A DNA stretch of 64,000 nt, taken from positions 205,329-269,328 of the forward strand of contig NZ_FOKR01000003.1 in NCBI RefSeq assembly GCF_900112195.1, given 5' to 3'. The DNA is from Butyrivibrio sp. YAB3001. GTDB lineage: Bacteria; Bacillota; Clostridia; Lachnospirales; Lachnospiraceae. Every line of letters starts with the position of its first letter. Positions within the stretch are counted from its first letter, which is position 1. Positions 1 to 64,000 of the stretch are shown one piece after another. Below the pieces are notes generated by a model. That model was not told the DNA's origin. It ran no database searches and saw nothing but the letters and a program-made list of their open reading frames with translations. A program made the position numbers and the translations under genes.

Positions 1-325
1 ATAGCTCCGGATGTTCTTTTCCTATCTTTCTGAAGGTTTCAAAAGCATAATCTGTCGCCAGTGTATCTCCGGGTCCCGCTATTCCGGCAACCTTGATACT
101 TGGCACAAGCTCCAGCGCTCTTCCTATAAAAGTATTAGCTTCATCAGGTGATATTACCTTTGACGTGACTCCCGGACGCTGCTCCACATCATTGATTGTC
201 CTGTCACAGAACTTGCATGATATGTTGCAGCCGGGACTTACCGGAAGATGAATTCTCCCGGCATTGAATCTGCATCCTCCAAAACAGGGATGATTTTTTT
301 CAAGTGCCTCAAAACTTCTGGCCAT
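1..325 (-). CDS. NifB-like radical SAM protein, N-terminal part (cut by window edge)
   Basis: The N-terminal 108 residues are visible; the gene continues past the left edge. Near residues 31-41 it has the radical SAM cluster motif CNISCKFC, preceded by HPCFGGC and followed by QRPGVTS, the arrangement of the NifB family (CNIQCNYC...SRPGV in classical NifB). NifB builds the iron-sulfur-carbide core of nitrogenase cofactor. Homologues also occur in anaerobes without nitrogenase, so the role is not settled by this fragment. The start has a GGAGG-like site (rc of cctccc) just upstream. It lies 18 bp downstream of a yezD gene on the same strand, probably one transcript. Family call is fairly safe; function is inference. 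Confidence 0.8.
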   Translation of the reverse strand, partial: MARSFEALEKNHPCFGGCRFNAGRIHLPVSPGCNISCKFCDRTINDVEQRPGVTSKVISPDEANTFIGRALELVPSIKVAGIAGPGDTLATDYAFETFRKIGKEHPEL

Positions 326-343
326 AATACATCCTCCCTGTCT

Positions 344-511
344 TCAATTTGTAAATCTAAGTTTTGAACTGGTCTCAATCTGCAATATTTTGCCATCGTG
401 CACTGTAATTACAACGCTCCCATATCTGAGACCATTTACCTGCTCTTTAATTGCTTCCCATATTTTATCAACATCCTTTTGTTTGGGATGATCACTAATT
501 GCCCTTGCCAT
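344..511 (-). CDS. YezD family (DUF2292) small protein
   Basis: This 55-residue protein carries the YezD/DUF2292 pattern: a short helix (KIWEAIKEQVNGL), then RYGSVVITVHDGKILQIETS, a beta hairpin that ends in a basic tail. I chose the ATG at 511 because a GGAGGAG sequence sits 6-7 bases upstream of it; the frame is open for 23 more codons but no better site precedes them. YezD proteins are uncharacterised and are often found beside sulfur, molybdenum or iron-sulfur genes. Here the neighbour downstream is a NifB-like protein, consistent with a metal-cofactor or sulfur context. The molecular function is unknown. Confidence 0.75.
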   Translation of the reverse strand: MARAISDHPKQKDVDKIWEAIKEQVNGLRYGSVVITVHDGKILQIETSSKLRFTN

Positions 512-603
512 GTCGTCTCCTCCTACCCTTGCCAAAGATTTATTGGTATTGATATTATCGGAGTCAGCACTCATTCGCAATTATGTTAAACTTATCGTCA
601 CCC

Positions 604-1782
604 TTAATGAGAATTTATCGCATCATAAAGTTGAACAAGTGCCTGTTCAATTATTTTCCTCGGGCTCGCAATGTTGATTCGCTCAAAAAGAGCTGTTTCC
701 CTTCCAAAAATAATACCCGGATCCAGCCACAGTTTTGCACCATCCACTATTAGCTTTTCCAAGTCCTTGTGATTATCACAGACCTCAGAAAAATCAAGCC
801 ATACAAGATATGTCCCCTGAGGTTCGATCAAATGTACTTTAGGAATTTTTTCCTTAAGAAAGCTTCTTACAAAATCAAGATTCCCCTGAAGATACTCTCT
901 TACTTCATCAAGCCATTCTTCTCCCTTGGAATATGCCAGATATGCCGCATGCAATCCCAAGACATTAGGCTGACTATAACCTGCTTTGTTGTTTTCTCTT
1001 TTGAATGCAAGTCGCACCTCGGCATTTGCTATAACAATATTTGTTATCTGAAGCCCTGCTATATTAAAAGTCTTGGTCGGCGCAACTCCCAGTACCAACT
1101 TATCAAGATATTCTTCACCTAGAGTCATGAAAGAAGTATGCTTATATCCGCTGTACACAAAATCGCAGTGAATCTCATCTGCAAATACATATACATCATG
1201 CCTTTTGCAAATCTCTGCAAGCCTTGTCAGTTCTTCCTTTTTCCACACTTTTCCAACAGGATTATGCGGACTGCACAGTAAAAAGAGCTTTACTTTTTCA
1301 TCTACAATTTTTTTCTCAAAATCCTCAAAGTCAATTTCATAATGGCCATCTGCGTACACAAGTTGACTGTTAACAACCTTCCTGCCATTTTCTTTTATCG
1401 TCTCCATGAAAGGATAATAGACAGGCTGCTGGATAATAACACTATCCCCCGGCTCTGTGAATGCTTTTATGGCAAGCGCGATTGAATACACCATTCCCGG
1501 AACGACAGTAAGCCACTCATCCGATATGTCATAACCATGTCTTTTCTTATACCAGCCCCTTACTGCATTTTTGTAATCTTCATTTGAATCAGTGTAGCCA
1601 AAAATACCATGGGCAACCCTCTGCTGAAGCCCTTCAATAATACTCTCAGGCAGCCTAAAATCCATATCAGCCACCCACAAAGGTAAAAGATCATCCCTTC
1701 CCTTACGCGCAATTCCAAAGTCATATTTCAAACATGAAGTATTCCTTCTGTCTATTATTTCATCAAAATTATACTTTCCCAT
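604..1782 (-). CDS. MalY/PatB family PLP-dependent aminotransferase (C-S beta-lyase type)
   Basis: A 392-residue fold-type I PLP enzyme. It opens with MGKYNFDEIIDRRNTSCLKYD, typical of MalY/PatB (cystathionine beta-lyase-like) proteins. It contains CSPHNPVGKVW, FADEIHCDF and the Schiff-base lysine in APTKTFNIAG at about residue 237, and ends with the substrate-carboxylate arginine region RINIASPR. The start at 1782 follows AGGGAGGAG at good spacing; the open frame extends 30 codons further without a better site. The family cleaves C-S bonds of cystathionine or cysteine and some members act as regulators. No sulfur gene adjoins it, so the substrate is not resolved. Confidence 0.85.
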   Translation of the reverse strand: MGKYNFDEIIDRRNTSCLKYDFGIARKGRDDLLPLWVADMDFRLPESIIEGLQQRVAHGIFGYTDSNEDYKNAVRGWYKKRHGYDISDEWLTVVPGMVYSIALAIKAFTEPGDSVIIQQPVYYPFMETIKENGRKVVNSQLVYADGHYEIDFEDFEKKIVDEKVKLFLLCSPHNPVGKVWKKEELTRLAEICKRHDVYVFADEIHCDFVYSGYKHTSFMTLGEEYLDKLVLGVAPTKTFNIAGLQITNIVIANAEVRLAFKRENNKAGYSQPNVLGLHAAYLAYSKGEEWLDEVREYLQGNLDFVRSFLKEKIPKVHLIEPQGTYLVWLDFSEVCDNHKDLEKLIVDGAKLWLDPGIIFGRETALFERINIASPRKIIEQALVQLYDAINSH

Positions 1783-1947
1783 ACCTTGTCTCTCCTCCCT
1801 TATGCGATGAAACATCAAAACCATTTTACTGTTTACTCGCATGCAGCTTGCTCCAGTAACCAATTCATGCATTCAATCCAATTCAAACTTCGTCGAAATA
1901 ATGCACTCACTCCTAAATCATTTATGTCTCACCAATGACAATTAGTT

Positions 1948-2517
1948 TTACACTTTCTCCATAGTCATCTGAGAATTGCTAAAGCGCCTGTCGCCTGTTA
2001 CATCCTCATCAAACCATTCAGCAGGATTATAATTTCTTGCCGCCTCCTCTGAAGGAAATTCTACTTCGGCTAAAATTCTGCCTTCAAAGGGCGCTTTAAA
2101 GACATCCAATTCTATCTTTATTTCACCCTTTACTATTGCTTCTGATAACTCCGGGTTATCTGCCAAAAATCCCTTCTCAAAAGCATCTTCATTTAAAGGA
2201 AGAAGATACCTCTTTTTCCTTATAACATTTCCATCTGCTTTCTTAGCAAGATGAATATAATTTTCCTTATCAAGGGGCAGATTAAATTCAATCTTTCCAA
2301 TATCTCCTTCATTTATTCCATATTCCTCACCCAGTCCACAATCTACAAACCTCTCCTTTGAAGCCTTATAAGTCATATAATAACGCTCATCTTCTCTTCT
2401 TACTCGAATAGCAGGAAACACATTAAGATACCCCTGCTCAATCTCATGAAACGGATATTTCTCAATATCTTCCGGCAAATGCTTTACCGTAAACTTCTTC
2501 TCAATCTCTATTCCCAT
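1948..2517 (-). CDS. CYTH domain protein (triphosphate-binding tunnel fold)
   Basis: A 189-residue protein that starts MGIEIEKKF, the ExExK signature of the CYTH (CyaB-thiamine triphosphatase) superfamily. Further alternating charged strands follow, including IRVRRED and KKRYLLP, and acidic strands near the end such as ELDVF and LAEVEF. Bacterial single-domain members are usually inorganic tripolyphosphatases or bind polyphosphate or nucleoside triphosphates. It has a GGAG site just before the ATG. It faces away from the DJ-1 gene across a 430-bp gap that contains a long inverted repeat. Activity on tripolyphosphate is a family inference. Confidence 0.8.
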   Translation of the reverse strand: MGIEIEKKFTVKHLPEDIEKYPFHEIEQGYLNVFPAIRVRREDERYYMTYKASKERFVDCGLGEEYGINEGDIGKIEFNLPLDKENYIHLAKKADGNVIRKKRYLLPLNEDAFEKGFLADNPELSEAIVKGEIKIELDVFKAPFEGRILAEVEFPSEEAARNYNPAEWFDEDVTGDRRFSNSQMTMEKV

Positions 2518-2694
2518 TGTTCATTATCTCCTTCGTAATCCTCTAAAGAATCATGTCCTCATAAAAAATACACAGCACATTACCATTTCTGTCTAAAAAC
2601 GAACGTACCTTGAACTAAAAGGTATAATTCAATTCCATAATAAAGTATAATCTAGTAGTGAACAAATAAAAACTTTTGAACGCTACCTATAAAA

Positions 2695-2917
2695 TTACAG
2701 TTCAATTGGCAGGCAAGCTTACTATGAAACAGTCAGAAATACGCAGTTCTCGGACGAGCAGGATGATTTACAAAGCGAGAAATCTAAGGAAGGTCGACTG
2801 TTTCGAACAGCGCTGAGAGGAGACCTTCCTTAGATTTAGAGTTTTAGTAAATCACCGCGCAGACGACCACAAGTATTTCTGACTGTTCATAGAAGCTGCC
2901 TGACAATTGAACTGTAA
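2695..2917. repeat. 223-bp long-hairpin repeat, copy 1
   Basis: The element is a nested inverted repeat. The outer ends are a perfect 14-bp pair (TTACAGTTCAATTG at 2695 and its complement ending at 2917), continuing imperfectly for about 45 bp per arm. An inner 16-bp perfect stem (2780-2795 with 2822-2837) includes CTAAGGAAGGTC and its complement. GATTTACA at 2765 faces GTAAATCA at 2847 between the two stems. It lies between divergent genes, so it is not a terminator for either. A related scaffold with different stem sequences occurs at 43661. No clear target-site duplication is visible. It could be a MITE-like repeat or a structured RNA. Confidence 0.75.
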
Positions 2918-2950
2918 CATCCACCACAAAACAACCTCGGAGGAAATCAA

Positions 2951-3502
2951 ATGGCAAAAACAGCAATTTTTTTAGCAGATGGATTTGAAGAAATCGAAGC
3001 TCTCACTGTAGTCGACTTGTTAAGAAGAGCAGGAATTGAAATAATCACAGCTTCCATCATGGGAAGAAAAGAAGTCACCGGCTCACACAATATCACCGTC
3101 CTCGCCGATGCACTCATTGATGACATTGATTTTGATGGCACCGATATGTTAATTCTCCCCGGAGGAATGCCCGGAACCACAAACCTTGGTGAATGCGAAC
3201 CATTAAAAGAAAAGATCAAAGACTTTGATGCAAAAGAAAAAATGCTTGCCGCAATCTGCGCAGCACCTACTGTATATGGCAAAATGGGAATCTTATCAGG
3301 AAAGAAAGCCTGCTGCTACCCCGGCTGCGAAGTTGATCTTAAGGGTGCTGACGTTCAGACAACCGAAGTGACCAAGGACGGCCATTTTATAACCAGCCGC
3401 GGAATGGGAACTGCAATTCCTTTCGGTCTTGCAATAATCGCACATTTCCAGGGACAGGATGTCGCAGACAAGATGGCTGAAAAAATTGTATACAAGTCCT
3501 GA
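2951..3502 (+). CDS. DJ-1/PfpI family protein (YajL/ThiJ-like)
   Basis: A 183-residue single-domain protein. It has the N-terminal strand AIFLADGFEEIEALTVVDLLRRAG, with the conserved glutamate of DJ-1 in GFEE. LILPGGMPG and the nucleophile elbow AAICAAPTVYG follow; the reactive cysteine is at about residue 103. This composition matches YajL/DJ-1 type proteins rather than PfpI proteases. The family is linked to oxidative or carbonyl stress and possibly glyoxalase or deglycase activity, which remains debated. GGAGG lies 7 bases before the ATG. A strong hairpin terminator follows at 3604. The gene appears monocistronic. Confidence 0.85.
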   Translation: MAKTAIFLADGFEEIEALTVVDLLRRAGIEIITASIMGRKEVTGSHNITVLADALIDDIDFDGTDMLILPGGMPGTTNLGECEPLKEKIKDFDAKEKMLAAICAAPTVYGKMGILSGKKACCYPGCEVDLKGADVQTTEVTKDGHFITSRGMGTAIPFGLAIIAHFQGQDVADKMAEKIVYKS

Positions 3503-3603
3503 TTATAAAAAAGAATCCATATTACTATCACACGCAAGAGTGCATCCATAACGGAGCGTTTTTATTTTAGAAGAATTCAGAGCTATTTTCTATGAAATTT
3601 AAA

Positions 3604-3649
3604 AAGAGAGGTCTCTTCCTAACACATAGGAATCTGACCTCTCTTATTT
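3604..3649 (+). terminator. Intrinsic terminator after DJ-1 gene
   Basis: A 10-bp perfect stem, AAGAGAGGTC paired with GACCTCTCTT, is followed by an interrupted run of T. It lies between the DJ-1 gene and the convergent lacI gene and may serve both. Confidence 0.75.
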
Positions 3650-3726
3650 TCTTAAACCAGATATTCTTTATGCACGAAAACTGAAATATATACATATTTC
3701 TGATTATGCGTTTATGGATACTCTCA

Positions 3727-4755
3727 CTATATCCTCTTAGTCGACTCAGCTTCTATAAGCTCTCCGGGGAAAATGATATGTTTGTGACCTCTTTTTTCCT
3801 CGATAAGATCAAAGATAAGTCTTATTGTTTCCTCTGAGATATCATCAAGTGGCTGCTTTAAGGTGGTAAGTCTTGGAACTGAGAACTCTGCCATTGCCTG
3901 ACCGTCAAAACCTACAACCGAAACATCATCAGGAACCTTTATTCCTGCATCCGCAAATGCCCTGAGTGCTCCCACCGCAAGTACATCAGAAATACAGAAT
4001 AGTGCTGTAAACTTAGCTCCGGATTCGATAAGTGCCTTGGTAGCTTCATACCCATTTTTCATGGTGTAGATTCTTCGGTCAACGTATCTGATAAGCTTGT
4101 CATCCGGCTCAATTCCATTTGCCTTAAGCGCCTCAATATAGCCTTCATGTCTAAGTCTTACAACGGAAGGCTCATCATTACCCTCAGTCAGGATTGCTAT
4201 CTTCCTGTGTCCGAGCCCTATAAGGTATTCCACTACTTTACGGCTCTCTCTGGCGTCATCAACAGAAACGGTAGAATATGAATTTCTGCTCAGCTCCTCT
4301 GAGATATCTGAACCGATTGTTGCAAATATCACAGGAACATTAAGCTGTTTCATCTTATCTGCTGAATGCTTGCTGCTGCCTCCAAGGAAAATAATGCCAC
4401 GAAGTCTCTTTTCCTTCTCAAGTTCAAGCGCAACATCCACTTCGTTTTCGTATGCTTCTACATGCCTGAGCACTAGAGCGTAACCCTTCTTTTCAGTCTC
4501 CTGCTCAATCTTCTCGATCATCGGAGTGAAAAAGGGATTGGTGATACCTCTTACCAACACTCCGATACACTTGGCATCAATCCTCTTTAGATTCCTTGCA
4601 CTGTTATTTGGTATGTACCCGGTCTCCTGAATAACTTCCATTATTCGTTTCTTGGTTTCCGGATTTATATCTGAGTGATCATTTATCGCTCTTGAAACAG
4701 TGCTAACACCAACTCCGCATCTCTTTGCAATTTCTCGTATCGTTATTTCTGACAT
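3727..4755 (-). CDS. LacI family transcriptional regulator
   Basis: A 342-residue regulator. The N-terminal helix-turn-helix is TIREIAKRCGVGVSTVSRAIN, with the hinge helix N-SARNLK, followed by a periplasmic-binding-protein-like sensor domain (IGVLVRGITNPFF..., YLIGLGHRKIAIL..., VSVVGFDG). It is directly downstream of malQ with a 6-bp gap and is probably cotranscribed with it. The ligand is likely a maltodextrin-derived or other sugar, by context only. A LacI-type palindrome lies upstream of malQ at 6346-6359, which would fit autoregulation of the malQ-lacI unit. Confidence 0.88.
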   Translation of the reverse strand: MSEITIREIAKRCGVGVSTVSRAINDHSDINPETKKRIMEVIQETGYIPNNSARNLKRIDAKCIGVLVRGITNPFFTPMIEKIEQETEKKGYALVLRHVEAYENEVDVALELEKEKRLRGIIFLGGSSKHSADKMKQLNVPVIFATIGSDISEELSRNSYSTVSVDDARESRKVVEYLIGLGHRKIAILTEGNDEPSVVRLRHEGYIEALKANGIEPDDKLIRYVDRRIYTMKNGYEATKALIESGAKFTALFCISDVLAVGALRAFADAGIKVPDDVSVVGFDGQAMAEFSVPRLTTLKQPLDDISEETIRLIFDLIEEKRGHKHIIFPGELIEAESTKRI

Positions 4756-4761
4756 TGTATC

Positions 4762-6288
4762 TTAATCTTGTCTTAACCTTCCATAAATTCTGGCATAATC
4801 ATGCATCTTTGCAGATAGTTCATCTGTAAGTGCATCCTTCTTCATTCTCCAAACCCAGTTATTACCAAGTGTGGATGGAGTATTAATTCTAGCATATTTA
4901 TCAAGTTCAAGATAGTCCTGCATAGGAATTATTGCAGTATCGGAAACACTGGCAAAAGCAGATCTTATGCATGCCCATACAGCATCCTTGGCATAGGTGA
5001 TTCCAAGATACTCTTTACAGAACTTCTTGTCCTGCTTAGGAAGCTGATTATACCAGCCACGGGTTGTTTCATTATCATGTGTTCCCGTATAAACAATACA
5101 ATTCTTGGTGTAGTTGTGTGGAAGATAATCACTTTCCTCTCTGGAATCAAATGCAAACTGCAAAATCTTCATTCCAGGGAACCCTGTCTTTTTAACAAGT
5201 TTTATAACTGACGGTGTTAAAAATCCAAGATCCTCTGCGATGACTTTCTTCTCACCAAGTTCTTTTTTCATAATGTCAAAGAGCTCTATTCCCGGGCCTT
5301 TACGCCACTCACCAATCTCTGCTGTGGGATTTCCATAAGGAATTGCATAATACTCATCAAAACCTCTGAAATGGTCAATTCTCACAACATCATAAAGCTC
5401 ATAGCAGTGACTGATTCTCTTCATCCACCACTTATAGCCTGTCTTTTTGTGATAATCCCATCTGTAAAGTGGATTGCCCCACAACTGACCTGTTGCGCTA
5501 AATGCATCAGGAGGACATCCTGCAACATCTATCGGAACATTATTCTCATCAAGCTGGAACAGTTCCGGACTTGCCCATGTGTCTGCGCTGTCAAACGCCA
5601 CATAAATAGGAATGTCGCCAATTATCTCTATTCCATTCTCATTAGCATAAGCTTTGAGCTTAAGCCACTGATTTTTGAAAACAAACTGCAAAAAGCTGTA
5701 AAACTCGACTTCATCCGCATATTTCTTAAGCGCTGCAGCCATAGCATCTTTCTTGCGAAGACGTATATCCTCTTCCCAGGTATTCCATGATCTGCCGCCA
5801 TTTGCATTTTTTAGAGCCATGAAAAGAGAATAATCCTGCAGCCAGTCATTATTCTTATCCTTCTTAAACTCTTCAAACTTCTTGATGATATCCTTAGTAT
5901 TATTGACTTTATAAATATTATCAAATGCTTTTCTCAAAAGAAGGTATCTTGAACGGTACAGCTTTTCATAATCTATAGCCTCTTCTGTTCCGCCAAAATC
6001 GTATTTATCTGCATCCTCTTTTGCCAAAAGACCATCTTCGATCAGTGCTTCAACATCAATATAGTATGGATTTCCTGCAAATGTAGAAAAAGACTGATAC
6101 GGTGAATCACCATAACTGGTAGGACCCAAAGGTAATATCTGCCAGTAGCTCTGTCCTGATTTCTTCAAAAAATCTACAAATTCATAGGCTTCCTTAGAAA
6201 AAGTTCCAATTCCATATTTTGATGACAGTGAAAAAATCGGAAGAAGAACACCACATGTTCTTGTTTGCTTCTTTTTACCCTTTGCCAT
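4762..6288 (-). CDS. malQ: 4-alpha-glucanotransferase (GH77, amylomaltase)
   Basis: A 508-residue GH77 enzyme of bacterial MalQ length. It begins with RTCGVLLPIFSLSSKYGIGTF and contains the substrate-site segment SPYQSFSTFAGNPYYID. The nucleophile region is DVVRIDHFRGF, the acid/base region KVIAEDLGFLTP, and the third carboxylate lies in YTGTHDNETTRGW. It transfers alpha-1,4-glucan chains between maltodextrins and releases glucose, in cytosolic glycogen and maltodextrin metabolism. A lacI gene follows in the same transcript, and a LacI-type operator sits 58 bp upstream of the start. All catalytic residues expected for the family are present. Confidence 0.95.
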   Translation of the reverse strand: MAKGKKKQTRTCGVLLPIFSLSSKYGIGTFSKEAYEFVDFLKKSGQSYWQILPLGPTSYGDSPYQSFSTFAGNPYYIDVEALIEDGLLAKEDADKYDFGGTEEAIDYEKLYRSRYLLLRKAFDNIYKVNNTKDIIKKFEEFKKDKNNDWLQDYSLFMALKNANGGRSWNTWEEDIRLRKKDAMAAALKKYADEVEFYSFLQFVFKNQWLKLKAYANENGIEIIGDIPIYVAFDSADTWASPELFQLDENNVPIDVAGCPPDAFSATGQLWGNPLYRWDYHKKTGYKWWMKRISHCYELYDVVRIDHFRGFDEYYAIPYGNPTAEIGEWRKGPGIELFDIMKKELGEKKVIAEDLGFLTPSVIKLVKKTGFPGMKILQFAFDSREESDYLPHNYTKNCIVYTGTHDNETTRGWYNQLPKQDKKFCKEYLGITYAKDAVWACIRSAFASVSDTAIIPMQDYLELDKYARINTPSTLGNNWVWRMKKDALTDELSAKMHDYARIYGRLRQD

Positions 6289-6345
6289 TTCCTTTGCCTC
6301 TCATTCGTAATGAAAATAATTATATCGGAAACAGTGCCTTATTCC

Positions 6346-6359
6346 CGGTAACGTTTCCG
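6346..6359. promoter_or_regulatory. Putative LacI-family operator upstream of malQ
   Basis: CGGTAACGTTTCCG is a near-perfect palindrome centred on the ACGT core typical of LacI/CcpA-family operators. It lies 58-71 bp upstream of the malQ start. A second half-like sequence, CGGAAACAGTG, is at 6325. The binding protein is presumably the LacI encoded downstream of malQ, by inference. Confidence 0.6.
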
Positions 6360-6490
6360 TATAACTACTTTACCACCTTTGTTTCAATTTAACAAGTATT
6401 TTCAGACAATTCACAACAAAAGCAGTTTCTGATAGCTTGCCAACAGTTCATCCCTGTGTCTGACTTGCGCATTATATCTGAGCAGTACCA

Positions 6491-7441
6491 TTATCCCAAA
6501 GTCTCTGAGTACTGTTCAAATTCGCTCTTTTTGATGCCCCAGATAAGATTTCTCCACTGTTCAAGCTGATCTGTGGTCATGAAACCATTGGATGTTCCCA
6601 TGTAACCAATCTTGTAGGATGCAAACAAAAGCGCATTCTTTATAGCATTTACGCTGTCGCCAGTCTCCATATAGTAGTGAAGGAAGCATGCAAACAGCGC
6701 ATTTCCGGCACCGATGGTATTTACAACTTCATTAGTCTTTACAGTCTTATAATGAGCACGGATATTCTTTGTCTTGTCAAAAAGAATAAGCCCCTCACTA
6801 CCCTGACCAAGAATAATTATCTCTGTTCCATATGTTTCCGACATTCTGTCAATGAATTCGTAAGGATCTTCTGTTAATGTATCATCACTAAAATACAGAA
6901 CTTTCGCCGGTTCAAGGAAGTCCGTATTGTATTTTTCTTTTTCCGGATTATAGTTTCTGATGTTTACAGCGATAGGCTTTTTGTATTCAGCGGCAGCCTT
7001 GGCAAATGGTCTGCAGAAGTTCGCATTAGCAAGCACCATCATATCGCAGGCCTGAGCAATCGGGGCAACCATGGACATATCATAGACATTTTCTCTAAGA
7101 TCCTTGATATCCTCAAAAATCTGCTGCTTTCTGCCTTTATCATATAAGACTACTTCTGTAGGTGTTTCTTTCATCTGAGGAACAATGTACTCCGTAGATA
7201 AAGTAATCTTTCTGTCAGGAGGATTCATCATTCCAAGGTCCTGATTTCTTCCTACTATAGACATGAATGTAACATCATCACCCAGCCATTTAAGAGCCAA
7301 AGATTCATTATATGCATCACCGCCCATAGCAGTAAAAATTGAGTCATTAACACTTGTAAGAGGGGCATAATTAACGGGAATCTTTTCCACTCTTACAATT
7401 GTCTCAATCTGCGTAACACCTGCCACTAAGAATCTACTCAT
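6491..7441 (-). CDS. PfkB-family carbohydrate kinase homologue with altered catalytic motif
   Basis: A 316-residue ribokinase-like protein. It has the N-terminal region MSRFLVAGVTQIETIVRV, the substrate glycine pair AMGGDAYNESLALKWLG and an ATP-domain strand (IIILGQGSEGLILF). The C-terminal anion-hole motif reads NTIGAGNALFACFL. In typical members this is DTxGAGD, where the last aspartate is the catalytic base; here it is asparagine at about residue 247 (codon AAT). GGAGG precedes the start at good spacing. It follows a tetR gene on the same strand. It may be inactive, have an altered mechanism, or belong to a subfamily that tolerates GAGN. The substrate is unknown. Confidence 0.8.
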   Translation of the reverse strand: MSRFLVAGVTQIETIVRVEKIPVNYAPLTSVNDSIFTAMGGDAYNESLALKWLGDDVTFMSIVGRNQDLGMMNPPDRKITLSTEYIVPQMKETPTEVVLYDKGRKQQIFEDIKDLRENVYDMSMVAPIAQACDMMVLANANFCRPFAKAAAEYKKPIAVNIRNYNPEKEKYNTDFLEPAKVLYFSDDTLTEDPYEFIDRMSETYGTEIIILGQGSEGLILFDKTKNIRAHYKTVKTNEVVNTIGAGNALFACFLHYYMETGDSVNAIKNALLFASYKIGYMGTSNGFMTTDQLEQWRNLIWGIKKSEFEQYSETLG

Positions 7442-7507
7442 TTTTAGCCTCCTTGTTTAAACATCAGTTGCTTTATAACAGCCAAAATCACTGTATTTTT
7501 CGCTATT

Positions 7508-8116
7508 CTATTTTTTTGTCGACATATTTTTTATCATATCGATATATTCATCAACTTCCATCATAAAAAGGTCAGCCCTGAAGCTCTCACTTTTAACCTC
7601 TTTTTCCATAAGCCCGTCAATTGTGTAGTCGAGGATCTCGCCTATCTTTTTATAATCCACATTTGGAGCAAAACAGGTTATATCCGCCCTATCCCTCAGT
7701 GCTTCCATAATATGATTGTACTTTTCTCTTCTTTCTGTTATCTCACCAAGTGCCTCTTTATGAGTCTCTTCATTCGCCTTTTTAAGGAAAAGAAGAATAT
7801 ATGGATATTTATCTATAGCTGCAACCTTTGCCGACAATATCTGATGATACAGTTCAAAATAACCGTTCTCGTTTTTATCAATACTTGTCGTAAGTTCGAT
7901 TGTCACAAATCTGGTCGCATAATCATACAAAAAAGCGTATATTCCGATCTTACTTGTAAAATAATGGAACAACAGGCCTTTGCTGATTCCTGCTGCCTTA
8001 ACTATTTCATCAGTGCTGGCATGATAGTATCCATACTTTGAAAACACCATCAATGCTGCATTTATCATCCTATCCTGTTTTTCTTTTTTTAATTCCCAAA
8101 ACCTATCATTCATCAT
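7508..8116 (-). CDS. TetR/AcrR family transcriptional regulator
   Basis: A 202-residue regulator. The N-terminal TetR helix-turn-helix spans roughly residues 18-52 (ALMVFSKYGYYHASTDEIVKAAGISKGLLFHYF), followed by a helical ligand or dimer domain with no recognisable signature. It is 66 bp upstream of the PfkB-like gene and in the same orientation, so it may control that gene or itself. The inducer cannot be predicted. Confidence 0.88.
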   Translation of the reverse strand: MMNDRFWELKKEKQDRMINAALMVFSKYGYYHASTDEIVKAAGISKGLLFHYFTSKIGIYAFLYDYATRFVTIELTTSIDKNENGYFELYHQILSAKVAAIDKYPYILLFLKKANEETHKEALGEITERREKYNHIMEALRDRADITCFAPNVDYKKIGEILDYTIDGLMEKEVKSESFRADLFMMEVDEYIDMIKNMSTKK

Positions 8117-8290
8117 TCTGCCTCAATATTATGCCTATAATTGACCGCAACAGTCTAAGATAAATATATCATTTTTACCAAATCACTTCAAACGTTTTTC
8201 CGTTATTTATCAAATTTTAATCAATTGTACTTTTATTTAGAATTAAAAAGTATTAAAATTAGTTTATCGCTTGATTAGGAGGAAGTTTTC

Positions 8291-8632
8291 ATGTCCAAAA
8301 ATAATGGATTTGCTAAGTTTATTCTTTTCTGTGCCGCTGTAGGTGCTGCTGCCGCAGGAGTATACTATTATCTTTCAAAAAAAGATGAAGCTCTGGCTGA
8401 TGATTTTGACGACGATGATTTCGAGGACTACGAAGATTTTGAAGATGATGAAGATTCTACTTCAGAAATAAGATTCGGCAACCGTAAATATGTGGATATA
8501 AAGCCAGCCGATCATTCTGATGAAGACTCAGAGGAGCCTGTATCAAAAAAGTCCGATAAATCTGATAAAGAAGAAAAATCAGCAGAAGAGACTCCTGAAT
8601 CCACAGAAGAATTCTTCGATGATGAGAAATAA
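8291..8632 (+). CDS. Small acidic membrane-anchored protein, unknown function
   Basis: A 113-residue protein with one hydrophobic segment near the N-terminus (residues about 9-27, FAKFILFCAAVGAAAAGVYY) and a very acidic, low-complexity tail rich in Asp, Glu and Ser (DDFDDDDFEDYEDFEDDED). AGGAGG lies before the ATG. The topology is probably N-terminal anchor with a long disordered tail. No family is recognised. It stands alone between divergent tetR and a convergent DUF2225 gene, with a strong terminator after it. Small proteins of this build are common in Lachnospiraceae, which supports it being real. Confidence 0.75.
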   Translation: MSKNNGFAKFILFCAAVGAAAAGVYYYLSKKDEALADDFDDDDFEDYEDFEDDEDSTSEIRFGNRKYVDIKPADHSDEDSEEPVSKKSDKSDKEEKSAEETPESTEEFFDDEK

Positions 8633-8650
8633 ATAATCAAAAAATAATTA

Positions 8651-8690
8651 TCCCACGCAGTTAAAGTATTTCTGCGTGGGATTTATTATT
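8651..8690 (+). terminator. Terminator after small acidic protein
   Basis: A 10-bp perfect stem, TCCCACGCAG paired with CTGCGTGGGA, is followed by a T-rich stretch (TTTATTATT). Confidence 0.8.
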
Positions 8691-8700
8691 ATGTAACAGA

Positions 8701-8733
8701 AAACCCGCATGCAACCTAACAGCATGCGGGTTT
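8701..8733 (-). terminator. Terminator for the DUF2225 gene
   Basis: A 12-bp stem, AAACCCGCATGC paired with GCATGCGGGTTT, lies just past the end of the minus-strand DUF2225 gene. With the hairpin at 8651 it forms a back-to-back terminator pair between convergent genes. Confidence 0.75.
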
Positions 8734-8764
8734 ATTATTCTTATTATGTTTATAATCAGGCAAT

Positions 8765-9625
8765 TTAACCTGCTGAACCAGTCTTTTCAGCAATCATATC
8801 CTTAAGAAGTCTTGCCTTATCCTTGATTCTGCTGTTAGCCGTTCTTGAAGTCAGAAGCTCAGATACCATCTTGCTGGCAATATCATACTTCTCGGTCTCA
8901 ACCGCCAAAGCAGCGATAAGATAATCGAGAGTAGTCGCATCCATTCCGGCAATCGGGAACTCCTCAGACTGCCTTGCCATTATGAATCCGTTAAGAGCAT
9001 TTGCAAGAAGCTCTTTTTCCTGAGCATCATTTGTTGCCTTTTTCTTAGCAAAATCAGGTTCTGCCTGATCAAGGCGCTGTGTCTCACCACGAATCACCCA
9101 TGCAGTCTTAAGGCAGATATAAGCCTTTTCACTATTCTTAGCCTTCTTTACAACAGCATTTGCAAGTGCCAACTGGTATAAGTTTCTGGCATGTTCATAT
9201 GTATAGGTATCACCTACATAATCAAGTCTCTTGTAATTCATACAGATCTTGACTCTGATATCGTCAACCTGATACTTATTAATCGTGTTAAAATAGCGTC
9301 CAAGTGCAGCATATCCACAATCAGGACAAGCTATTACATCGTATTTACTCTGGTCAACTTCATCATAGTTAGGTCTAAGGTCTATATCGACACTTTTCAT
9401 TCTGACCTTACCGGTCCTTACAGTCTTTGCTTCGAAGCTCCCATCACATACAGGACATTTATATTTCTTTTCAAATAAGAAATCTTCTTCCTTTGCGAGA
9501 TTTAGCTTTTTGGTGGGTTCCTCTTTCTTCACAGCCTCTTCTTTTTTCTTGGGATCTTCAAAAAGATCTCCGCCACCAATGTTACCAAGTCCTAGTTTCT
9601 CAAGTCCAGAAAAAATACCATCCAT
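8765..9625 (-). CDS. DUF2225 family protein
   Basis: A 286-residue cytosolic protein with two zinc-knuckle-like CxxC pairs: KCPVCDGSF near residue 57 and ACPDCGYAALGRYF near residue 100. The middle PNYDEVDQSKYDVIACPDCGY is typical of DUF2225. The C-terminal half is helical and resembles tetratricopeptide-like repeats. The start at 9625 was chosen because GAGAGG lies 8 bases upstream; seven more codons are open above it. Function is unknown; the family is common in Clostridia and seems to be a metal-binding scaffold. It lies downstream of glnS on the same strand. Confidence 0.85.
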   Translation of the reverse strand: MDGIFSGLEKLGLGNIGGGDLFEDPKKKEEAVKKEEPTKKLNLAKEEDFLFEKKYKCPVCDGSFEAKTVRTGKVRMKSVDIDLRPNYDEVDQSKYDVIACPDCGYAALGRYFNTINKYQVDDIRVKICMNYKRLDYVGDTYTYEHARNLYQLALANAVVKKAKNSEKAYICLKTAWVIRGETQRLDQAEPDFAKKKATNDAQEKELLANALNGFIMARQSEEFPIAGMDATTLDYLIAALAVETEKYDIASKMVSELLTSRTANSRIKDKARLLKDMIAEKTGSAG

Positions 9626-9722
9626 AAACCATACCTCTCTTCTCAACTCAGAATCTGTAAAACCACCGGATAACTACCTTCCGGCACCAGAATAACTACG
9701 GCCACTCACTATAAAAGTTTTA

Positions 9723-11429
9723 TTATTTCTTTGGAACAGTAAAAGAGCTCTTGAGGGATACAATTCTGTTAAACACAGGAGCACCCGGCTTTGAATCCTT
9801 ACTGTCAACGCTAAAGAATCCGTTTCTTACAAACTGGAACTTATCATAGCAGACAGCATCCTTAAGCTCTGGCTCAAGTTTAGCATCTTTTATAACTTTG
9901 ACGGAATTAGGGTTAAGGTTCAAGGAACCATCCTCATTGTATACACCCTTCTCCTCATCAATTATATTCTCATACAGGCGAACTTCTGCTGTAACTGCCT
10001 CTTTAGCAGCAACCCAGTGAATTGTACCCTTGACCTTTCTGCCTTCAAAGCCGCTTCCTGACTTTGTTGCAGGGTCATATGTACAATGAACGGCTATTAC
10101 ATTGCCATTTTCATCCTTATCGCATCCTGTACAGGTTACAAAGTAAGCATTCATAAGTCTTACTTCGTTTCCAGGGAAAAGACGGAAATACTTCTTAGGA
10201 GGCTCTTCCATGAAGTCATCTCTCTCAATATAAAGTTCTTTTCCAAAAGGAATCTTTCTTGTTCCCATTTCAGGAACTTCCTTGTTATTCTCAATTTCAA
10301 GGTACTCTGTTTCACCCTCAGGATAGTTGTCGATAATAAGCTTTACAGGATCAAGAATAGCAAGCATTCTCTTTGCCTTGAGCTTAAGATCTTCTCTTAT
10401 GCAATACTCAAGCATTGCATACTCTGCTGTAGAATTTGCCTTACTGATACCGCACATTTCCACAAACATTTTGATAGATTCAGGTGTGAAACCTCTTCTT
10501 CTAAGTGAAGCGATTGTTACAAGTCTTGGATCATCCCATCCATCTACGATGCCTTCCTCAACAAGTCTCTTGATATATCTTTTTCCGGTTACAACATTGT
10601 TAAGATAAAGCTTAGCAAACTCAATCTGTCTTGGAGGGTTCTTGTACTCACATTCCTCTTTTACCCAGTCATACAGAGGTCTGTGATCTTCAAATTCCAA
10701 TGTGCAGAGTGAATGAGTGATTCCCTCAATCGCATCCTCAATAGGATGTGCAAAGTCGTACATAGGATAAATGCACCACTTGTCGCCTGTTCTTGCATGT
10801 GTCATATGAGCAACTCTGTAAATGATCGGGTCTCTCATATTGATATTAGGTGAAGACATATCAATCTTGGCACGAAGAGTTACGCTTCCGTCCTCAAACT
10901 TGCCATTCTTCATATCTTCAAAAAGCTTCAGGTTCTCTTCAACGCTTCTGTTTCTGTTAGGATCATCCTTACCGGGTTCTGTAAGTGTTCCTCTGTACTC
11001 ACGCATCTCTTCTGCAGAAAGCTCAGAAACATATGCCTTGCCCTTCTTGATAAGCTTAACCGCATCTTCGTACATCTCTTCAAAGTAATCTGATGCATGG
11101 AAAAGACGATCTTCATAATCAGCGCCAAGCCACTTAACATCTTCGATGATTGAGTCCATGAACTCAGCCTTTTCCTTGGTAGGATTTGTATCATCAAATC
11201 TTAAATTGAACTTACCGCCATACTCTTTAGCCATTCCGTAATTGAGTACTATACTCTTGGCATGACCAATATGTAAAAATCCATTAGGCTCGGGAGGAAA
11301 ACGTGTATGAACGTGGTCGTAAACACCCTCCGCAAGATCCTTGTCAATTGCCTGTTCGATAAAATGTCTGGAAGGGGTATTATCGCCTTCAGCATTTTCG
11401 TTTAAATTCTTTAAAACTTCTTCTGCCAT
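9723..11429 (-). CDS. glnS: Glutaminyl-tRNA synthetase
   Basis: A 568-residue class Ic synthetase that charges tRNA-Gln. The signature [15 protein letters not shown] places HIGH at residues 53-56, and LRFDDTNP follows. The second ATP motif reads VTGKRY where E. coli GlnRS has VMSKR, a relaxed KMSKS loop. The anticodon-binding beta barrels occupy the C-terminal 200 residues ([17 protein letters not shown]... and [13 protein letters not shown]). Having GlnRS, this organism may not depend on the Glu-tRNA amidotransferase route for Gln, although gatCAB cannot be judged here. Ribosome binding site is weak. Confidence 0.95.
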
Positions 11430-11525
11430 TACTAAATAAAACCAACTTTCTTCTTTTTATCAAATTGTGAAAAAACGGTCATTACACAACTCGATATAAT
11501 ATTATAACATAACTATCTTTTCACT

Positions 11526-14249
11526 TCACTTATAAACATATTTTTCTTCAAAAGCCGCTCTGCGAAGGGGTTTGTCGTAATAATAGCCCTGAATATACTT
11601 CACATCCATACCGTCAAGAGCTTTAAGCTGCTCCTTTGTCTCAATACCTTCCACGCATATATCAGCGCCTATTGTCTTGCCCATCTGAACCATGGAGCGG
11701 ACAAACGCCTGAGAATACTCATCCGTGGAAATATCTTTTACAAAGTTCTGATCTATCTTAATTATGTCAAAAGGAAGTGCTCTTATACTGCTAAGCGCAG
11801 AATACCCGGTACCAAAATCATCAAGCGCAAGTTTAACGCCAAGTGCCTTGATATCCAAAAGTGTCTGCTTGGTCCTTGCAAGGTCATTTATCGCAAGTCT
11901 CTCTGTAAGCTCAAGAACAATATTTTGCGGATTCAGATTGTTGTCTTCGATATTCTTTCTGATAACATCAACAATATCCGTCTGCATTATCTGAACAACT
12001 GACAGATTAACGCTTACTGTAAATTCACCAATTCCTGCCTCATTCCACTGTCTGCAGCACTCACAGGCTTTTTGGAGAACATGATTACCGATAGGATTGA
12101 TAAGTCCCAGATATTCAGCAAGGGGAACAAATTCATCAGGGCTAAGCAAGCCCAGTCTTGTGCTGTTCCATCGTACCAGAGCCTCTGCGCCGACATGTTT
12201 TGCCGGCTTTCCATCTTTGCCTATTTCATTGATGATAATCGGCTGGAAATAAACTTCAAACTCCTCACATTTCTTGCTGATGGCATCATACATATTCTTT
12301 TCAAGATCAAGTCTGTGTATCGATGAAGAATCAATGTTATCGGAGTATTCTGCAATTCTGTTTTTGCCGGATTTCTTTGCCTCATACATGGCAACATCTG
12401 ATTTTCTGATAAGTTCAGAAACATTATCGCCATTATCCGGGAATCTTACCACCCCCATACTCATAGTACAGTAGTAATCACTGTCTTTCAGATACCATGG
12501 CGTAGCAAAAGCATTTTTTATTTCTTCAACAATCTTATCCATCCTGCCATAGCTCTCAGGTGGAACAATAATTACAAACTCATCGCCGCCCATACGATAG
12601 CAGGAATTGTTTATGCCCTCAATGCGGCTCATAGCCTTGGAAATATCCTGTAAGAGAACATCTCCATACTGATGTCCAAGACTGTCATTTATATGCTTGA
12701 AATCATCAAGATCAAGGTACATAAGTGCGCCGGTGCGACCTGTCTGTCTCGCTTCATCCACATATTTTGCAAGATCTTTTTCACAGCACATTCTGTTGTA
12801 AAGCCCTGTCAAAAAGTCTGTGTATGCCTGCTGCTCGATTCTCTTTTGATACAGCTTTTTCTCAGTGATATCATAAATCGCGCAAAGTGAAACGGGACGG
12901 CCATCAACCCATTTGATCCTGGTGTAATAAACGTCATACCACTTTGATCTGGCTTTATGACTTACTTCGTAATTACCGCTGTGACTTCTTGACGGAATAT
13001 TGGATTCAAACAGTTCTATAAGCTTGTTCTCTGCAAGTTCTTTACTGAAGTTCTTCTTAAAGCTTCTATTGGCAAAAAGAAGCACTCCTGTGTCAATATC
13101 TCGTACATAGATAGAACTCCCCACATTATCAAGTACTGATTCCAACGATGCAAAAGAGCTTGCCAGTGAATTAGTCTGGATTCTTTTTGTAATGATACTC
13201 TGAAGGATTCTGATAGCATCATTAACAAACTTAATATCATCAATTGACCAGATACGATTTTCTCTGGTCTCTGTAAGACAGGCATAAAATCTGGCTGCGC
13301 CGTTGATGACGATTGGCATCGCAACAAGAGCCTTTATTCCGAACATATCAAGCTGTTCGCGCTCTCCGGCATTCATCTGCGTATCACTGGATATTACAAT
13401 AGCTTTCTCAGTTCCGAGGAACCAGCAAACTTCCTGATCGATTGTCTCCACAAACATCTTTTCAACTAATGGAGCAGTCCACTGAACCACTATATCCATA
13501 AGAGTGTTGTGATGAATCCTGCAGGTAAAACCATTGCTAATCTGAAGATAACGACAAAGCTTCCCTAATATTTCAACCATTATCGACTCAATGGTCTCAT
13601 CACTGTCAAGGAGAGAAACTATTTCAGTCATAGTCTCTGCCCTGTGGAACGATGAAGTCATCTCAAGTTCCTGCTGTTTACTCTCTTCGCTTATTGCTAT
13701 AGCCTGAGTTCTTGAGGTTTCTATAGTTATAAGAACGTTTAGAGTTTCACGCAGAAGATCAAGTGTTTTATAAAAATTGCTCTCGGAAATCTGATATTGG
13801 AAAGAATCAATAGGAGGTATATGGAAGTATTCCTTTTCATATTCCGCATCGGTGAATACTCCACATACTATCCAGACAGCAGCTGTATTTTTGCCGCTTT
13901 TAACAGCAACAGCAGCGAGCCTTAGATTAGGAACTTCTGTATATTCTACAGCCTGATCCTCCAGCTCGCTATCCTGTACTCTTTTGAAAATATTGTGAAT
14001 ACGTATCTCAGGTACGTATTTCTTTATTATCTCTACTTCATGCGGATTGCCTGAAAGTTCACTCATAGGTGCGCCACACTCATCGAGACACATGGCATAC
14101 ACGCCTGACATTTCACAGAATTTGTCCTGCCAGGACTGTATTTCTTCCGCATTTTTTTGCGCAAAATTACCAAGGACTCCTTTAAGATAATTATCCGAGC
14201 CCATATTTGTGGCATTCTGCAGTTCCACATTGGTAACTTTATCCTGCAT
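11526..14249 (-). CDS. GAF-PAS-GGDEF-EAL cyclic-di-GMP turnover protein
   Basis: A 907-residue soluble signalling protein. The N-terminal region is an unassigned sensor, followed by a GAF-like domain (about 200-350) and a PAS-like domain (about 360-455, ending in the PAC segment VSLCAIYDITEKKLY). The GGDEF domain (about 465-630) keeps an intact GGDEF in YRMGGDEFVIIV and lacks an obvious RxxD inhibitory site. The EAL domain (about 650-900) has EALVRW, ELTER, DDFGTGYSAL, KIDQNFV and EGIETKEQL, the residues of an active phosphodiesterase. It probably makes and/or degrades c-di-GMP under sensory control. No transmembrane segment is seen. It is 37 bp downstream of guaB. Confidence 0.93.
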   Translation of the reverse strand: MQDKVTNVELQNATNMGSDNYLKGVLGNFAQKNAEEIQSWQDKFCEMSGVYAMCLDECGAPMSELSGNPHEVEIIKKYVPEIRIHNIFKRVQDSELEDQAVEYTEVPNLRLAAVAVKSGKNTAAVWIVCGVFTDAEYEKEYFHIPPIDSFQYQISESNFYKTLDLLRETLNVLITIETSRTQAIAISEESKQQELEMTSSFHRAETMTEIVSLLDSDETIESIMVEILGKLCRYLQISNGFTCRIHHNTLMDIVVQWTAPLVEKMFVETIDQEVCWFLGTEKAIVISSDTQMNAGEREQLDMFGIKALVAMPIVINGAARFYACLTETRENRIWSIDDIKFVNDAIRILQSIITKRIQTNSLASSFASLESVLDNVGSSIYVRDIDTGVLLFANRSFKKNFSKELAENKLIELFESNIPSRSHSGNYEVSHKARSKWYDVYYTRIKWVDGRPVSLCAIYDITEKKLYQKRIEQQAYTDFLTGLYNRMCCEKDLAKYVDEARQTGRTGALMYLDLDDFKHINDSLGHQYGDVLLQDISKAMSRIEGINNSCYRMGGDEFVIIVPPESYGRMDKIVEEIKNAFATPWYLKDSDYYCTMSMGVVRFPDNGDNVSELIRKSDVAMYEAKKSGKNRIAEYSDNIDSSSIHRLDLEKNMYDAISKKCEEFEVYFQPIIINEIGKDGKPAKHVGAEALVRWNSTRLGLLSPDEFVPLAEYLGLINPIGNHVLQKACECCRQWNEAGIGEFTVSVNLSVVQIMQTDIVDVIRKNIEDNNLNPQNIVLELTERLAINDLARTKQTLLDIKALGVKLALDDFGTGYSALSSIRALPFDIIKIDQNFVKDISTDEYSQAFVRSMVQMGKTIGADICVEGIETKEQLKALDGMDVKYIQGYYYDKPLRRAAFEEKYVYK

Positions 14250-14286
14250 TTTCCCCCCTCAAGGAAAACAAGAGTTAATTCATTTA

Positions 14287-15747
<1,461 letters not shown>

Positions 15748-15894
15748 CTACTCCATTCTAAAAATCTTGTGTTATTATCCCCAGTACAAATCTTCCCCTG
15801 TAATTCAAAATATTAAACGTTCATTATTGCATGAAAGTCGCATAAAATGCGTGTTTCTGCAATTCCAATTAAAAATTCATATTATCTCAGCGCA

Positions 15895-16407
15895 TCAGTC
15901 CATGAATACTTTTCTAGGAGCAACGCTCTTTACAGCCTCGACGAATTCTTTGCTTGGCTCAAATACAATTTTTTCTTTTCCATCGTAATAAAAAGTATAA
16001 GTAGGATCCGGCTGCGGATTCTTCTCTCTTGCAGAAAAATCCAGATTCTTGTAAGTTCTGTTCTTGAACTCATCTAAATGAAAAGAACGAGAAGGCGCCA
16101 TAGCCTCAATTTTACCAACATCATACTTAGCGACATTCTTACGTCTGCTCTTGTTCATTACCTTATCAATTGTAATTTCCCTGTCGCAGTACTGATATTC
16201 AAATTCAATACTTGCATTAAGCGAAACAAAATAATAAGCAGCACCACTGGCAATCGCAAAAATCAGTCCAAAGATGTTAGTTCCTAAAAAGAATGTGGAA
16301 AAAAAGAAAAGAACTGTGAGTGTAAGCGTAATTCCCTTAAGGACGATCATAAGTGGTGACGCTTTACTCGAGACAAGACATTCTACATAACTGTTATCAC
16401 TAACCAT
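15895..16407 (-). CDS. DUF6106 family membrane protein
   Basis: A 170-residue protein with a two-helix hydrophobic region at about residues 20-60 (LKGITLTLTVLFFF..., IFGLIFAIASGAAYYF). A soluble C-terminal domain follows with EFEYQYCDREITIDKV and KIEAMAPSRSFHLDEF, the pattern of DUF6106 in Lachnospiraceae. The start at 16407 has AGGAGG 12 bases upstream, slightly long; a TTG three codons further up would be too close to that site. Function unknown. Confidence 0.75.
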   Translation of the reverse strand: MVSDNSYVECLVSSKASPLMIVLKGITLTLTVLFFFSTFFLGTNIFGLIFAIASGAAYYFVSLNASIEFEYQYCDREITIDKVMNKSRRKNVAKYDVGKIEAMAPSRSFHLDEFKNRTYKNLDFSAREKNPQPDPTYTFYYDGKEKIVFEPSKEFVEAVKSVAPRKVFMD

Positions 16408-16681
16408 TTGTAACAATAGCCTCCTATAAGTCTATGGCCATTTTAATCAGCCATTTTATCGACTATCTTATATTACTTTATCTATTCTTTCAAGGTCTTT
16501 TTTTGATTAAATTTAAACATTTTTCACATTCTAGGATTGACACTTAATGCATATTGTTTTTATCATTGTTAGGACGAAAAATCCCTTATTACTATTATAT
16601 ATATTTTTCCGATAAAAATATATTATTTTTCTGTTAATAAGTTTTGAATGGGATAATCTATTATGAAAGCGAGTTTTAGAT

Positions 16682-17479
16682 ATGTCAGTACATGAGGAAA
16701 TAAGAGAACAGCAAAAGAAATTAAAAGGTCAGGGTTTCAAAGCCCATCTGGAGTATTTCTGGGAATATTATAAAATTCATACTGCAATTGCATTATTTGT
16801 GATCATTCTTTTATCGATGCTTATCCACGACATCAGAGCAAATAAGCCTTATGCATTTTATGCAGTAATGCTCAACGCAGCATCCTCTCCTGCCGAAGAG
16901 GTTCTCGAAAAAGGCTTTTCGGATTATGCCGAAATTGACACAGATAATTACAGTTGTCTGATAGATACTTCTTCTACATTTGATCTTTCTGTCATGACAG
17001 AGACAACAATTGCCACCAGTCAGAAGATCATGGCAAACATCGCAGGCGGAGATCTTGATATTCTTGGTGCAGACAGCGATATCTTTACATATTATGCAAA
17101 CCAGAATGTTTTTGTTGACCTTAGGACAATTATATCTCCAGAGCAGATAAAAGAATATGAGGACAAACTTGTGTATGTAGACCAGGCATATCTTGATTAC
17201 CTTGATTCAGAAGCATACCAGAATTACGTGAGCACAGGTGAGTTTGATCCCAATAACAAATATGCAGTGATGGCTGATAAATACAATAAAGACCTGACTT
17301 TCACTGCAGTTGATAAAAGTGAAATGGAAAATCCTGTTCCCGTTGGAATAAAACTTGATTCTTCAAATATCATTAAAGAATCCGGCGCCTATCAGTCACA
17401 ATCTCCTGTTGCAGGCGTTGTTCTGACAAGCAAACACACAGACCTTGCCATAAAGTATTTTGAGTTTTTATTAAAATAA
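16682..17479 (+). CDS. Membrane-anchored extracytoplasmic protein, unknown function
   Basis: A 265-residue protein. A cytosolic N-terminal stretch (KAHLEYFWEYYKIHTA) leads into one transmembrane helix at about residues 35-54 and then an extracytoplasmic domain of about 210 residues. The domain includes IAGGDLDILGADSDIFTYYANQNVFVDLRTI, which resembles the ligand cleft region of solute-binding proteins. There is no lipobox or cleavable signal. The YFWEYYKIHT element is typical of a Lachnospiraceae-type tail-anchored family with no assigned role. The ribosome binding site is weak. A strong bidirectional terminator separates it from the convergent lysC. Confidence 0.75.
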   Translation: MSVHEEIREQQKKLKGQGFKAHLEYFWEYYKIHTAIALFVIILLSMLIHDIRANKPYAFYAVMLNAASSPAEEVLEKGFSDYAEIDTDNYSCLIDTSSTFDLSVMTETTIATSQKIMANIAGGDLDILGADSDIFTYYANQNVFVDLRTIISPEQIKEYEDKLVYVDQAYLDYLDSEAYQNYVSTGEFDPNNKYAVMADKYNKDLTFTAVDKSEMENPVPVGIKLDSSNIIKESGAYQSQSPVAGVVLTSKHTDLAIKYFEFLLK

Positions 17480-17487
17480 AGTCATAA

Positions 17488-17527
17488 AAAACGCTACCAA
17501 GTTATTTCACCGGTAGCGTTTTTTTTT
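17488..17527. terminator. Bidirectional terminator between convergent genes
   Basis: AAAACGCTACC pairs with GGTAGCGTTTT, followed by more T on the plus strand and preceded by A on the other side, so it can stop transcription from both the 16682 gene and lysC. Confidence 0.85.
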
Positions 17528-18845
17528 AAATCTGTGTAGTAACAAAAATATCATAAATTGCATGTATTGCCTTTTCGAAATCGCGGTTCTCAACACCAAT
17601 GATGATGTTCAGCTCTGAAGAACCCTGGTCGATCATTCTTACATTCACGCTTGCATGTGCAAGTGCTGAGAAGATACGGCCGGCTGTTCCACGTGTTGAC
17701 TTCATTCCACGTCCAACTACAGCGATAAGCGCAAGGTCTGATTCAATTTCAAGCATATCAGGATGTGCAAGTCTGTGGATTTCAGATACAACAGCCTGTT
17801 CTTTTTCAATGAACTCTTCCTGCTGTACAAATACTGTCATTGTATCAATTCCTGACGGAACATGCTCAATTGAAATATTCTGATCTTCAAAAGCCTGTAA
17901 TACTCTTCTGACAAATCCAATCTCTGAGTTCATCTGATCCTTAAGGATATTCACGCAGCAAAAACCTTTTTTACCTGCAATACCTGTAACAACATACTTA
18001 GACTTCTTAGCAGTTGATTCAACAATCCATGTTCCGGGATCTTCAGGCTTGTTTGTATTTCTGATATTGATCGGAATTCCTTCTTTTCTTACAGGGAAAA
18101 TAGCATCTTCATGAAGTACGGATGCTCCCATGTAAGCAAGCTCTCGAAGTTCTGTATAGGTGATAGTGTCAATGTGCGGAGGTCTGTCAATAATTCTGGG
18201 ATCTGCAACAAGGAATCCGGAAACATCTGTCCAGTTCTCATATACATCTGCTCTAATAGCTCTTGCAACGATTGAACCTGTAATATCAGAACCGCCTCTT
18301 GAGAATGTCTTTACGCTTCCATCAGGATTCGCTCCATAGAATCCGGGGATAACAGCCTTTGGAGCTTTCTCAAGTCTCTTTGCCATCTGCTTGTTTGTCT
18401 TTTCGCTGTCGAATTCTCCGTTTTTATCAAAAGAAACTACTGTAGCAGAATCAATGAACTCGTAACCAAGGTAGTTTGCCATGATAATTCCGTTTAAGTA
18501 TTCACCACGGCTTGCAGCATAGTCATTGCCGGCTTTTTCTTTAAAGTTCTTTTCGATTACTTCAAATTCACTTGAAAGATCAAGTTTTAAGCCGAGGCCA
18601 TTGATGATCTCATCATATCTCGCCTTAATGTCAGCAAGCTGCTTCTTAAAATCCTTATCTTCCTCTGCAAGAGCATAAGTCTTGTAGAGCATGTCAGTCA
18701 CTTTGGTATCCTTTGAATTTCTTTTGCCGGGAGCTGAAGGAACAACATAGATTCTGTCGGGATCTGATTTGATTATCTCTCCGACCTTCTTAAACTGCTC
18801 TGCACTTGCAAGTGAACTTCCACCGAATTTAACTACCTTTTTCAT
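17526..18845 (-). CDS. lysC: Aspartate kinase
   Basis: A 439-residue monofunctional aspartokinase. The N-terminal KFGGSSLAS is the nucleotide loop. FSRGGSDITGS is the substrate and ATP region. The C-terminus holds tandem ACT domains (from about residue 290, with SIEHVPSGIDTMTVFV and VNVRMIDQGSSELNIIIGV). It phosphorylates aspartate at the entry to lysine, threonine and methionine synthesis. It lies downstream of hom on the same strand with a 120-bp gap that contains a hairpin. The ACT domains imply end-product control; which amino acid inhibits it cannot be read from sequence. Confidence 0.95.
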   Translation of the reverse strand: MKKVVKFGGSSLASAEQFKKVGEIIKSDPDRIYVVPSAPGKRNSKDTKVTDMLYKTYALAEEDKDFKKQLADIKARYDEIINGLGLKLDLSSEFEVIEKNFKEKAGNDYAASRGEYLNGIIMANYLGYEFIDSATVVSFDKNGEFDSEKTNKQMAKRLEKAPKAVIPGFYGANPDGSVKTFSRGGSDITGSIVARAIRADVYENWTDVSGFLVADPRIIDRPPHIDTITYTELRELAYMGASVLHEDAIFPVRKEGIPINIRNTNKPEDPGTWIVESTAKKSKYVVTGIAGKKGFCCVNILKDQMNSEIGFVRRVLQAFEDQNISIEHVPSGIDTMTVFVQQEEFIEKEQAVVSEIHRLAHPDMLEIESDLALIAVVGRGMKSTRGTAGRIFSALAHASVNVRMIDQGSSELNIIIGVENRDFEKAIHAIYDIFVTTQI

Positions 18846-18892
18846 AATAACTTGTTTCCCCTTTTATTTTTATATCTTTTGATAAATATGGA

Positions 18893-18936
18893 GCAATAGG
18901 TCGCCCCAAGGCATATATGTCACGGAGCCTATTTGC
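18893..18936 (-). promoter_or_regulatory. Hairpin in the hom-lysC gap
   Basis: GCAATAGG (18893) can pair with CCTATTTGC (ending 18936) with one bulge. The apical part contains the palindrome CATATATG. No U-tract follows on the minus strand, so it is not a simple terminator. It may be a processing or regulatory structure in the lysC leader. I matched it to no known riboswitch. Confidence 0.4.
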
Positions 18937-18965
18937 CATAAAACTTTTTTAGCAAATTACAGCCA

Positions 18966-20174
18966 TCAGTATAATCTAAGATATCCCTTTACACCGTTAA
19001 GTTTGCCAAGTCTTTCTTCGAAATCTTTTTCTGAGATAAGATCAGTAATAAAAGCATATTCTCCGTGTATGCTGTTTCTTTTTACTACTTCTACATCATT
19101 TCCAAATACTTCATTTGCCTGATCTGCAATAGTATCTGATACTCTGACAAAAAATCTTCTGACAGCATTGTCCTTAGGTGACAACTGAGCTTTTTCTGCA
19201 TTCATATTAACTTCGATATGTTTGTCTTTATGCTTAATCATATCGATAACATCAGCAACTACAGCGCTTGCTGTTGCATTCTTACCGGCGCCTTTTCCAT
19301 AAAACATTACATCGCCAAGCATATTTCCATGAATGCTTATCGCATTAAATACACCATTTACACTTGCAAGCGGATTCTCTGACGGAACAAGAAATGGCGC
19401 AACAATAGTGAAAAATCCATTTTCATTTCTCTTGCACATTGCAAGGAGCTTGATAGACATATTGAGAGCTCTTGCATACTCAAAGTCGTGAATGTTTATC
19501 TTGGAAATACCTTCAGTGTAAATATCTTCATAATCAACATGCTTGCCGCTCATGAGACTTGCAAGTATAGCAATTTTCCTGCATGCATCGTAACCTTCTA
19601 CATCAGCCTCAGGATTGCGCTCAGCATAGCCTTTCTCCTGAGCTTTTTTTAGGACGGTCTCAAATCCCATGCCTTCCTTGTCCATCTTGGTTAAAATATA
19701 GTTTGTAGTGCCATTTAAAATACCTGTAATGGCATCAACTTTCTCATGCTTAAGTGAATCATTAAGAGCACGAAGCACCGGTATTCCGCCGCCTACACTT
19801 GCCTCAAACAAATAACTTACATTGTTCTTTTTAGCTATTTCAACGAGCTCAGGTCCTTTTGCAGCAACAAGTTCTTTATTGGAGGTGCATACGCTCTTTC
19901 CTCTTTCAAGCGCTTTCTTTTCAAAGGTAAAAGCAGGTTCAATTCCTCCCATAGTTTCGCAGATAACACTAACCTCAGGGTCATTTAAAATAATGTCGAT
20001 ATCATGAACCACCTGTGCCTCATGCTTATCGCCGGGGAAATCACGAAGATCAAGAATGTATTTGACCTCTACGCTCTCGCCCGCACTATTTGCCACTTCC
20101 AAAGCATTAGTATCAAGAACCTCTACAACGCCACTTCCAACTGTTCCATATCCCAAAACTGCTACCTTTGCCAT
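18966..20174 (-). CDS. hom: Homoserine dehydrogenase
   Basis: A 402-residue enzyme that reduces aspartate semialdehyde to homoserine. The N-terminal Rossmann motif is VLGYGTVGSGVV. SNKELVAAKGPEL and GILNGTTNYILTKM are the family signatures, and NPEADVEGYDACRKIAILA includes the substrate aspartate and lysine region. A C-terminal ACT-like domain is present (FFVRVSDTIADQ). The start at 20174 follows GGAGG directly; four extra codons upstream are open. It follows an ACT-domain gene on the same strand after about 300 bp and precedes lysC, giving an aspartate-pathway cluster. Confidence 0.95.
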   Translation of the reverse strand: MAKVAVLGYGTVGSGVVEVLDTNALEVANSAGESVEVKYILDLRDFPGDKHEAQVVHDIDIILNDPEVSVICETMGGIEPAFTFEKKALERGKSVCTSNKELVAAKGPELVEIAKKNNVSYLFEASVGGGIPVLRALNDSLKHEKVDAITGILNGTTNYILTKMDKEGMGFETVLKKAQEKGYAERNPEADVEGYDACRKIAILASLMSGKHVDYEDIYTEGISKINIHDFEYARALNMSIKLLAMCKRNENGFFTIVAPFLVPSENPLASVNGVFNAISIHGNMLGDVMFYGKGAGKNATASAVVADVIDMIKHKDKHIEVNMNAEKAQLSPKDNAVRRFFVRVSDTIADQANEVFGNDVEVVKRNSIHGEYAFITDLISEKDFEERLGKLNGVKGYLRLY

Positions 20175-20469
20175 GCTGTCCTCCATTTTACTTCATTTAT
20201 TTACACTATTCATTTTGTAAGCAACCTGATATTTCAAAGCATTAAATTATATTAAAAAGCTTCTACAGCAAAATCTCAAGCATTATTCAATAAAAATTTC
20301 AAAAACAATTATTTCTAAAATCAATATAAATACACTTTTCTGTAATTCCATCTAACATCACATCAAAAACAAATGATAAGAATATTTTACTCTATATATC
20401 CAAAAAACATCCACTACAGACATTAAATTTTATCAACTTTTAGTTTAATTAATATCAACATTTACAAAA

Positions 20470-20925
20470 TCAGGTTAGTGTTGCACTTCTTCCTGTAATA
20501 TGCACCTTGTGAACTCCTTCAACCTTTTCCATCAAAGAGATCATTTCCATAATATCTCTGGTATCCGGAAGTACCTGTATTGTTATTGATAATGATGCCA
20601 CTCCGTTCAATGGAATAGATTGATGAATCGTAAGAATATTTGCCCCGAAATCGGCGATAAGATTTAACACATAAGATAGTAGCCCAACTTCATCATTCAT
20701 TTGGAACGTAAGGGTAAGTGTTGTTCCCTGAAGGCTATCGTGGAATTCATAAATATCTTCTTTATATTTGTAAAAAGAGCTCCTGCTTATGCCAAGCTTT
20801 GAAGCAGCTTCATTGACAGTTTTCACCTTGCCGGATTCAAGAAGCTTCTTAGCCTCAACCACTTTCAAAAGCACCTCCGGTACTGCCTGTTTTCTGATTA
20901 CGTAATACCCTGTTCCCTGCTCCAT
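20470..20925 (-). CDS. ACT domain-containing regulatory protein (UPF0735/PheB-like)
   Basis: A 151-residue protein. An N-terminal helix-turn-helix-like part (TVNEAASKLGISRSSFYKYKEDIYEF, about residues 38-63) is followed by an ACT domain (about 70-147, TLTFQMNDEVGLLSYVLNLIADFGANILTIHQ). This is the UPF0735/PheB arrangement. It sits upstream of hom, the usual neighbour of this family, and is thought to sense an amino acid and regulate aspartate-family genes. That role is inference. A 295-bp AT-rich gap without other genes separates it from hom. Confidence 0.85.
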   Translation of the reverse strand: MEQGTGYYVIRKQAVPEVLLKVVEAKKLLESGKVKTVNEAASKLGISRSSFYKYKEDIYEFHDSLQGTTLTLTFQMNDEVGLLSYVLNLIADFGANILTIHQSIPLNGVASLSITIQVLPDTRDIMEMISLMEKVEGVHKVHITGRSATLT

Positions 20926-21169
20926 TGCAGCTTTCTCCTTAATTCAATGCCGCTATACAATCAATGTCGCCTGACGTGAAACACATATTTAAAAATGTTT
21001 TTATCTTACGGACATTTGTACGCGATATAAGGATTTTAGCACAGTGAAGTCATGAAGACAACATATAAAATTGCATAAAAATGCATTTATTACAAAGATT
21101 ATTTAGTAATTTTGCACAGAGACAGCCAGGTGCCGGTGAGTCCGAGGCTCCACCCCCTCCAAAACAAGC

Positions 21170-21203
21170 GAAAGCCATAGCATCGGGGAATGCTATGGCT
21201 TTC
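21170..21203 (-). terminator. Terminator of the sugar ABC transporter operon
   Basis: A perfect 14-bp stem, GAAAGCCATAGCAT paired with ATGCTATGGCTTTC, with a 6-base loop lies downstream of the last permease gene. Confidence 0.75.
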
Positions 21204-21270
21204 TAACGCTTATAAAAGGAAAGAGTAACCTTCATTCTGGAGGTATGGCCAGAACAAAGAAAGGAGAATA

Positions 21271-22146
21271 TCAGCCCTTAACGCCACCAAGAGTAACACC
21301 ACCAACGATGTATCTTGAAAGCAAGAGATAAACAACAATAACAGGGAAGATTGAGAATGCAATCATTGTATAAACCTGTCCCATATCAAACTTCAACCAG
21401 TCAGCTGAACGGAGCTGAGCAATAAGAATAGGAAGAGTCTTCTTTGTATCTGTGTGAAGAACAAGTGCCGGAGTGAAGTAGTTATTCCAGCTTCCCACAA
21501 AACTGAATATTGCCTGTACTGCAATAGCAGGTTTCATAAGCGGTATTACAATCTGATTAAATGTTCTGAATTCCCCTGAACCATCAATTCTTGCTGCCTC
21601 GACCAGTGAAAGCGGAAGTGTTGAATCCATGTACTGCTTCATGTAGAAAAATACAGAAGGAGAAGCAACAGCCGGTACAATAAGAGGAACAAAACTGTCA
21701 TCAAGGTTCATCTTTCCAATCAACTGCAAGAAACCAAGTGCAGTAACCTGTGTAGGAATCATCATTATCATAAGAATAAATGTAAAGATGAAATTTTTGA
21801 ACTTAAAGTCATAAGCATGAATAGCATAAGCTGTCATTGTTGAGAAATAAGTAGCAAGAGCAGCTGTAGCAATAGCTATGAACAATGAGTTGATAATACC
21901 ATTAAAAATAGGTAATGTACCATTTTTTAAGTTAATCCAGTTTTCCAAGAGATGCGTACTTGGAATTGCTGTAAATCCTTTAGTAAGCTCTGAATGTGCT
22001 CTGGTCGCATTTATAAAAAGAACGTAGAACCAGAACAGACATAGGAATGATACCAAAATAAGTACTATATATGCGATTGCTCGCCTAGCATGGATGGATG
22101 CTCTGTTCTCATCCTGTCCAGCCATTTTACTTCTATTATCTGCCAT
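21271..22146 (-). CDS. Carbohydrate ABC transporter permease (MalG-like)
   Basis: A 291-residue integral membrane protein with six predicted helices and the EAA loop LVEAARIDGSGEFRTFNQIVIPLMKPA, the ATPase contact site. It ends YIVGGVTLGGVKG, typical of the MalG/LacG (CUT1) permeases. It pairs with the MalF-like gene 15 bp upstream. Together with the lipoprotein gene they form an importer for an oligosaccharide, most likely cellobiose or cellodextrin given the divergent GH94 phosphorylase. The ATPase must come from elsewhere. Confidence 0.93.
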   Translation of the reverse strand: MADNRSKMAGQDENRASIHARRAIAYIVLILVSFLCLFWFYVLFINATRAHSELTKGFTAIPSTHLLENWINLKNGTLPIFNGIINSLFIAIATAALATYFSTMTAYAIHAYDFKFKNFIFTFILMIMMIPTQVTALGFLQLIGKMNLDDSFVPLIVPAVASPSVFFYMKQYMDSTLPLSLVEAARIDGSGEFRTFNQIVIPLMKPAIAVQAIFSFVGSWNNYFTPALVLHTDTKKTLPILIAQLRSADWLKFDMGQVYTMIAFSIFPVIVVYLLLSRYIVGGVTLGGVKG

Positions 22147-22161
22147 ATTTCTTTCCCCTTA

Positions 22162-23070
22162 TCACTTAGAATCTTTTGAATTTGTAAACTTAAATACTAT
22201 AAGGCTTAAAATACCTGTAATAACAAACATATAAACTGACAATGCACCGGCAAGACCATAGTTCTTACTAAACAGATGCTTATTCAGGTACATAATAAGT
22301 GTCATGGATGTACGTGTAGGATCTCCGGAACCATTAGTAAGGATCTGAGGAACATCGAACATCTGAAGACCACCGATAAGTGATGTTATCATTACAAAGA
22401 TAAGAATAGGTTTAAGAAGTGGCAATGTAATCTTATAGAAAATCTGAGTAGCAGTTGCGCCATCAACCTGCGCTGCTTCGAAAAGTGAAGGGTCAATTCC
22501 CATCATTCCTGCCATCAAAAGTATTGTCGTATTTCCAAACCACATTACGCAGTTCATGAATGCTACAAGTGTACGAACTGACCAAACATGTGACATGAAC
22601 TTATAGGCTTCTGTTATCACTCCCATATTTAAAAGAAGTGAATTGATAGGTCCGCTATTTGCGAACAAAGTAAAGAACAACATAGAAAAAGCAGATGCCA
22701 TGATAAGATTAGGCATATAGATTACTGTCTTAAAGAACCCCTGACACTTAAGTCTAAGTGATGGATCTGTAAACCATGCACCAAGAAGAAGTGAAAGAAT
22801 AATCTGTGGCACAAATCCCATAATCCACATTATCATTGTATTCTTAAAATAAGTAGGAAGATCTCCGTTAGTAATAATTGTAGCGTAATTTTTAAGTCCA
22901 ACGAAATTTGGTCCGATCTGCAAAAGACCTGAACGATAATTCTCAAAGAATGAATTATAGATTGTTGATACAAGCGGTATCATCTGGAAAATAAGATAAA
23001 CAACAACAAAAGGTATCAGGAATATATATCCCCATTTATTGTAGCTTACTACCTTGCTTTTTTTCTTCAT
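22162..23070 (-). CDS. Carbohydrate ABC transporter permease (MalF-like)
   Basis: A 302-residue membrane protein of the CUT1 MalF/LacF type. It begins KWGYIFLIPFVVVYLIFQMIPLV and carries the EAA motif DPSLFEAAQVDGATATQIFYKITLPLLKPI. GGGG precedes the start. It is the second gene of the lipoprotein-permease-permease transcript. A 139-bp gap with a strong hairpin separates it from the lipoprotein gene, which would lower permease expression relative to the binding protein. Confidence 0.93.
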   Translation of the reverse strand: MKKKSKVVSYNKWGYIFLIPFVVVYLIFQMIPLVSTIYNSFFENYRSGLLQIGPNFVGLKNYATIITNGDLPTYFKNTMIMWIMGFVPQIILSLLLGAWFTDPSLRLKCQGFFKTVIYMPNLIMASAFSMLFFTLFANSGPINSLLLNMGVITEAYKFMSHVWSVRTLVAFMNCVMWFGNTTILLMAGMMGIDPSLFEAAQVDGATATQIFYKITLPLLKPILIFVMITSLIGGLQMFDVPQILTNGSGDPTRTSMTLIMYLNKHLFSKNYGLAGALSVYMFVITGILSLIVFKFTNSKDSK

Positions 23071-23129
23071 AAGCGTCCCCTTTAACTTTTCTCTTTCCGA
23101 ATTACTATTTTTACTTTTTTATCATATGA

Positions 23130-23152
23130 GGCGCACGATGATACTGTGCGCC
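23130..23152 (-). terminator. Intercistronic hairpin between binding protein and permease genes
   Basis: GGCGCAC pairs with GTGCGCC around a 9-base loop; no long U-tract follows on the minus strand. This position and form fit an mRNA stabiliser or partial terminator that gives excess binding protein over permeases. Confidence 0.6.
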
Positions 23153-23209
23153 CCATTTATTATTGAATCAATATCTGCAGAAAAATCTGCTTCTTTACCT
23201 TTAGAGAAA

Positions 23210-24658
23210 TTATTCTGCTGTAAGGTTAGGATATTTCTCAACAACTGCCTTCTTGAAGATGTCAAGTGCTTCTTCAAGAGTAGCATTTCCATCAAAGTAG
23301 TTCTTCATTGCTCTCTGGAACTCTTCGTTACATCCCTGATCATATGCGCTCTGGTTTGAAAGATCGCAGTTCTCAGCTCCTTTGCAGAACATTCCAAGAG
23401 GATTCTGTCCACCGAATACTGCAAATGCATAAGCATCATCGTTTGCAGCCTTTTCCATAGCTGGCTTGTTGTTTACGAAATCTGAATCCTTAGCAACGAT
23501 ATCAAGCATGATATCTTCGTTGCATGTAAGCTGTCTCATGATATCACCAACAAGTGTTGGGTTATCTGTTCCTGTAGCGCCGCAGATCCATGTTCCGCCC
23601 CAGAAGAAGCCCTGAGGTCCTTCAGTTGCGCCCCAACCACCAAGATTAGCGATTGATCCCTCAACGTCAGCAGCCATACAGAAGTTTACAAGCCAAGCTG
23701 GTCCAAAGTAGCAGAATACTTTTCCATCTGGATAGAAGCCCTTTGACCAGTCATCTGACCAAAGATCGTTTGTAGATGTCATCTTCTCATCAGCCATCTT
23801 CTTAGCAAGTTCAACCCACTTCATGATGTTGTCATCGATAACAACTTTGTCGTTCTGAACCCATTTGCCGGAAACGTTGTTAGAGAATACACGATATGAA
23901 TCGTTTGTTGAAGCTGTCATGTTGTATCCAGCAGCCTTCATAGCGTCAGCTGTAGCTGAGAATGTATCCCAGTCCTTAACTGCCTTCTGAACTTCTGCAG
24001 GATCATCTGATCCAAGAACTTCCTTAGCAGCTTCACGGTTGTAGATAAGTACGCCAGGGCAGCCCTGCCATGAAACGCCCTTAAGAACGCCCTTAGAATC
24101 TGTCATAACATCCTGTGTGTACTTGTACTGATTAGCTACATCAGCGTCTGTGATTCCGAAATCAGAAACAGCTGCTGTGAAATCTGTATCAACATACTTA
24201 AGAGCGTAGTCAGCTTCTACAAGGAAGATATCAATCTTGTCATCAGCTGCTGCATCAGCCTGCTTAAGAAGATTCTCATCAAGGTTGTTCTGGTATGCAT
24301 TGTCTGTACTAGGAGTGATATTCCACTTTACAGTTACATCACCGATTGTGCCTGTTGTAGCATCAACTTCTGTGTATCCAGGATAGTGATCTGTAAGACG
24401 GCTCTTGAACTCTTCGTTCCAAGCATAGATGTTAAGAACCTTTCCTTCATCAGCTGCTGGAGCTGCTGCTTCAGTAGTTGTCTCCTCAGCCTTAGGCTCT
24501 TCTGCCTTTGTCTCTTCTGCCTTGGATTCCTCAGCAGGTGCTGCTTCAGTAGTTGTCTCTGAAGTAGTTGTTGTAGTTGTTGTTGTGCTTCCACAAGCTG
24601 AAAGCATTCCAGCAACCATAGTTGTTGAAAGCATGATTCCCAATAACTTTCTTTTCAT
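23210..24658 (-). CDS. Sugar ABC transporter substrate-binding lipoprotein
   Basis: A 482-residue extracytoplasmic binding protein. The signal peptide ends in the lipobox LSAC, with the lipidated cysteine at residue 22. A low-complexity linker of Thr runs and KAEE/TTEA repeats spans about residues 25-72 and should act as a flexible stalk on the cell wall. The body is a family-1-type binding domain (VLNIYAWNEEFKSRL..., GFFWGGTWICGATG). GGGAGG lies before the start. It is 68 bp downstream of lacI and first in the importer genes. The ligand is inferred to be cellobiose or a longer cellodextrin. Confidence 0.92.
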   Translation of the reverse strand: MKRKLLGIMLSTTMVAGMLSACGSTTTTTTTTSETTTEAAPAEESKAEETKAEEPKAEETTTEAAAPAADEGKVLNIYAWNEEFKSRLTDHYPGYTEVDATTGTIGDVTVKWNITPSTDNAYQNNLDENLLKQADAAADDKIDIFLVEADYALKYVDTDFTAAVSDFGITDADVANQYKYTQDVMTDSKGVLKGVSWQGCPGVLIYNREAAKEVLGSDDPAEVQKAVKDWDTFSATADAMKAAGYNMTASTNDSYRVFSNNVSGKWVQNDKVVIDDNIMKWVELAKKMADEKMTSTNDLWSDDWSKGFYPDGKVFCYFGPAWLVNFCMAADVEGSIANLGGWGATEGPQGFFWGGTWICGATGTDNPTLVGDIMRQLTCNEDIMLDIVAKDSDFVNNKPAMEKAANDDAYAFAVFGGQNPLGMFCKGAENCDLSNQSAYDQGCNEEFQRAMKNYFDGNATLEEALDIFKKAVVEKYPNLTAE

Positions 24659-24726
24659 TAAAGTTTACCTCCCTTATTAGTATCTTTTTTTTATTTTTTC
24701 TTTATTTAAAACAGCTTTTTGCTGTC

Positions 24727-25758
24727 TTAAACCTCATTTATCTTGGCAACCGATTCGCCATTTTCAATTTCCCCTTTGACCACAACCTGTTCAACTATGG
24801 TTCCCTTGGGGTTGTTTATAAGATCGATCAGCTTTGTTGCTGCAATAGATCCTATTTTTGCTGTATCCTGCACCATGGTCGTAAGAAGAGGAATTATCTT
24901 TCTTGCAAGTTCTATTCCGTCATATCCAACCACTGACATGTCTTCAGGTATCTTTAATCCCCTTTTCCTGATAGCATTCATTCCGCCAAATGCAGCAAAG
25001 TCATCAGGATAAAAAATACATGTAGGCGGCTCTTTTAAGTCCAAAAGCTTGATTGTTGCTTCATAAGCAGCATCTGTATCTCTGTAAGGAACTGCAGGAA
25101 GATACTCATCCGGAATCTCCACTCCAAGATCCTGTAATGTCTTGTAAAAGCTTGAAAGTCTGCTCTTGGTAACTGAGGATTCCATACCCTCTTCCTTACC
25201 ATGTATGTAAGCAATCTTTCTATGTCCCTGGCTGTAAACATATGTAGCCAGTTCCTTCATTCCATTTACGTTATCTGAAATTATCGCTGTTCTGTTGTAA
25301 AATAGATGGTCAATAGTCACAACAGGAATATCACTCTTAATAAGTTCATCAACCTGCGGATCTGAAAAATCCACACAGGCAATCACTATTCCATCGAATC
25401 CTCTGTATATAGCGTGTGACAGATAGGACATATTATTAAGTCTCTTATTGCCACTGTTTATAAATGTAATATCGTAACCATTCTCTTCTGCTGTTCGCTT
25501 AAAGCTATCCAATACATGATTGAAATAGTCATGTGTCAGGCCACTGTTAGCCTCATCCACAAAAAGAACTCCGATATTGTTTGTCTTATTAGTCTTAAGC
25601 GCCTGTGCAGCTGCATTTGGTCTGTAGCCCAGCTTGTCGGCCACTTCTCTGACATGATTCTTAGTTGCCTGACTTATATCGCTATGATCATTAAGCGCCT
25701 TGGACACTGTAGCAATTGAAACACCGCATGCTTTTGATATATCTTTCAGTGATACCAT
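24727..25758 (-). CDS. LacI family regulator of the cellobiose locus
   Basis: A 343-residue regulator. The helix-turn-helix is SLKDISKACGVSIATVSKALNDHSDI and the hinge region NAAAQALKTNKT, with a sensor domain containing IGVLFVDEANSGLTHDYF and MSVVGYDG. It is upstream of the importer genes on the same strand and divergent from the GH94 gene. Two matching 14-bp operators flank the promoter region at 25956 and 26130, consistent with it repressing both directions until the sugar is present. The operator match is direct; the assignment to this protein is inference. Confidence 0.9.
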   Translation of the reverse strand: MVSLKDISKACGVSIATVSKALNDHSDISQATKNHVREVADKLGYRPNAAAQALKTNKTNNIGVLFVDEANSGLTHDYFNHVLDSFKRTAEENGYDITFINSGNKRLNNMSYLSHAIYRGFDGIVIACVDFSDPQVDELIKSDIPVVTIDHLFYNRTAIISDNVNGMKELATYVYSQGHRKIAYIHGKEEGMESSVTKSRLSSFYKTLQDLGVEIPDEYLPAVPYRDTDAAYEATIKLLDLKEPPTCIFYPDDFAAFGGMNAIRKRGLKIPEDMSVVGYDGIELARKIIPLLTTMVQDTAKIGSIAATKLIDLINNPKGTIVEQVVVKGEIENGESVAKINEV

Positions 25759-25955
25759 TACTCAACTCAATCCTATTCATCTGTTTTTGTTACTAAATCG
25801 TTTTCGTAATTTCAATGTACATCATTTTTACTCTTAAAGCAATAGTATTTTGCATTTTTTTGTGCATTTTTTATATTTTTGGTAATTCTTCATAAAATCA
25901 TTATCGCAATTTCATATATTATTTCATTAAAGTTATTAGTTTTTTCATAATTAAG

Positions 25956-25969
25956 GTAAACGTTTTCGG
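25956..25969. promoter_or_regulatory. LacI-type operator on the lacI/ABC side
   Basis: GTAAACGTTTTCGG, a LacI-family palindrome, lies 198 bp upstream of the lacI start. Its reverse complement matches the operator at 26130 in 13 of 14 positions. Confidence 0.65.
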
Positions 25970-26085
25970 TTTGGATTGAATTTTTTCGATAATTGCTCAA
26001 GTGACACCGGTTTCACATTTTTTAGTTTTCATTTTGCGGCTATTTTATCAATATATCAGAGGTTATCTTCAAATTTATTTTCCTA

Positions 26086-26114
26086 TTGCATTATATTCTT
26101 TTTGCATATATAAT
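26086..26114 (+). promoter_or_regulatory. SigA-type promoter of the GH94 gene
   Basis: TTGCAT (26086-26091) and a perfect TATAAT (26109-26114) are separated by 17 bp. The start point would be near 26121, leaving a leader of about 54 bases. Confidence 0.75.
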
Positions 26115-26129
26115 GACGTTAGAAAAATA

Positions 26130-26143
26130 CCGAAAACGTTTAA
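26130..26143. promoter_or_regulatory. LacI-type operator just past the GH94 promoter
   Basis: CCGAAAACGTTTAA lies about 9 bp after the likely transcription start, where a bound repressor would block elongation or open-complex formation. It is the mirror image of the 25956 site. Confidence 0.7.
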
Positions 26144-26174
26144 GTGTTAATTATTTAATGGAGGGTTAATCATA

Positions 26175-28628
26175 ATGAAATATGGCTTTTTTGACGATTC
26201 AGCACTTGAATATGTCATCACCACACCAAAGACTCCTCTTCCTTGGATCAACTACCTTGGAAATAAAGAGTTTTTCTCATTGATATCAAATACTTGTGGC
26301 GGTTACACATTCTACAAGGATGCCAAGCTTTTAAGACTCACAAGATACAGATATAACAATGTTCCTTACGATAATAATGGTAAGTACTTCTATATCAAGG
26401 ACACAACAGATTCTGCAGAGGATGTTATCTGGAATCCGGGCTGGCAGCCTGTCAAGACTGCTCTTGACAAATACGAGTGCCGTCATGGCCTTGGCTATAG
26501 TGTTTTCACATCAAGCAAGAACGATGTAGAAGCTAAAGTTCTTACATTTGTTCCAATGAACGACAATTGTGAATTATCTAAGGTAACAATTACTAATAAT
26601 AAGAAGAACAATGCTACGTTATCTCTTTTCTCATATGTAGAATGGTGTCTCTGGAACGCAGATGATGATATGAAGAACTTCCAGAGAAACTTAAGCACAG
26701 GCGAAGTTGAAGTTACAGATGATGGCGCAACAATCTATCATAAGACCGAATACAGAGAGAGACGTAATCACTACGCAATCTACAGTGTTAACACCAAGGT
26801 AGATGCTTTTGACACAAGCAGAGATGCTTTCCTCGGCGCATACAACGGACCAGACAGTCCTGATGCTGTTATCAATGGAAAATGCACAAATTCAGTTGCA
26901 AGTGGCTGGTCTCCAATCGCTTCGCAGCAGATAAATCTTACTCTTAAAGCAGGTGAATCCAAGACTTTCATCTTCGTTCTCGGATACATCGAAAATCCTG
27001 AAGACGACAAGTGGGAAGCTCCTTCAGTTGTCAACAAGAAGCCTGCTCTTAAGATGATCTCAGCATATAACACAGAAGCTGCAGTAGATAATGCTCTTGC
27101 AGAACTTAAGAGCTATTGGAAAGAACTTCTTTCAAATTATCACATTGCTTCTTCTAATGAAAAAGTTGACCGTATGGTTAATATCTGGAACCAGTACCAG
27201 TGCATGGTTACATTTAACATGTCACGTTCTGCTTCTTACTACGAATCAGGTATCGGCCGTGGAATGGGCTTTAGAGATTCCTGTCAGGATCTTCTTGGAT
27301 TCGTACACCTTATTCCAGATAGAGCAAGACAGCGTATTATCGATATTGCATCTACTCAGTTCCAGGATGGAAGCGCTTATCACCAGTATCAGCCTCTTAC
27401 CAAGAAGGGTAACTCTGACATTGGTTCCGGCTTTAACGACGATCCATTATGGCTCATCGCAGGTACAAGCGCTTATGTAAGAGAAACAGGTGATCTTTCT
27501 ATATTAAAAGAAATGGTTCCATTCGATAATGATATGAGTGTTGCCAAGACTCTTATGGAACACCTTAAGTGCTCATTCAACTTCACAGCTACTCACAAGG
27601 GACCTCACGGTCTTCCACTTATCGGACGTGCTGACTGGAATGACTGTCTGAACCTCAACTGCTTCTCAGAGCATCCGGGTGAATCCTTCCAGACTTTCGG
27701 ACCTTCCGAAGGACCTGTAGCTGAATCTGTATTCATTGCCGGAATGTTTGTTAAGTATGGTGAAGAATATGCTCAGTTATGCGAACTTTTAGGTGATACA
27801 GCAGAAGCTGACAGAGCAAGAAAAGAAATCAGCGAAGTTTACAACGCTGCTATCACAGCAGGATGGGATGGAGATTGGTTCGTTCGTGCTTACGATGCTC
27901 ATTCCAACAAAGTTGGTTCAAAGGAATGTGAAGAAGGTCAGATCTACATCGAGCCACAGGGCTTCTGCGTACTTGCAGGTATCGGTGTCAAGGAAGGTCT
28001 TGCAGAAAAAGCTCTTAAGAGTGTCGAAGAAAGACTTGATACAAAGTATGGTGTAATGATCCTTCAGCCTGCATATACAAAATACCATCTTGAACTCGGC
28101 GAAGTTTCTTCTTATCCACCGGGATACAAGGAAAATGCCGGAATCTTCTGCCACAACAATCCTTGGGTTTCAATTGCTGAAACAGTTCTTGGACATGGCG
28201 ACAGAGCTTTCGAGATTTACAAGAAGACATGCCCTGCATATATTGAAGAAATCAGCGATGTTCACTGCACAGAACCTTATGTTTACTCTCAGATGGTTGC
28301 CGGAAGAGATGCTAAGTTCTTTGGTCAGGGTAAGAACAGCTGGCTGACAGGTACTGCAGCTTGGACATTTGTGAATATTTCTCAGTACATTTTAGGTGTT
28401 TATCCTACACACAACGGTCTTTCAATCAACCCTTGTGTACCAGCTGATTTCGGCGATTTCGAGATCACAAGAAAATACCGCGATGCTGTTTACCACATCT
28501 CAGTCAAGCAGAACGGTGCTCAGAAAGGAATCAAGAGCCTTACTGTTAACGGCAAAGCTGTAGAAGGAAATGTAATTCCTTACGAAAAGGATGTTAAAGA
28601 ATATACTGTAGCAGCAGTTATGGGTTGA
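26175..28628 (+). CDS. Cellobiose phosphorylase (GH94)
   Basis: An 817-residue cytosolic enzyme of the length of characterised cellobiose phosphorylases. It starts [29 protein letters not shown], contains the glycine-rich [17 protein letters not shown] and the catalytic segment [11 protein letters not shown], where the general acid falls at residue 490. [23 protein letters not shown] and the phosphate region [11 protein letters not shown] follow. It cleaves cellobiose with phosphate to glucose 1-phosphate and glucose, saving ATP. GGAGG precedes the start; a strong promoter with a LacI operator lies upstream and a terminator follows. It is divergent from the matching importer. Confidence 0.93.
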
Positions 28629-28648
28629 TATTTCCCTTAAAGTTTTAT

Positions 28649-28677
28649 GGGGAGCGCACAAAGTCGCTCCCCTTTTT
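28649..28677 (+). terminator. Terminator after GH94 gene
   Basis: GGGGAGCG pairs with CGCTCCCC, followed by five T. Confidence 0.85.
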
Positions 28678-28787
28678 CGTATATACACTTTTAAAAAAGC
28701 CCAATTTTTGCTTTTGAATGCACATTTTTTTATAATTATTGCATAAATGACAAATGTTATGGTAAAATGAGGTGTTCGGAGGTTAAT

Positions 28788-29570
28788 ATGAGTAAAGTAA
28801 TAAAGCCGAGAAAGCACAGACATAAAAGACATTATACTTTTATGATAATATCAGGTGACTCAGACGGAACTACCAAGCGTCTTCATCTAAACCATTTCAA
28901 GACGCAGCTTCTGGCCTACACCGCCTTTTTACTTTTTTTGGTCATCATTTGCTATATTATCTACTCTACCATGACCATTAACACACTTCAAAAAATTGAA
29001 CTTGAGCAGAAAGCACAGATTGAAGCTCTTTCCGAAGAAAACAGTACACTTTTTGCATCAAAAGAAAAACTTGAGACCGAGAATGAGCAATTAAGTGCTG
29101 CTATCAATAAGCGAATTGAAGACGAGCAGGTTTCAGTAGAAGAAGCCGAGGCACTTGCTGTTCCCTCAGGTTTCCCTTTAACTGGAACTGCTTCAATGAC
29201 CTACGCAGTTGATGACGCCACAGAAACTACCATAACTGAAATAACTGAAGATAACAAAGATGAAGCCAAGGGCAATCCAATAGTTGTATTTACAGCAGCT
29301 GAGGGTAGTAGTATCATTGCATCGGGTACAGGCACTGTTCTTTCAGTCACAACAGATGCCAAATTTGGCAATCTTGTTTCAATAGACCACGGAAATGGTT
29401 ACATAACCATATACCGAAATTCCGGTGATCCACTGGTTTCTGAGGGAAGTCAGATAGATCGTGGTGATATCATTTTCGTTGTGGGCGATAAGAATACTTC
29501 ATTAGGTTTTCAAATCCAGAAGGATGAAAAATATATTGACCCAGAGGAGTTAATTGAGATCAAAGGATAA
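28788..29570 (+). CDS. Membrane-anchored LytM/M23-like protein, probably catalytically inactive
   Basis: A 260-residue protein with a basic cytosolic N-terminus (KPRKHRHKRHY), one transmembrane helix at about residues 45-67, a coiled coil at about 70-115 and a C-terminal LytM (M23) fold. The conserved core reads GTGTVLSVTTDAKFGNLVSIDHGNGYITIYRN. Active M23 enzymes have HxxxD early and HxH near the end (LHFEI); here the first is not seen and the last reads LGFQI. It probably positions or activates another hydrolase. The start at 28788 follows GGAGG. The stop overlaps the start region of the bactofilin gene, indicating coupling. Confidence 0.85.
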   Translation: MSKVIKPRKHRHKRHYTFMIISGDSDGTTKRLHLNHFKTQLLAYTAFLLFLVIICYIIYSTMTINTLQKIELEQKAQIEALSEENSTLFASKEKLETENEQLSAAINKRIEDEQVSVEEAEALAVPSGFPLTGTASMTYAVDDATETTITEITEDNKDEAKGNPIVVFTAAEGSSIIASGTGTVLSVTTDAKFGNLVSIDHGNGYITIYRNSGDPLVSEGSQIDRGDIIFVVGDKNTSLGFQIQKDEKYIDPEELIEIKG

Positions 29571-29585
29571 ATGGAGGGAACACGT

Positions 29586-30059
29586 ATGTTTGGAAGCAAA
29601 AAAGACATTACTGCAGATGCAGCTCTCGAGCAGGTTGGAACAATAATCGGTCCCGGTGCTGTTATTGAAGGGCCACTTACCACCAAGGATTCCACCAGAA
29701 TTGACGGCACTGTAAAAGGTAATGTCACAATAAGCGGGGCATTAATTGTTGGACAGGATGCAAAAATTTATGGCACTGTATCCGCTATGAATGTCTATGT
29801 TGCCGGAGAAGTTACAGGACAGATAACCGCTCCTCAGGGCAAGGTTGAAATCAGCGACACCGGAAAAGTTTACGGTGACATAACCTGCAAAGGTATTATC
29901 ATCGACGAAAATGGTATTCTTCAAGGCAAATGTGATATGTCCAATGTTGACAAGAACTCTGCTGAAATTGCCAAAGAAAGAGCTGCTGCTGATAAGGCTG
30001 CAGAAAAAGATGATTCCAAAAAAGACGAAGAAAACTCTTCTGAGAAAAAAGATAAATAA
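29586..30059 (+). CDS. Bactofilin
   Basis: A 157-residue bactofilin. The core, about residues 20-115, is a right-handed beta helix with repeating GxxxxGxVxG turns (VIEGPLTTKDSTRIDGTVKGNVTISGALIVGQDAKIYGTVSA), flanked by a charged disordered C-terminus rich in Lys, Glu and Asp. The start at 29586 follows GGAGG at good spacing. Bactofilins polymerise without nucleotide and recruit cell-wall enzymes. A LytM-like partner upstream in the same operon is a recurrent arrangement and fits a role in local wall shaping. Confidence 0.93.
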   Translation: MFGSKKDITADAALEQVGTIIGPGAVIEGPLTTKDSTRIDGTVKGNVTISGALIVGQDAKIYGTVSAMNVYVAGEVTGQITAPQGKVEISDTGKVYGDITCKGIIIDENGILQGKCDMSNVDKNSAEIAKERAAADKAAEKDDSKKDEENSSEKKDK

Positions 30060-30100
30060 TAAAAAGGATTTGGTATCTCAAACGTACCAAATCCTTTTTT
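30060..30100 (+). terminator. Terminator after bactofilin
   Basis: AAAAAGGATTTGGTA pairs with TACCAAATCCTTTTTT around a 9-base loop. It can also serve the convergent 30126 gene. Confidence 0.88.
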
Positions 30101-30125
30101 GTTTATGAATTAAATATTCTTCTGA

Positions 30126-30413
30126 TCAATCCATAAGTCTGTTAAAGACAAGCTCATAACCATCATCACCATAGTTAAGGGATCTGTTTACTCTACTGAT
30201 AGTAGCTGTAGATGCTCCGGTCTTCTCTGCAATCTCAAGATAAGTCTTATGATCTCTAAGCATGGAAGCAACTTCAAATCTCTGTGAAAGAGAAAGAAGT
30301 TCATTAACAGTACAAAGATCTTCAAAAAAACTATAACACTCTTCCTTATTCTGAAGGCAGAGTATTGCATCAAACAGGTGGTCAACCGCATCTGTTCTAA
30401 TCTTTTTATTCAT
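30126..30413 (-). CDS. YerC/YecD family TrpR-like DNA-binding protein
   Basis: A 95-residue helical regulator. The helix-turn-helix region is LSLSQRFEVASMLRDHKTYLEIAEKTGASTATISRVNRSLNYGDDGY, diagnostic of the TrpR-related YerC/YecD family. The start at 30413 follows AGGAG; the frame is open above it but without a site. Targets are not known from this sequence. It is monocistronic and convergent with bactofilin. Confidence 0.9.
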   Translation of the reverse strand: MNKKIRTDAVDHLFDAILCLQNKEECYSFFEDLCTVNELLSLSQRFEVASMLRDHKTYLEIAEKTGASTATISRVNRSLNYGDDGYELVFNRLMD

Positions 30414-30687
30414 CCAATGTATCTCCTTTAAATAATTTTCTCGCAATAAACTGGTCAAAATATCGTTAATAATACTTTCGTGCTTAAACATTTTATCACT
30501 CTGAACCACTAAAGTAAAGTGCTCATTTTGTAAATCGATATAATGCGGAAAAATATTATATTTTTCCGTAGAATTGTATCTAAACATTAATAAATTTTCT
30601 TTACTTTTGCCCTTATTTGTGATAACCTAAATATGTTGTCATAGACAACGCAACGATTATTTTTTTATTTTTAGTGGAGGTATTACA

Positions 30688-30888
30688 ATGAACAAAGGTA
30701 CTGTTAAGTGGTTCAACAACCAGAAGGGTTACGGTTTCATCTCTGATGAGGCTGGAAATGATGTATTCGTACATTATACAGGACTCAACATGGAAGGTTT
30801 CAAGTCTCTCGAAGAGGGCGCTTCTGTAGAGTATGATGTAGTCCAGGGTGAAAAGGGACCACAGGCCGTAAACGTAAACAAGCTTTAA
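30688..30888 (+). CDS. Cold shock protein
   Basis: A 66-residue CspA/CspB family single-stranded nucleic acid chaperone. Both RNA-binding motifs are intact: KGYGFI and [25 protein letters not shown] is the classic start. GGAGG precedes the ATG. The 100-bp AT-rich upstream region is long enough for a regulated leader. A strong terminator follows at 30991. Confidence 0.97.
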
Positions 30889-30990
30889 TTCTAAGGAACT
30901 GGAAGCTAATTAATCAGACTACAAAGTGCCTTATTCTAATATATATATATTTTGAATTCGCAAGATTGTAACAATGATTAATCAACAAGA

Positions 30991-31017
30991 ACCCTCTGAC
31001 AGATGTCAGAGGGTTTT
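30991..31017 (+). terminator. Terminator after cold shock gene
   Basis: ACCCTCTGAC pairs with GTCAGAGGGT around a 4-base loop, followed by five T. Confidence 0.9.
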
Positions 31018-31050
31018 TGAGTATCATTATGTATTTTTTCTCAGGACTTC

Positions 31051-31632
31051 TTATTCCAGATCATCCAATATTTTTTCTGCGATTCGCTTTCTTGACACTC
31101 CATGATTCATAGCCTGTTTTCCAATAAATCTATGGGCCTCATCCTCACTCATATGCTTCTTTTCCACAAGAAGTATCTTGGCTTTGCTCACAACTCTTAT
31201 CTCTTCCATCTTCTCTTCTACAGTAAGTGTTTTTCTTGTAAGAGCCTGCATCCTGTTCTGTGTTGCCACAAGATAGCGAATTGCTTTATCTACACTTCTT
31301 GCAGAAACTGGTTTTGAAATGACATAGACCCCCTGGTCTATCACTCTCTCTACCACATCATCAAACACTTCCTGCGGAGCGACCAAAAGGATTGATGAGT
31401 TGCTTTTCTCCGAAATATCCATGGCAAACTCCACACCTGTCTCATCAGGAAGTGGTGTGTCTATAACTATAATGTCATGGTTTTTTTCAAGAAAACTCCT
31501 TCTTGCCAAAGACACCGTTCTCATCGTATCGATAGTAATAAAACCCACAAGAGATCTTTTTACAGCCAAAACAAACTGTTCCGAGGACGATACTATAAGT
31601 ATGGAGTGTTGTATGTCTTGTTTTTTAGGCAT
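31051..31632 (-). CDS. Response regulator with ANTAR RNA-binding domain
   Basis: A 193-residue protein. The receiver-like domain (about residues 10-125) contains DIIVIDTPLPDETG, with a candidate phosphoacceptor aspartate. The C-terminal ANTAR domain (about 130-190) includes VVSKAKILLVEKKHMSEDEAHRFIGKQAMNHGVSRKRIAEKIL. ANTAR proteins bind paired hairpins in leaders and prevent termination. It begins 11 bp after glnA with GGAGG, so the two are one operon. In Clostridia such pairs link nitrogen status to antitermination of nitrogen genes. Its target RNAs are not identified here. Confidence 0.9.
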   Translation of the reverse strand: MPKKQDIQHSILIVSSSEQFVLAVKRSLVGFITIDTMRTVSLARRSFLEKNHDIIVIDTPLPDETGVEFAMDISEKSNSSILLVAPQEVFDDVVERVIDQGVYVISKPVSARSVDKAIRYLVATQNRMQALTRKTLTVEEKMEEIRVVSKAKILLVEKKHMSEDEAHRFIGKQAMNHGVSRKRIAEKILDDLE

Positions 31633-31643
31633 AAACTACCTCC

Positions 31644-32816
31644 TTAGCCCATAGTGTATTCTTTAAGTATTTCCTCTGGCACAAATCCTTTTACAAAATC
31701 ACTCTTCTTTGCAAGTTCCGCAGCTTCTCTTCTTGATGTCGGAAGGAAAAGCGCTTCCTCTCCAACTGCCGGAAGTTCCATCTTCTCTTCTATTCCCTTT
31801 AGGCCGGAATAAATAAGAAGTGCATAAACAAGATACGGATTACTTGCCGCATCCGGGGAACGAAGTTCAACTTTAGTTTTATCCTTGTAGGTTTCCAGGT
31901 AAAGAAGTTCGTTACCTCCCACATCCGACCAGTCAACTTTGTCAGGAGCTGCTCCATTTCCAAGTCTTGTGAAGGATGCATCTGTAGGATTCATGAAAAT
32001 TGTCATCTCTCTGACTTTATCCATTATTCCTGCCGCAGCATATTTAACCACATCATTTCCATATTCATCAACTGCATATATATTGATATGATATCCATTG
32101 CCGGGTTTTCCCGGAATAGGAAGTGGTGAAAAATCCGCAACCAGCCCATATCTGTCAGCAATCGTGCTTACTACCATTTTAAAGGTAGTCATGTGATCTG
32201 CTGCCTTAAGCGGATTTCCGTAATGGAAATCTATCTCATTCTGTCCGGGTCCCTTCTCATGGTGTGACCTTTCAGGAGTAAGTCCCATGCGCTCAATAGT
32301 AAGTGAAATCTCTCTTCTGACATTTTCGCATTTATCAAGTGGTGCAATATCCATGTAACCGGCTTCATCGTAAGGGATTCTGGTCGGGTTACCATCATCA
32401 TCTTTTTTAAACAGATAAAACTCCGTCTCAGTACCAAATTTAAAATTTATCCCTTTATCCTTTGCAGCTTTGACAGCATTCTGCAAAAGAACTCTGGAAT
32501 CTGACTCATACTCATTTCCATCCGGAGTAAAAACATCACAGAACATTCTCAACACTCTGCCACTATCAGGTCTCCATGGCAAAATAGCCATGGTATTAGG
32601 ATCTGGTTTTAAATAAAGCTTTGCATAAGGACAATGCTCAAATCCCGCAATATTTCTTGTCTCAATAGGTGCTCCATCTTCAAAAGCCTTTTTAACTTCG
32701 CCGGGCATAACAGAAATATTTTTCTGAATACCGTAAGCATCTCTGAATGCAAGACGGATAAATTTAACATCCTCCTCTTCAATAAATTTCATAACTTCAT
32801 CCACAGTGTAGCTCAT
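31644..32816 (-). CDS. glnA: Glutamine synthetase, short type I
   Basis: A 390-residue glutamine synthetase. It has the beta-grasp region VKFIRLAFRDAYGIQKN and SGRVLRMFCDVFTPDG. The catalytic segments are FGTETEFYLF, ERSHHEKGPGQNEIDFHYG, PGKPGNGYHINIY and KVELRSPDAASNPYLVYA. It converts glutamate and ammonia to glutamine. It is about 50 residues shorter than the usual 440-residue type I enzyme and lacks the long C-terminal extension. The start at 32816 follows AGGAGG. It is cotranscribed with the ANTAR regulator. Confidence 0.9.
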   Translation of the reverse strand: MSYTVDEVMKFIEEEDVKFIRLAFRDAYGIQKNISVMPGEVKKAFEDGAPIETRNIAGFEHCPYAKLYLKPDPNTMAILPWRPDSGRVLRMFCDVFTPDGNEYESDSRVLLQNAVKAAKDKGINFKFGTETEFYLFKKDDDGNPTRIPYDEAGYMDIAPLDKCENVRREISLTIERMGLTPERSHHEKGPGQNEIDFHYGNPLKAADHMTTFKMVVSTIADRYGLVADFSPLPIPGKPGNGYHINIYAVDEYGNDVVKYAAAGIMDKVREMTIFMNPTDASFTRLGNGAAPDKVDWSDVGGNELLYLETYKDKTKVELRSPDAASNPYLVYALLIYSGLKGIEEKMELPAVGEEALFLPTSRREAAELAKKSDFVKGFVPEEILKEYTMG

Positions 32817-32930
32817 CCAAATCCTCCTGAATAATGATTTGATACCAAGTACAAAAGTCATAATATTCATCATGTAAGTATGACACATTATAAACTTTTT
32901 GCCCCTGCCATCATGATATTTGCAGTAAAA

Positions 32931-34145
32931 TTAAAGTTTCTTTATGCGTTCTATAGCTTCTATTGTGTTCTCTCTGTTTCCAAAAGCAGTAAGTCTGAAA
33001 TAGTGTTCTCCGCTAGGACCAAATCCTGAGCCAGGTGTTCCTACAACATTTCCTTTTTCCAAAAGATAATCAAAGAACTCCCAGCTGGTCATATCATCAG
33101 GAGTTTTCAGCCAGATGTATGGTGCATTAACTCCGCCATATGCTGTAAAGCCTGCTGCCTTAACTCCTTCAAGGATAATTCTTGCATTTTCCATATAATA
33201 TGCAATCTGCTCTTTTATCTGCTTTTGTCCTTCATCTGAGTATACCGCTTCACCTGCCTTCTGTACAATATACGGAGCACCGTTATACTTTGTGCCATGT
33301 CTTCTAGCCCACAAAGGCCACAACTTTTCACCACCGGCTTCAAGTTCTTTAGGAATTACAGTAAAGCCAAGTCTAAGGCCTGTAAATCCTGCGGTCTTGG
33401 AAAAAGATCTAAACTCTATCGCACAGGTTCTTGCACCATCACACTCATAAATGCTATGTGGTATTCCCTCTTCTGAAATATATGCTTCATAGGCAGCATC
33501 ATAAAGAATTATCGCATTATTTTCATTAGCATAATCAACCCATTTCTGAAGTGTTTCCTTATCCATTACGGTTCCTGTAGGGTTATTGGGGAAACATAAG
33601 TAGATCAGATCTGGTGTTTCTTCCGGAAATTCAGGCATAAAGCCATTTTCGGCAGTGCATGGCATATATATGATATCACGAAAACGGCCTGTCAATGTAT
33701 CGTATTCTCCGCTTCTTCCGGCCATAACATTAGAATCAACGTAAACAGGGTAAACAGGATCACATACAGCCACCTTATTATCAAGTCCAAAGATTTCCTG
33801 AATATTACCGCAGTCACTCTTTGCCCCATCGGAAACAAAGATCTCATCTGCAGCAATATCACAGCCAATGGTCTTATATGCCCTCTCGCTAATGGTATTT
33901 CTCAGAAAATCATATCCAAGATCAGGAGCATAGCCCTTAAATGAAGCCTCAGCCCCCATTTCATCAACAGCGCTGTGAAGCACTTCTATAACCTTAGGAG
34001 CTATAGGCAAAGTTACGTCACCAATTCCCAATCTTATAATCTTGGCTTCAGGATGTGCCAAGCTGTATTCTCTTACTTTATTTCCAATTGTTGAAAAAAG
34101 ATAACTTCCGGGTAATTTTAAATAATTCTTATTAATTGTTGCCAT
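32931..34145 (-). CDS. dapL: LL-diaminopimelate aminotransferase
   Basis: A 404-residue fold-type I aminotransferase. It begins [28 protein letters not shown], a DapL hallmark. [34 protein letters not shown] and [19 protein letters not shown] include the PLP lysine. It makes LL-diaminopimelate directly from tetrahydrodipicolinate, supplying lysine and wall cross-links together with dapA and dapB in this window. GGAAGG precedes the start. A structured leader with a strong terminator lies immediately upstream (34184-34450), indicating attenuation control. Confidence 0.95.
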
Positions 34146-34183
34146 GACTATCCTTCCTAACTATTTATTTGTAAAAAAGCAAA

Positions 34184-34218
34184 AAGACGCCCTAGAGAAT
34201 GATTCTCTAAGACGCCTT
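34184..34218 (-). terminator. Leader terminator upstream of dapL
   Basis: A 16-bp stem (with G-U pairs on the RNA strand) closed by a very short loop and followed by TTTTTGCTTTTTT lies 39 bp before the dapL start codon. This is the expected form of a riboswitch or attenuator expression platform rather than an end-of-operon terminator, because no gene precedes it on this strand. Confidence 0.8.
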
Positions 34219-34450
34219 TGTCTCAACCTCTTAGTATTCTACGCTTATCGGTGGCGCATGTCAATTAGAAGTGAACGGGGACGATTTACCGGTCTGCCAC
34301 TGTGCTGTCTTGTTCCTCTTTAATTATTTGTTGTCCTGGGGATAGAAAGACTTGCATTGGAGTGAGTTCAGATTTTTAATCTTTAACACCACCAAAATTG
34401 AGTAGGATGCAAATTCATATTTTCGCAGTTTTCTTGAATACTATTAAGTC
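34219..34450 (-). promoter_or_regulatory. Putative structured leader (riboswitch-like) of dapL
   Basis: About 230 bases of non-coding sequence precede the leader terminator. On the minus strand GTGGC can pair with GCCAC about 45 bases later, and AGATT with AATCT near the 5' side. GC content is higher than in other gaps. I looked for lysine riboswitch (GAGGUGCG, GCCGAAG), T-box (GGGUGGAACCGCG) and SAM-I cores and found none. It may be a divergent or new leader sensing lysine or a related ligand, or may encode a leader peptide too short to see. Confidence 0.5.
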
Positions 34451-34636
34451 AACACACACCTCTTCCGCAATATTCAGTTGTAGAAACTTAGTAACATATA
34501 ATAAATTCAAGCGTGAAATATTGATACGAAATTAACCAAAATAAGCGATATTTTTCATATCATAAGATGATTAGCTTTGAGATTTATCTTATAATATCTC
34601 ACGGCATATAAATGATTATTAAAGAGGGAGAATGAT

Positions 34637-35602
34637 ATGTCAAAGATTAAGATTTTTACATGTTTGTTATTAGCAACGCTTGTTCTTGCACAGCCGGTTT
34701 CCGCTAAAGCTGCAACTGAATTATCAGGAAAAATGGTATTCCATAATTATTCTTCTTATGATGCTGAGGACAGTAAGCTTTATGTGTATGATTTTTCACT
34801 GATGAAGCTTAAATGTATCAGCAAGAACTGGAAGGAAGTAAAGAATCCTATGAATGCAAGGCTTCGCAAAGATGGTAAAGCCATTGTATTTATGGGACAG
34901 ACAAGACAAGGGGAATGGGACATTTTTGAATATACTTTCAGCAAGTCCAAGCCTGTCAATCTGACAAAAGGAAATGGTCTTGATGACGAGGATCCTAAAT
35001 ACAACGTAAAAGGAAACAAAATTGTATTTAAGCAGAGTAATCCTTCGGGAAAAGGAAGCAGAATTGTACAGTATGACTGCAAGTCCAAGAAACAGACTGT
35101 TCTTATTAAAGGTTCAACAGAAAAATCAATGCCTTTCTACAGTAATGACGGAAAGAAAGTTTATTATGTAGAAGGAACAGGGAAAAATATGACCTTAATG
35201 GTGGGAAATACCACGGGAAACAAAAAGAAAACAGGTACAGTTCTTTACAAAAAAGCCGGTGTTCAGTCTTACTATCCTATAGCTTCAAAAGATGGTAAAT
35301 ATCTGTATTTTTCTCGCGGCTATAATTCAAAAAACCGTGCTGACCAGATAATACGCTACGACTTAAAAACAGGAAAAACTACTTCTTTAAAATGTAACAG
35401 TAAAGGATATGATTGTTCCGATGCCTGCCCTATTTCTTCTGACTATATTATCATCAGCAGTTCAAAGAGCGGTGGAAAAGGCGGATATGACCTTTATCTT
35501 GTGAATATCCAAACAGGCAAGATGACAAATCTTAACAAGTACCAGAAAAAAATAAACACATCACTTGAAGAACTCGGATGTGATTATCTTGAAATAAAAT
35601 AA
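34637..35602 (+). CDS. Secreted TolB/WD40-like beta-propeller protein
   Basis: A 321-residue protein with a cleavable signal peptide (KIFTCLLLATLVLAQPVSAKA). Repeated propeller blades follow, each of the form DGKxVxF...xxxIxxYDLKTGK, for example DPKYNVKGNKIVFKQS, SNDGKKVYYVEGTG and SKDGKYLYFSRGYN...IIRYDLKTGKTTSL. Such TolB-type domains bind proteins or glycans at the cell surface. No catalytic motif is visible. AGGGAG precedes the start. It is monocistronic with a terminator behind it. Confidence 0.82.
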   Translation: MSKIKIFTCLLLATLVLAQPVSAKAATELSGKMVFHNYSSYDAEDSKLYVYDFSLMKLKCISKNWKEVKNPMNARLRKDGKAIVFMGQTRQGEWDIFEYTFSKSKPVNLTKGNGLDDEDPKYNVKGNKIVFKQSNPSGKGSRIVQYDCKSKKQTVLIKGSTEKSMPFYSNDGKKVYYVEGTGKNMTLMVGNTTGNKKKTGTVLYKKAGVQSYYPIASKDGKYLYFSRGYNSKNRADQIIRYDLKTGKTTSLKCNSKGYDCSDACPISSDYIIISSSKSGGKGGYDLYLVNIQTGKMTNLNKYQKKINTSLEELGCDYLEIK

Positions 35603-35610
35603 AGAGCCAA

Positions 35611-35655
35611 AAGAAGCTGTGAATAAATGATCATTCTCATTTTTCACAGCTTCTT
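35611..35655 (+). terminator. Terminator after beta-propeller gene
   Basis: AAGAAGCTGTGAA pairs with TTTTCACAGCTTCTT across a 17-base loop. Confidence 0.7.
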
Positions 35656-35704
35656 CAATTATTCTTATATCAAATTCAGAAACACGCATTTACTGCGGGT
35701 TTCA

Positions 35705-35814
35705 TGTGAATATGCTTCAGTAAGCAAACAAGCCCTTCGACGTAAGTCGACTTTAATCGGCTTGTTTGCTGATATCTTGAATGATTCATTCAAGATATCA
35801 TGCATTCTCATTCA
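35705..35814. repeat. Cluster of nested inverted repeats between convergent genes
   Basis: AGCAAACAAGCC pairs with GGCTTGTTTGCT, with an inner hairpin GTCG/CGAC region. It is followed by a 29-bp palindrome running GATATCTTGAATGA to its complement. Outer segments GTGAAT and ATTCAC also pair. It resembles the long-hairpin elements at 2695 and 43661 in build but lacks their GATTTACA/GTAAATCA pair. Confidence 0.55.
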
Positions 35815-36614
35815 CAAGCTTTTATAACGTCAGCCATTTTAAGATTGCCCCCAAATATATCAAGAGCACTTCCAACCGTAACGTCAACCTTATCATGTCC
35901 TATCCTTTTCAGGAGCTTTATATCGTCCAAAGAATGAACTCCGCCCGCATAGGTAACAGGAATCTTGCTCCACGAGCCAAGTATCTTTGCAACGCTCTGC
36001 TCAATTCCATTCTGTTTGCCTTCAACATCTGCTGCATGAACCAGAAATTCGTCGCAGTACTCTGACAGTTCATCAAGCGTTTCGTACGATAGCATAACAT
36101 TAGTCAGCTTCTGCCATCTGTCGGTTACTATCGCATATTTCTGTTCAAGAAGCTTGCCATCGCTTATGGATTCTTCTTCAACCATCTTGCATGATAGATC
36201 CAGAACAAGTTTTTCTTTTCCTACAGCTTTAACAAGTTTCTTAAGATTAGTATTATTAATCCGCCCATTTTTAAAGACATAGGAAGTCACAATTACATGA
36301 CTTGCGCCTGCATCAAGAAACATTTCCGCATTATCAGCAGTGATTCCTCCGCCCACCTGCAAAAGTCCGGGGCATGATTCAAGCGCCATCAGAGCCTGCC
36401 TTTTGGTGCTCTCATAATAAGGACTTTCAACAGGATTGAGCATAATAATATGCCCACCTTCAAGCCCTAATTCTCTATACATATTTGCATAAAAAGGGGC
36501 TTCTTTAGTGGATGAAAAATTCTCTCGCGCATTATCTCCTTCATCCACAAGACTGCTGCCAATGATCTGCTTAACTTTTCCGTTATGAATATCAATACAT
36601 GGTCTAAATTTCAT
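35808..36614 (-). CDS. hisA: Eukaryotic-type HisA (ProFAR isomerase)
   Basis: A 268-residue TIM barrel. It matches yeast His6-type HisA in block order: RPCIDIHNGKVKQIIG at the N-terminus, LLQVGGGITADNAEMFLDAGASHVIVTSY, TDRWQKLTN, DEFLVHAADVEGKQNGI and GSALDIFGGNL near the end. The first catalytic aspartate is in CIDIHNG. It isomerises ProFAR to PRFAR in histidine synthesis. The start at 36614 follows GGAG. It stands alone rather than in a his operon, 180 bp downstream of dapB on the same strand. The eukaryote-like subtype and its isolation suggest replacement by transfer. Confidence 0.85.
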   Translation of the reverse strand: MKFRPCIDIHNGKVKQIIGSSLVDEGDNARENFSSTKEAPFYANMYRELGLEGGHIIMLNPVESPYYESTKRQALMALESCPGLLQVGGGITADNAEMFLDAGASHVIVTSYVFKNGRINNTNLKKLVKAVGKEKLVLDLSCKMVEEESISDGKLLEQKYAIVTDRWQKLTNVMLSYETLDELSEYCDEFLVHAADVEGKQNGIEQSVAKILGSWSKIPVTYAGGVHSLDDIKLLKRIGHDKVDVTVGSALDIFGGNLKMADVIKACE

Positions 36615-36672
36615 GCTTGTCTCCATTACACCAATACAACATTTTGAAGTAAACTTGACCATTTCTATCAAC

Positions 36673-36734
36673 TTGAATATATGTTTCGTTGTCGTAGCCA
36701 GCTACTAATCAATCCTTCGACTGCATATATTCAA
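36673..36734 (-). promoter_or_regulatory. Hairpin between dapB and hisA
   Basis: TTGAATATATG pairs perfectly with CATATATTCAA; the 40-base loop contains a further GTAGC/GCTAC hairpin. It lies upstream of hisA and could modulate readthrough from dapB. Confidence 0.45.
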
Positions 36735-36794
36735 ATTATCAACTAAATACATTCCAGTTACTTCTGCAATGTTGAACTTACACTACTGCCTGGA

Positions 36795-37550
36795 TTACTG
36801 TAGCACATCCGCCATATCATACATTCCGGCAGGCTTTCCTGCAAGGAACTTTGCTGCCTGGATTGCGCCTTTTCCAAAGATAGCTCTGGAATAAGCTCTG
36901 TGTGAAAGCGTCACAACTTCATCGTGTCCTGCAAAGATAACATCGTGGTCACCAACAATCGTGCCACCTCTTACTGCTGAAATACCGATTTCCTTTTCCG
37001 GTCTCTTCATTCTGCGAGTACTTCTGTCATTGACATACTCATATTCATTATCAAGTGATTCATTGATGGCATCAGCAAGAGCAATTGCTGTTCCCGAAGG
37101 AGCATCAAGTTTTTGATTGTGATGTTTCTCTACGATTTCAATATCAAAACCAGCAGCAGCAAAAAGAGGTGAAACTTCTTTAAGCACTTTTAAAAGAGCA
37201 TTAATTCCAACCGACATATTTGCTGACTTAAGAACTGCAACCTTTGTTGAAGCATCTTTTACCTTTGCAAGCTGTTCATCAGAAAGTCCTGTAGAGCAAA
37301 GAACTACCGGAATCTGTTTATTCACGCAATGCTCCAAAAGGCCGTCAACAGCAGACGCATTAGAAAAATCCACAATTACATCAGCATCCACATTGCACTC
37401 GGAAAGGCTCTTGAAAACTGGAAACTCATAACTGTTTTCGCCAAATGCATCAACACCTGCAACTACTTCAATATTCTCATCTTCTTTTACAAGATCAACA
37501 ATAACATGTCCCATACGGCCGTTACAGCCATGCATGATCATCTTAACCAT
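36795..37550 (-). CDS. dapB: 4-hydroxy-tetrahydrodipicolinate reductase
   Basis: A 251-residue NAD(P)H-dependent reductase. It starts MVKMIMHGCNGRMGHVI (dinucleotide loop), then has VDFSNASAVDGLLEHC, STGLS, and the active-site segment EIVEKHHNQKLDAPSGTA with the catalytic histidine and lysine. It ends with SHRAYSRAIFGKGAIQAAKFL. It reduces hydroxy-tetrahydrodipicolinate, the step after DapA. It follows dapA by 139 bp with hairpins in between, and a short GC-rich hairpin (AGTCCCC/GGGGACT) sits just before its start. Confidence 0.96.
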   Translation of the reverse strand: MVKMIMHGCNGRMGHVIVDLVKEDENIEVVAGVDAFGENSYEFPVFKSLSECNVDADVIVDFSNASAVDGLLEHCVNKQIPVVLCSTGLSDEQLAKVKDASTKVAVLKSANMSVGINALLKVLKEVSPLFAAAGFDIEIVEKHHNQKLDAPSGTAIALADAINESLDNEYEYVNDRSTRRMKRPEKEIGISAVRGGTIVGDHDVIFAGHDEVVTLSHRAYSRAIFGKGAIQAAKFLAGKPAGMYDMADVLQ

Positions 37551-37564
37551 CTCAATTTACCCAA

Positions 37565-37583
37565 GTCCCCAACCTGGGGACTC
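37565..37583 (-). promoter_or_regulatory. GC-rich hairpin just upstream of dapB
   Basis: AGTCCCC pairs with GGGGACT around 5 bases, 15 bp before the dapB start codon. It would overlap the translation initiation region and may tune dapB translation. Confidence 0.45.
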
Positions 37584-37689
37584 TTTTCCTTTCAAAATAT
37601 AGTAAGCTCCATTAGGTATTGCCTGATATCTTTCACTATAGAAATAAACTGTAGCAATCGAAATAATCCAATCGCTACAGTCATAAAAT

Positions 37690-38577
37690 TTACTTCATAA
37701 GTCCAAACTTTTTCATTTCTTCTCTAAGAACAGCCTCATGTTCAGGCTCCATCTCAGTAAGCGGAAGGCGCAGTGGGCCTGCCTCAAATCCAATCATCTT
37801 AAGCGCACTCTTAACCGGGATAGGATTTACCTCGGAGAAAAGAGCCTTAACAAGTGGAAGTGCTTTAAATTGTAATTCACGCGCTGACTTAAAGTCTCCA
37901 TCAAGACACTTCTGGCAAATATCATGTGTCTGTCTTGGAGCAACATTTGAAAGCACTGAAATAACGCCCTGTCCGCCAACTGACATGATCGGAACAATTT
38001 CATCATCATTGCCTGAATAAAGATCGATACAACCGTCTGCAATCTGCATCATATGAGATGTCTGAGCAATATTTCCTGTTGCATCCTTGATACCAACTAT
38101 ATTCTTGTATTCCTTGCAAAGTTTAACAACTGTCTCAGGAAGGATGTTGCAGCCTGTTCTGCTTGGTACATTATACAAAATAATAGGAATGCTGATAGCA
38201 TCAGCAACTGCTGAAAAATGTTTGATAAGTCCATTCTGTGTAGCCTTGTTATAATATGGCGTTACTAAAAGTACGCCATCTGCGCCATATTCCTCTGCCA
38301 GTTTAGAAAGCTCAACTGCTGTCTCTGTGCAGTTAGAACCGGTACCTGCTATAACAGGGATACGCTTATTTACCTTCTCGATACAGAACTTTACTACATC
38401 CATATGTTCTTTTTCGGACATAGTTGCTGCTTCACCGGTAGTACCGCATACTATGATTGCATCAGTCCCATTCTCAATCTGGAACTCGATAAGTCTTGCA
38501 AACTCATCGTAATTCACTTCACCATTTTCTTTAAACGGAGTTGCTATTGCCACTCCAGCACCCTTAAAAATTGCCAT
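37690..38577 (-). CDS. dapA: 4-hydroxy-tetrahydrodipicolinate synthase
   Basis: A 295-residue class I aldolase. It contains VCGTTGEAATMSEKEH, LLVTPYYNKATQNGL, YNVPSRTGCNI (catalytic tyrosine region), and the Schiff-base lysine in IVGIKDATGN. It condenses pyruvate with aspartate semialdehyde, the first step unique to the lysine/DAP branch. AGGAGG is placed before the ATG. With dapB, dapL, lysC and hom this window holds most of the aspartate pathway. Confidence 0.97.
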   Translation of the reverse strand: MAIFKGAGVAIATPFKENGEVNYDEFARLIEFQIENGTDAIIVCGTTGEAATMSEKEHMDVVKFCIEKVNKRIPVIAGTGSNCTETAVELSKLAEEYGADGVLLVTPYYNKATQNGLIKHFSAVADAISIPIILYNVPSRTGCNILPETVVKLCKEYKNIVGIKDATGNIAQTSHMMQIADGCIDLYSGNDDEIVPIMSVGGQGVISVLSNVAPRQTHDICQKCLDGDFKSARELQFKALPLVKALFSEVNPIPVKSALKMIGFEAGPLRLPLTEMEPEHEAVLREEMKKFGLMK

Positions 38578-38740
38578 ATACTCCTCCTAAGGAATAACCT
38601 AAAAACTACCCAATTATGAAACATAGTACATCCATACTCATAAGACTGTCAACATCAAATCATATTCACATTAATTTCCGTCAAATCCTTAATTAATACG
38701 CAGATTAATTAAGCACAGATAATGTTTCATTTAAGCAATC

Positions 38741-40015
38741 TTATTCAACACCAGCAATTGTAACATTTTCCATCTTAATAATTGATGGAACAAGGAAATT
38801 GTCAAACTGCCTCTTTTCCTTGGAAAGTTTAACATTTTTAAGTATTTCCAAAAGACTTCCTGACACTGAGCCTCCGGAAACAGGTGTAACTTTGTCGCCA
38901 TCATGATAGTAAGCAAGTCTGATCTCACCTGCAAAATCTCCGGTGATCGGATCAACACTGAAATCTGAGAACTCAACAGCTTCCAGATACTGTCCGCATC
39001 TAAGTTCTGCCTCAGTAGCGCTTCCACCTTCTACCTCATAGTTTCCGCAAATAAACGAATCCTCAACTCCAAGATAATAAGCAAACTGACGCTCACCCCA
39101 ATAGCTCTCGGCAATGTTATCCTTTATGACATACATATCTCTTATTGCAGCGCCCTGCTTGTCAACCTGTCTGTTTAAAGAAGAATTTGGAAGTTCTTTT
39201 ACCAGCTTGAAAGAAATCTTATCTCCCACAGCTCCCGGAATAATATCTTTTCCAACTTCCCAGTCAGAATATCCTCGATACTTCATGCTCACATACATTC
39301 TTGTTCCAATCCAGTCATAAATACGTGTAGCATCAGCTGAAGGAATAATGACTGTTGCTTTTCCAAGTGCAGGTGTAGGCTTTGTTACAAGTCTGTCCTT
39401 ACCGTATCTTAATGTCTCTTCAATTTCTTTTTTAAGGTTTTCGCTATCACATGTACCGGCATTATACATTCTGTAAAGCTCAATCTCATGCTCGTCATTT
39501 CTGGCATTTACAACAACTTCAACCATTGAGTTAGGATAGCTTTCTGTTACATCAATACCCTCAGAATTTACATATCTTCTTGTACAGCTCTCAGCAAAGA
39601 TCTCATAGGAATTGATATCTGCTGTGCTTGTCTCCGGAATCTGCTGCATAGCTTCAATATATGCCTTTGCAGTTTCTTCGGGATTAAAGCTTCTTTTTTC
39701 TACTTCAACCTTCTTTTTGTTCAGCTCATAATATGGATTCTTGACAAAAGAAGCTCTCTCATACAGCTCATCAACAGTCTTTTCAATCTCTTTCTCTGTG
39801 GCAGTAGGCGGTATTTCCTGAGAAGCGCTTCCAAGAATTTTCCCATCTTCGAGCTTTCTATAAACATTTAATACGATATGCTCAACATCGCGAACTCTGT
39901 TCTGATCAAGCTCTTGCTTAATAAAATAGAATTCCCAGCCTTCTGTAACGGTATCTGTAATTTCCCATGCATCGATATTACGGGATTTTAATATTTCAAT
40001 TATCTTATCAGTCAT
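38741..40015 (-). CDS. TldE/PmbA-like subunit of a TldD/TldE protease
   Basis: A 424-residue TldD/PmbA superfamily protein without a metal-binding HExxxH, as expected for the TldE-type partner. Features are SREIPP-like SASQEIPPTATE, RYVNSEGIDVTESYPN, and the C-terminal block LRCGQYLEAVEFSDFSVDPITGDFAGEIRLAYY with GGSVSGSLLEILKNV. It is 126 bp downstream of the tldD-like gene on the same strand. The pair cleaves unfolded or modified peptides (microcin B17 maturation in E. coli). The start at 40015 is chosen for the ATG that follows a purine-rich site. Confidence 0.87.
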   Translation of the reverse strand: MTDKIIEILKSRNIDAWEITDTVTEGWEFYFIKQELDQNRVRDVEHIVLNVYRKLEDGKILGSASQEIPPTATEKEIEKTVDELYERASFVKNPYYELNKKKVEVEKRSFNPEETAKAYIEAMQQIPETSTADINSYEIFAESCTRRYVNSEGIDVTESYPNSMVEVVVNARNDEHEIELYRMYNAGTCDSENLKKEIEETLRYGKDRLVTKPTPALGKATVIIPSADATRIYDWIGTRMYVSMKYRGYSDWEVGKDIIPGAVGDKISFKLVKELPNSSLNRQVDKQGAAIRDMYVIKDNIAESYWGERQFAYYLGVEDSFICGNYEVEGGSATEAELRCGQYLEAVEFSDFSVDPITGDFAGEIRLAYYHDGDKVTPVSGGSVSGSLLEILKNVKLSKEKRQFDNFLVPSIIKMENVTIAGVE

Positions 40016-40141
40016 CGTTTTCTCTTTCTCCGACACCAAACAATAATCATGTAGTGCCGGCTATTATTCAAATTTTTATGATGTAAAGATCAAAAGTGAT
40101 GTCACATTCCACGGGTACATTCTTTTCCCAATGGCATCATT

Positions 40142-41578
40142 TTAACCAAGTCTTGCAACTGCCTTAAGATATGGGCCACCATCGGAAACCTTGACCCATT
40201 CTTTGTGTCCTTTTCCGCAAGCGCCTGAGCCAAAAGATACATAATCTTTACTTACCATAGAAATAGAGCCAAGAAGATCCGGAACATAACCGGTCATAAC
40301 TACAGGCGCAACTACCTTTCCTGTCAATTTACCGTCAATGATCTCATATCCTCTTGCTACGATACACTGAATTCCCCAATGTTTTGGATCTTCCATACCT
40401 GAATACATTCCGGATAAAAGATATCCCTTTTTGACAGAAGCGATCATCTCTTCCTTAGTGCTTTCGCCGCTGTCAAACATTGTATTTGTCATTCTTGTGT
40501 AAACCTTGTGCTCGAAGTTCTCACGCTTACCATTGCCTGTAGGTTCAACGCCAAGTCTAAGAGCTGCCAAAGCATCGCAGACACCAGTCTTTAAGATTCC
40601 CTTATCTATCTCGATAACATCACCTGCAAGAGTTCCTTCATCATCAAATGCATAGCTTGCTACATCCTCAACACACTTTGCTCCCTCATGCATGGTAACC
40701 ATATCAGAGCCAACTCGCTTGTCAATGTACTCTGCGCCAAGAGCTCTCTTTTTCACAAACATATCCATCTCTACGCCATGGCCAAAAGCTTCATGGGCGA
40801 TAAGTCCGGAAACCTCAGGAGTTGTAATGATCTCATATTCGCCGGGCTCAACATGTTCACTGTCAAGGTTGTCAAGAAGTTCCTTGCAGGTCTTTTTAAC
40901 CAGTTCTTCGTACTCGTCAAAAAGAGCAGGTCCTTTTCTTCCTGAAAGGCCGTTATACGCCATATCATTCTTGCCATTCTTAACGCCGATGACTGAAAGA
41001 CCACCCTCTGAAATAACATAACTCTGACGAAGATCTCTGTTTGCAGTTAAAAACATCTTGCATACATGTGTAGACTGAGCAGAAATGTTACAGTCGATCA
41101 CATATTCTGAAGATGCCTTTCCCTCGTCACTAAACTTCTGAAGTTTTTGTAAAAGAGCGTCTAAATCTGTCTCCTCAGGCATGGAATCGGTTTCCATTTC
41201 AACAAAAAGCTCCTGCTTTTCATCCGCAAGCTTTTTTGTGTTATATATCTTACTGTCTGTAGCCTTTAATACAGATAACTGTCTATCCAATATCTTCCTT
41301 ATTTTATCTGCCATTTCGACTGCCTTGTCACAATCAAAAATGTTAAAGGAGTACTCGCTGTAAAGTCCATCCTTATAAACTCTGACCACATTTCCTCTCT
41401 CAGACATCAATGTGCTGTTGCCTCTTATTGACTTTACCTTCTGTGATGCACTCATGGTAAAACCAACTGAATCTGTTGCCAGGACGCTTACATAATCAAA
41501 GCTCTTATCAAGCTCTGCGATAAGCTTTTTTAATCCCGGAGCAATTGTATTTAAGTATTCTGAAAATTTTGCCTTCAT
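40142..41578 (-). CDS. TldD-like metalloprotease subunit
   Basis: A 478-residue TldD family protein. The zinc motif HEAFGHGVEMD (HExxxH) is intact, with VKKRALGAEYIDKRVGSDMVT and the C-terminal GSCGKG-like FGSGACGKGHKEWVKVSDGGPYL. Together with the downstream TldE-like protein it should form a heterodimeric peptidase. Such pairs without a bacteriocin cluster are common and probably act in peptide turnover. No modified-peptide gene was recognised next to it. Confidence 0.9.
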   Translation of the reverse strand: MKAKFSEYLNTIAPGLKKLIAELDKSFDYVSVLATDSVGFTMSASQKVKSIRGNSTLMSERGNVVRVYKDGLYSEYSFNIFDCDKAVEMADKIRKILDRQLSVLKATDSKIYNTKKLADEKQELFVEMETDSMPEETDLDALLQKLQKFSDEGKASSEYVIDCNISAQSTHVCKMFLTANRDLRQSYVISEGGLSVIGVKNGKNDMAYNGLSGRKGPALFDEYEELVKKTCKELLDNLDSEHVEPGEYEIITTPEVSGLIAHEAFGHGVEMDMFVKKRALGAEYIDKRVGSDMVTMHEGAKCVEDVASYAFDDEGTLAGDVIEIDKGILKTGVCDALAALRLGVEPTGNGKRENFEHKVYTRMTNTMFDSGESTKEEMIASVKKGYLLSGMYSGMEDPKHWGIQCIVARGYEIIDGKLTGKVVAPVVMTGYVPDLLGSISMVSKDYVSFGSGACGKGHKEWVKVSDGGPYLKAVARLG

Positions 41579-41719
41579 TGTACTGCTCCCCTTTCAACTT
41601 TTAATATTCACGAACGCTCTAATTATATTCTATGAGAAAAGAACTTACAACGAAAAAGTGCGTAAATAAGGGAATTATTGCCAATTTGCATAATAATTAT
41701 ATGTATGGTAAAAAAGTAG

Positions 41720-41748
41720 TTGAACTCAAAAAAAATGCGTGCTATACT
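41720..41748 (+). promoter_or_regulatory. SigA-type promoter of typA
   Basis: TTGAAC (41720-41725) and TATACT (41743-41748) are separated by 17 bp, 55 bp upstream of the typA start. Confidence 0.7.
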
Positions 41749-41802
41749 TTCGTAGTTTGAAAATTGGATGTGTTTTTTCTATATTAAGGAGACAAAAGAT
41801 TT

Positions 41803-43632
41803 ATGAAGCAGACTAGAAATGATGTAAGGAACGTTGCTATTATTGCCCATGTTGACCATGGTAAAACAACTCTTGTAGATGGACTTTTGAGACAGAGCGG
41901 AGTTTTCCGTGCTGGTCAGGAAGTTGTTGAGCGTGTTATGGATTCCGGCGATATTGAAAAAGAGCGCGGAATTACTATCATGTCTAAGAATACAGCTATC
42001 ACATATAAAGACATTAAGATCAATGTCATCGATACTCCCGGCCATGCTGATTTCGGTGGTGAGGTTGAGCGTGTACTTAAGATGGTTAACGGCGTTATCC
42101 TTGTAGTTGACGCCTTTGAAGGACCTATGCCACAGACCAAATTCGTTCTTGGAAAAGCAATGGATCTTGGACTTCCTGTAATCGTATGTGTCAACAAGAT
42201 TGACAGACCTGAAGCAAGACCTAAGGAAGTTATCGACGAAGTTCTTGAGCTTTTGATGGACCTTGGTGCAGATGACAACCAGCTTGATTGCCCATTCGTA
42301 TTTGCATCAGCAAAAGCTGGTACTTCTTCCCTTTCAATTGAAGAACAGGGCACAGATATGAAGCCTCTTCTTGACACTATCATTAACTACATCCCTGCTC
42401 CTGTAGGTGATCCTGAGTCAAGCACACAGGTTCTTATCAGTACAATCGACTACAACGAATATGTTGGTCGTATCGGTGTAGGTAAGGTTGATAACGGCAT
42501 TGTTAAGGTTAACCAGGAAGTTGTTGTTGTTAACCACCATGAGCCAGAAAGACGTATCAAGACTAAGATCAGCAAGCTCTATGAGTATGACGGACTTGGA
42601 AGAGTTGAAGTTCAGGAAGCTAAGATTGGTTCAATCGTTGCTATTTCAGGTATCGAAGACCTTAAGATCGGTGACACACTTTGCTCAGTAGATAACCAGG
42701 TTGCTATTCCTTTCCAAAAGATCTCTGAGCCTACTATTTCAATGAACTTTATCGTAAACGACTCTCCTCTCGCAGGTCAGGAAGGTAAATATGTAACTTC
42801 CCGTCATCTCCGCGACAGACTTTACAGAGAGCTTAATACTGACGTATCTCTTCGTGTAGAAGATACAGATACAACTGAGACATTCAAGGTTTCCGGCCGT
42901 GGTGAGCTTCACCTTTCAGTTCTTATCGAGACAATGCGCCGTGAAGGTTTTGAATTTGCAGTAAGTAAAGCAGAAGTTATTTATCATACAGATGAAGCAG
43001 GCCATAAGCTTGAGCCTATGGAGAAGTGCTACATCGATGTTCCTGATGAATTCTCCGGAAGCGTTATCCAGAAGCTCGGTGAAAGAAAGGGTGAACTTGT
43101 AAACATGGGTGCCGGAAACGGTGGTTATACACGTCTTGAGTTCAACATCCCTTCACGTGGACTTATCGGATACAGAGGCGAGTTCATGACAGATACAAAG
43201 GGTAACGGTATTATCAATACTATCTTTGATGGATATGCTCCTTACAAGGGAGATATGAACTATCGTAAGACTGGTTCAGTTATCGCATTCGAGACAGGTG
43301 AAGCTACAGCATATGGTCTTTTCAATGCTCAGGACAGAGGTCAGCTCTTCGTCAAGACAGGTGATAAGGTTTACTCAGGAATGGTTATCGGAACAAGCGG
43401 AAAGAGCGAAGATGTAGAAGTTAATGTCTGCAAGACAAAGCACCTTACAAACACAAGAACATCATCTTCTGATGAAGCACTTCGTCTCGTTCCACCAAGA
43501 ATCATGTCACTTGAGCAGTGCATCGAATTCATTGATACTGACGAACTTTTGGAGGTAACACCTACAAGCCTTCGTATCAGAAAGAGAATTCTTGATCCTA
43601 CACTCCGTAAGAGAGCAAGCTTCAAGAAGTGA
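41803..43632 (+). CDS. typA: Ribosome-associated GTPase TypA/BipA
   Basis: A 609-residue translational GTPase. G1 is [10 protein letters not shown], switch I has [11 protein letters not shown]3 is DTPGHADF and G4 is NKID. Domain V lies at about 395-480 ([33 protein letters not shown]), followed by the BipA-specific C-terminus ([18 protein letters not shown]). It assists ribosome assembly and stress adaptation. GGAG precedes the ATG and a good promoter lies upstream. It is convergent with YigZ across a long-hairpin repeat. Confidence 0.97.
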
Positions 43633-43660
43633 TAATGCCTTTAGTAATGCCTTTAGGACG

Positions 43661-43857
43661 CAGGTGATGAGATGGGGCTGGAACAATAGCTCTGCTCACT
43701 TCTCCTCGTCGTGATTTACATAACTTAAAAGCGAATGGATGTCTTCTTTCGCGCTGCTCAAAGCAGAAGACATCCATTCGCTTTTTCGTTTCGTAAATCA
43801 TCTTCCTCGTGCGAATGATTCGCATTTCTATTGTTTCCAGCCACCTCACACCACCTG
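43661..43857. repeat. 197-bp long-hairpin repeat, copy 2
   Basis: Outer arms of about 29 bp (CAGGTGATGAGATGGGGCTG... and its near complement ending at 43857) enclose GATTTACA (43713) facing GTAAATCA (43793). A 17-bp perfect inner stem runs 43730-43746 with 43766-43782. The layout matches the 2695 element, while the stem sequences differ, as for a conserved structure. Here it lies between convergent genes, typA and YigZ. Confidence 0.75.
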
Positions 43858-43933
43858 CTGTCTAACGCGAGAGCTTGTAGATGAATAGTCTATTATATTC
43901 CATAAATCTAATTCTGTGATAATACGAAATATG

Positions 43934-44566
43934 TCATAAAAGGTAGTAGTCTTTGTCCCCTTCGATGATAGTGATCTGTCCTTCACATTTTTGGGTGAGA
44001 CCGTCTGTTATGCGGGATACATCATTTTCTTTTACACAGATATCAAATTCAACATCGGCTTCATAACGCGAATCGGAGATGTTGATTTCATTTTGCGAAA
44101 GATAATACTGCACGTTGTTAATCATGTTGTAGTTAACTTTGAGTGTTAGCTTTCTGGCAAGTACCATCTCCCCTATTTCAGAAGAAGCAAGTGCCGCCTG
44201 TGCGGACTGGGTATAGGCTCTTACAAGACCTCCTGTTCCAAGGAGCACTCCGCCAAAATATCTTGTTACTATAATAAGAGTGTTGGTCACTCCTGCGCCG
44301 TTTATCACTTCCAGAATTGGTTTTCCGGCAGTTCCTGAAGGTTCTCCATTATCACTGCATTTGGTATTTTCACCATTTACACCGATCACGTAAGCATAGC
44401 AGTTATGCCTTGCATCCCAGTATTCTTTACTGATCTTAGCAATGATTTCTTCCGCCTGCTGCTGACTCTCTACTGAAAAGACATTTGCAATAAACCTGGA
44501 TTTCTTTTCAACAATCTCTCCTGTTCCATTTTCTATGATTACTCTGTATGACTCTCTCTTACTCAT
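43934..44566 (-). CDS. YigZ/IMPACT family protein
   Basis: A 210-residue protein. The N-terminal UPF0029/IMPACT domain contains KSRFIANVFSVES, AYVIGVNGENTKCSDNGEPSGTAGKPILEVINGAGVTNTLIIVTRYFGGVLLGTGGLVRAYTQSA, which is diagnostic. A C-terminal ferredoxin-like DUF1949 domain follows (LTLKVNYNMINNVQYYLSQ). The family is linked to translation stress in eukaryotes; the bacterial role is undefined. Confidence 0.92.
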   Translation of the reverse strand: MSKRESYRVIIENGTGEIVEKKSRFIANVFSVESQQQAEEIIAKISKEYWDARHNCYAYVIGVNGENTKCSDNGEPSGTAGKPILEVINGAGVTNTLIIVTRYFGGVLLGTGGLVRAYTQSAQAALASSEIGEMVLARKLTLKVNYNMINNVQYYLSQNEINISDSRYEADVEFDICVKENDVSRITDGLTQKCEGQITIIEGDKDYYLL

Positions 44567-44726
44567 AACACCCGGTCTTTCTTAAATATCATTATCTAAG
44601 GAAATGTGAAGCACAGTCACATATTATCCTATTATCCAATACCTTCATTGTATCATAGAATTTCCCAAATTCGGGCTTTAGTGGTATAATTACTTAGTTT
44701 AATCAGAATTAAAGTGAGGTTTTTAT

Positions 44727-47459
44727 ATGAATTACGGGAAAAGAGGCGTTGTTGAGCAGGCAAGAGCTCTCAACTCCGGAACCAATAAATGGGGCAAAAA
44801 AATAAGTCTTTTCGGATTTTATATCATACTTGCTCTTATGTTTGCTGTAGTCATCATAGGCACAAGCGCAGGAATAGGCGTATTTAACGGCATCAGAGAT
44901 ACTGCTCCCAGCATATCGAACATAAACGTTACACCAAAGGGCTTTTCAACCTTCGTTTATGACACGGACGGCAATCAAATAGCCAAGCTGGTCTCAACTG
45001 ACTCAAACCGTATCCCTGTATCATGGGATATGATTCCTGAAAATCTTGCCCATGCTTTTGTTGCTATCGAGGATGAGCGATTCTACGAGCATAACGGTAT
45101 TGATATTCAAGGTATCATAAGAGCCGGTATTGTAGGTCTTACTTCAGGTCATTTCTCCGAAGGTGCAAGTACTATTACTCAGCAGCTCCTTAAGAACAAT
45201 GTTTTTTCCGGTTGGACTAATGAGAGTAAGCTTCAGAGTGTAAAGCGTAAGATTCAGGAACAATATCTTGCAATTCAGCTTGAAAAGACAATGTCTAAGG
45301 AAGAAATCCTTTTGAACTACATGAACACTATCAACCTTGGTTCTAACACACTTGGTGTTCAGGCTGCTTCACTTAGATACTTTAACAAGTCTGTAAGCGA
45401 GCTTTCACTTTCAGAATGTGCTGTAATTGCTGCTATCACACAGAACCCAAGCAGATTCAATCCTATTACACATCCTGACAAGAACTCCGTAAGACGTCAA
45501 AAAGTTCTTGACCATATGCTCAAACATAACTTTATAACTCAGATTGAGTATGATCAGGCATCTTCTGACGACGTATATTCACGTATTCAGAATGTCAATC
45601 AGGAAACCGGCGGCGATACAACTATCAATTCATACTTTGTAGATGCTCTCACCAATGATATCCTTGCTGATCTTATTGAAGCAGGATATAACGAGACTCA
45701 GGCTTACACTCTTTTATATAGTGGCGGTCTTAAGATTTACTCAACTCAGAATCCTAAGATTCAGGCAATCTGCGACGACGTATTTAGTAATGAAGAGAAT
45801 TACCCTGCCGGAACCAAATATCTTTTGAGCTATGAATTATCTGTTAAATCCTCTGATGGCACAGTAACAAATCATAGCACAGAGATGTTCCAGACATATT
45901 TTAAGAATAAGAATTCCAGTTTTAACCTGCTCTTTTCTTCCCATGAAGATGCAGAAGCTGCTATCGAAGAATACAAAGCTGCCGTTATGGCTGATGGTGA
46001 TACCGTACTTGGCGAAAAGTACAATCTCCTTCCTCAGCCTCAGGTTTCCATTACAGTTGAAGAGCAGAGCACAGGCTATATTGTAGCAATGGTTGGTGGT
46101 CGCGGTCAGAAAACTGCAAGCCGTACCTTCAACAGAGCGACCGACGCCTATCGTCAGCCAGGTTCCACTTATAAGGTTCTTTCAACCTATGCTCCCGGTA
46201 TTGACAGCGCAGGTCTTACACTGGCTACAGTATTTAACGATGCCCCTTATGCCTACGAAGACGGAACTCTTGTAAAGAACTGGTGGGGAGCTGAGTATCG
46301 TGGCCTTAATACTGTAAGAACTGCCATAAAGGATTCCATGAACGTTATCGCAGTTGAAGCCATAACACTTATCACTCCTCAGCTTGCTTTCGATTACCTC
46401 AAGAACTTCGGATTTACAACATTAACAGATGGTGTATACATAAATGGCAAATATTACTCAGATGTTCAGCAGTCAACAGCTCTTGGCGGTCTTACCTACG
46501 GTGTTAAGAACTATGAATTAAATGCAGCTTATGCTGCTATAGCAAATGGTGGTGTCTACATCGAACCCAAACTTTACACCAAAGTTGTCGATCATGATGG
46601 AAATGTAATCCTTGACAATACAGAAGCAAAAGCAAAACGAATCATTAAAGAAACCACTGCATTCCTTCTCACAAGCGCAATGCAAGACGTTGTTACCTCC
46701 GGAACCGGTGGATCAGTTAATTTCGGAACAACACAGATTGCCGGTAAAACAGGTACAACATCCGATTACAAGGATGTTTGGTTTGCAGGATATACCAATT
46801 ACTATACAGCAACAACATGGACCGGTTATGATAACTACGTCAGCATGAAGGATTCCGCTGAGAAGAACCTTTCAAAGACCATGTGGAGAAAAGTAATGGC
46901 ACGAATCCATGAAGATCTGCCTTACTCTTCCTTCTCAGTTCCTGAAGGAATCGTAACTGCAACAGTATGTTCAAGATCCGGCAAACAGCCAATTGAAGGT
47001 CTCTGCAACGGCACGCTTATGAGTGAATACTTTGAAGAGGGAACTGTCCCTACTGAGAGTTGTGACGTGCACTACGCCGGAACAATGTGTGCAATTGACG
47101 GATGTCCTGCCACGGAGTACTGCCCATTCAAAACAGCCGGTGTATTTGAACTCACTCCGGAAGTTCCACCGGCTCTTCAATCCGGATTTGTCAATTACAC
47201 TCCGACAAATTCAGCATATACTACTGTAACCGACGAAAACGGTAACGAAACCCGTGTGCTTAATACCTGTCACCATACGTTAGAGTTCATGGTTCAGCCT
47301 GGTATTGATCAGATAATCGCAGCAGAACAGGCATCAGCTATAGCAGCTGCCCAGCCAGTGGCAGAACAGCCACAGACTACTGAAGCGCCTGCCGCTCCAC
47401 AACCTTCCGAAGAATCTGTTGTAAATGAAGTATCAGAAGATGTTTCTGCAGGAAACTAA
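44727..47459 (+). CDS. Class A penicillin-binding protein (PBP1A-like)
   Basis: A 910-residue bifunctional wall synthase. One transmembrane helix lies at about residues 30-52. The glycosyltransferase (GT51) domain has EDERFYEHNGID, EGASTITQQLLKN and ILLNYMNTINLG. The transpeptidase has the serine motif PGSTYKVLS, the SxN motif KDSMNVIAVEA and the KTG motif IAGKTGTTSDYKDVWFAGYT. A Cys-rich segment (CNGTL...CDVHYAGTMCAIDGCPATEYCPF) and a low-complexity Pro/Glu/Ala tail end the protein. TATAAT at 44685 lies 37 bp upstream. Confidence 0.95.
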   Translation: MNYGKRGVVEQARALNSGTNKWGKKISLFGFYIILALMFAVVIIGTSAGIGVFNGIRDTAPSISNINVTPKGFSTFVYDTDGNQIAKLVSTDSNRIPVSWDMIPENLAHAFVAIEDERFYEHNGIDIQGIIRAGIVGLTSGHFSEGASTITQQLLKNNVFSGWTNESKLQSVKRKIQEQYLAIQLEKTMSKEEILLNYMNTINLGSNTLGVQAASLRYFNKSVSELSLSECAVIAAITQNPSRFNPITHPDKNSVRRQKVLDHMLKHNFITQIEYDQASSDDVYSRIQNVNQETGGDTTINSYFVDALTNDILADLIEAGYNETQAYTLLYSGGLKIYSTQNPKIQAICDDVFSNEENYPAGTKYLLSYELSVKSSDGTVTNHSTEMFQTYFKNKNSSFNLLFSSHEDAEAAIEEYKAAVMADGDTVLGEKYNLLPQPQVSITVEEQSTGYIVAMVGGRGQKTASRTFNRATDAYRQPGSTYKVLSTYAPGIDSAGLTLATVFNDAPYAYEDGTLVKNWWGAEYRGLNTVRTAIKDSMNVIAVEAITLITPQLAFDYLKNFGFTTLTDGVYINGKYYSDVQQSTALGGLTYGVKNYELNAAYAAIANGGVYIEPKLYTKVVDHDGNVILDNTEAKAKRIIKETTAFLLTSAMQDVVTSGTGGSVNFGTTQIAGKTGTTSDYKDVWFAGYTNYYTATTWTGYDNYVSMKDSAEKNLSKTMWRKVMARIHEDLPYSSFSVPEGIVTATVCSRSGKQPIEGLCNGTLMSEYFEEGTVPTESCDVHYAGTMCAIDGCPATEYCPFKTAGVFELTPEVPPALQSGFVNYTPTNSAYTTVTDENGNETRVLNTCHHTLEFMVQPGIDQIIAAEQASAIAAAQPVAEQPQTTEAPAAPQPSEESVVNEVSEDVSAGN

Positions 47460-47480
47460 GAAATAAATAGCAATAAATAA

Positions 47481-47537
47481 AAAAGATTGCCAGTGTGATA
47501 TGATGTCTGATATGATGTCGCACCGGCAATCTTTTTT
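47481..47537. terminator. Terminator after the penicillin-binding protein gene
   Basis: AAAAAGATTGCC(A)GTG pairs with the complementary CACCGGCAATCTTTTTT, with T runs on the plus strand. It separates this gene from the convergent radical SAM gene. Confidence 0.8.
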
Positions 47538-47585
47538 ATTTTCAATATTCAGTAAATCCATCAAAGTATGATTAGTGTAGCCGTT

Positions 47586-48503
47586 TTATACTCCTTCACA
47601 GTCAAAATTAGGTATAAAACTTTCTTTTGCAGTTTCGCCCACTTGCATATAGCCATTTTTTACCCCAATTTCAGCTGAATAATCTATTAGGCTGTCATAC
47701 TCCCTTTTAGTAACTTTGCGGTCTATTTCAGGGTAATTTTCCAATTCTCCGTTGGGCGTGAACTGATTCATAAGGCTGATATAAATTCTGTCACCATATT
47801 TGCCATACAAATACTTAACTATAAGCTTAGCCTGGATAAGCATTCCCGGAATCAATAGATGCCTTACTACAACGCCCTTTTGCAGGATATTCTCATCACC
47901 ATTATGTGTCTCAAATATACATTCAGGGCATTGCCTTACCATTTCGTCAATAGCATCCTTTGCTGCTTCCACATACCCTTTTGCCCTGCTGTACTTTATC
48001 GCATCCTGTTCTCTTATATATTTCATATCAGGCAGATAAATATCGATAAGGCCATCAAGGCTCTTCACCGCATCCAGCGAAAGATATGACGACGTATTAA
48101 ACAAAAACGGGATCCCTATTCCTCTGTCTTTTGCCCTTTCGATGGCAATTCTTATCGAAGGAATAAACATATCACCCGTCACAAGATTTATGTTATTTGC
48201 CCCTTTATCTTCCAGTTCAAAGAATATATCCGTGAGCCTGTCAATCGTGATTTCTTTGAACGTTTCTCCTCTGCTTATCTTTTTATTCTGGCAAAAGACA
48301 CATCCCATATTGCAGCCTGAAAAGAAAACCGTTCCCGAACCATTCATTCCTGAAATACATGGTTCTTCCCACATATGAAGCGCTGCCCTGCTGACATGAA
48401 GCTCACTTTTTTCATTACAAAAGCCCTGTTTTTCGTACCTGTTTACTCTGCATTTTCTCGGGCATAATTCGCAACAGGCATACTCATCAATTTGTCTTTT
48501 CAT
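47586..48503 (-). CDS. PflX-type radical SAM protein
   Basis: A 305-residue radical SAM protein. An N-terminal cysteine region, CCELCPRKCRVNR...GFCNEKSELHVSRA, is typical of COG1313 (PflX). The SAM cluster is in FFSGCNMGCVFCQN. ISGMNGSGTVFFSGC and the later FNTSSYLSLDAVKSL fit the family. Proposed as an activating enzyme for a glycyl-radical enzyme, but no substrate gene is beside it. The start overlaps the end of the MATE gene by 17 bp, implying translational coupling. Confidence 0.88.
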   Translation of the reverse strand: MKRQIDEYACCELCPRKCRVNRYEKQGFCNEKSELHVSRAALHMWEEPCISGMNGSGTVFFSGCNMGCVFCQNKKISRGETFKEITIDRLTDIFFELEDKGANNINLVTGDMFIPSIRIAIERAKDRGIGIPFLFNTSSYLSLDAVKSLDGLIDIYLPDMKYIREQDAIKYSRAKGYVEAAKDAIDEMVRQCPECIFETHNGDENILQKGVVVRHLLIPGMLIQAKLIVKYLYGKYGDRIYISLMNQFTPNGELENYPEIDRKVTKREYDSLIDYSAEIGVKNGYMQVGETAKESFIPNFDCEGV

Positions 48504-49887
48504 ACTTTGTTCCGATATGATGCTTTATCACATAATAAAAATAATAAATAAAGAAAAGAACTGAAGTAGTTATCCACGTAATTGGATAACTTGCCTCTAC
48601 TGTCTCAATTGTTCTGTGCTGCGGGAATACCAGCAGTATCCATGACACTCTTAACAGGCATATGCCACTTAAAGTAATGAGCATTGGAACAAGTGCCGTT
48701 CCCATTCCCCTAAGCACTCCTGACAATATCTCAACTGCAATATAGGTCACATAAAATGGTGCAAGGAATTTTATCATCTGAACGCCAATGCTTATAACAT
48801 TGGCATCATCGACAAATATATAAAGAAATACTTTTCCCCAGAAATATAAAATTGCGCTCAAAGGTGTAGTAATAACCGCCGCTATGAAGAACGCCTGCCT
48901 TGTGCTGTTCCTGACTCTTGAGTATTTGCCGGCTCCATAATTTTGCCCCGCAAAAGTTGTTGCTGCTGTTCCCAGGGAACTGATCGTCATCCAGAATAGT
49001 ACATCTATTTTTCCATACGCCGCCCATGCTGCCGTAGCATCTTTTCCAAACTCATTGATGGACGCCTGAATAAGCACGTTGGAAAGAGTGTACATTGTAC
49101 TCTGAACTCCCGCGGGTAAACCTATGCTGATGATTCTCTTCAGCATTCCCGGGTCAATCCTTATCTCTTTTAAGATAAGTTTATAGGAATCATTGCTTCT
49201 CATAAGCATGATCACTACTATCACCGCGCTTATAAGCTGACAGATAACCGTCGCCACAGCTACACCCATAACGCCCTGAGTTATTCCCTGCTTGCCCATT
49301 CCAAGCACGATAACAAAGAATATATCAAGGAAAATATTTACAAAGCAGCTGATAATAAGCACTATAAGCGGTCTTCTTGAATCCCCTATGGCACGTAGAA
49401 TTCCTGCGCCCATATTGTAAACAAGGTTTGCCACCATACCAATGAAATATATCCTCAAATAAGCCGTAGAAGCCTCTATAACTTCCTTAGGCGTCTTCAT
49501 AACATCAATAATCCATGATGATATAAAAAGCCCTATAATCGTTATAATAATGCCTCCTGAGATAGCAATCGCAATCGCAGTATGCACCGCCTTCTTGACT
49601 TCATCTTTCCTTCCAGCTCCGTAAAACTGCGCTATTACAACCGTTGCTCCGGATGACAATCCCATAAAAAATCCCACAAAAAGATTAACAACCATAGCTG
49701 CCGATCCGCCAACTGCCGCAAGTCCATCACTTCCAACCGCTCTTCCAACAATTACAGCATCAACTGTATTATAAAACTGCTGAAAGAACGCTCCCAAAAG
49801 CAGAGCCCAGAAATAGATCAGCATATTCTTCCAGATTGGACCTTCAACAATACTATTTGTTTTATTTACACTCTGTTTCATTTTCAC
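48487..49887 (-). CDS. MATE family efflux transporter
   Basis: A 466-residue membrane protein of 12 predicted helices in two related halves. The first has QQFYNTVDAVIVGRAVGSDGLAAVGGSAAMV and the second DVLFWMTISSLGTAATTFAGQNYGAGK, the paired signature of the MATE/NorM group. It probably exports cationic compounds using an ion gradient; the substrate is unknown. It is first in a two-gene transcript with the PflX gene. Confidence 0.93.
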   Translation of the reverse strand: MKMKQSVNKTNSIVEGPIWKNMLIYFWALLLGAFFQQFYNTVDAVIVGRAVGSDGLAAVGGSAAMVVNLFVGFFMGLSSGATVVIAQFYGAGRKDEVKKAVHTAIAIAISGGIIITIIGLFISSWIIDVMKTPKEVIEASTAYLRIYFIGMVANLVYNMGAGILRAIGDSRRPLIVLIISCFVNIFLDIFFVIVLGMGKQGITQGVMGVAVATVICQLISAVIVVIMLMRSNDSYKLILKEIRIDPGMLKRIISIGLPAGVQSTMYTLSNVLIQASINEFGKDATAAWAAYGKIDVLFWMTISSLGTAATTFAGQNYGAGKYSRVRNSTRQAFFIAAVITTPLSAILYFWGKVFLYIFVDDANVISIGVQMIKFLAPFYVTYIAVEILSGVLRGMGTALVPMLITLSGICLLRVSWILLVFPQHRTIETVEASYPITWITTSVLFFIYYFYYVIKHHIGTKYEKTN

Positions 49888-50205
49888 TTTAATACCTTTT
49901 AGACTTAATCACATCATCTCAAACAACATTGGTATTTGACAAATGGCATTTACTAGATCACCATCTCACGAAACGCGCATCACAGCGGCATTTATGTCAA
50001 AGGCGTAATAACTTTTACTATAGTTGCCCCATACATTGCCACTCTGCAAAGATTGTATTATATCAGTTTTCCATATTAAAATGCAACGAATGATTTACAT
50101 CGGATAATGTTTGAATATTGATTGAATGTTTAGCATAAGTGAAATTTATCTTTACACTTCAATATTAAATGTTTGCTGAATGCTGAATGTTTTGCAAAAA
50201 AGTGC

Positions 50206-50234
50206 TTGCATGAAAGTCATAATATCTGTATAAT
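50206..50234 (+). promoter_or_regulatory. Promoter of tRNA-Leu
   Basis: TTGCAT and TATAAT with 17 bp between them, ending 36 bp before the tRNA. Confidence 0.75.
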
Positions 50235-50270
50235 CAACTTGTTGTCGCTCTTACAGAGTGATTAACAAAT

Positions 50271-50350
<80 letters not shown>

Positions 50351-50362
50351 CTAGATTTTATC

Positions 50363-50397
50363 AAGGTTTATCAAGTTATTTGATAAACCTTTTTTTA
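50363..50397 (+). terminator. Terminator after tRNA-Leu supplied by the element
   Basis: AAGGTTTATCAA pairs with TTTGATAAACCTT, then T7. It lies inside the element, so insertion gave the tRNA a new terminator; the old one appears to be at 57055. Confidence 0.8.
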
Positions 50398-50501
50398 TAT
50401 TCTAATCCAGATATGACGCATATTTGAATAACATTTAATCTTTTTATCTTGTTCTGTCTTATTACATATATTTTTAAAAAATCACCCCACAAAAGACAAC
50501 T

Positions 50502-50533
50502 ATGTGATACAAAATGTGATATTTTGTGTGATA
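50502..50533. other. Putative integrase arm-type sites, tRNA side
   Basis: ATGTGATACAAAATGTGATA followed by another TGTGATA. A 20-bp copy with 19 identical bases lies near the other end at 56970. Confidence 0.55.
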
Positions 50534-50584
50534 GTCAAATATAGATAAAATCTAGCTTTGCACCTTTTTTAACTCCTGCTGCCA

Positions 50585-51697
50585 TTATGATGTTATTATT
50601 TTTACATTGTTCATTGCTGCTATCTTATTCTCTTTCATAACCCTAGTGTATAGATTCAAGGTTATAGATATATCTTTATGTCCTAACAATTCAGATAAAA
50701 TTTTAAAATCCTGCGGTCTTTGCTCTATAAATCTTGTAGCAAATGTTACTCTAAACGCATGGCAAGTGAACTTTTTAATATCTATTGCCTTGCAGATTCT
50801 TTTTATTTCTCTATTTGCCGTATATTCTCGCAATAATTCCCCTTCGCCACTTTTAAAAAGCGTATCTGTCCAATCTAAGCCAAAAAGCATATTATTTAAC
50901 TCTTTTTGTCTTTTGATTATTTGTTTTAAATCTGGTGTTATCGGTATATCTCTATTTCCAGAATATGTTTTTGTATCATCACCAATAATATAATTTCCGT
51001 AAATATCCCTTGTGATCGTTCGCCTTATGTGAATAAAATCATTGTCTATATCTGTTAAATATAACGCCCCTATTTCACCAATACGCATTCCCGTTAATAT
51101 CATCAGTTTAAAAACATTTAAATATATACTATTTCTTTCATCTGCTGCCTTAAAAAATTGTAATGATTCTTTTTCGCTCAATGCTCTATGTTTATTTTCT
51201 GCGATTGGTGCAGATTCTCTTTTTAATTTCTTCAATGCCTTGCAAGGATTTTTAGAAATAGTTTCATCTAGCAAAGCACATTCAAAAACATGATTTAAAT
51301 GTGCAAAGCAGATATTTAAGTTTTCCGGTGTTTTTTCATCTTCTATCAAAGATTGTCTTGCGGTTTCTATATCTCTTCTAGTTATATCTTTTATCTTTAA
51401 TTCTCCAAATAATTTACTATTTTCCATTTCAACATTTGATATTATCTTAAATTGTGACTTTTGCGCTCTTATGGTTGCCGGTCTTTGCTCCTTTAATCGT
51501 AATTCTGTGAAATAATCATAATATTGATTTAATGTTGGATTTTCGTGTTTTTGTGTTCCTTCTTCAAGTTCTTTTCGCTTTTGTGTTACCTTCTCAACTA
51601 GTTCTTTCTGGTCTTTTCCATAAACATAATATCTTTTCCCTTCATACATGAATGTTTTTCTATAATATCCATTAATTGTTTTCTTTTGCCTTGCCAT
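50585..51697 (-). CDS. int: Tyrosine recombinase (integrase)
   Basis: A 370-residue phage/ICE-type integrase. An AP2-like or SAM-like N-terminal arm domain is followed by the catalytic domain: TGMRIGEIGALYL (first arginine), HAFRVTFATRFIEQ (HxxR), LLGHKDISITLNLYTRV (second histidine and the nucleophilic tyrosine). All catalytic residues are present. The start at 51697 follows AGGTGG. It overlaps the end of the 64-codon gene upstream by 26 bp. Its place beside the tRNA at attL fits integration into tRNA-Leu. Confidence 0.95.
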   Translation of the reverse strand: MARQKKTINGYYRKTFMYEGKRYYVYGKDQKELVEKVTQKRKELEEGTQKHENPTLNQYYDYFTELRLKEQRPATIRAQKSQFKIISNVEMENSKLFGELKIKDITRRDIETARQSLIEDEKTPENLNICFAHLNHVFECALLDETISKNPCKALKKLKRESAPIAENKHRALSEKESLQFFKAADERNSIYLNVFKLMILTGMRIGEIGALYLTDIDNDFIHIRRTITRDIYGNYIIGDDTKTYSGNRDIPITPDLKQIIKRQKELNNMLFGLDWTDTLFKSGEGELLREYTANREIKRICKAIDIKKFTCHAFRVTFATRFIEQRPQDFKILSELLGHKDISITLNLYTRVMKENKIAAMNNVKIITS

Positions 51698-51866
51698 TTG
51701 TTTTATTCCACCTATCAAATTCTTTTTTAAATTGCCTATATAAATTTAAATCTTCTCTATCTGGTCTTTGTTCAATGAATCTTGTTATTATCTCATTTCT
51801 TCCTACATCATTTACCCCCAGATACAACAAAAAACCATTAAACATATTTATTAACTTTTTTTCCAT
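51672..51866 (-). CDS. Small protein upstream of integrase, unknown
   Basis: A 64-residue protein, largely helical and charged (DREDLNLYRQFKKEFDRWNKTNGKAKENN), with a good AGGGGG site. Its end overlaps the integrase start, suggesting translational coupling. No family recognised; a role in recombination directionality is possible but unsupported. Confidence 0.65.
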   Translation of the reverse strand: MEKKLINMFNGFLLYLGVNDVGRNEIITRFIEQRPDREDLNLYRQFKKEFDRWNKTNGKAKENN

Positions 51867-51891
51867 TTTTGCCCCCTTGCAGCCTTAAATA

Positions 51892-52425
51892 TTAAATCAT
51901 TCCTGCTAATTTCAAAGCATATTTAAAACCCTTTTTAAACGAATCTTTTTCAGATTCTAACGTATATTCCATGACTAGCGTGTATAATTCCGATTGTTTT
52001 TCGCTGCCTATTTTCGATTCAATATTATTTAAAACCTTATCAAGTTTATTCATTTTTTCTTTTATTTCTTCCGGTATGTCTATTTCTATCTGGTTTTCAC
52101 CTTCGCAACCCGTTGAAATATAGTAATACTCATTTGCAATATTGTTGATAAAATCCCCTTTATAGCTTTCAGGATCTTTAATATCTATTTTTTGGCTTTG
52201 CGTTTGCTCTTTATCGCAATTATTTATTGTTTTTTGTACTGTTTGCACTTCGTTTGTTAATTGTTCCATCTGGTCAACCAATAGCCATAAAGCATCATTC
52301 ATTTTATAAGGTGTTTCACTTGAAAGATTTGCACACCTTATTGTTTCTGATAGTCCTAGAATTTTTTCGCACTCTATAACAATTTTTTCCATAGCAGCAC
52401 AAAGCACATTATTTTGATTATTCAT
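51892..52425 (-). CDS. DUF6809-like hypothetical protein
   Basis: A 177-residue helical protein. It ends MEYTLESEKDSFKKGFKYALKLAGMI, resembling the conserved tail (Ser/Ala-Phe-xx-Gly-Phe-xx-Ala) of small accessory proteins grouped as DUF6809. The middle is a coiled-coil segment (LVDQMEQLTNEVQTVQKTINNCDKEQ). GGGGGG precedes the start. It is the first gene of a rightmost-to-left unit leading to the 64-residue protein and integrase. Function unknown. Confidence 0.7.
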   Translation of the reverse strand: MNNQNNVLCAAMEKIVIECEKILGLSETIRCANLSSETPYKMNDALWLLVDQMEQLTNEVQTVQKTINNCDKEQTQSQKIDIKDPESYKGDFINNIANEYYYISTGCEGENQIEIDIPEEIKEKMNKLDKVLNNIESKIGSEKQSELYTLVMEYTLESEKDSFKKGFKYALKLAGMI

Positions 52426-52765
52426 GGAATAGCCCCCCTTTTTGCAAATATCCCGCTACAACTTTTATTGTTATAGCGGGATATAAAATCATTATTTTGC
52501 AATTACCATTTTTTCATGTTTATTTGTCTATTTTATATTTGACCGCCTAGATAAATTTTATAAGCAAATACTTTTTATTATATTTTTTGATTCCCCTTAA
52601 TTTAGATTGTCTTTGATACTAATCACATTTTATTTGTGATTGTTTTTTTGTCCAGATAACAAAAAACGAATCGTTTCTAATCCCATTTTATTTGTTTACT
52701 TGGTTATAACTTGCCGTTTTTTTGTTTTTATCACCTTCTTTTTTGTTTCTGTCTTATTTTGTCAT

Positions 52766-52833
52766 GTTGTGTACACAACGATATAGTAACATCTTTTTGT
52801 TGTGTACGCAACATATTTTGTTTTGTACGTAAC
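52766..52833. promoter_or_regulatory. Three operator-like palindromes before the RHH gene
   Basis: GTTGTGTACACAAC (52766, perfect palindrome), GTTGTGTACGCAAC (52799) and GTTTTGTACGTAAC (52820) lie 47-114 bp upstream of the ribbon-helix-helix gene and in the divergent gap from 52425. Centre spacings are 33 and 21 bp. They are good candidates for autoregulation by the RHH protein. The rest of the 450-bp gap (52426-52879) is AT-rich with no other feature seen. Confidence 0.65.
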
Positions 52834-52879
52834 TTTGTTACAATTTCTTTAATGCACTAACATTTTTGGAGTTTTTCTA

Positions 52880-53059
52880 ATGCCAAATAGAAATGAATAT
52901 CTTAATAAATACAAAAAAGAGAATTATAAACGTATTCCGCTAGACGTTACAACGGATAAATACGAAAAGATAAAAAATCATGCAGCAAATCGTTCTGAAT
53001 CCGTCAACGGATTTATTAAACGTGCCATTGATGAAACCATGAAAAGAGATAGCCAATAA
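52880..53059 (+). CDS. Ribbon-helix-helix (Arc-like) DNA-binding protein
   Basis: A 59-residue protein. KRIPLDVTTDKYEKIKNHAANRSESVNGFIKRAIDETM fits the Arc/MetJ fold: a beta strand, helix A and helix B with the sequence SVNGFIKRAI. It is the only plus-strand gene of the element. Three palindromic operators lie upstream. The last 36 bases of the gene, including the stop, are tandemly repeated right after it, so the C-terminus has probably been altered by a 37-bp duplication. Confidence 0.75.
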   Translation: MPNRNEYLNKYKKENYKRIPLDVTTDKYEKIKNHAANRSESVNGFIKRAIDETMKRDSQ

Positions 53060-53097
53060 AGCCATTGATGAAACTATGGAAAGAGATGATCAATAAT
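53024..53097 (+). repeat. 37-bp tandem duplication of the RHH gene end
   Basis: GCCATTGATGAAAC at 53024 and at 53061 start two copies with a few differences (CATGAAAAGAGATAGCCAATAA and TATGGAAAGAGATGATCAATAA in the continuing parts). The period of 37 is not a multiple of three, so the second copy is out of frame and non-coding. Confidence 0.8.
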
Positions 53098-53160
53098 GCT
53101 AATATAGTATTGTTTAAATTATCATCTTTTGTCTTGCATAATGCCTTGCAGCCATAAAGA

Positions 53161-53204
53161 AATAAAAGCATTAGTAACTAATTCTTGTTGCTAGTGCTTT
53201 TATT
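53161..53204. terminator. Bidirectional terminator
   Basis: AATAAAAGCATTAG pairs with CTAGTGCTTTTATT. It separates the convergent RHH gene and the 53233 gene. Confidence 0.7.
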
Positions 53205-53232
53205 ATGCCTTTATTTTGTGTTCTTTATACCC

Positions 53233-53472
53233 TTATTTTTCGTTTTCTATCTCTTTTAGTGCCTTTATACGTAAATTTTCTAAAATCGAATCTAGCCCCC
53301 TTAAATCGTTACCACGTACTATTTTACAAAAAGACCATTTTTCATGTTTTTTTAATTCTCTAGCATTTGTTTTTATTTCTTCGCCTTTTTCATCTGCTGC
53401 AATAATTATCATTGGCTCTTTGCATAACTTTGTTTCTAGCAATTCAATGCGTTTAATTATGCTTTGATTCAT
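53233..53472 (-). CDS. Small coiled-coil protein, unknown
   Basis: A 79-residue protein. It begins MNQSIIKRIELLETKL and continues with PMIIIAADEKGEE, a build seen in many small phage and island proteins (N-terminal coil, then a strand-turn unit). AGGA in the upstream GGCAGCAGGATAT serves as the likely ribosome binding site. It is 22 bp after the 53495 gene. No function recognised. Confidence 0.6.
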   Translation of the reverse strand: MNQSIIKRIELLETKLCKEPMIIIAADEKGEEIKTNARELKKHEKWSFCKIVRGNDLRGLDSILENLRIKALKEIENEK

Positions 53473-53494
53473 GGTTTGATATCCTGCTGCCGTT

Positions 53495-54055
53495 TTAATC
53501 TTCTTTTAGTGCTGAATTATCACCGAATACAACATTGTACATTGGCGTATAATACTTATCTTCATCTGCTAACCAATCCGCAATTTTGCTAATTGCCCCG
53601 TTTGCACTGTCATATATACTTGTATCATCTGGAAGATACATTTTATCAATCTTTAAATTGTGCTCGTTTGCGTATCTTATTGCTAATTGCGTCATTGTCC
53701 GGTTGTTTGAATTTCTTTCCAGGATTCCAGCAATATCATTTTCTTTAAGTATTAGTCCATTTTGTAATAATTTAGCATCTTCCGTTAGTTCTTCCGGTTT
53801 TATTACTTCATTCGCTTTTACTTCTTTCTTTTTCAGCTCTGAAAGCCTTTTAGATTCTTTTCTAACATTCTCTTTGATTGATTCTATTTCTTTACTCAAT
53901 GAATCCATTTTAGGCAAAATATTCTGCCTTAAATACTCTATGTTGTATTGTTTGGATTCCCTTGCAGCCTTTAACTTGTTATACTCTTCTGCTTTTCTCT
54001 TACACTCATTTCTTGCATTATCAACTAATGTTTTTAAATCTTCGTAATAACTCAT
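53495..54055 (-). CDS. Coiled-coil hypothetical protein
   Basis: A 186-residue protein. A long coiled coil at about residues 5-90 (ARNECKRKAEEYNKLKAARESKQ..., LSKEIESIKENVRKESKRLSELKKKE) is followed by an alpha/beta domain with NRTMTQLAIRYANEHNLKIDKMYLPDDTSIYDSANGAI. The start at 54055 follows AAGGG; the frame stays open through the iteron array above, which is not coding. It is the first gene behind iteron array A. No function recognised. Confidence 0.7.
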   Translation of the reverse strand: MSYYEDLKTLVDNARNECKRKAEEYNKLKAARESKQYNIEYLRQNILPKMDSLSKEIESIKENVRKESKRLSELKKKEVKANEVIKPEELTEDAKLLQNGLILKENDIAGILERNSNNRTMTQLAIRYANEHNLKIDKMYLPDDTSIYDSANGAISKIADWLADEDKYYTPMYNVVFGDNSALKED

Positions 54056-54086
54056 TGTTTCCCTTCTTTCTTTTTCATCAATTATA

Positions 54087-54300
54087 AAAATAGTTCTCAC
54101 TTTTAAAAGTGCTAAAAATAAAGGTATGGTATGGTATACATATATATATGTGTGGTCTATAGACCACACTACGCATTGTATTTTTTTTAAAGAAGTGTGG
54201 TCTATAAACTACACTAGAAAGTATTTTTTGCCTTTACGTGTAGTCTATAAACCACACTTGTTACTGTGGTCTATAAACCACACTTACTAAAAATAAATGT
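54087..54300. repeat. Iteron array A (large direct repeat, copy A)
   Basis: About 214 bp, nearly identical to 55616-55829. It holds four 20-bp palindromic units: GTGTGGTCTATAGACCACAC (54150-54169, perfect), then units at 54195-54214, 54238-54257 and 54264-54283 with one or two changes. Also included are CACTTTTAAAAGTG and a TATGGTATGGTATAC segment next to the start of the 54055 gene, a likely shared promoter. Possible roles are replication iterons or operators. Confidence 0.9.
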
Positions 54301-54302
54301 TT

Positions 54303-54395
54303 TATCGCTTTTTAACCCATTCATCAACGTATTAATATATATTTTCCATTCTATTATTATTTCCGCTTTTTATAAAAAAGCCCTTTTGTGATACT
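54303..54395 (-). pseudogene. Decayed 3' end of a second Rep-like gene
   Basis: In one minus-strand frame the sequence reads GFFIKSGNNNRMENIY, stop, YVDEWVKKR. It aligns with the end of the intact winged-helix gene at 55835 (GFIKKVESGKNNRKKNIYQYVDKWVEK), with the Gln codon now TAA. The fragment lies in the same position relative to iteron array A as the intact gene does to array B, so both were copied together. Confidence 0.75.
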
Positions 54396-54492
54396 AATAG
54401 TGATACTATCCGTAATAAAGCCCTATTTTATGCGATAACTAGTATAATCTTACATTATCCGCATTAAATCTATTTTATGTAATATATTGTTT

Positions 54493-54660
54493 TTAGAGTG
54501 GATAATATATATTTTTTACTGCGTGTGTTATTTCGATTGCGTGATTTAGTTGTTCTTTGTTAAAACCCCAGCCGTCTAAATTTCCGTTTTTTATTTCTTC
54601 TCTGATATACTCTAATACTTCTAGTGTTTTGTAAAAATCTTTTATACTTGGTTTATTCAT
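54493..54660 (-). CDS. Small hypothetical protein
   Basis: A 55-residue protein (KPSIKDFYKTLEVLEYIREEIKNGNLDGWGFNKEQLNHAIEI), helical, starting 2 bp after the stop of the Cys-rich gene. Tight packing supports it being translated. No family recognised. Confidence 0.55.
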   Translation of the reverse strand: MNKPSIKDFYKTLEVLEYIREEIKNGNLDGWGFNKEQLNHAIEITHAVKNIYYPL

Positions 54661-54662
54661 GT

Positions 54663-55067
54663 TTAGTTTTTTGTTTTCCTCTCGTATTCTCTGCATTGCT
54701 TTATAGCTTTAATAATTCCACATTGTCCAGATTCCCAAAGAGCACAAACAGAAGAACAATTATTATGTGATAATGGGCATTTGCCGCTTATATCCTGCTG
54801 CCGTTCTTTTAAACTCACTATCATACATTTGTCACCATTCCACCATGCACAATTATTATCACATTGTTTTATAAACGCATTATTCCCTTTTAACGGGCAT
54901 ATTCCTTTTGTTTTTACTTCTGGTCTAATAATACTATTTGTTTCTTTGCTAATTGGTATATCCTTGTTTCCATAGGTTGTTAATATATCCGGTGCATATT
55001 CTTTTATATTTCCTACGAATCTATAAAAGCGTTTGTTTTGTTCGTCATACTCTGGATATTCTTGCAT
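54663..55067 (-). CDS. Cysteine-rich, probably zinc-binding protein
   Basis: A 134-residue protein. Two related cysteine units lie in the C-terminal two thirds: CPLKGN...CDNNCAWWNGDKCMI (about residues 58-83) and CPLSHNNCSSVCALWESGQCGI (about 97-118). Each has four cysteines spaced as in small zinc domains common in phage and island accessory proteins. GGGGGG precedes the start. It sits in an operon of four small genes behind array B. Function unknown. Confidence 0.7.
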   Translation of the reverse strand: MQEYPEYDEQNKRFYRFVGNIKEYAPDILTTYGNKDIPISKETNSIIRPEVKTKGICPLKGNNAFIKQCDNNCAWWNGDKCMIVSLKERQQDISGKCPLSHNNCSSVCALWESGQCGIIKAIKQCREYERKTKN

Positions 55068-55077
55068 ATACCCCCCT

Positions 55078-55239
55078 TTATTCGTTCATATTTGCTTTAT
55101 TTTGCTTTATCTCTTTTAGTTCTTTGCTTATATTCTCTAAATCATTTATTCCAGAATAAATGATCATCAATGCTTGCTTATACTTTTTTACAAACTCGCA
55201 AAAATACACTTCTATATCCTGCTGCCGTTCTTCATTCAT
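55078..55239 (-). CDS. Small hypothetical protein
   Basis: A 53-residue protein beginning MNEERQQDIEVYFCEFVKKYKQ and ending in a Lys/Asn-rich helix. Its start overlaps the end of the preceding gene by 8 bp, and the next gene starts 10 bp after its end, which supports it. No family recognised. Confidence 0.55.
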   Translation of the reverse strand: MNEERQQDIEVYFCEFVKKYKQALMIIYSGINDLENISKELKEIKQNKANMNE

Positions 55240-55594
55240 TTTCATTTTCTATTTGCTCCAATCGTTCTATTCGTTCTATCAAATCAACTGTTAAAGTAAA
55301 CTCTTTCCAATGGCTCATAATACTATTACACGCATAAACCCTAACTTGCGGATTTATTGATGTATCATCACGTATCTTTGCCAATACATCAACGCATTTT
55401 GTTAATTCAGATTGTAATTTATAAACCGATTCTTTTACTATCTGCTGCCTTCGTTCCTGCGCAAGTCCTTTTAATTGTTCATCTTTTTTATATTTAACTA
55501 TGGTTGATTTACTCAACCCCGTAGCATTCATTAAATCAACTGTTTTTGTGAAGGTAGCAAATGCAGCTATAACTATTTCGCTATATTCTTTCAT
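55232..55594 (-). CDS. Helix-turn-helix protein of phage/island type
   Basis: A 120-residue protein. NATGLSKSTIVKYKKDEQL (about residues 22-40) looks like a helix-turn-helix of the kind found in small terminase-like or phBC6A51-type proteins. A helical middle follows (YKLQSELTKCVDVLAKIRDDTSINPQVRVYACNSIM), then a coil ending in ENENE. It is the first gene behind iteron array B and heads a four-gene operon. Whether it is a terminase small-subunit relative or a regulator is not decided. Confidence 0.65.
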   Translation of the reverse strand: MKEYSEIVIAAFATFTKTVDLMNATGLSKSTIVKYKKDEQLKGLAQERRQQIVKESVYKLQSELTKCVDVLAKIRDDTSINPQVRVYACNSIMSHWKEFTLTVDLIERIERLEQIENENE

Positions 55595-55615
55595 AACAAT
55601 TTATCCATCATTAAT

Positions 55616-55829
55616 AAAATAGTTCTCACTTTTAAAAGTGCTAAAAATAAAGGTATGGTATGGTATACATATATATATGTGTGGTCTATAGACCACACAA
55701 CGCATTGTATTTTTTTTAAAAGAAGTGTGGTCTATAAACTACACTAGAAAGTATTTTTTGCCTTTACGTGTAGTCTATAAACCACACTTGTTACTGTGGT
55801 CTATAAACTACACTTACTAAAAATAAATG
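55616..55829. repeat. Iteron array B (large direct repeat, copy B)
   Basis: Matches array A at nearly every base; the differences seen are a substitution near 55699, one extra A in the A-run before unit 2 and one base in unit 4. Units lie at 55679-55698 (perfect palindrome), 55725-55744, 55768-55787 and 55794-55813. It ends next to the stop of the intact Rep-like gene and leads into the start of the 55594 gene. Confidence 0.9.
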
Positions 55830-55834
55830 CATTG

Positions 55835-56275
55835 TCACTTTTCCACCCATTTATCAACGTATTGATATATGTTTTTCTTTCTATTATTTTTTCCGCTTTC
55901 CACCTTTTTTATAAATCCTTTTTTCTCTAACTCCTGCATATCTTTATAAAAATTACTATGGCTTTTTTCAGTGTATAAGCCATAATCAAGAATTTTCCCC
56001 CAATTCATATAAAAAAAACTATCATCTTGATATAATTCGGTGTTATCGTCTTTGGGTTTTCTTTTTCCGTAATATTGCGCTTTGCAATATATATACAACA
56101 TCTGCTGCCTTGGTTTTAAACTTTTAAAAGAATCCGAACACAACATTGATTCGCTAATTCTTGTCATTGTTTCGGTTTGGTTTCTTTTCTCTTTATCTGT
56201 AAATTTATCGCCAACATAACTACATATACTTTCAAATGATTTGAGTTGTTGTTTTTTCTTTTTTTGCCTTGCCAT
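55835..56275 (-). CDS. Winged-helix Rep-like protein
   Basis: A 146-residue basic protein. It starts MARQKKKKQQ and contains SLKPRQQMLYIYCKAQYYGKR, then a winged helix (WGKILDYGLYTEKSHSNFYKDMQELEKKGFIKKVES). This is the pattern of plasmid and island replication or partition proteins with a single winged helix. Iteron array B begins 6 bp after its stop, as origins often adjoin their initiator genes. It lacks a clear catalytic domain, so if it starts replication it would need host enzymes. It could instead be the array-binding regulator. Confidence 0.65.
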   Translation of the reverse strand: MARQKKKKQQLKSFESICSYVGDKFTDKEKRNQTETMTRISESMLCSDSFKSLKPRQQMLYIYCKAQYYGKRKPKDDNTELYQDDSFFYMNWGKILDYGLYTEKSHSNFYKDMQELEKKGFIKKVESGKNNRKKNIYQYVDKWVEK

Positions 56276-56303
56276 TATCCAAATTGCAGCCCCCCTTTAT
56301 TTT

Positions 56304-56504
56304 TTATAAATCTTCTGGATTGCTATTTATGAAAAGTTTTATTTTTTCAACATTCCACAAAACACGCTTTCCGATCTGCATTCTTGCATTCGCTTTAGTT
56401 CCAATTTTTACTGCAGTTTCTCTTCCAGAACTAAGCATATCTTTTAACCCGTTTGTATCTACTAATAATTTCATTGAATCGTCATTGTATATTGTTTTTC
56501 TCAT
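56304..56504 (-). CDS. xis: Excisionase-like DNA-binding protein
   Basis: A 66-residue protein. LVDTNGLKDMLSSGRETAVKIGTKANARMQIGKRVLWNVEKIKLFI matches the MerR-like helix-turn-helix of excisionases (GR-TAVKIG...GKRVLWN). It overlaps the upstream Cro-like gene by 4 bp (ATGA). Excisionases act with the integrase for removal; this one lies at the opposite end of the element from int. Confidence 0.8.
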   Translation of the reverse strand: MRKTIYNDDSMKLLVDTNGLKDMLSSGRETAVKIGTKANARMQIGKRVLWNVEKIKLFINSNPEDL

Positions 56505-56689
56505 TTTTTTGATTCCTTTTCTTCTTCAATTTCCTGAATAAATGCGAATAGTTTCATTTTTTCCTTTTCTGGAAGTTCTTCTCTTAACTTTGCACAAAAA
56601 TAATTAGATGAATAACCGCATTTTTTAGCTAATTCCCATTGTTTAACACCACTTTCCTTTAATGCCATTTTTAAAACTTCATTTGCCAT
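56501..56689 (-). CDS. Cro-like small helix-turn-helix protein
   Basis: A 62-residue protein. LKMALKESGVKQWELAKKCGYSSNYFCAKLREELPEKEKMKLFAFIQEI is a minimal Xre/Cro-type DNA-binding domain. It is the first gene of the xis/Rep-like operon and is probably a regulator of it. A 340-bp AT-rich region without genes separates it from attR. Confidence 0.75.
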   Translation of the reverse strand: MANEVLKMALKESGVKQWELAKKCGYSSNYFCAKLREELPEKEKMKLFAFIQEIEEEKESKK

Positions 56690-56969
56690 TTTTTTATATC
56701 CTTTTTTGCTATTATTATGTTATTACTATTACGATATATATATCATTAAAATTAATCATTGAAAAGTTTATCATGCCGTATTTAAGCCATTTTGTGGCGT
56801 GATAACTTGATTAAAATTAATGTGCATGTCGTAACTTTTTAACATTATGTGTATTTATTTACGCATTTTGTGAATTATTTATATACAAAGCATTATTAAA
56901 TTAACCAATTTATTTTTTTATGGATTTTTTAATTTAGATAAATTCAGAAAAAAAGATTTTATTATTACT

Positions 56970-56989
56970 ATGTGATATAAAATGTGATA
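56970..56989. other. Putative integrase arm-type sites, attR side
   Basis: ATGTGATATAAAATGTGATA matches 50502-50521 in 19 of 20 bases. It lies 41 bp inside attR. The remaining sequence from 56690 to 57030 is AT-rich with no other feature seen. Confidence 0.55.
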
Positions 56990-57030
56990 CTTTCATTAAA
57001 AGTATAGATATTAACTAATGTGTTGGTTTT

Positions 57031-57051
57031 AGTCCTGTTATCCGCACTAGA
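57031..57051 (+). other. attR core
   Basis: 21 bp identical to attL at 50335; a partial tRNA-Leu 3' end without the rest of the tRNA. Confidence 0.9.
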
Positions 57052-57054
57052 ATC

Positions 57055-57090
57055 AAGGCTTTTCATGCATTAACATGAAGAGCCTTTTTT
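57055..57090 (+). terminator. Likely original terminator of tRNA-Leu
   Basis: AAGGCTTTTCATG pairs with CATGAAGAGCCTT, then T6. It starts 4 bp after attR, where the tRNA terminator would lie before insertion. Confidence 0.7.
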
Positions 57091-57177
57091 ATTTCAAAGG
57101 AAATTGCTTCGCATTCCTCTCCAATTAAATAAAAAACAATTCCCCGGCTAATGAGTTACATCATACTATACTATATT

Positions 57178-58716
57178 TTATTTTATTTTTTTGTACAATC
57201 TCGCAATAAAATCCCGTTCTTCAAAATAAAAATGCATTTCATCAATAAGCTCATACCCAAAATCATTAAATGCGACTATTATTTCGTTATCATTCTCATA
57301 TGCGTCACGATTATTTTCTAATACGGAATCATAGTCTTTAGAATCGCATAATATAAAGTATGTGGTAATAATATAGTCAGGATTTTTACTGGTAATGTAT
57401 TGCTTTTGCATGTTTTTAAGTTCATCGCCTCCAATATTAAGTGAGTCGAAAGCTTTATACTTTGGTATTTGTTTAGAGGCAAAGTAAAAACCCGGATCAA
57501 GTTTGCCATAATACAACATATTATAGTCATCGCCACTGATATCAGACATTTCTTTTGCAAAAATATATTGAGGAATGGTATCCTTAGGTTTTAGTAAATC
57601 ATAGGTATGGATGCAGAATATGTAAGCTATACCAACACAGGATATAATGTATATCCCTTTTTGTATATGATTATCCTTGAATGATTTTTTTTGCAAAATA
57701 TCTACTATAGGCAAAAAGCCAAATGAACAAAATGCCAAAAGAGGCAAATTACTATACAGATGAGGGACACTCGCATTGAATACGAAAAAGGAAAATAAGT
57801 AAGTAAACAAAAACATACATAATATACTGAAATGTTTTTTCTTTAATAACCATCCACCGCCTATGACCAGAAGTATATTAGCTAATATATTATGATAATC
57901 ACGCTGAATCCGGTCAGCAATAAGTAGTTTTCCTACTATCCCTACGTCATACTTTTCATTTGTTGTGTAATTAAAAATATTGTTATAAAAATACCATTCA
58001 TATAAGTTCGGCAAGGCATTGTTAAATGCAAAGTATAAAAGAATTGGAATAGAAATAAGTATGCACCCTGCTATAAATAAAGCAATTCGAATGACAAAAA
58101 TCTTTAGTTCCTTGTTCCGAACAGAATTGATGAACATAAATGCGAGTATGCCAATGTAAAATGCACAGAGAGTGTACTTTGTCCAAAATAAAAGCCCTGC
58201 ACAAACTCCCAGCATAAGCATTTCTAAATGATCTGGTATTTTCTTACATATAAAGTATTTAGCTCCTAAATAAATGGCGTAGGACATAATGCAAAGCGAG
58301 AGTTCTTCTGGCCCTCCTCCATGTCTCATGAGCCTTGAACTATATACTATCGCCGAAAGGCCAAATGCTATTATAACCTCATATCTAGAGCCATAAAAAA
58401 ACAAAGATATTGTCTTTATCGAGAAATAAAGAAATATAGAAGCACATATAATTTCAAGAATAAATATACCTATAAAACTGTTTTCATTAATAAGTAAGCC
58501 CATTGAATACAAAAAAAATATTACAGGTCCTTTTTGTTCAGCATAGTCCTTAAATGGAACTAATCCATGCAAAATCCCTTTTCCTATAACATAATAACAA
58601 CTTGCATCACCCCAATTGTTGATAGGATAAAGAAATGAAGATTTTGAGCATATTGAAAGAATTACTAATGATGCAACTATACATGTAATATAGAAATTTT
58701 TTCTAATTAACTTCAT
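57178..58716 (-). CDS. Multi-pass glycosyltransferase-like membrane protein (GT39/ArnT-type fold)
   Basis: A 512-residue protein with about eleven hydrophobic helices and a short soluble C-terminal domain. The first extracytoplasmic loop reads NWGDASCYYVIGKGILHGLVPFKDYAEQKGPVIF, the acidic-residue motif (GDxxxYY) and KGP element common to polyprenyl-phosphate-sugar dependent GT-C enzymes. It probably transfers a sugar to wall or surface polymers. It lies just outside the element; GGGAG precedes the start. Substrate and acceptor are unknown. Confidence 0.75.
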   Translation of the reverse strand: MKLIRKNFYITCIVASLVILSICSKSSFLYPINNWGDASCYYVIGKGILHGLVPFKDYAEQKGPVIFFLYSMGLLINENSFIGIFILEIICASIFLYFSIKTISLFFYGSRYEVIIAFGLSAIVYSSRLMRHGGGPEELSLCIMSYAIYLGAKYFICKKIPDHLEMLMLGVCAGLLFWTKYTLCAFYIGILAFMFINSVRNKELKIFVIRIALFIAGCILISIPILLYFAFNNALPNLYEWYFYNNIFNYTTNEKYDVGIVGKLLIADRIQRDYHNILANILLVIGGGWLLKKKHFSILCMFLFTYLFSFFVFNASVPHLYSNLPLLAFCSFGFLPIVDILQKKSFKDNHIQKGIYIISCVGIAYIFCIHTYDLLKPKDTIPQYIFAKEMSDISGDDYNMLYYGKLDPGFYFASKQIPKYKAFDSLNIGGDELKNMQKQYITSKNPDYIITTYFILCDSKDYDSVLENNRDAYENDNEIIVAFNDFGYELIDEMHFYFEERDFIARLYKKIK

Positions 58717-58892
58717 TTATTAAACTCCCGGCACTTATCGTAATAACAAAAATATTTTAAACAATCATCATCTCAATTATTATACTGCTATAATCACTTC
58801 AGAAAGCCTATCGCTGTAGTAGTAAATAGTTTTCTTAAAAGATTATACAACAAAAAGAACGCTTAACCATCAGAGTTAAGCGTTCTTCTCAA

Positions 58893-58965
58893 TGAGACAC
58901 GGGGGATTCGAACCCCCGACAACTTGATTAAAAGTCAAGTGCTCTACCACCTGAGCTAGTATCCC
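58893..58965 (-). tRNA. tRNA-Lys(UUU)
   Basis: Anticodon arm ACTTGAC-TTTTAA-TCAAGT gives UUU. Acceptor GGGATAC pairs with GTGTCTC, discriminator A. Confidence 0.95.
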
Positions 58966-59013
58966 ATATTTGATTTTCCATGTGCAACGGTGTATTGAAA
59001 TCCGTCGCACTAA

Positions 59014-59085
59014 CTGGGCTAGCCGGATTCGAACCGTCGTATGCAGCAGTCAAAGTGCTGTGCCTTACCGCTTGGCGATAGCCCA
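59014..59085 (-). tRNA. tRNA-Gln(UUG)
   Basis: Anticodon arm CAGCA-CTTTGAC-TGCTG gives UUG. Acceptor TGGGCTA pairs with TAGCCCA, discriminator G, as usual for tRNA-Gln. Confidence 0.93.
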
Positions 59086-59113
59086 TTATCAGCAAAAACT
59101 ACTGTATTGGAGG

Positions 59114-59187
59114 GTGGCTAGAGGGACTCGAACCCTCGATCTCCAGAACCACAATCTGGCGCGTTAACCAACTACGCTATAGCCACC
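59114..59187 (-). tRNA. tRNA-His(GUG)
   Basis: Anticodon arm CCAGA-TTGTGGT-TCTGG gives GUG. The extra 5' G (position -1) is encoded and opposes C73. Confidence 0.95.
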
Positions 59188-59243
59188 ATGTAATTACTTC
59201 AGAATTACGATTCATGAATAACTGTTAAATTAGATAAAAATAG

Positions 59244-59317
<74 letters not shown>

Positions 59318-59373
59318 ACGCTTAAACTGAGCAAAACAATGATGTAAAAGTAATTAAGTATTTTCGCCCAAAG

Positions 59374-59444
59374 AGCGGGTGATGGGAATCGAACCCACGT
59401 ATCCAGCTTGGAAGGCTGGTGTTCTACCATTGAACTACACCCGC
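59374..59444 (-). tRNA. tRNA-Gly(UCC)
   Basis: Anticodon arm CCAGC-CTTCCAA-GCTGG gives UCC. Acceptor GCGGGTG pairs with CACCCGC, discriminator U. Confidence 0.95.
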
Positions 59445-59542
59445 AAGTGTTACTCGTTTCAACACACATTTGTGTATTTTACACGACTCAGTTCCAAAAG
59501 TCAAGAACTTTTTTGAGTTTTTTTTAATTCTTTCAAACTCAA

Positions 59543-59617
59543 TCGGGGTGACAGGATTCGAACCTGCGACCCCCTGCTCCCAAAGCAGGTGCTCTAGCCA
59601 AACTGAGCCACACCCCG
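59543..59617 (-). tRNA. tRNA-Pro(UGG)
   Basis: Anticodon arm CCTGC-TTTGGGA-GCAGG gives UGG. Acceptor CGGGGTG pairs with CACCCCG, discriminator A. It is the first of the six-tRNA unit. Confidence 0.95.
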
Positions 59618-59708
59618 TTCTTTTCTTTCGCATCACTCGTAACCCGTGACGCAAGAAAGATTATATACTATTTTGGAAAGAAAAGTCAATACATTTTTTA
59701 TAAATTTT

Positions 59709-60200
59709 TTAACGATTTTCTAGGCACTTGATTTCGTAATTAATTGTACCATCATTTTCGATAAAAAGCAGCAAATAACTTGGTTTTCTTCCCTCTTGTC
59801 TGGGATATGACAAACTGCCCGGGTTAAACAGGTAAACTCCGTCGACACATTTGGCAACCGGTTTATGAGTATGTCCAAAAATAATTATATCAGATTTTCT
59901 TGCAATACCTTCTGACTTAATACTCTCCAAATCCATACTCACAAAATAATTATGACCATGGGTAACAAAAAAATTATGACCATCAAGTTCAAATTCAAGT
60001 TCCCTGTTTAGGCTTGAAAAGAAATCATTATTACCCGCCACAAAATAAACAGGGCAGTTTGCCGCAAGGGCAAATTTTCCTTCTGAGCCTTCAAAATCCC
60101 CGCAATGAATAATTCCATCAAGGGGTTCTTCAATATCAAGAACATCATAGAAGTTCTGATCTCTTCCATGAGTATCACTTACCACAAGATACTTGTGCAT
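59709..60200 (-). CDS. YfcE/MJ0936-type metallophosphoesterase
   Basis: A 163-residue phosphodiesterase with all metal motifs: VSDTHGR, HCGDFEGSEGKF, AGNNDF, THGHNYF and FGHTHKPV. It ends FNPGSLSYPRQEGRKPSYLLL, as in YfcE. It hydrolyses phosphodiesters with Mn or similar metals; the physiological substrate is unknown. It follows rdgB, a frequent clostridial neighbour, after 132 bp in which no feature was seen. Confidence 0.92.
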   Translation of the reverse strand: MHKYLVVSDTHGRDQNFYDVLDIEEPLDGIIHCGDFEGSEGKFALAANCPVYFVAGNNDFFSSLNRELEFELDGHNFFVTHGHNYFVSMDLESIKSEGIARKSDIIIFGHTHKPVAKCVDGVYLFNPGSLSYPRQEGRKPSYLLLFIENDGTINYEIKCLENR

Positions 60201-60332
60201 ATCTTACTTATCCTCATTTCAATAACATGTTGTAAATATCCAAAAAATGCCACGGATTGTTTCGCATAATTCACTACCACAATCCTACAGAGCAATATAG
60301 ATATCATAAATCATTAAAGCTGTTTTAAAAGA

Positions 60333-60947
60333 TTACTTTAAAACTTCTCTGAGCGCCTTTTCCATCTCTCTTAATGCTTTTCCGCGATGACTTATGGCAT
60401 TCTTTTCATCTTCTGAGATTTCAGCGCTTGTTTTGCCATATTCAGGCAGGAAGAAAATAGGATCATAACCAAAGCCGTTGTTTCCGGCTATCTCATAACC
60501 AATTATACCCTCCATGGTACCACAGGTGGTTTTCTCACGACCATCCGGAAGAACAGCAGAAATAGCGCACACAAACCTGGCCGTTCTCTTTTCATCGGGA
60601 ACGCCCTCAAGTCTCTTTATTATCGCTGCATTTTTTTCAGAATAAGGTGTATCATGCCCCATATATCTGGCCGAATAGATTCCTGGTTCACCATTTAAAT
60701 AATCAATTTCAAGTCCGGAATCATCTGCCAGCACGATACTGTCATCCTGTGGATTTAAAGCTTTCAATCTCTCAGAAACCGCTTTTGCCTTTATAAGAGA
60801 ATTCTCAGCAAAAGAACTTCCATTTTCCTCTATATCATCATTAACAGAAACATCTGCCATTGAGAGAATTTCCATTCCTAAATCCCCCAATATTTTGCGT
60901 ATTTCTTTTAATTTGTTCTTATTCCCTGTCGCAAATACTATTCTCAT
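60333..60947 (-). CDS. rdgB: Non-canonical purine NTP pyrophosphatase (XTP/dITP diphosphatase)
   Basis: A 204-residue HAM1/RdgB enzyme. It begins MRIVFATGNKNKLKEIRKILG and contains VLADDSGLEIDYLNGEPGIYSARYMG and GNNGFGYDPIFFLPEYGKT, the nucleotide pocket, and ISHRGKAL near the end. It removes XTP and dITP from the pool. Its start overlaps the stop of the amidase-like gene by 4 bp (ATGA), so the two are translated together. Confidence 0.96.
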   Translation of the reverse strand: MRIVFATGNKNKLKEIRKILGDLGMEILSMADVSVNDDIEENGSSFAENSLIKAKAVSERLKALNPQDDSIVLADDSGLEIDYLNGEPGIYSARYMGHDTPYSEKNAAIIKRLEGVPDEKRTARFVCAISAVLPDGREKTTCGTMEGIIGYEIAGNNGFGYDPIFFLPEYGKTSAEISEDEKNAISHRGKALREMEKALREVLK

Positions 60948-61999
60948 TCCATCACCTCGAAAGCATCCTTGATTCCCTGATAGATTCCGGATGCTAATTT
61001 ATTCTGATATTCTTCACTATATATCGCTTTTTTATTTTCTGAGCCTGCAGGGTATCCTGTAATAACCCTGGCAGAAGGAACAATGCTCTCCATCAAAAGA
61101 GAATCTGACTCATCTGCAGCGATGACACCGCCTGCATTTGTCATAGTCGAAGCAACACATTCTTTTTCCAATATCGAAGCAAAATCAGCATTGCTAAGCC
61201 TGCGGAGGAAAAAGCTTTCATTATATCTTGTCGTAACTCCGCTATTGTCCGGGCCATCAACAGTTTCCATACCCAGTCCCACCACAAGGTCAGGTCTGGT
61301 TTCCTCGATAAGCTGCTGTTTTCTTTCAATACCCGCATCACTCTTATCAAGTCTGGTAAAATAGATCTTTATTTTATTTTCCTCATCCTTCTCTGCTACC
61401 TTTTTTAACTCCAAAGCAACATCCAGGGATAAATCATTACTCGCTGTAGCACTAAAAGCCTCGTCAGAAAAAGAGCCTTCATAATCCGGATCGACCACCA
61501 CGATTTTGTCATATTCCTCATAGGGCCTGAAAAATCTCACTTCTATGTTCCTTGATTCAGTAAGTGAGCTCTCGTTTGCATATAGACCATCCAATTTGAA
61601 ATCAAGGCATATATCACCATGTTCATTTTCCGAAATACACTCTGCTTCCTTTACAATGCCAAGATCGGTTAAGATCTTAGCATCGCGATAAAAATCCTCA
61701 TCTCCGCTGTTAATATGTATTTTAAACTCGTGGTCAATATACTTATCCTCAAGGATTATATCATCAGAATCAACATTTTTAGGCATAGGAATGATCAATT
61801 TTCCGCTCTGCCCCTTAGAAACATTATTATCGATCAAAAGCTCATATGAGGACTGATTTTCATTAATATCAACAGTAATTTCAGCAGCGTCTGAGATCAT
61901 GATATGCTTAGTCGCAGACCTTTGAAGCATGACAAAAAGACAAGCGCCCGTGAAAATGGATGCCCTGATGAGCATTTTTTTCATTTCTGAATTATTCAT
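60944..61999 (-). CDS. Amidase_3-fold protein that has lost its zinc ligands
   Basis: A 351-residue protein. One N-terminal transmembrane helix or uncleaved signal (ASIFTGACLFVMLQ) is followed by an AMIN-like beta region (residues about 35-165) and then a domain with the layout of N-acetylmuramoyl-L-alanine amidase 3: KIVVVDPDYEGSF, DVALELKKVAEKDEENKIKIYFTRLDKSDAGIERKQQLIEETRPDLVVGLGME. Active enzymes have DPGHGG, a later Glu and SIHAN; here the first histidine is Tyr and the last is absent. It is probably a non-catalytic wall-binding protein. It lies 5 bp after the rlmL-like gene. Confidence 0.7.
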   Translation of the reverse strand: MNNSEMKKMLIRASIFTGACLFVMLQRSATKHIMISDAAEITVDINENQSSYELLIDNNVSKGQSGKLIIPMPKNVDSDDIILEDKYIDHEFKIHINSGDEDFYRDAKILTDLGIVKEAECISENEHGDICLDFKLDGLYANESSLTESRNIEVRFFRPYEEYDKIVVVDPDYEGSFSDEAFSATASNDLSLDVALELKKVAEKDEENKIKIYFTRLDKSDAGIERKQQLIEETRPDLVVGLGMETVDGPDNSGVTTRYNESFFLRRLSNADFASILEKECVASTMTNAGGVIAADESDSLLMESIVPSARVITGYPAGSENKKAIYSEEYQNKLASGIYQGIKDAFEVME

Positions 62000-62004
62000 T
62001 GCAA

Positions 62005-63153
62005 TTATCCATTTCTTTTGGGCGGCTTGGGTCCCATAAACTGATAAAAATATGTCTTTATCATGCCGTTATAAATTTTTCTGTTCTTATCGGCCTTTTT
62101 GCCAATGAACTTCTCTGCCTGCTCATATCCGGTAATAAGATACATTGACCAGGCATCAAGTTCTTTATATCTTGCGCCAATTGTTTTATAGAGAGCAGGA
62201 AGTTCTCCCTGATCTCCGATTCTCTCTCCATACGGAGGATTGGTTATAATAAAGCCATATTTTTTCCTATGGCTAAGATCTGCTATATCCCTTGCCTGGA
62301 AATGTATCATATGATCCACTCCGGCCTTCTTAGCATTAATACGCGCGATATCAACCATCTCAGGATCAAGATCATATCCCTGGATATCTGTTTCCACATC
62401 GGTGATTATCTCATCCTTCGCTTCATCAATAACATCCTTCCAATTCTGAGGCGTAATAATGTGTTTCCAGCTTTCTGCAGTAAAATGCCTGTTCATTCCC
62501 GGAGCTATATTTGCTGCCATCATAGCCGCTTCAATAGGTATAGTTCCGCTTCCACAGAACGGATCAACAAGTATTCTGTCCGCATGCCATGGAGTCAGCA
62601 TTATCAAAGCTGCTGCAAGGTTTTCCGCAATAGGAGCCTTGGATTCAAGTTTTCTGTAGCCTCTCTTATGTAATGAATCGCCTGTTGTATCAAGAGCAAC
62701 AGTAACCTCATCTTTCATAAGAAAAACTCTTATAGGGTAGCTTTCAGCATCTTCTTTAAACCAGTCAGTATGATAGTTTTGTTTTAACCTTTCAACTATA
62801 GCTTTTTTTACGATAGACTGAATGTCAGAAGGGCTAAAGAGCTTACTCTTTACACTGGATGCTTTTTTTACCCAGAACTTGCCACGCACAGGAATAAATT
62901 CTTCCCATGGAAGATTTTTTACTCCCTGGAATAATTCCTCAAAAGATTCTGCATGGAAGTTTCCCACTTTAATAAGTATTCGTTCAGCCGTCCTCAAACA
63001 AATGTTGGCACGACAAATAGCGTCAGCGTCACCTTCAAAGGTTATTCTGCCGTCTGCAACCTCAGTAATGTCATAACCAAGGTCAATAATTTCTTTTTTT
63101 AGTACCGCCTCAAGCCCAAAATGGCATGGGGCTATTAATTCCATTTTTCTCAT
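62005..63153 (-). CDS. THUMP-domain class I SAM-dependent RNA methyltransferase (RlmL/YpsC-like)
   Basis: A 382-residue enzyme. An N-terminal ferredoxin-like and THUMP region (about residues 1-165, MELIAPCHFGLEAVLKKEI, FEELFQGVKNLPWEEFIP) is followed by a Rossmann methyltransferase with VDPFCGSGTIPIEAA (SAM site) and FIITNPPYGERIG (catalytic NPPY). This is the RlmL N-terminal half arrangement, which makes m2G in 23S rRNA. It heads the operon with the amidase-like gene and rdgB. Confidence 0.92.
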   Translation of the reverse strand: MRKMELIAPCHFGLEAVLKKEIIDLGYDITEVADGRITFEGDADAICRANICLRTAERILIKVGNFHAESFEELFQGVKNLPWEEFIPVRGKFWVKKASSVKSKLFSPSDIQSIVKKAIVERLKQNYHTDWFKEDAESYPIRVFLMKDEVTVALDTTGDSLHKRGYRKLESKAPIAENLAAALIMLTPWHADRILVDPFCGSGTIPIEAAMMAANIAPGMNRHFTAESWKHIITPQNWKDVIDEAKDEIITDVETDIQGYDLDPEMVDIARINAKKAGVDHMIHFQARDIADLSHRKKYGFIITNPPYGERIGDQGELPALYKTIGARYKELDAWSMYLITGYEQAEKFIGKKADKNRKIYNGMIKTYFYQFMGPKPPKRNG

Positions 63154-63195
63154 AATTATGGATTATAACATAATTATCTTCTCAAAAAAATATAA

Positions 63196-63239
63196 GGACA
63201 GTTCTTTTAACTCTTTTAATAACAAGTTAAGAACTGTCC
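63196..63239. terminator. Bidirectional terminator
   Basis: GGACAGTTCTT pairs with AAGAACTGTCC over a 22-base loop, between the cell-wall-binding gene and the methyltransferase gene. Confidence 0.65.
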
Positions 63240-63254
63240 CTATAATGTTTATTT

Positions 63255-64000
63255 TTATCTTGTAATCAGAATACCATTGTTGTCAAATCTGTATCTGTGG
63301 AACCACACATAAACTGTGCAGTTTCTCACCATGCGACCTCTCAGATCAAAATATCTGATTCCGTCATCAAATTCAACAAAGCTGCTCTTAACAACCTGTC
63401 CGCAGTTGTTGATATAATAGGTATTTCCACACTCTTCTACAAGCATATTTCTCTGAAGGACGCCTTCCTCATCAAAATAGTAAGTAGAAAGAAGTCTGTT
63501 CATAAATCCCTTTACAGCCCTTCCATCAAGTCCAAAGTAGTAGGTCTTGCAGTCTACTGTCACAAATGATAAACGTGTCATTGCTCCATTTTGTCCAAAG
63601 AAATACTTATCTCCATGAATCTTCTGAAGGCCTGTCAGTGTCTCTCCGTCATTGGTGATAAAGTAAGTTCTTCCCCACCATGTAACGAATCTTCCCTCTA
63701 TTTCTTTTTCCTGCGGCTTTTCAGGTTCATCCGGTGTCTCAGGTTCATCTGCTTCTTCTTTTTCTTTATCCTTGTCGGCATCTTCATCTGAGCCTGTGAT
63801 ATCTCTTTCTCCTGTAGGAGCGCTATATTCACCGCCAAGACTTGCAACTACTTCACTGCAGTTAATTCCGGCATCTGAAAGAGCATTTATTCCGGCGTCG
63901 CTGAGTTTTAAGAAATCTCCAAGATTTACTTTGCCATCAGCCCCTCTAAGTCCTGCCGCAACAGCATATGGGTCAGAAGCATTTGCATAAGGAGCATCAA
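63255..64000 (-). CDS. Cell-wall/glucan-binding repeat protein, C-terminal part (cut by window edge)
   Basis: The frame is open to the right edge, so the start is outside the window. The visible 247 residues comprise a dockerin-like or domain-linker segment (GADGKVNLGDFLKLSDAGI), an acidic Pro/Glu linker (DEPETPDEPEKPQEKE) and then about eight choline/glucan-binding type repeats of the form YYF-DExGxxxxG: KYFFGQNGAMTRLSFVTV, TYYFGLDGRAVKGFM, YYFDEEGVLQRNML. Such repeats anchor secreted enzymes to wall glycans. The catalytic part, if any, is not seen. Confidence 0.8.
   Translation of the reverse strand, partial: DAPYANASDPYAVAAGLRGADGKVNLGDFLKLSDAGINALSDAGINCSEVVASLGGEYSAPTGERDITGSDEDADKDKEKEEADEPETPDEPEKPQEKEIEGRFVTWWGRTYFITNDGETLTGLQKIHGDKYFFGQNGAMTRLSFVTVDCKTYYFGLDGRAVKGFMNRLLSTYYFDEEGVLQRNMLVEECGNTYYINNCGQVVKSSFVEFDDGIRYFDLRGRMVRNCTVYVWFHRYRFDNNGILITR

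Follow-up and report, generated by a model that had tools for sequence, protein, structure and literature searches.

A candidate minimalist phage satellite with a RepA_N-like replicon at a tRNA-Leu gene of Butyrivibrio sp. YAB3001

The island of about 6.7 kb inserted at tRNA-Leu(TAG) of Butyrivibrio sp. YAB3001 is best read, with a probability of roughly 0.6, as a minimalist, integrative, helper-dependent phage satellite carrying a RepA_N-like replicon. Its site and ends, its gene content, a recurrent layout of initiator gene and repeat array, the interchange of genes in one slot, and the circular contig of a relative are observed directly (Table 1; the window is the whole stretch analysed, 64,000 nucleotides). 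An earlier sequence-only reading had proposed a self-replicating, helper-dependent island or satellite, perhaps of a new class. The first part is the best-supported reading, but the element is better called a variant than an unprecedented class, because a probable packaging gene is recognisable, satellites of PICMI size are known, and a RepA_N replicon is known from PLE.

Table 1. Features of the tRNA-Leu island, in window coordinates.
Feature	Position	Strand	Evidence
tRNA-Leu, anticodon TAG, integration target, intact	50271..50351	+	ARAGORN
Left attachment repeat, 21 bp, overlaps tRNA 3' end	50335..50355		exact match to 57031-57051
Tyrosine integrase, 377 aa	50585..51718	-	PF00589 6.1e-21; phrog_1 3.3e-60
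64-aa protein, overlaps int start	51672..51866	-	ORF only; no PHROG match
177-aa protein upstream of int	51892..52425	-	L038 homologue, 2.7e-7
Three RHH-type operators, around 52766, 52799, 52820	52764..52836		pattern
59-aa ribbon-helix-helix (RHH) regulator, sole + strand gene of the element	52880..53059	+	phrog_13890 6.2e-15; RHH_7 1.2e-4, below Pfam cut-off; homologues L038, L040, L047, L050
79-aa protein	53233..53472	-	84-aa ORF in same place in L038
186-aa helical/coiled-coil protein	53495..54055	-	homologues in L038, L062, L010, L040
Origin block copy B, with fragment of initiator gene 3' end	54076..54369	-	93.9% to 55606-55899
Array B iterons at 54150, 54195, 54238, 54265	54150..54285	-	repeat analysis
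67-aa protein	54493..54696	-	ORF only; no PHROG match
134-aa Cys-rich protein	54663..55067	-	L038 homologue, 1.1e-21
55-aa protein	55078..55245	-	L038 homologue, 4.8e-5
Probable small terminase (TerS): HTH + two long helices	55232..55594	-	phrog_2538 0.035 (weak); fold 2ao9, 4xvn, 6w7t, 7joq; homologue L062
Candidate replication origin, array A; iterons 55679, 55725, 55768, 55795	55606..55834	-	repeats
146-aa winged-helix protein, probable RepA_N-like initiator	55835..56275	-	fold; DnaD/DnaC-like genes in this slot in L038
Excisionase-like, 66 aa	56304..56504	-	homologues L038, L046, L047, L050, L063, L122; no PHROG match at 0.001
Cro-like HTH, 62 aa	56501..56689	-	phrog_2328 0.0035; L038 1.1e-20
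Right attachment repeat, 21 bp	57031..57051		exact match to 50335-50355

Both ends of the element consist of AGTCCTGTTATCCGCACTAGA, and the identical 21-bp ends, intact tRNA and intact integrase noted earlier all stand. G+C content is 29.4% in the element and 39.2% in the remaining window, and the element is present once in its own genome. In a sister species (G223/L041) the site is uninterrupted: the alignment spans the junction (138 nt, 85.5%), and att occurs once in 18 kb. Taken alone, alignment of the joined flanks is weaker evidence that a site is empty, for G228 aligns through the junction too despite carrying an element of its own at this tRNA; the clean case is L041, with one att copy. 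The G228 element (5.3 kb) uses the same tRNA-Leu.

The excisionase-like and Cro-like proteins recognised from the letters each have a homologue in the related locus L038, and the three RHH-type operators were recovered by pattern. The reported lack of transfer genes holds for Pfam (10 of the 13 proteins) and PHROGs (all 13), where no relaxase or conjugation family was matched; that of defence genes holds within the PADLOC scan, which covered 10 of the 13 proteins and whose one match was weak (E 0.0014) and fell on the winged helix of the putative initiator. A weak TerS match aside, the 13 proteins matched no family of capsid, tail or lysis proteins. Homologues of the 186-aa protein lie close to a TerS-like gene in L038, L062 and L010, and a further one occurs in L040; the protein is a candidate packaging or capsid factor. 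Conservation of the 79-aa gene with L038 is unsupported, the 84-aa ORF there giving no significant pairwise match.

The 146-aa winged-helix protein is probably a RepA_N-like replication initiator, as judged from its modelled fold. The first four VIA ranks are the RepA_N structures 4pql, 4pt7, 5kbj and 4pta (Z 9.2-8.0; 91-96 residues aligned, rmsd 3.0-3.2), in a list where an ORC entry also has Z 8.0, unrelated rows reach Z 7-8, and the model has a pLDDT of 69.8. Foldseek, also with a model of pLDDT 69.8, places chains of 5kbj and 4pql at ranks 1-4 (E 0.01-0.06). The RepA_N family PF06970 gives weak matches in 3 of 16 homologues (best 0.0035) and none to the window protein even at E 5, and searches of PDB sequences returned no firm relative of the initiator or TerS candidates, 4pt7 standing at E 0.43. 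Single-sequence searches found nothing for the winged-helix protein in genome contigs, phages, plasmids or viral contigs, nothing for the TerS candidate in phages or viral contigs, and nothing for the integrase in viral contigs. Two profile matches (G430 and G036) were dropped as relatives, being read as chromosomal MarR-type genes, and were reused as negative controls for the arrays.

Array A consists of four near-palindromic 20-mers just 3' of the winged-helix gene, followed by an AT-rich tract and then ATACCATACCATACC (TACCAT). The two iteron arrays described earlier are both present, as copies of one 294-nt block (93.9% identity over 295 alignment columns); both copies include the 3' end of the winged-helix gene, which in block B amounts to initiator residues 117-146 and the stop. 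For an array directly behind the gene, the window score of 4 was matched by 0 of 309 control windows. Arrays, mostly unrelated in sequence, lie behind 14 of the 19 homologues examined and after neither of the two MarR genes; an AT-rich tract adjoins them, with a TACCAT box in most. These 14 score 63-77 of 80 with the site picker and the negative controls 51 and 50, the cut-off being a judgement with L138 (62), L065 (61.5) and L050 (60.5) just under it; L062, L050, L065 and L141 have initiator homologues without a clear array. The four-site spacing is not taken as proof by itself, because the picker also gave spacings in both negative controls (25/45/47 and 45/43/42), with low scores. A 17-mer of the AT/TACCAT box was rejected as a specific marker, since only 7 of the 48 viral-contig stretches with the exact 17-mer carry an initiator gene, located just upstream.

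The locus L038 keeps homologous cro, xis, TerS-like, RHH and int genes, and has in the winged-helix slot a DnaD-like (phrog_2514, 8.2e-26) and a DnaC-like gene (phrog_50, 5.2e-39), which identifies this slot as a replication module. In L046/L047 the slot is filled by an AAA_25 ATPase gene, again with homologues of xis, int and the TerS-like gene alongside. A gene for a PC4-type ssDNA-binding protein adjoins the initiator homologue in three loci, exceeding the Pfam cut-off in L042 and L061 and falling short of it in L063. This occupancy of the slot bears on whether the winged-helix protein might be a transcription factor and the palindromes operators for downstream genes. The near-palindromic sites, the MarR-like folds that also match the model (Foldseek), weak TrmB and PadR matches in Pfam, and the position of array B ahead of the 186-aa gene, as expected of a promoter, would all suit a regulator; however, the arrays lie downstream of the gene against an AT-rich tract and in most cases a TACCAT box, the slot is shared with replication genes, and the best fold matches are RepA_N initiators, so that a transcription factor appears quite improbable.

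The sequence-only reading had found no recognisable packaging genes, which was not confirmed, as the window contains a probable TerS gene, judged from its homologues and modelled fold. The best fold match is the TerS of phBC6A51; the Z of 6.8 to 2ao9 is under the trust level for helical proteins, and TetR-type rows reach similar values. Several homologues, not all, match TerS families: the L062 protein matches phrog_2538 at 2.1e-12, while the closest homologue (L038, 66% identical) is without a TerS family match at E 0.1. Two distinct TerS types are found repeatedly next to this initiator or a related integrase, the window type represented by L062 and a GP3_package/phrog_606 type in L050, L061 and L122. 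In G022 the TerS-like gene and a homologue of the 186-aa protein lead into a gene for a phage tail tape-measure protein, a second neighbouring gene has a stronger TerS match (phrog_309, 3.5e-10), and no integrase homologue was found in 20 kb; adjoining a tail gene, this locus may belong to a phage and not to a satellite.

A search of the host genome with two models found no large terminase, so no resident helper is evident; PF04466 had no match, and the three phrog_2 matches were rejected as a helper's TerL, their ORFs reading as PhoH-, RecD- and helicase-like. This missing helper signature, the weak or (in L038) absent TerS similarity, and the fact that RepA_N proteins are mostly plasmid initiators (PMC7145576) would agree with a small integrative plasmid-like element, in which initiator and iterons serve maintenance during excision, the HTH protein is a regulator, and spread occurs by transformation or on conjugative elements. 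Such an element is unlikely, given the recurrence of two TerS types and the lack of any match to a relaxase family.

Elements of similar size occur elsewhere. Repeats of a tRNA end lie on both sides of elements of 5.3 kb (G228), 6.4 kb (G256), 6.9 kb (G214) and 7.5 kb (G116), and a fifth such locus (L039; G211) spans 10.3 kb. A public contig of 5,442 bp (L122) closes through an exact 123-bp terminal repeat into a 5.3-kb circle containing int, xis, initiator, iterons and TerS; the TerS ORF reads through the closure, and the circle has a single tRNA-Leu 3' end but lacks a tRNA gene. As judged from this assembled sequence, L122 is an excised form of a relative. The small size and lack of structural genes might also be expected if drift alone had preserved what is left of a larger prophage or ICE, but the genes considered are open; together with the elements of similar size and the L122 circle, this largely refutes a deletion remnant, which is left with very little probability. 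Neither outcome that had been named earlier as contrary, a deletion remnant or no other occurrence, was found. Initiator homologues also occur on larger phage contigs (L121, L136), and the module is therefore not specific to satellites.

Several known systems resemble the element in part. It is like the PICIs, including SaPIs, in having an integrase, its own (candidate) replication module and a specific att site and in lacking structural and lytic genes, and some PICIs carry terS; PICIs are typically 12-15 kb (PMC6092414). Int, Cro and RHH proteins are present, but no primase-helicase was found, no interference genes were recognised, and there is no large divergent, Stl-like repressor ORF. PLE of Vibrio cholerae has a RepA_N-type initiator with semi-palindromic iterons, to which the fold and array here would correspond, and its cognate initiator/origin pairs swap as modules; however, PLE uses a large serine recombinase instead of a tyrosine integrase, its ori lies in a noncoding region apart from repA rather than right behind the gene, and its RepA has a C-terminal domain whereas the window protein has little beyond the DNA-binding domain (PMC7145576, PMC8263062). 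The TerS-like gene is a further difference. The minimalist marine PICMIs are similarly tiny, with few genes, and excise and replicate as proposed here; they carry int, alpA and a primase, no terS, and lie next to fis in Vibrionaceae (PMC10803314), whereas the window element has a tRNA-Leu site, a TerS-like gene and no primase match. The RepA_N plasmid initiators (4pt7, 4pta, 4pql, 5kbj) are iteron binders and the best fold match, but PF06970 fails to recognise the window protein, and the element sits in the chromosome and has int and att.

It has been suggested that chromosomal RepA_N genes beside recombinases may be parts of cryptic phage satellites, and the mechanism by which RepA_N proteins start replication is described as unknown (PMC7145576). 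This element and its relatives combine, within 5-7 kb, an integrase with a TerS-like gene and a RepA_N-like initiator, which makes that proposal directly testable, and an initiator of 146 aa together with its origin of about 200 bp would be a very small test system for RepA_N initiation. The element would also extend phage satellites to Lachnospiraceae; titles and abstract openings in the literature gave no satellite in Lachnospiraceae or, among the matches listed, Butyrivibrio.

For the satellite, we infer replication, packaging, helper use and regulation as follows. The RHH and Cro-like regulators would hold the element silent in tRNA-Leu until a helper phage arrives, when Int and the Xis-like protein would excise it as a circle. 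The winged-helix protein would bind the four iterons just 3' of its own gene, melt the adjoining AT-rich/TACCAT stretch and recruit the host or helper replisome. The TerS-like protein may then mark island DNA for the large terminase of the helper, and the DNA would enter capsids of the helper, perhaps in concatemeric form or with the capsids altered, before re-integrating in a new cell. More tentatively, and with somewhat less than an even chance, such elements may form a distinct 5-7.5 kb satellite class of gut and rumen Lachnospirales, driven by a RepA_N-like initiator reduced to the DNA-binding domain and a polar four-iteron origin behind its gene. Satellites, larger phages (L121) and islands that follow a truncated terL gene (L136) would trade this replicon, initiator/iteron specificity would be the currency of a satellite-helper arms race, and elements might be loaded with a Chi-like octamer of the host.

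The octamer GGCAGCAG was rejected as a family or packaging motif, being absent from the relatives L038, L040 and L046, and among the literature matches listed for the bare octamer no title concerned Chi or recombination. On the host contig it occurs 45 times against 39 expected from a maximal-order Markov model, is not over-represented (rank 2999 of 18,955), and behaves as a strand-polar octamer of the host.

The element is, with near certainty, an integrated mobile element. The sequence-only reading had described identical 21-bp ends and an intact target tRNA-Leu; both were confirmed, the ends as an exact match. All 13 genes considered are on the minus strand except that of the RHH regulator, the G+C content is 29.4% compared with 39.2% in the remaining window, and the whole element is single-copy in its own genome. 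In another species of the genus (genome G223, locus L041), the uninterrupted tRNA is directly joined to sequence resembling the right flank (85.5% identity over 138 nt, spanning the junction), and 18 kb of sequence there contain a single copy of the tRNA tail. The junction is also spanned in G212 (93.1%), G206 (89.8%), G237 (87.3%), and G203 (75.1%), and in two pieces in G226, but these are weaker evidence because only 0.6-0.8 kb of each is covered and because G228 aligns through the junction despite having its own element, of 5.3 kb, in this tRNA-Leu. In G261 (L045) the match is limited to the tRNA and att (85 nt, 100%), with one tail copy in 18 kb. The tRNA-Leu of G261, G223, and G228 is on the same strand as the Lys-Gln-His-Arg-Gly-Pro tRNAs; by this comparison the window tRNA-Leu looks inverted relative to the neighboring cluster.

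Coordinates of features in the window and on contigs with related genes
Feature	Sequence	Position	Strand
Integrated element	window	50335-57051	
RHH regulator gene	window	52880-53059	+
TerS-like gene (120 aa)	window	55232-55594	-
Winged-helix gene, probable initiator (146 aa)	window	55835-56275	-
Iterons, near-palindromic 20-mers	window	55795, 55768, 55725, 55679	
Array and last initiator codons	window	55606-55899	
Copy of the preceding stretch	window	54076-54369	
GGCTGCAA, four copies in the element	window	51884, 53153, 53969, 56291	-
Six-tRNA cluster	window	58892-59617	-
PC4-type domain fused to HNH nuclease	L061	8881-9411	
TerS-like gene to tape-measure gene	L010	125-5985	
Initiator and iterons behind cut-short large terminase	L136	7015-8600	
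P-loop NTPase and TIR-like genes	L136	14935-16396	
P-loop NTPase gene with TPR-like repeats	L142	7220-9199	
Initiator and mirror-image iterons	L121	7965-8411	

Such elements are rare and widely scattered. Relatives of the TerS-like and of the winged-helix protein each occur in four of 79 same-genus genomes (own genome counted) and in three of 200 at family level; a family-level profile search found TerS-like relatives in 7/397, one of them (G068) with two stops, and winged-helix relatives in 8/397, including G430 and G036, which were read as MarR-type genes and not counted. At order level, relatives are found in two of 295. The closest relative, G275 (L038 and L048), whose integrase appears to be interrupted by the end of a contig, has in common with the window element cro, xis, the TerS-like gene (66% protein identity), the 55-, 134-, and 186-aa genes, RHH, the 177-aa gene (2.7e-7), and int, while the 79-aa gene has a counterpart by position only. 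In place of the winged-helix gene and array, G275 has DnaD-like (phrog_2514, 8.2e-26) and DnaC-like (phrog_50, 5.2e-39) genes. An AAA_25 ATPase (PF13481) is found between xis and the TerS-like gene in G228 (9.3e-16) and G215 (5.1e-27), and ahead of the TerS-like gene in G061 (1.6e-24). Because these genes occupy it, the position of the winged-helix gene is regarded as a replication slot.

The AlphaFold model of the winged-helix protein has a mean pLDDT of 69.8. Its first four VIA-align matches are 4pql (Z 9.2), which we take to be a RepA_N-family plasmid RepA of Staphylococcus aureus, 4pt7 (9.1), 5kbj (8.5), and 4pta (8.0), with 91-96 residues aligned at rmsd 3.0-3.2; a yeast ORC entry equals 8.0 and other unrelated entries are at about 7-7.6. 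Foldseek places chains of 5kbj and 4pql in its first four positions (E 0.01-0.06). According to PMC7145576, 4PTA, 4PT7, and 5kbj are RepA_N-family RepA proteins from S. aureus plasmids. Pfam RepA_N matches three of 16 homologues (best 0.0035) and does not match the window protein. The element is likely to carry a replicon, with the winged-helix protein as its probable initiator.

The window iterons start about 20 nt past the winged-helix stop codon, with CATATATATATG and ATACCATACCATACC beyond them. When 16-mer repeats are scored within the first 260 nt after the gene, the window array scores 4, a value reached by 0/309 control windows of window sequence. Among homologous loci, L137 scores 5; L042, L040, L009, L011, L061, L063, L136, L142, and L128 score 4; L039, L065, L121, and L138 score 3; L050 and L141 score 2; and L062 and L122 score 1, as do two MarR controls. 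Controls reach the observed score in 1/80 (L063), 2/116 (L121), 3/144 (L009), 3/128 (L039), 8/120 (L065), 33/117 (L141), and 37/113 (L050). A relaxed search reveals four sites closely resembling the window's in L122, despite its score of 1. By this search arrays are recognizable in 14 of 19 homologues, a non-independent set that includes two groups of relatives (L136, L137, L138, and L142; L011 and L128); L138 in addition has three sites, and no clear array is found in L062, L050, L065, or L141. Forward-form spacings cluster at about 23-35, 42-45, and 43-48, with outliers in L009 (32/39/45) and L061 (33/53/44). Mirror-order spacings occur in L039, L011, L128, and L121, with the AT-rich tract and a TATGGTA box likewise on the opposite side in L039 and L121. 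Spacings by themselves do not discriminate, because the two negative controls yielded comparable ones, with low scores. Across eight aligned arrays, a TATA behind the last site never varies.

Homologues of the initiator are 20-52% identical to the window protein (13/15 at 39-52%), and the iterons differ among most loci, those of L122 resembling the window's. Differing iterons beside related initiators recall the cognate RepA/origin pairs of PLE, as described in PMC8263062. The exact 17-mer TATATAAAGTTTACCAT occurs in 48 stretches of viral contigs, seven with an initiator gene just upstream, two of these being additional contigs (L155 and L157). PC4-type ssDNA-binding proteins adjoin the winged-helix homologue in L042 and L063 (under the Pfam cut-off in L063), and in L061 such a domain, fused to an HNH nuclease, is directly behind the iterons. 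The array and last initiator codons are repeated within the element at 93.9% identity; the initiator fragment in the copy contains a stop, and the copy might serve either as a second origin or as a promoter-proximal operator.

The sequence-only reading had recognized no packaging genes, a claim that gives way for the TerS-like gene. The protein is predicted to have an HTH and two long helices (pLDDT 84.8), and its first eight Foldseek matches are all chains of 2ao9 (phBC6A51; E 0.099-0.57), which PMC11331095 counts among small terminases. By VIA, 2ao9 reaches Z 6.8 over 85 residues (rmsd 6.6); Z is 4.8, 4.7, and 4.3 for the small terminases 4xvn, 6w7t, and 7joq, with TetR-type entries at similar Z. 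The protein also weakly matches phrog_2538 (terminase small subunit, 0.035). Homologues match TerS families at best 0.0031 in L046, 2.0e-4 in L047, 3.6e-6 in L003/L010, and 2.1e-12 in L062; that in L038 matches none at 0.1. In L010 (G022), the TerS role would be split or shared, because a neighboring 116-aa gene matches phrog_309 (TerS, 3.5e-10). Our confidence was slightly lowered by the L038 and L010 results; the gene is likely to encode a TerS. Other elements that have both an initiator and an integrase homologue contain another TerS type: PF16677 in L050 (1.5e-7) and phrog_606 in L061 (1.9e-9) and L122 (6.2e-8).

Further along the same strand of L010, a 946-aa ORF resembles phage tail tape-measure proteins (matches to 753 phage records) and is 32% identical to the protein annotated as such in Blautia phage Montmirail. 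The TerS-like gene and the homologue of the 186-aa protein, both on this strand, lead into the tail gene at the contig end; by reading, no TerL or capsid ORF is recognized between them and the tail gene. This neighborhood links the TerS-like family with phage morphogenesis. The window integrase has no homologue within 20 kb in G022, and instead of a comparable satellite the locus may represent a phage or an embedded island. Homologues of the 186-aa coiled-coil protein have a TerS-like gene nearby in L038, L062, and L010, in the last at a distance of about 1.3 kb; L040 has one with no TerS identified, and the L046 and L047 proteins enter the family only if used as seeds. The 186-aa protein is proposed as a candidate packaging or capsid factor.

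We favor a helper-dependent phage satellite, with a probability of roughly 0.6. It would work like PICI, PLE, or PICMI, but is not assigned to any of them because it lacks one or more of the defining features tested for each. PF04466 (large terminase) has no match in the host genome, and three phrog_2 matches were rejected as large terminases, the proteins being read as helicase- or PhoH-like; by these models no resident prophage stands out as a helper, should one be required.

A putatively circular relative is provided by L122 (IMGVR_UViG_3300010270_000263; 5,442 bp), which has an exact 123-bp terminal repeat and matches the window int (6.3e-90), initiator (2.7e-58), and xis (2.6e-9). It also has a 58-aa repressor gene (phrog_876, 1e-10), a divergent 316-aa ORF, and a 157-aa TerS ORF continuous over the closure. 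Behind int is AGTCCCATCTTCCGCATTAAGA, holding 13/14 nt of the tRNA-Leu tail of L043 and L044; no tRNA is found in L122 by ARAGORN. An excised circle with attP has such a layout, and so would a molecule that is terminally redundant or concatemeric. The remaining small winged-helix contigs, L138 and L139, are without terminal repeats.

On other contigs, the initiator and iterons of L136 (contig also of L145) and L155 lie behind the N-terminal part of a cut-short large terminase (phrog_2, 7.1e-12 in L136) that is preceded by a TerS of its own; an island may have entered a phage terL gene here. L136 also has a xis-like gene. Downstream of the replicon, P-loop NTPase genes were recognized by reading in L142, with TPR-like repeats, and in L136, with a TIR-like gene (weak unknown PHROG match); these are possible defense cargo. 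The 72-kb phage contig L121 also has RecT, exonuclease, methyltransferase, RusA, and O-like initiator genes, and its initiator and array could be either a second origin or a decoy.

Among octamers of the element, GGCAGCAG exceeds its base-composition expectation by the largest factor (seven on the minus strand, none on the plus). On the rest of the 395-kb host contig (C35) it is fully strand-polar (45 to 0), the most abundant such octamer among 4,289 with at least 18 copies on that strand; on other sampled contigs it is on the G-rich strand in 14/14 occurrences with clear skew, one more being in a contig that has no skew. As a guess, it is a candidate host Chi-like or other polar motif. AGCAGCAG is skewed as well (39 to 4), and GGCAGCAG is not over-represented by Markov expectation (45 observed vs 39 expected), both of which count against a special role. 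Another motif, GGCTGCAAGG, has three copies in the element and is absent from the remaining host contig. GGCAGCAG is absent from L038, L040, and L046, and is found once in the first element of L047, twice in L050, and many times on both strands in L009 and L042; its density in the element is about nine times that in the host.
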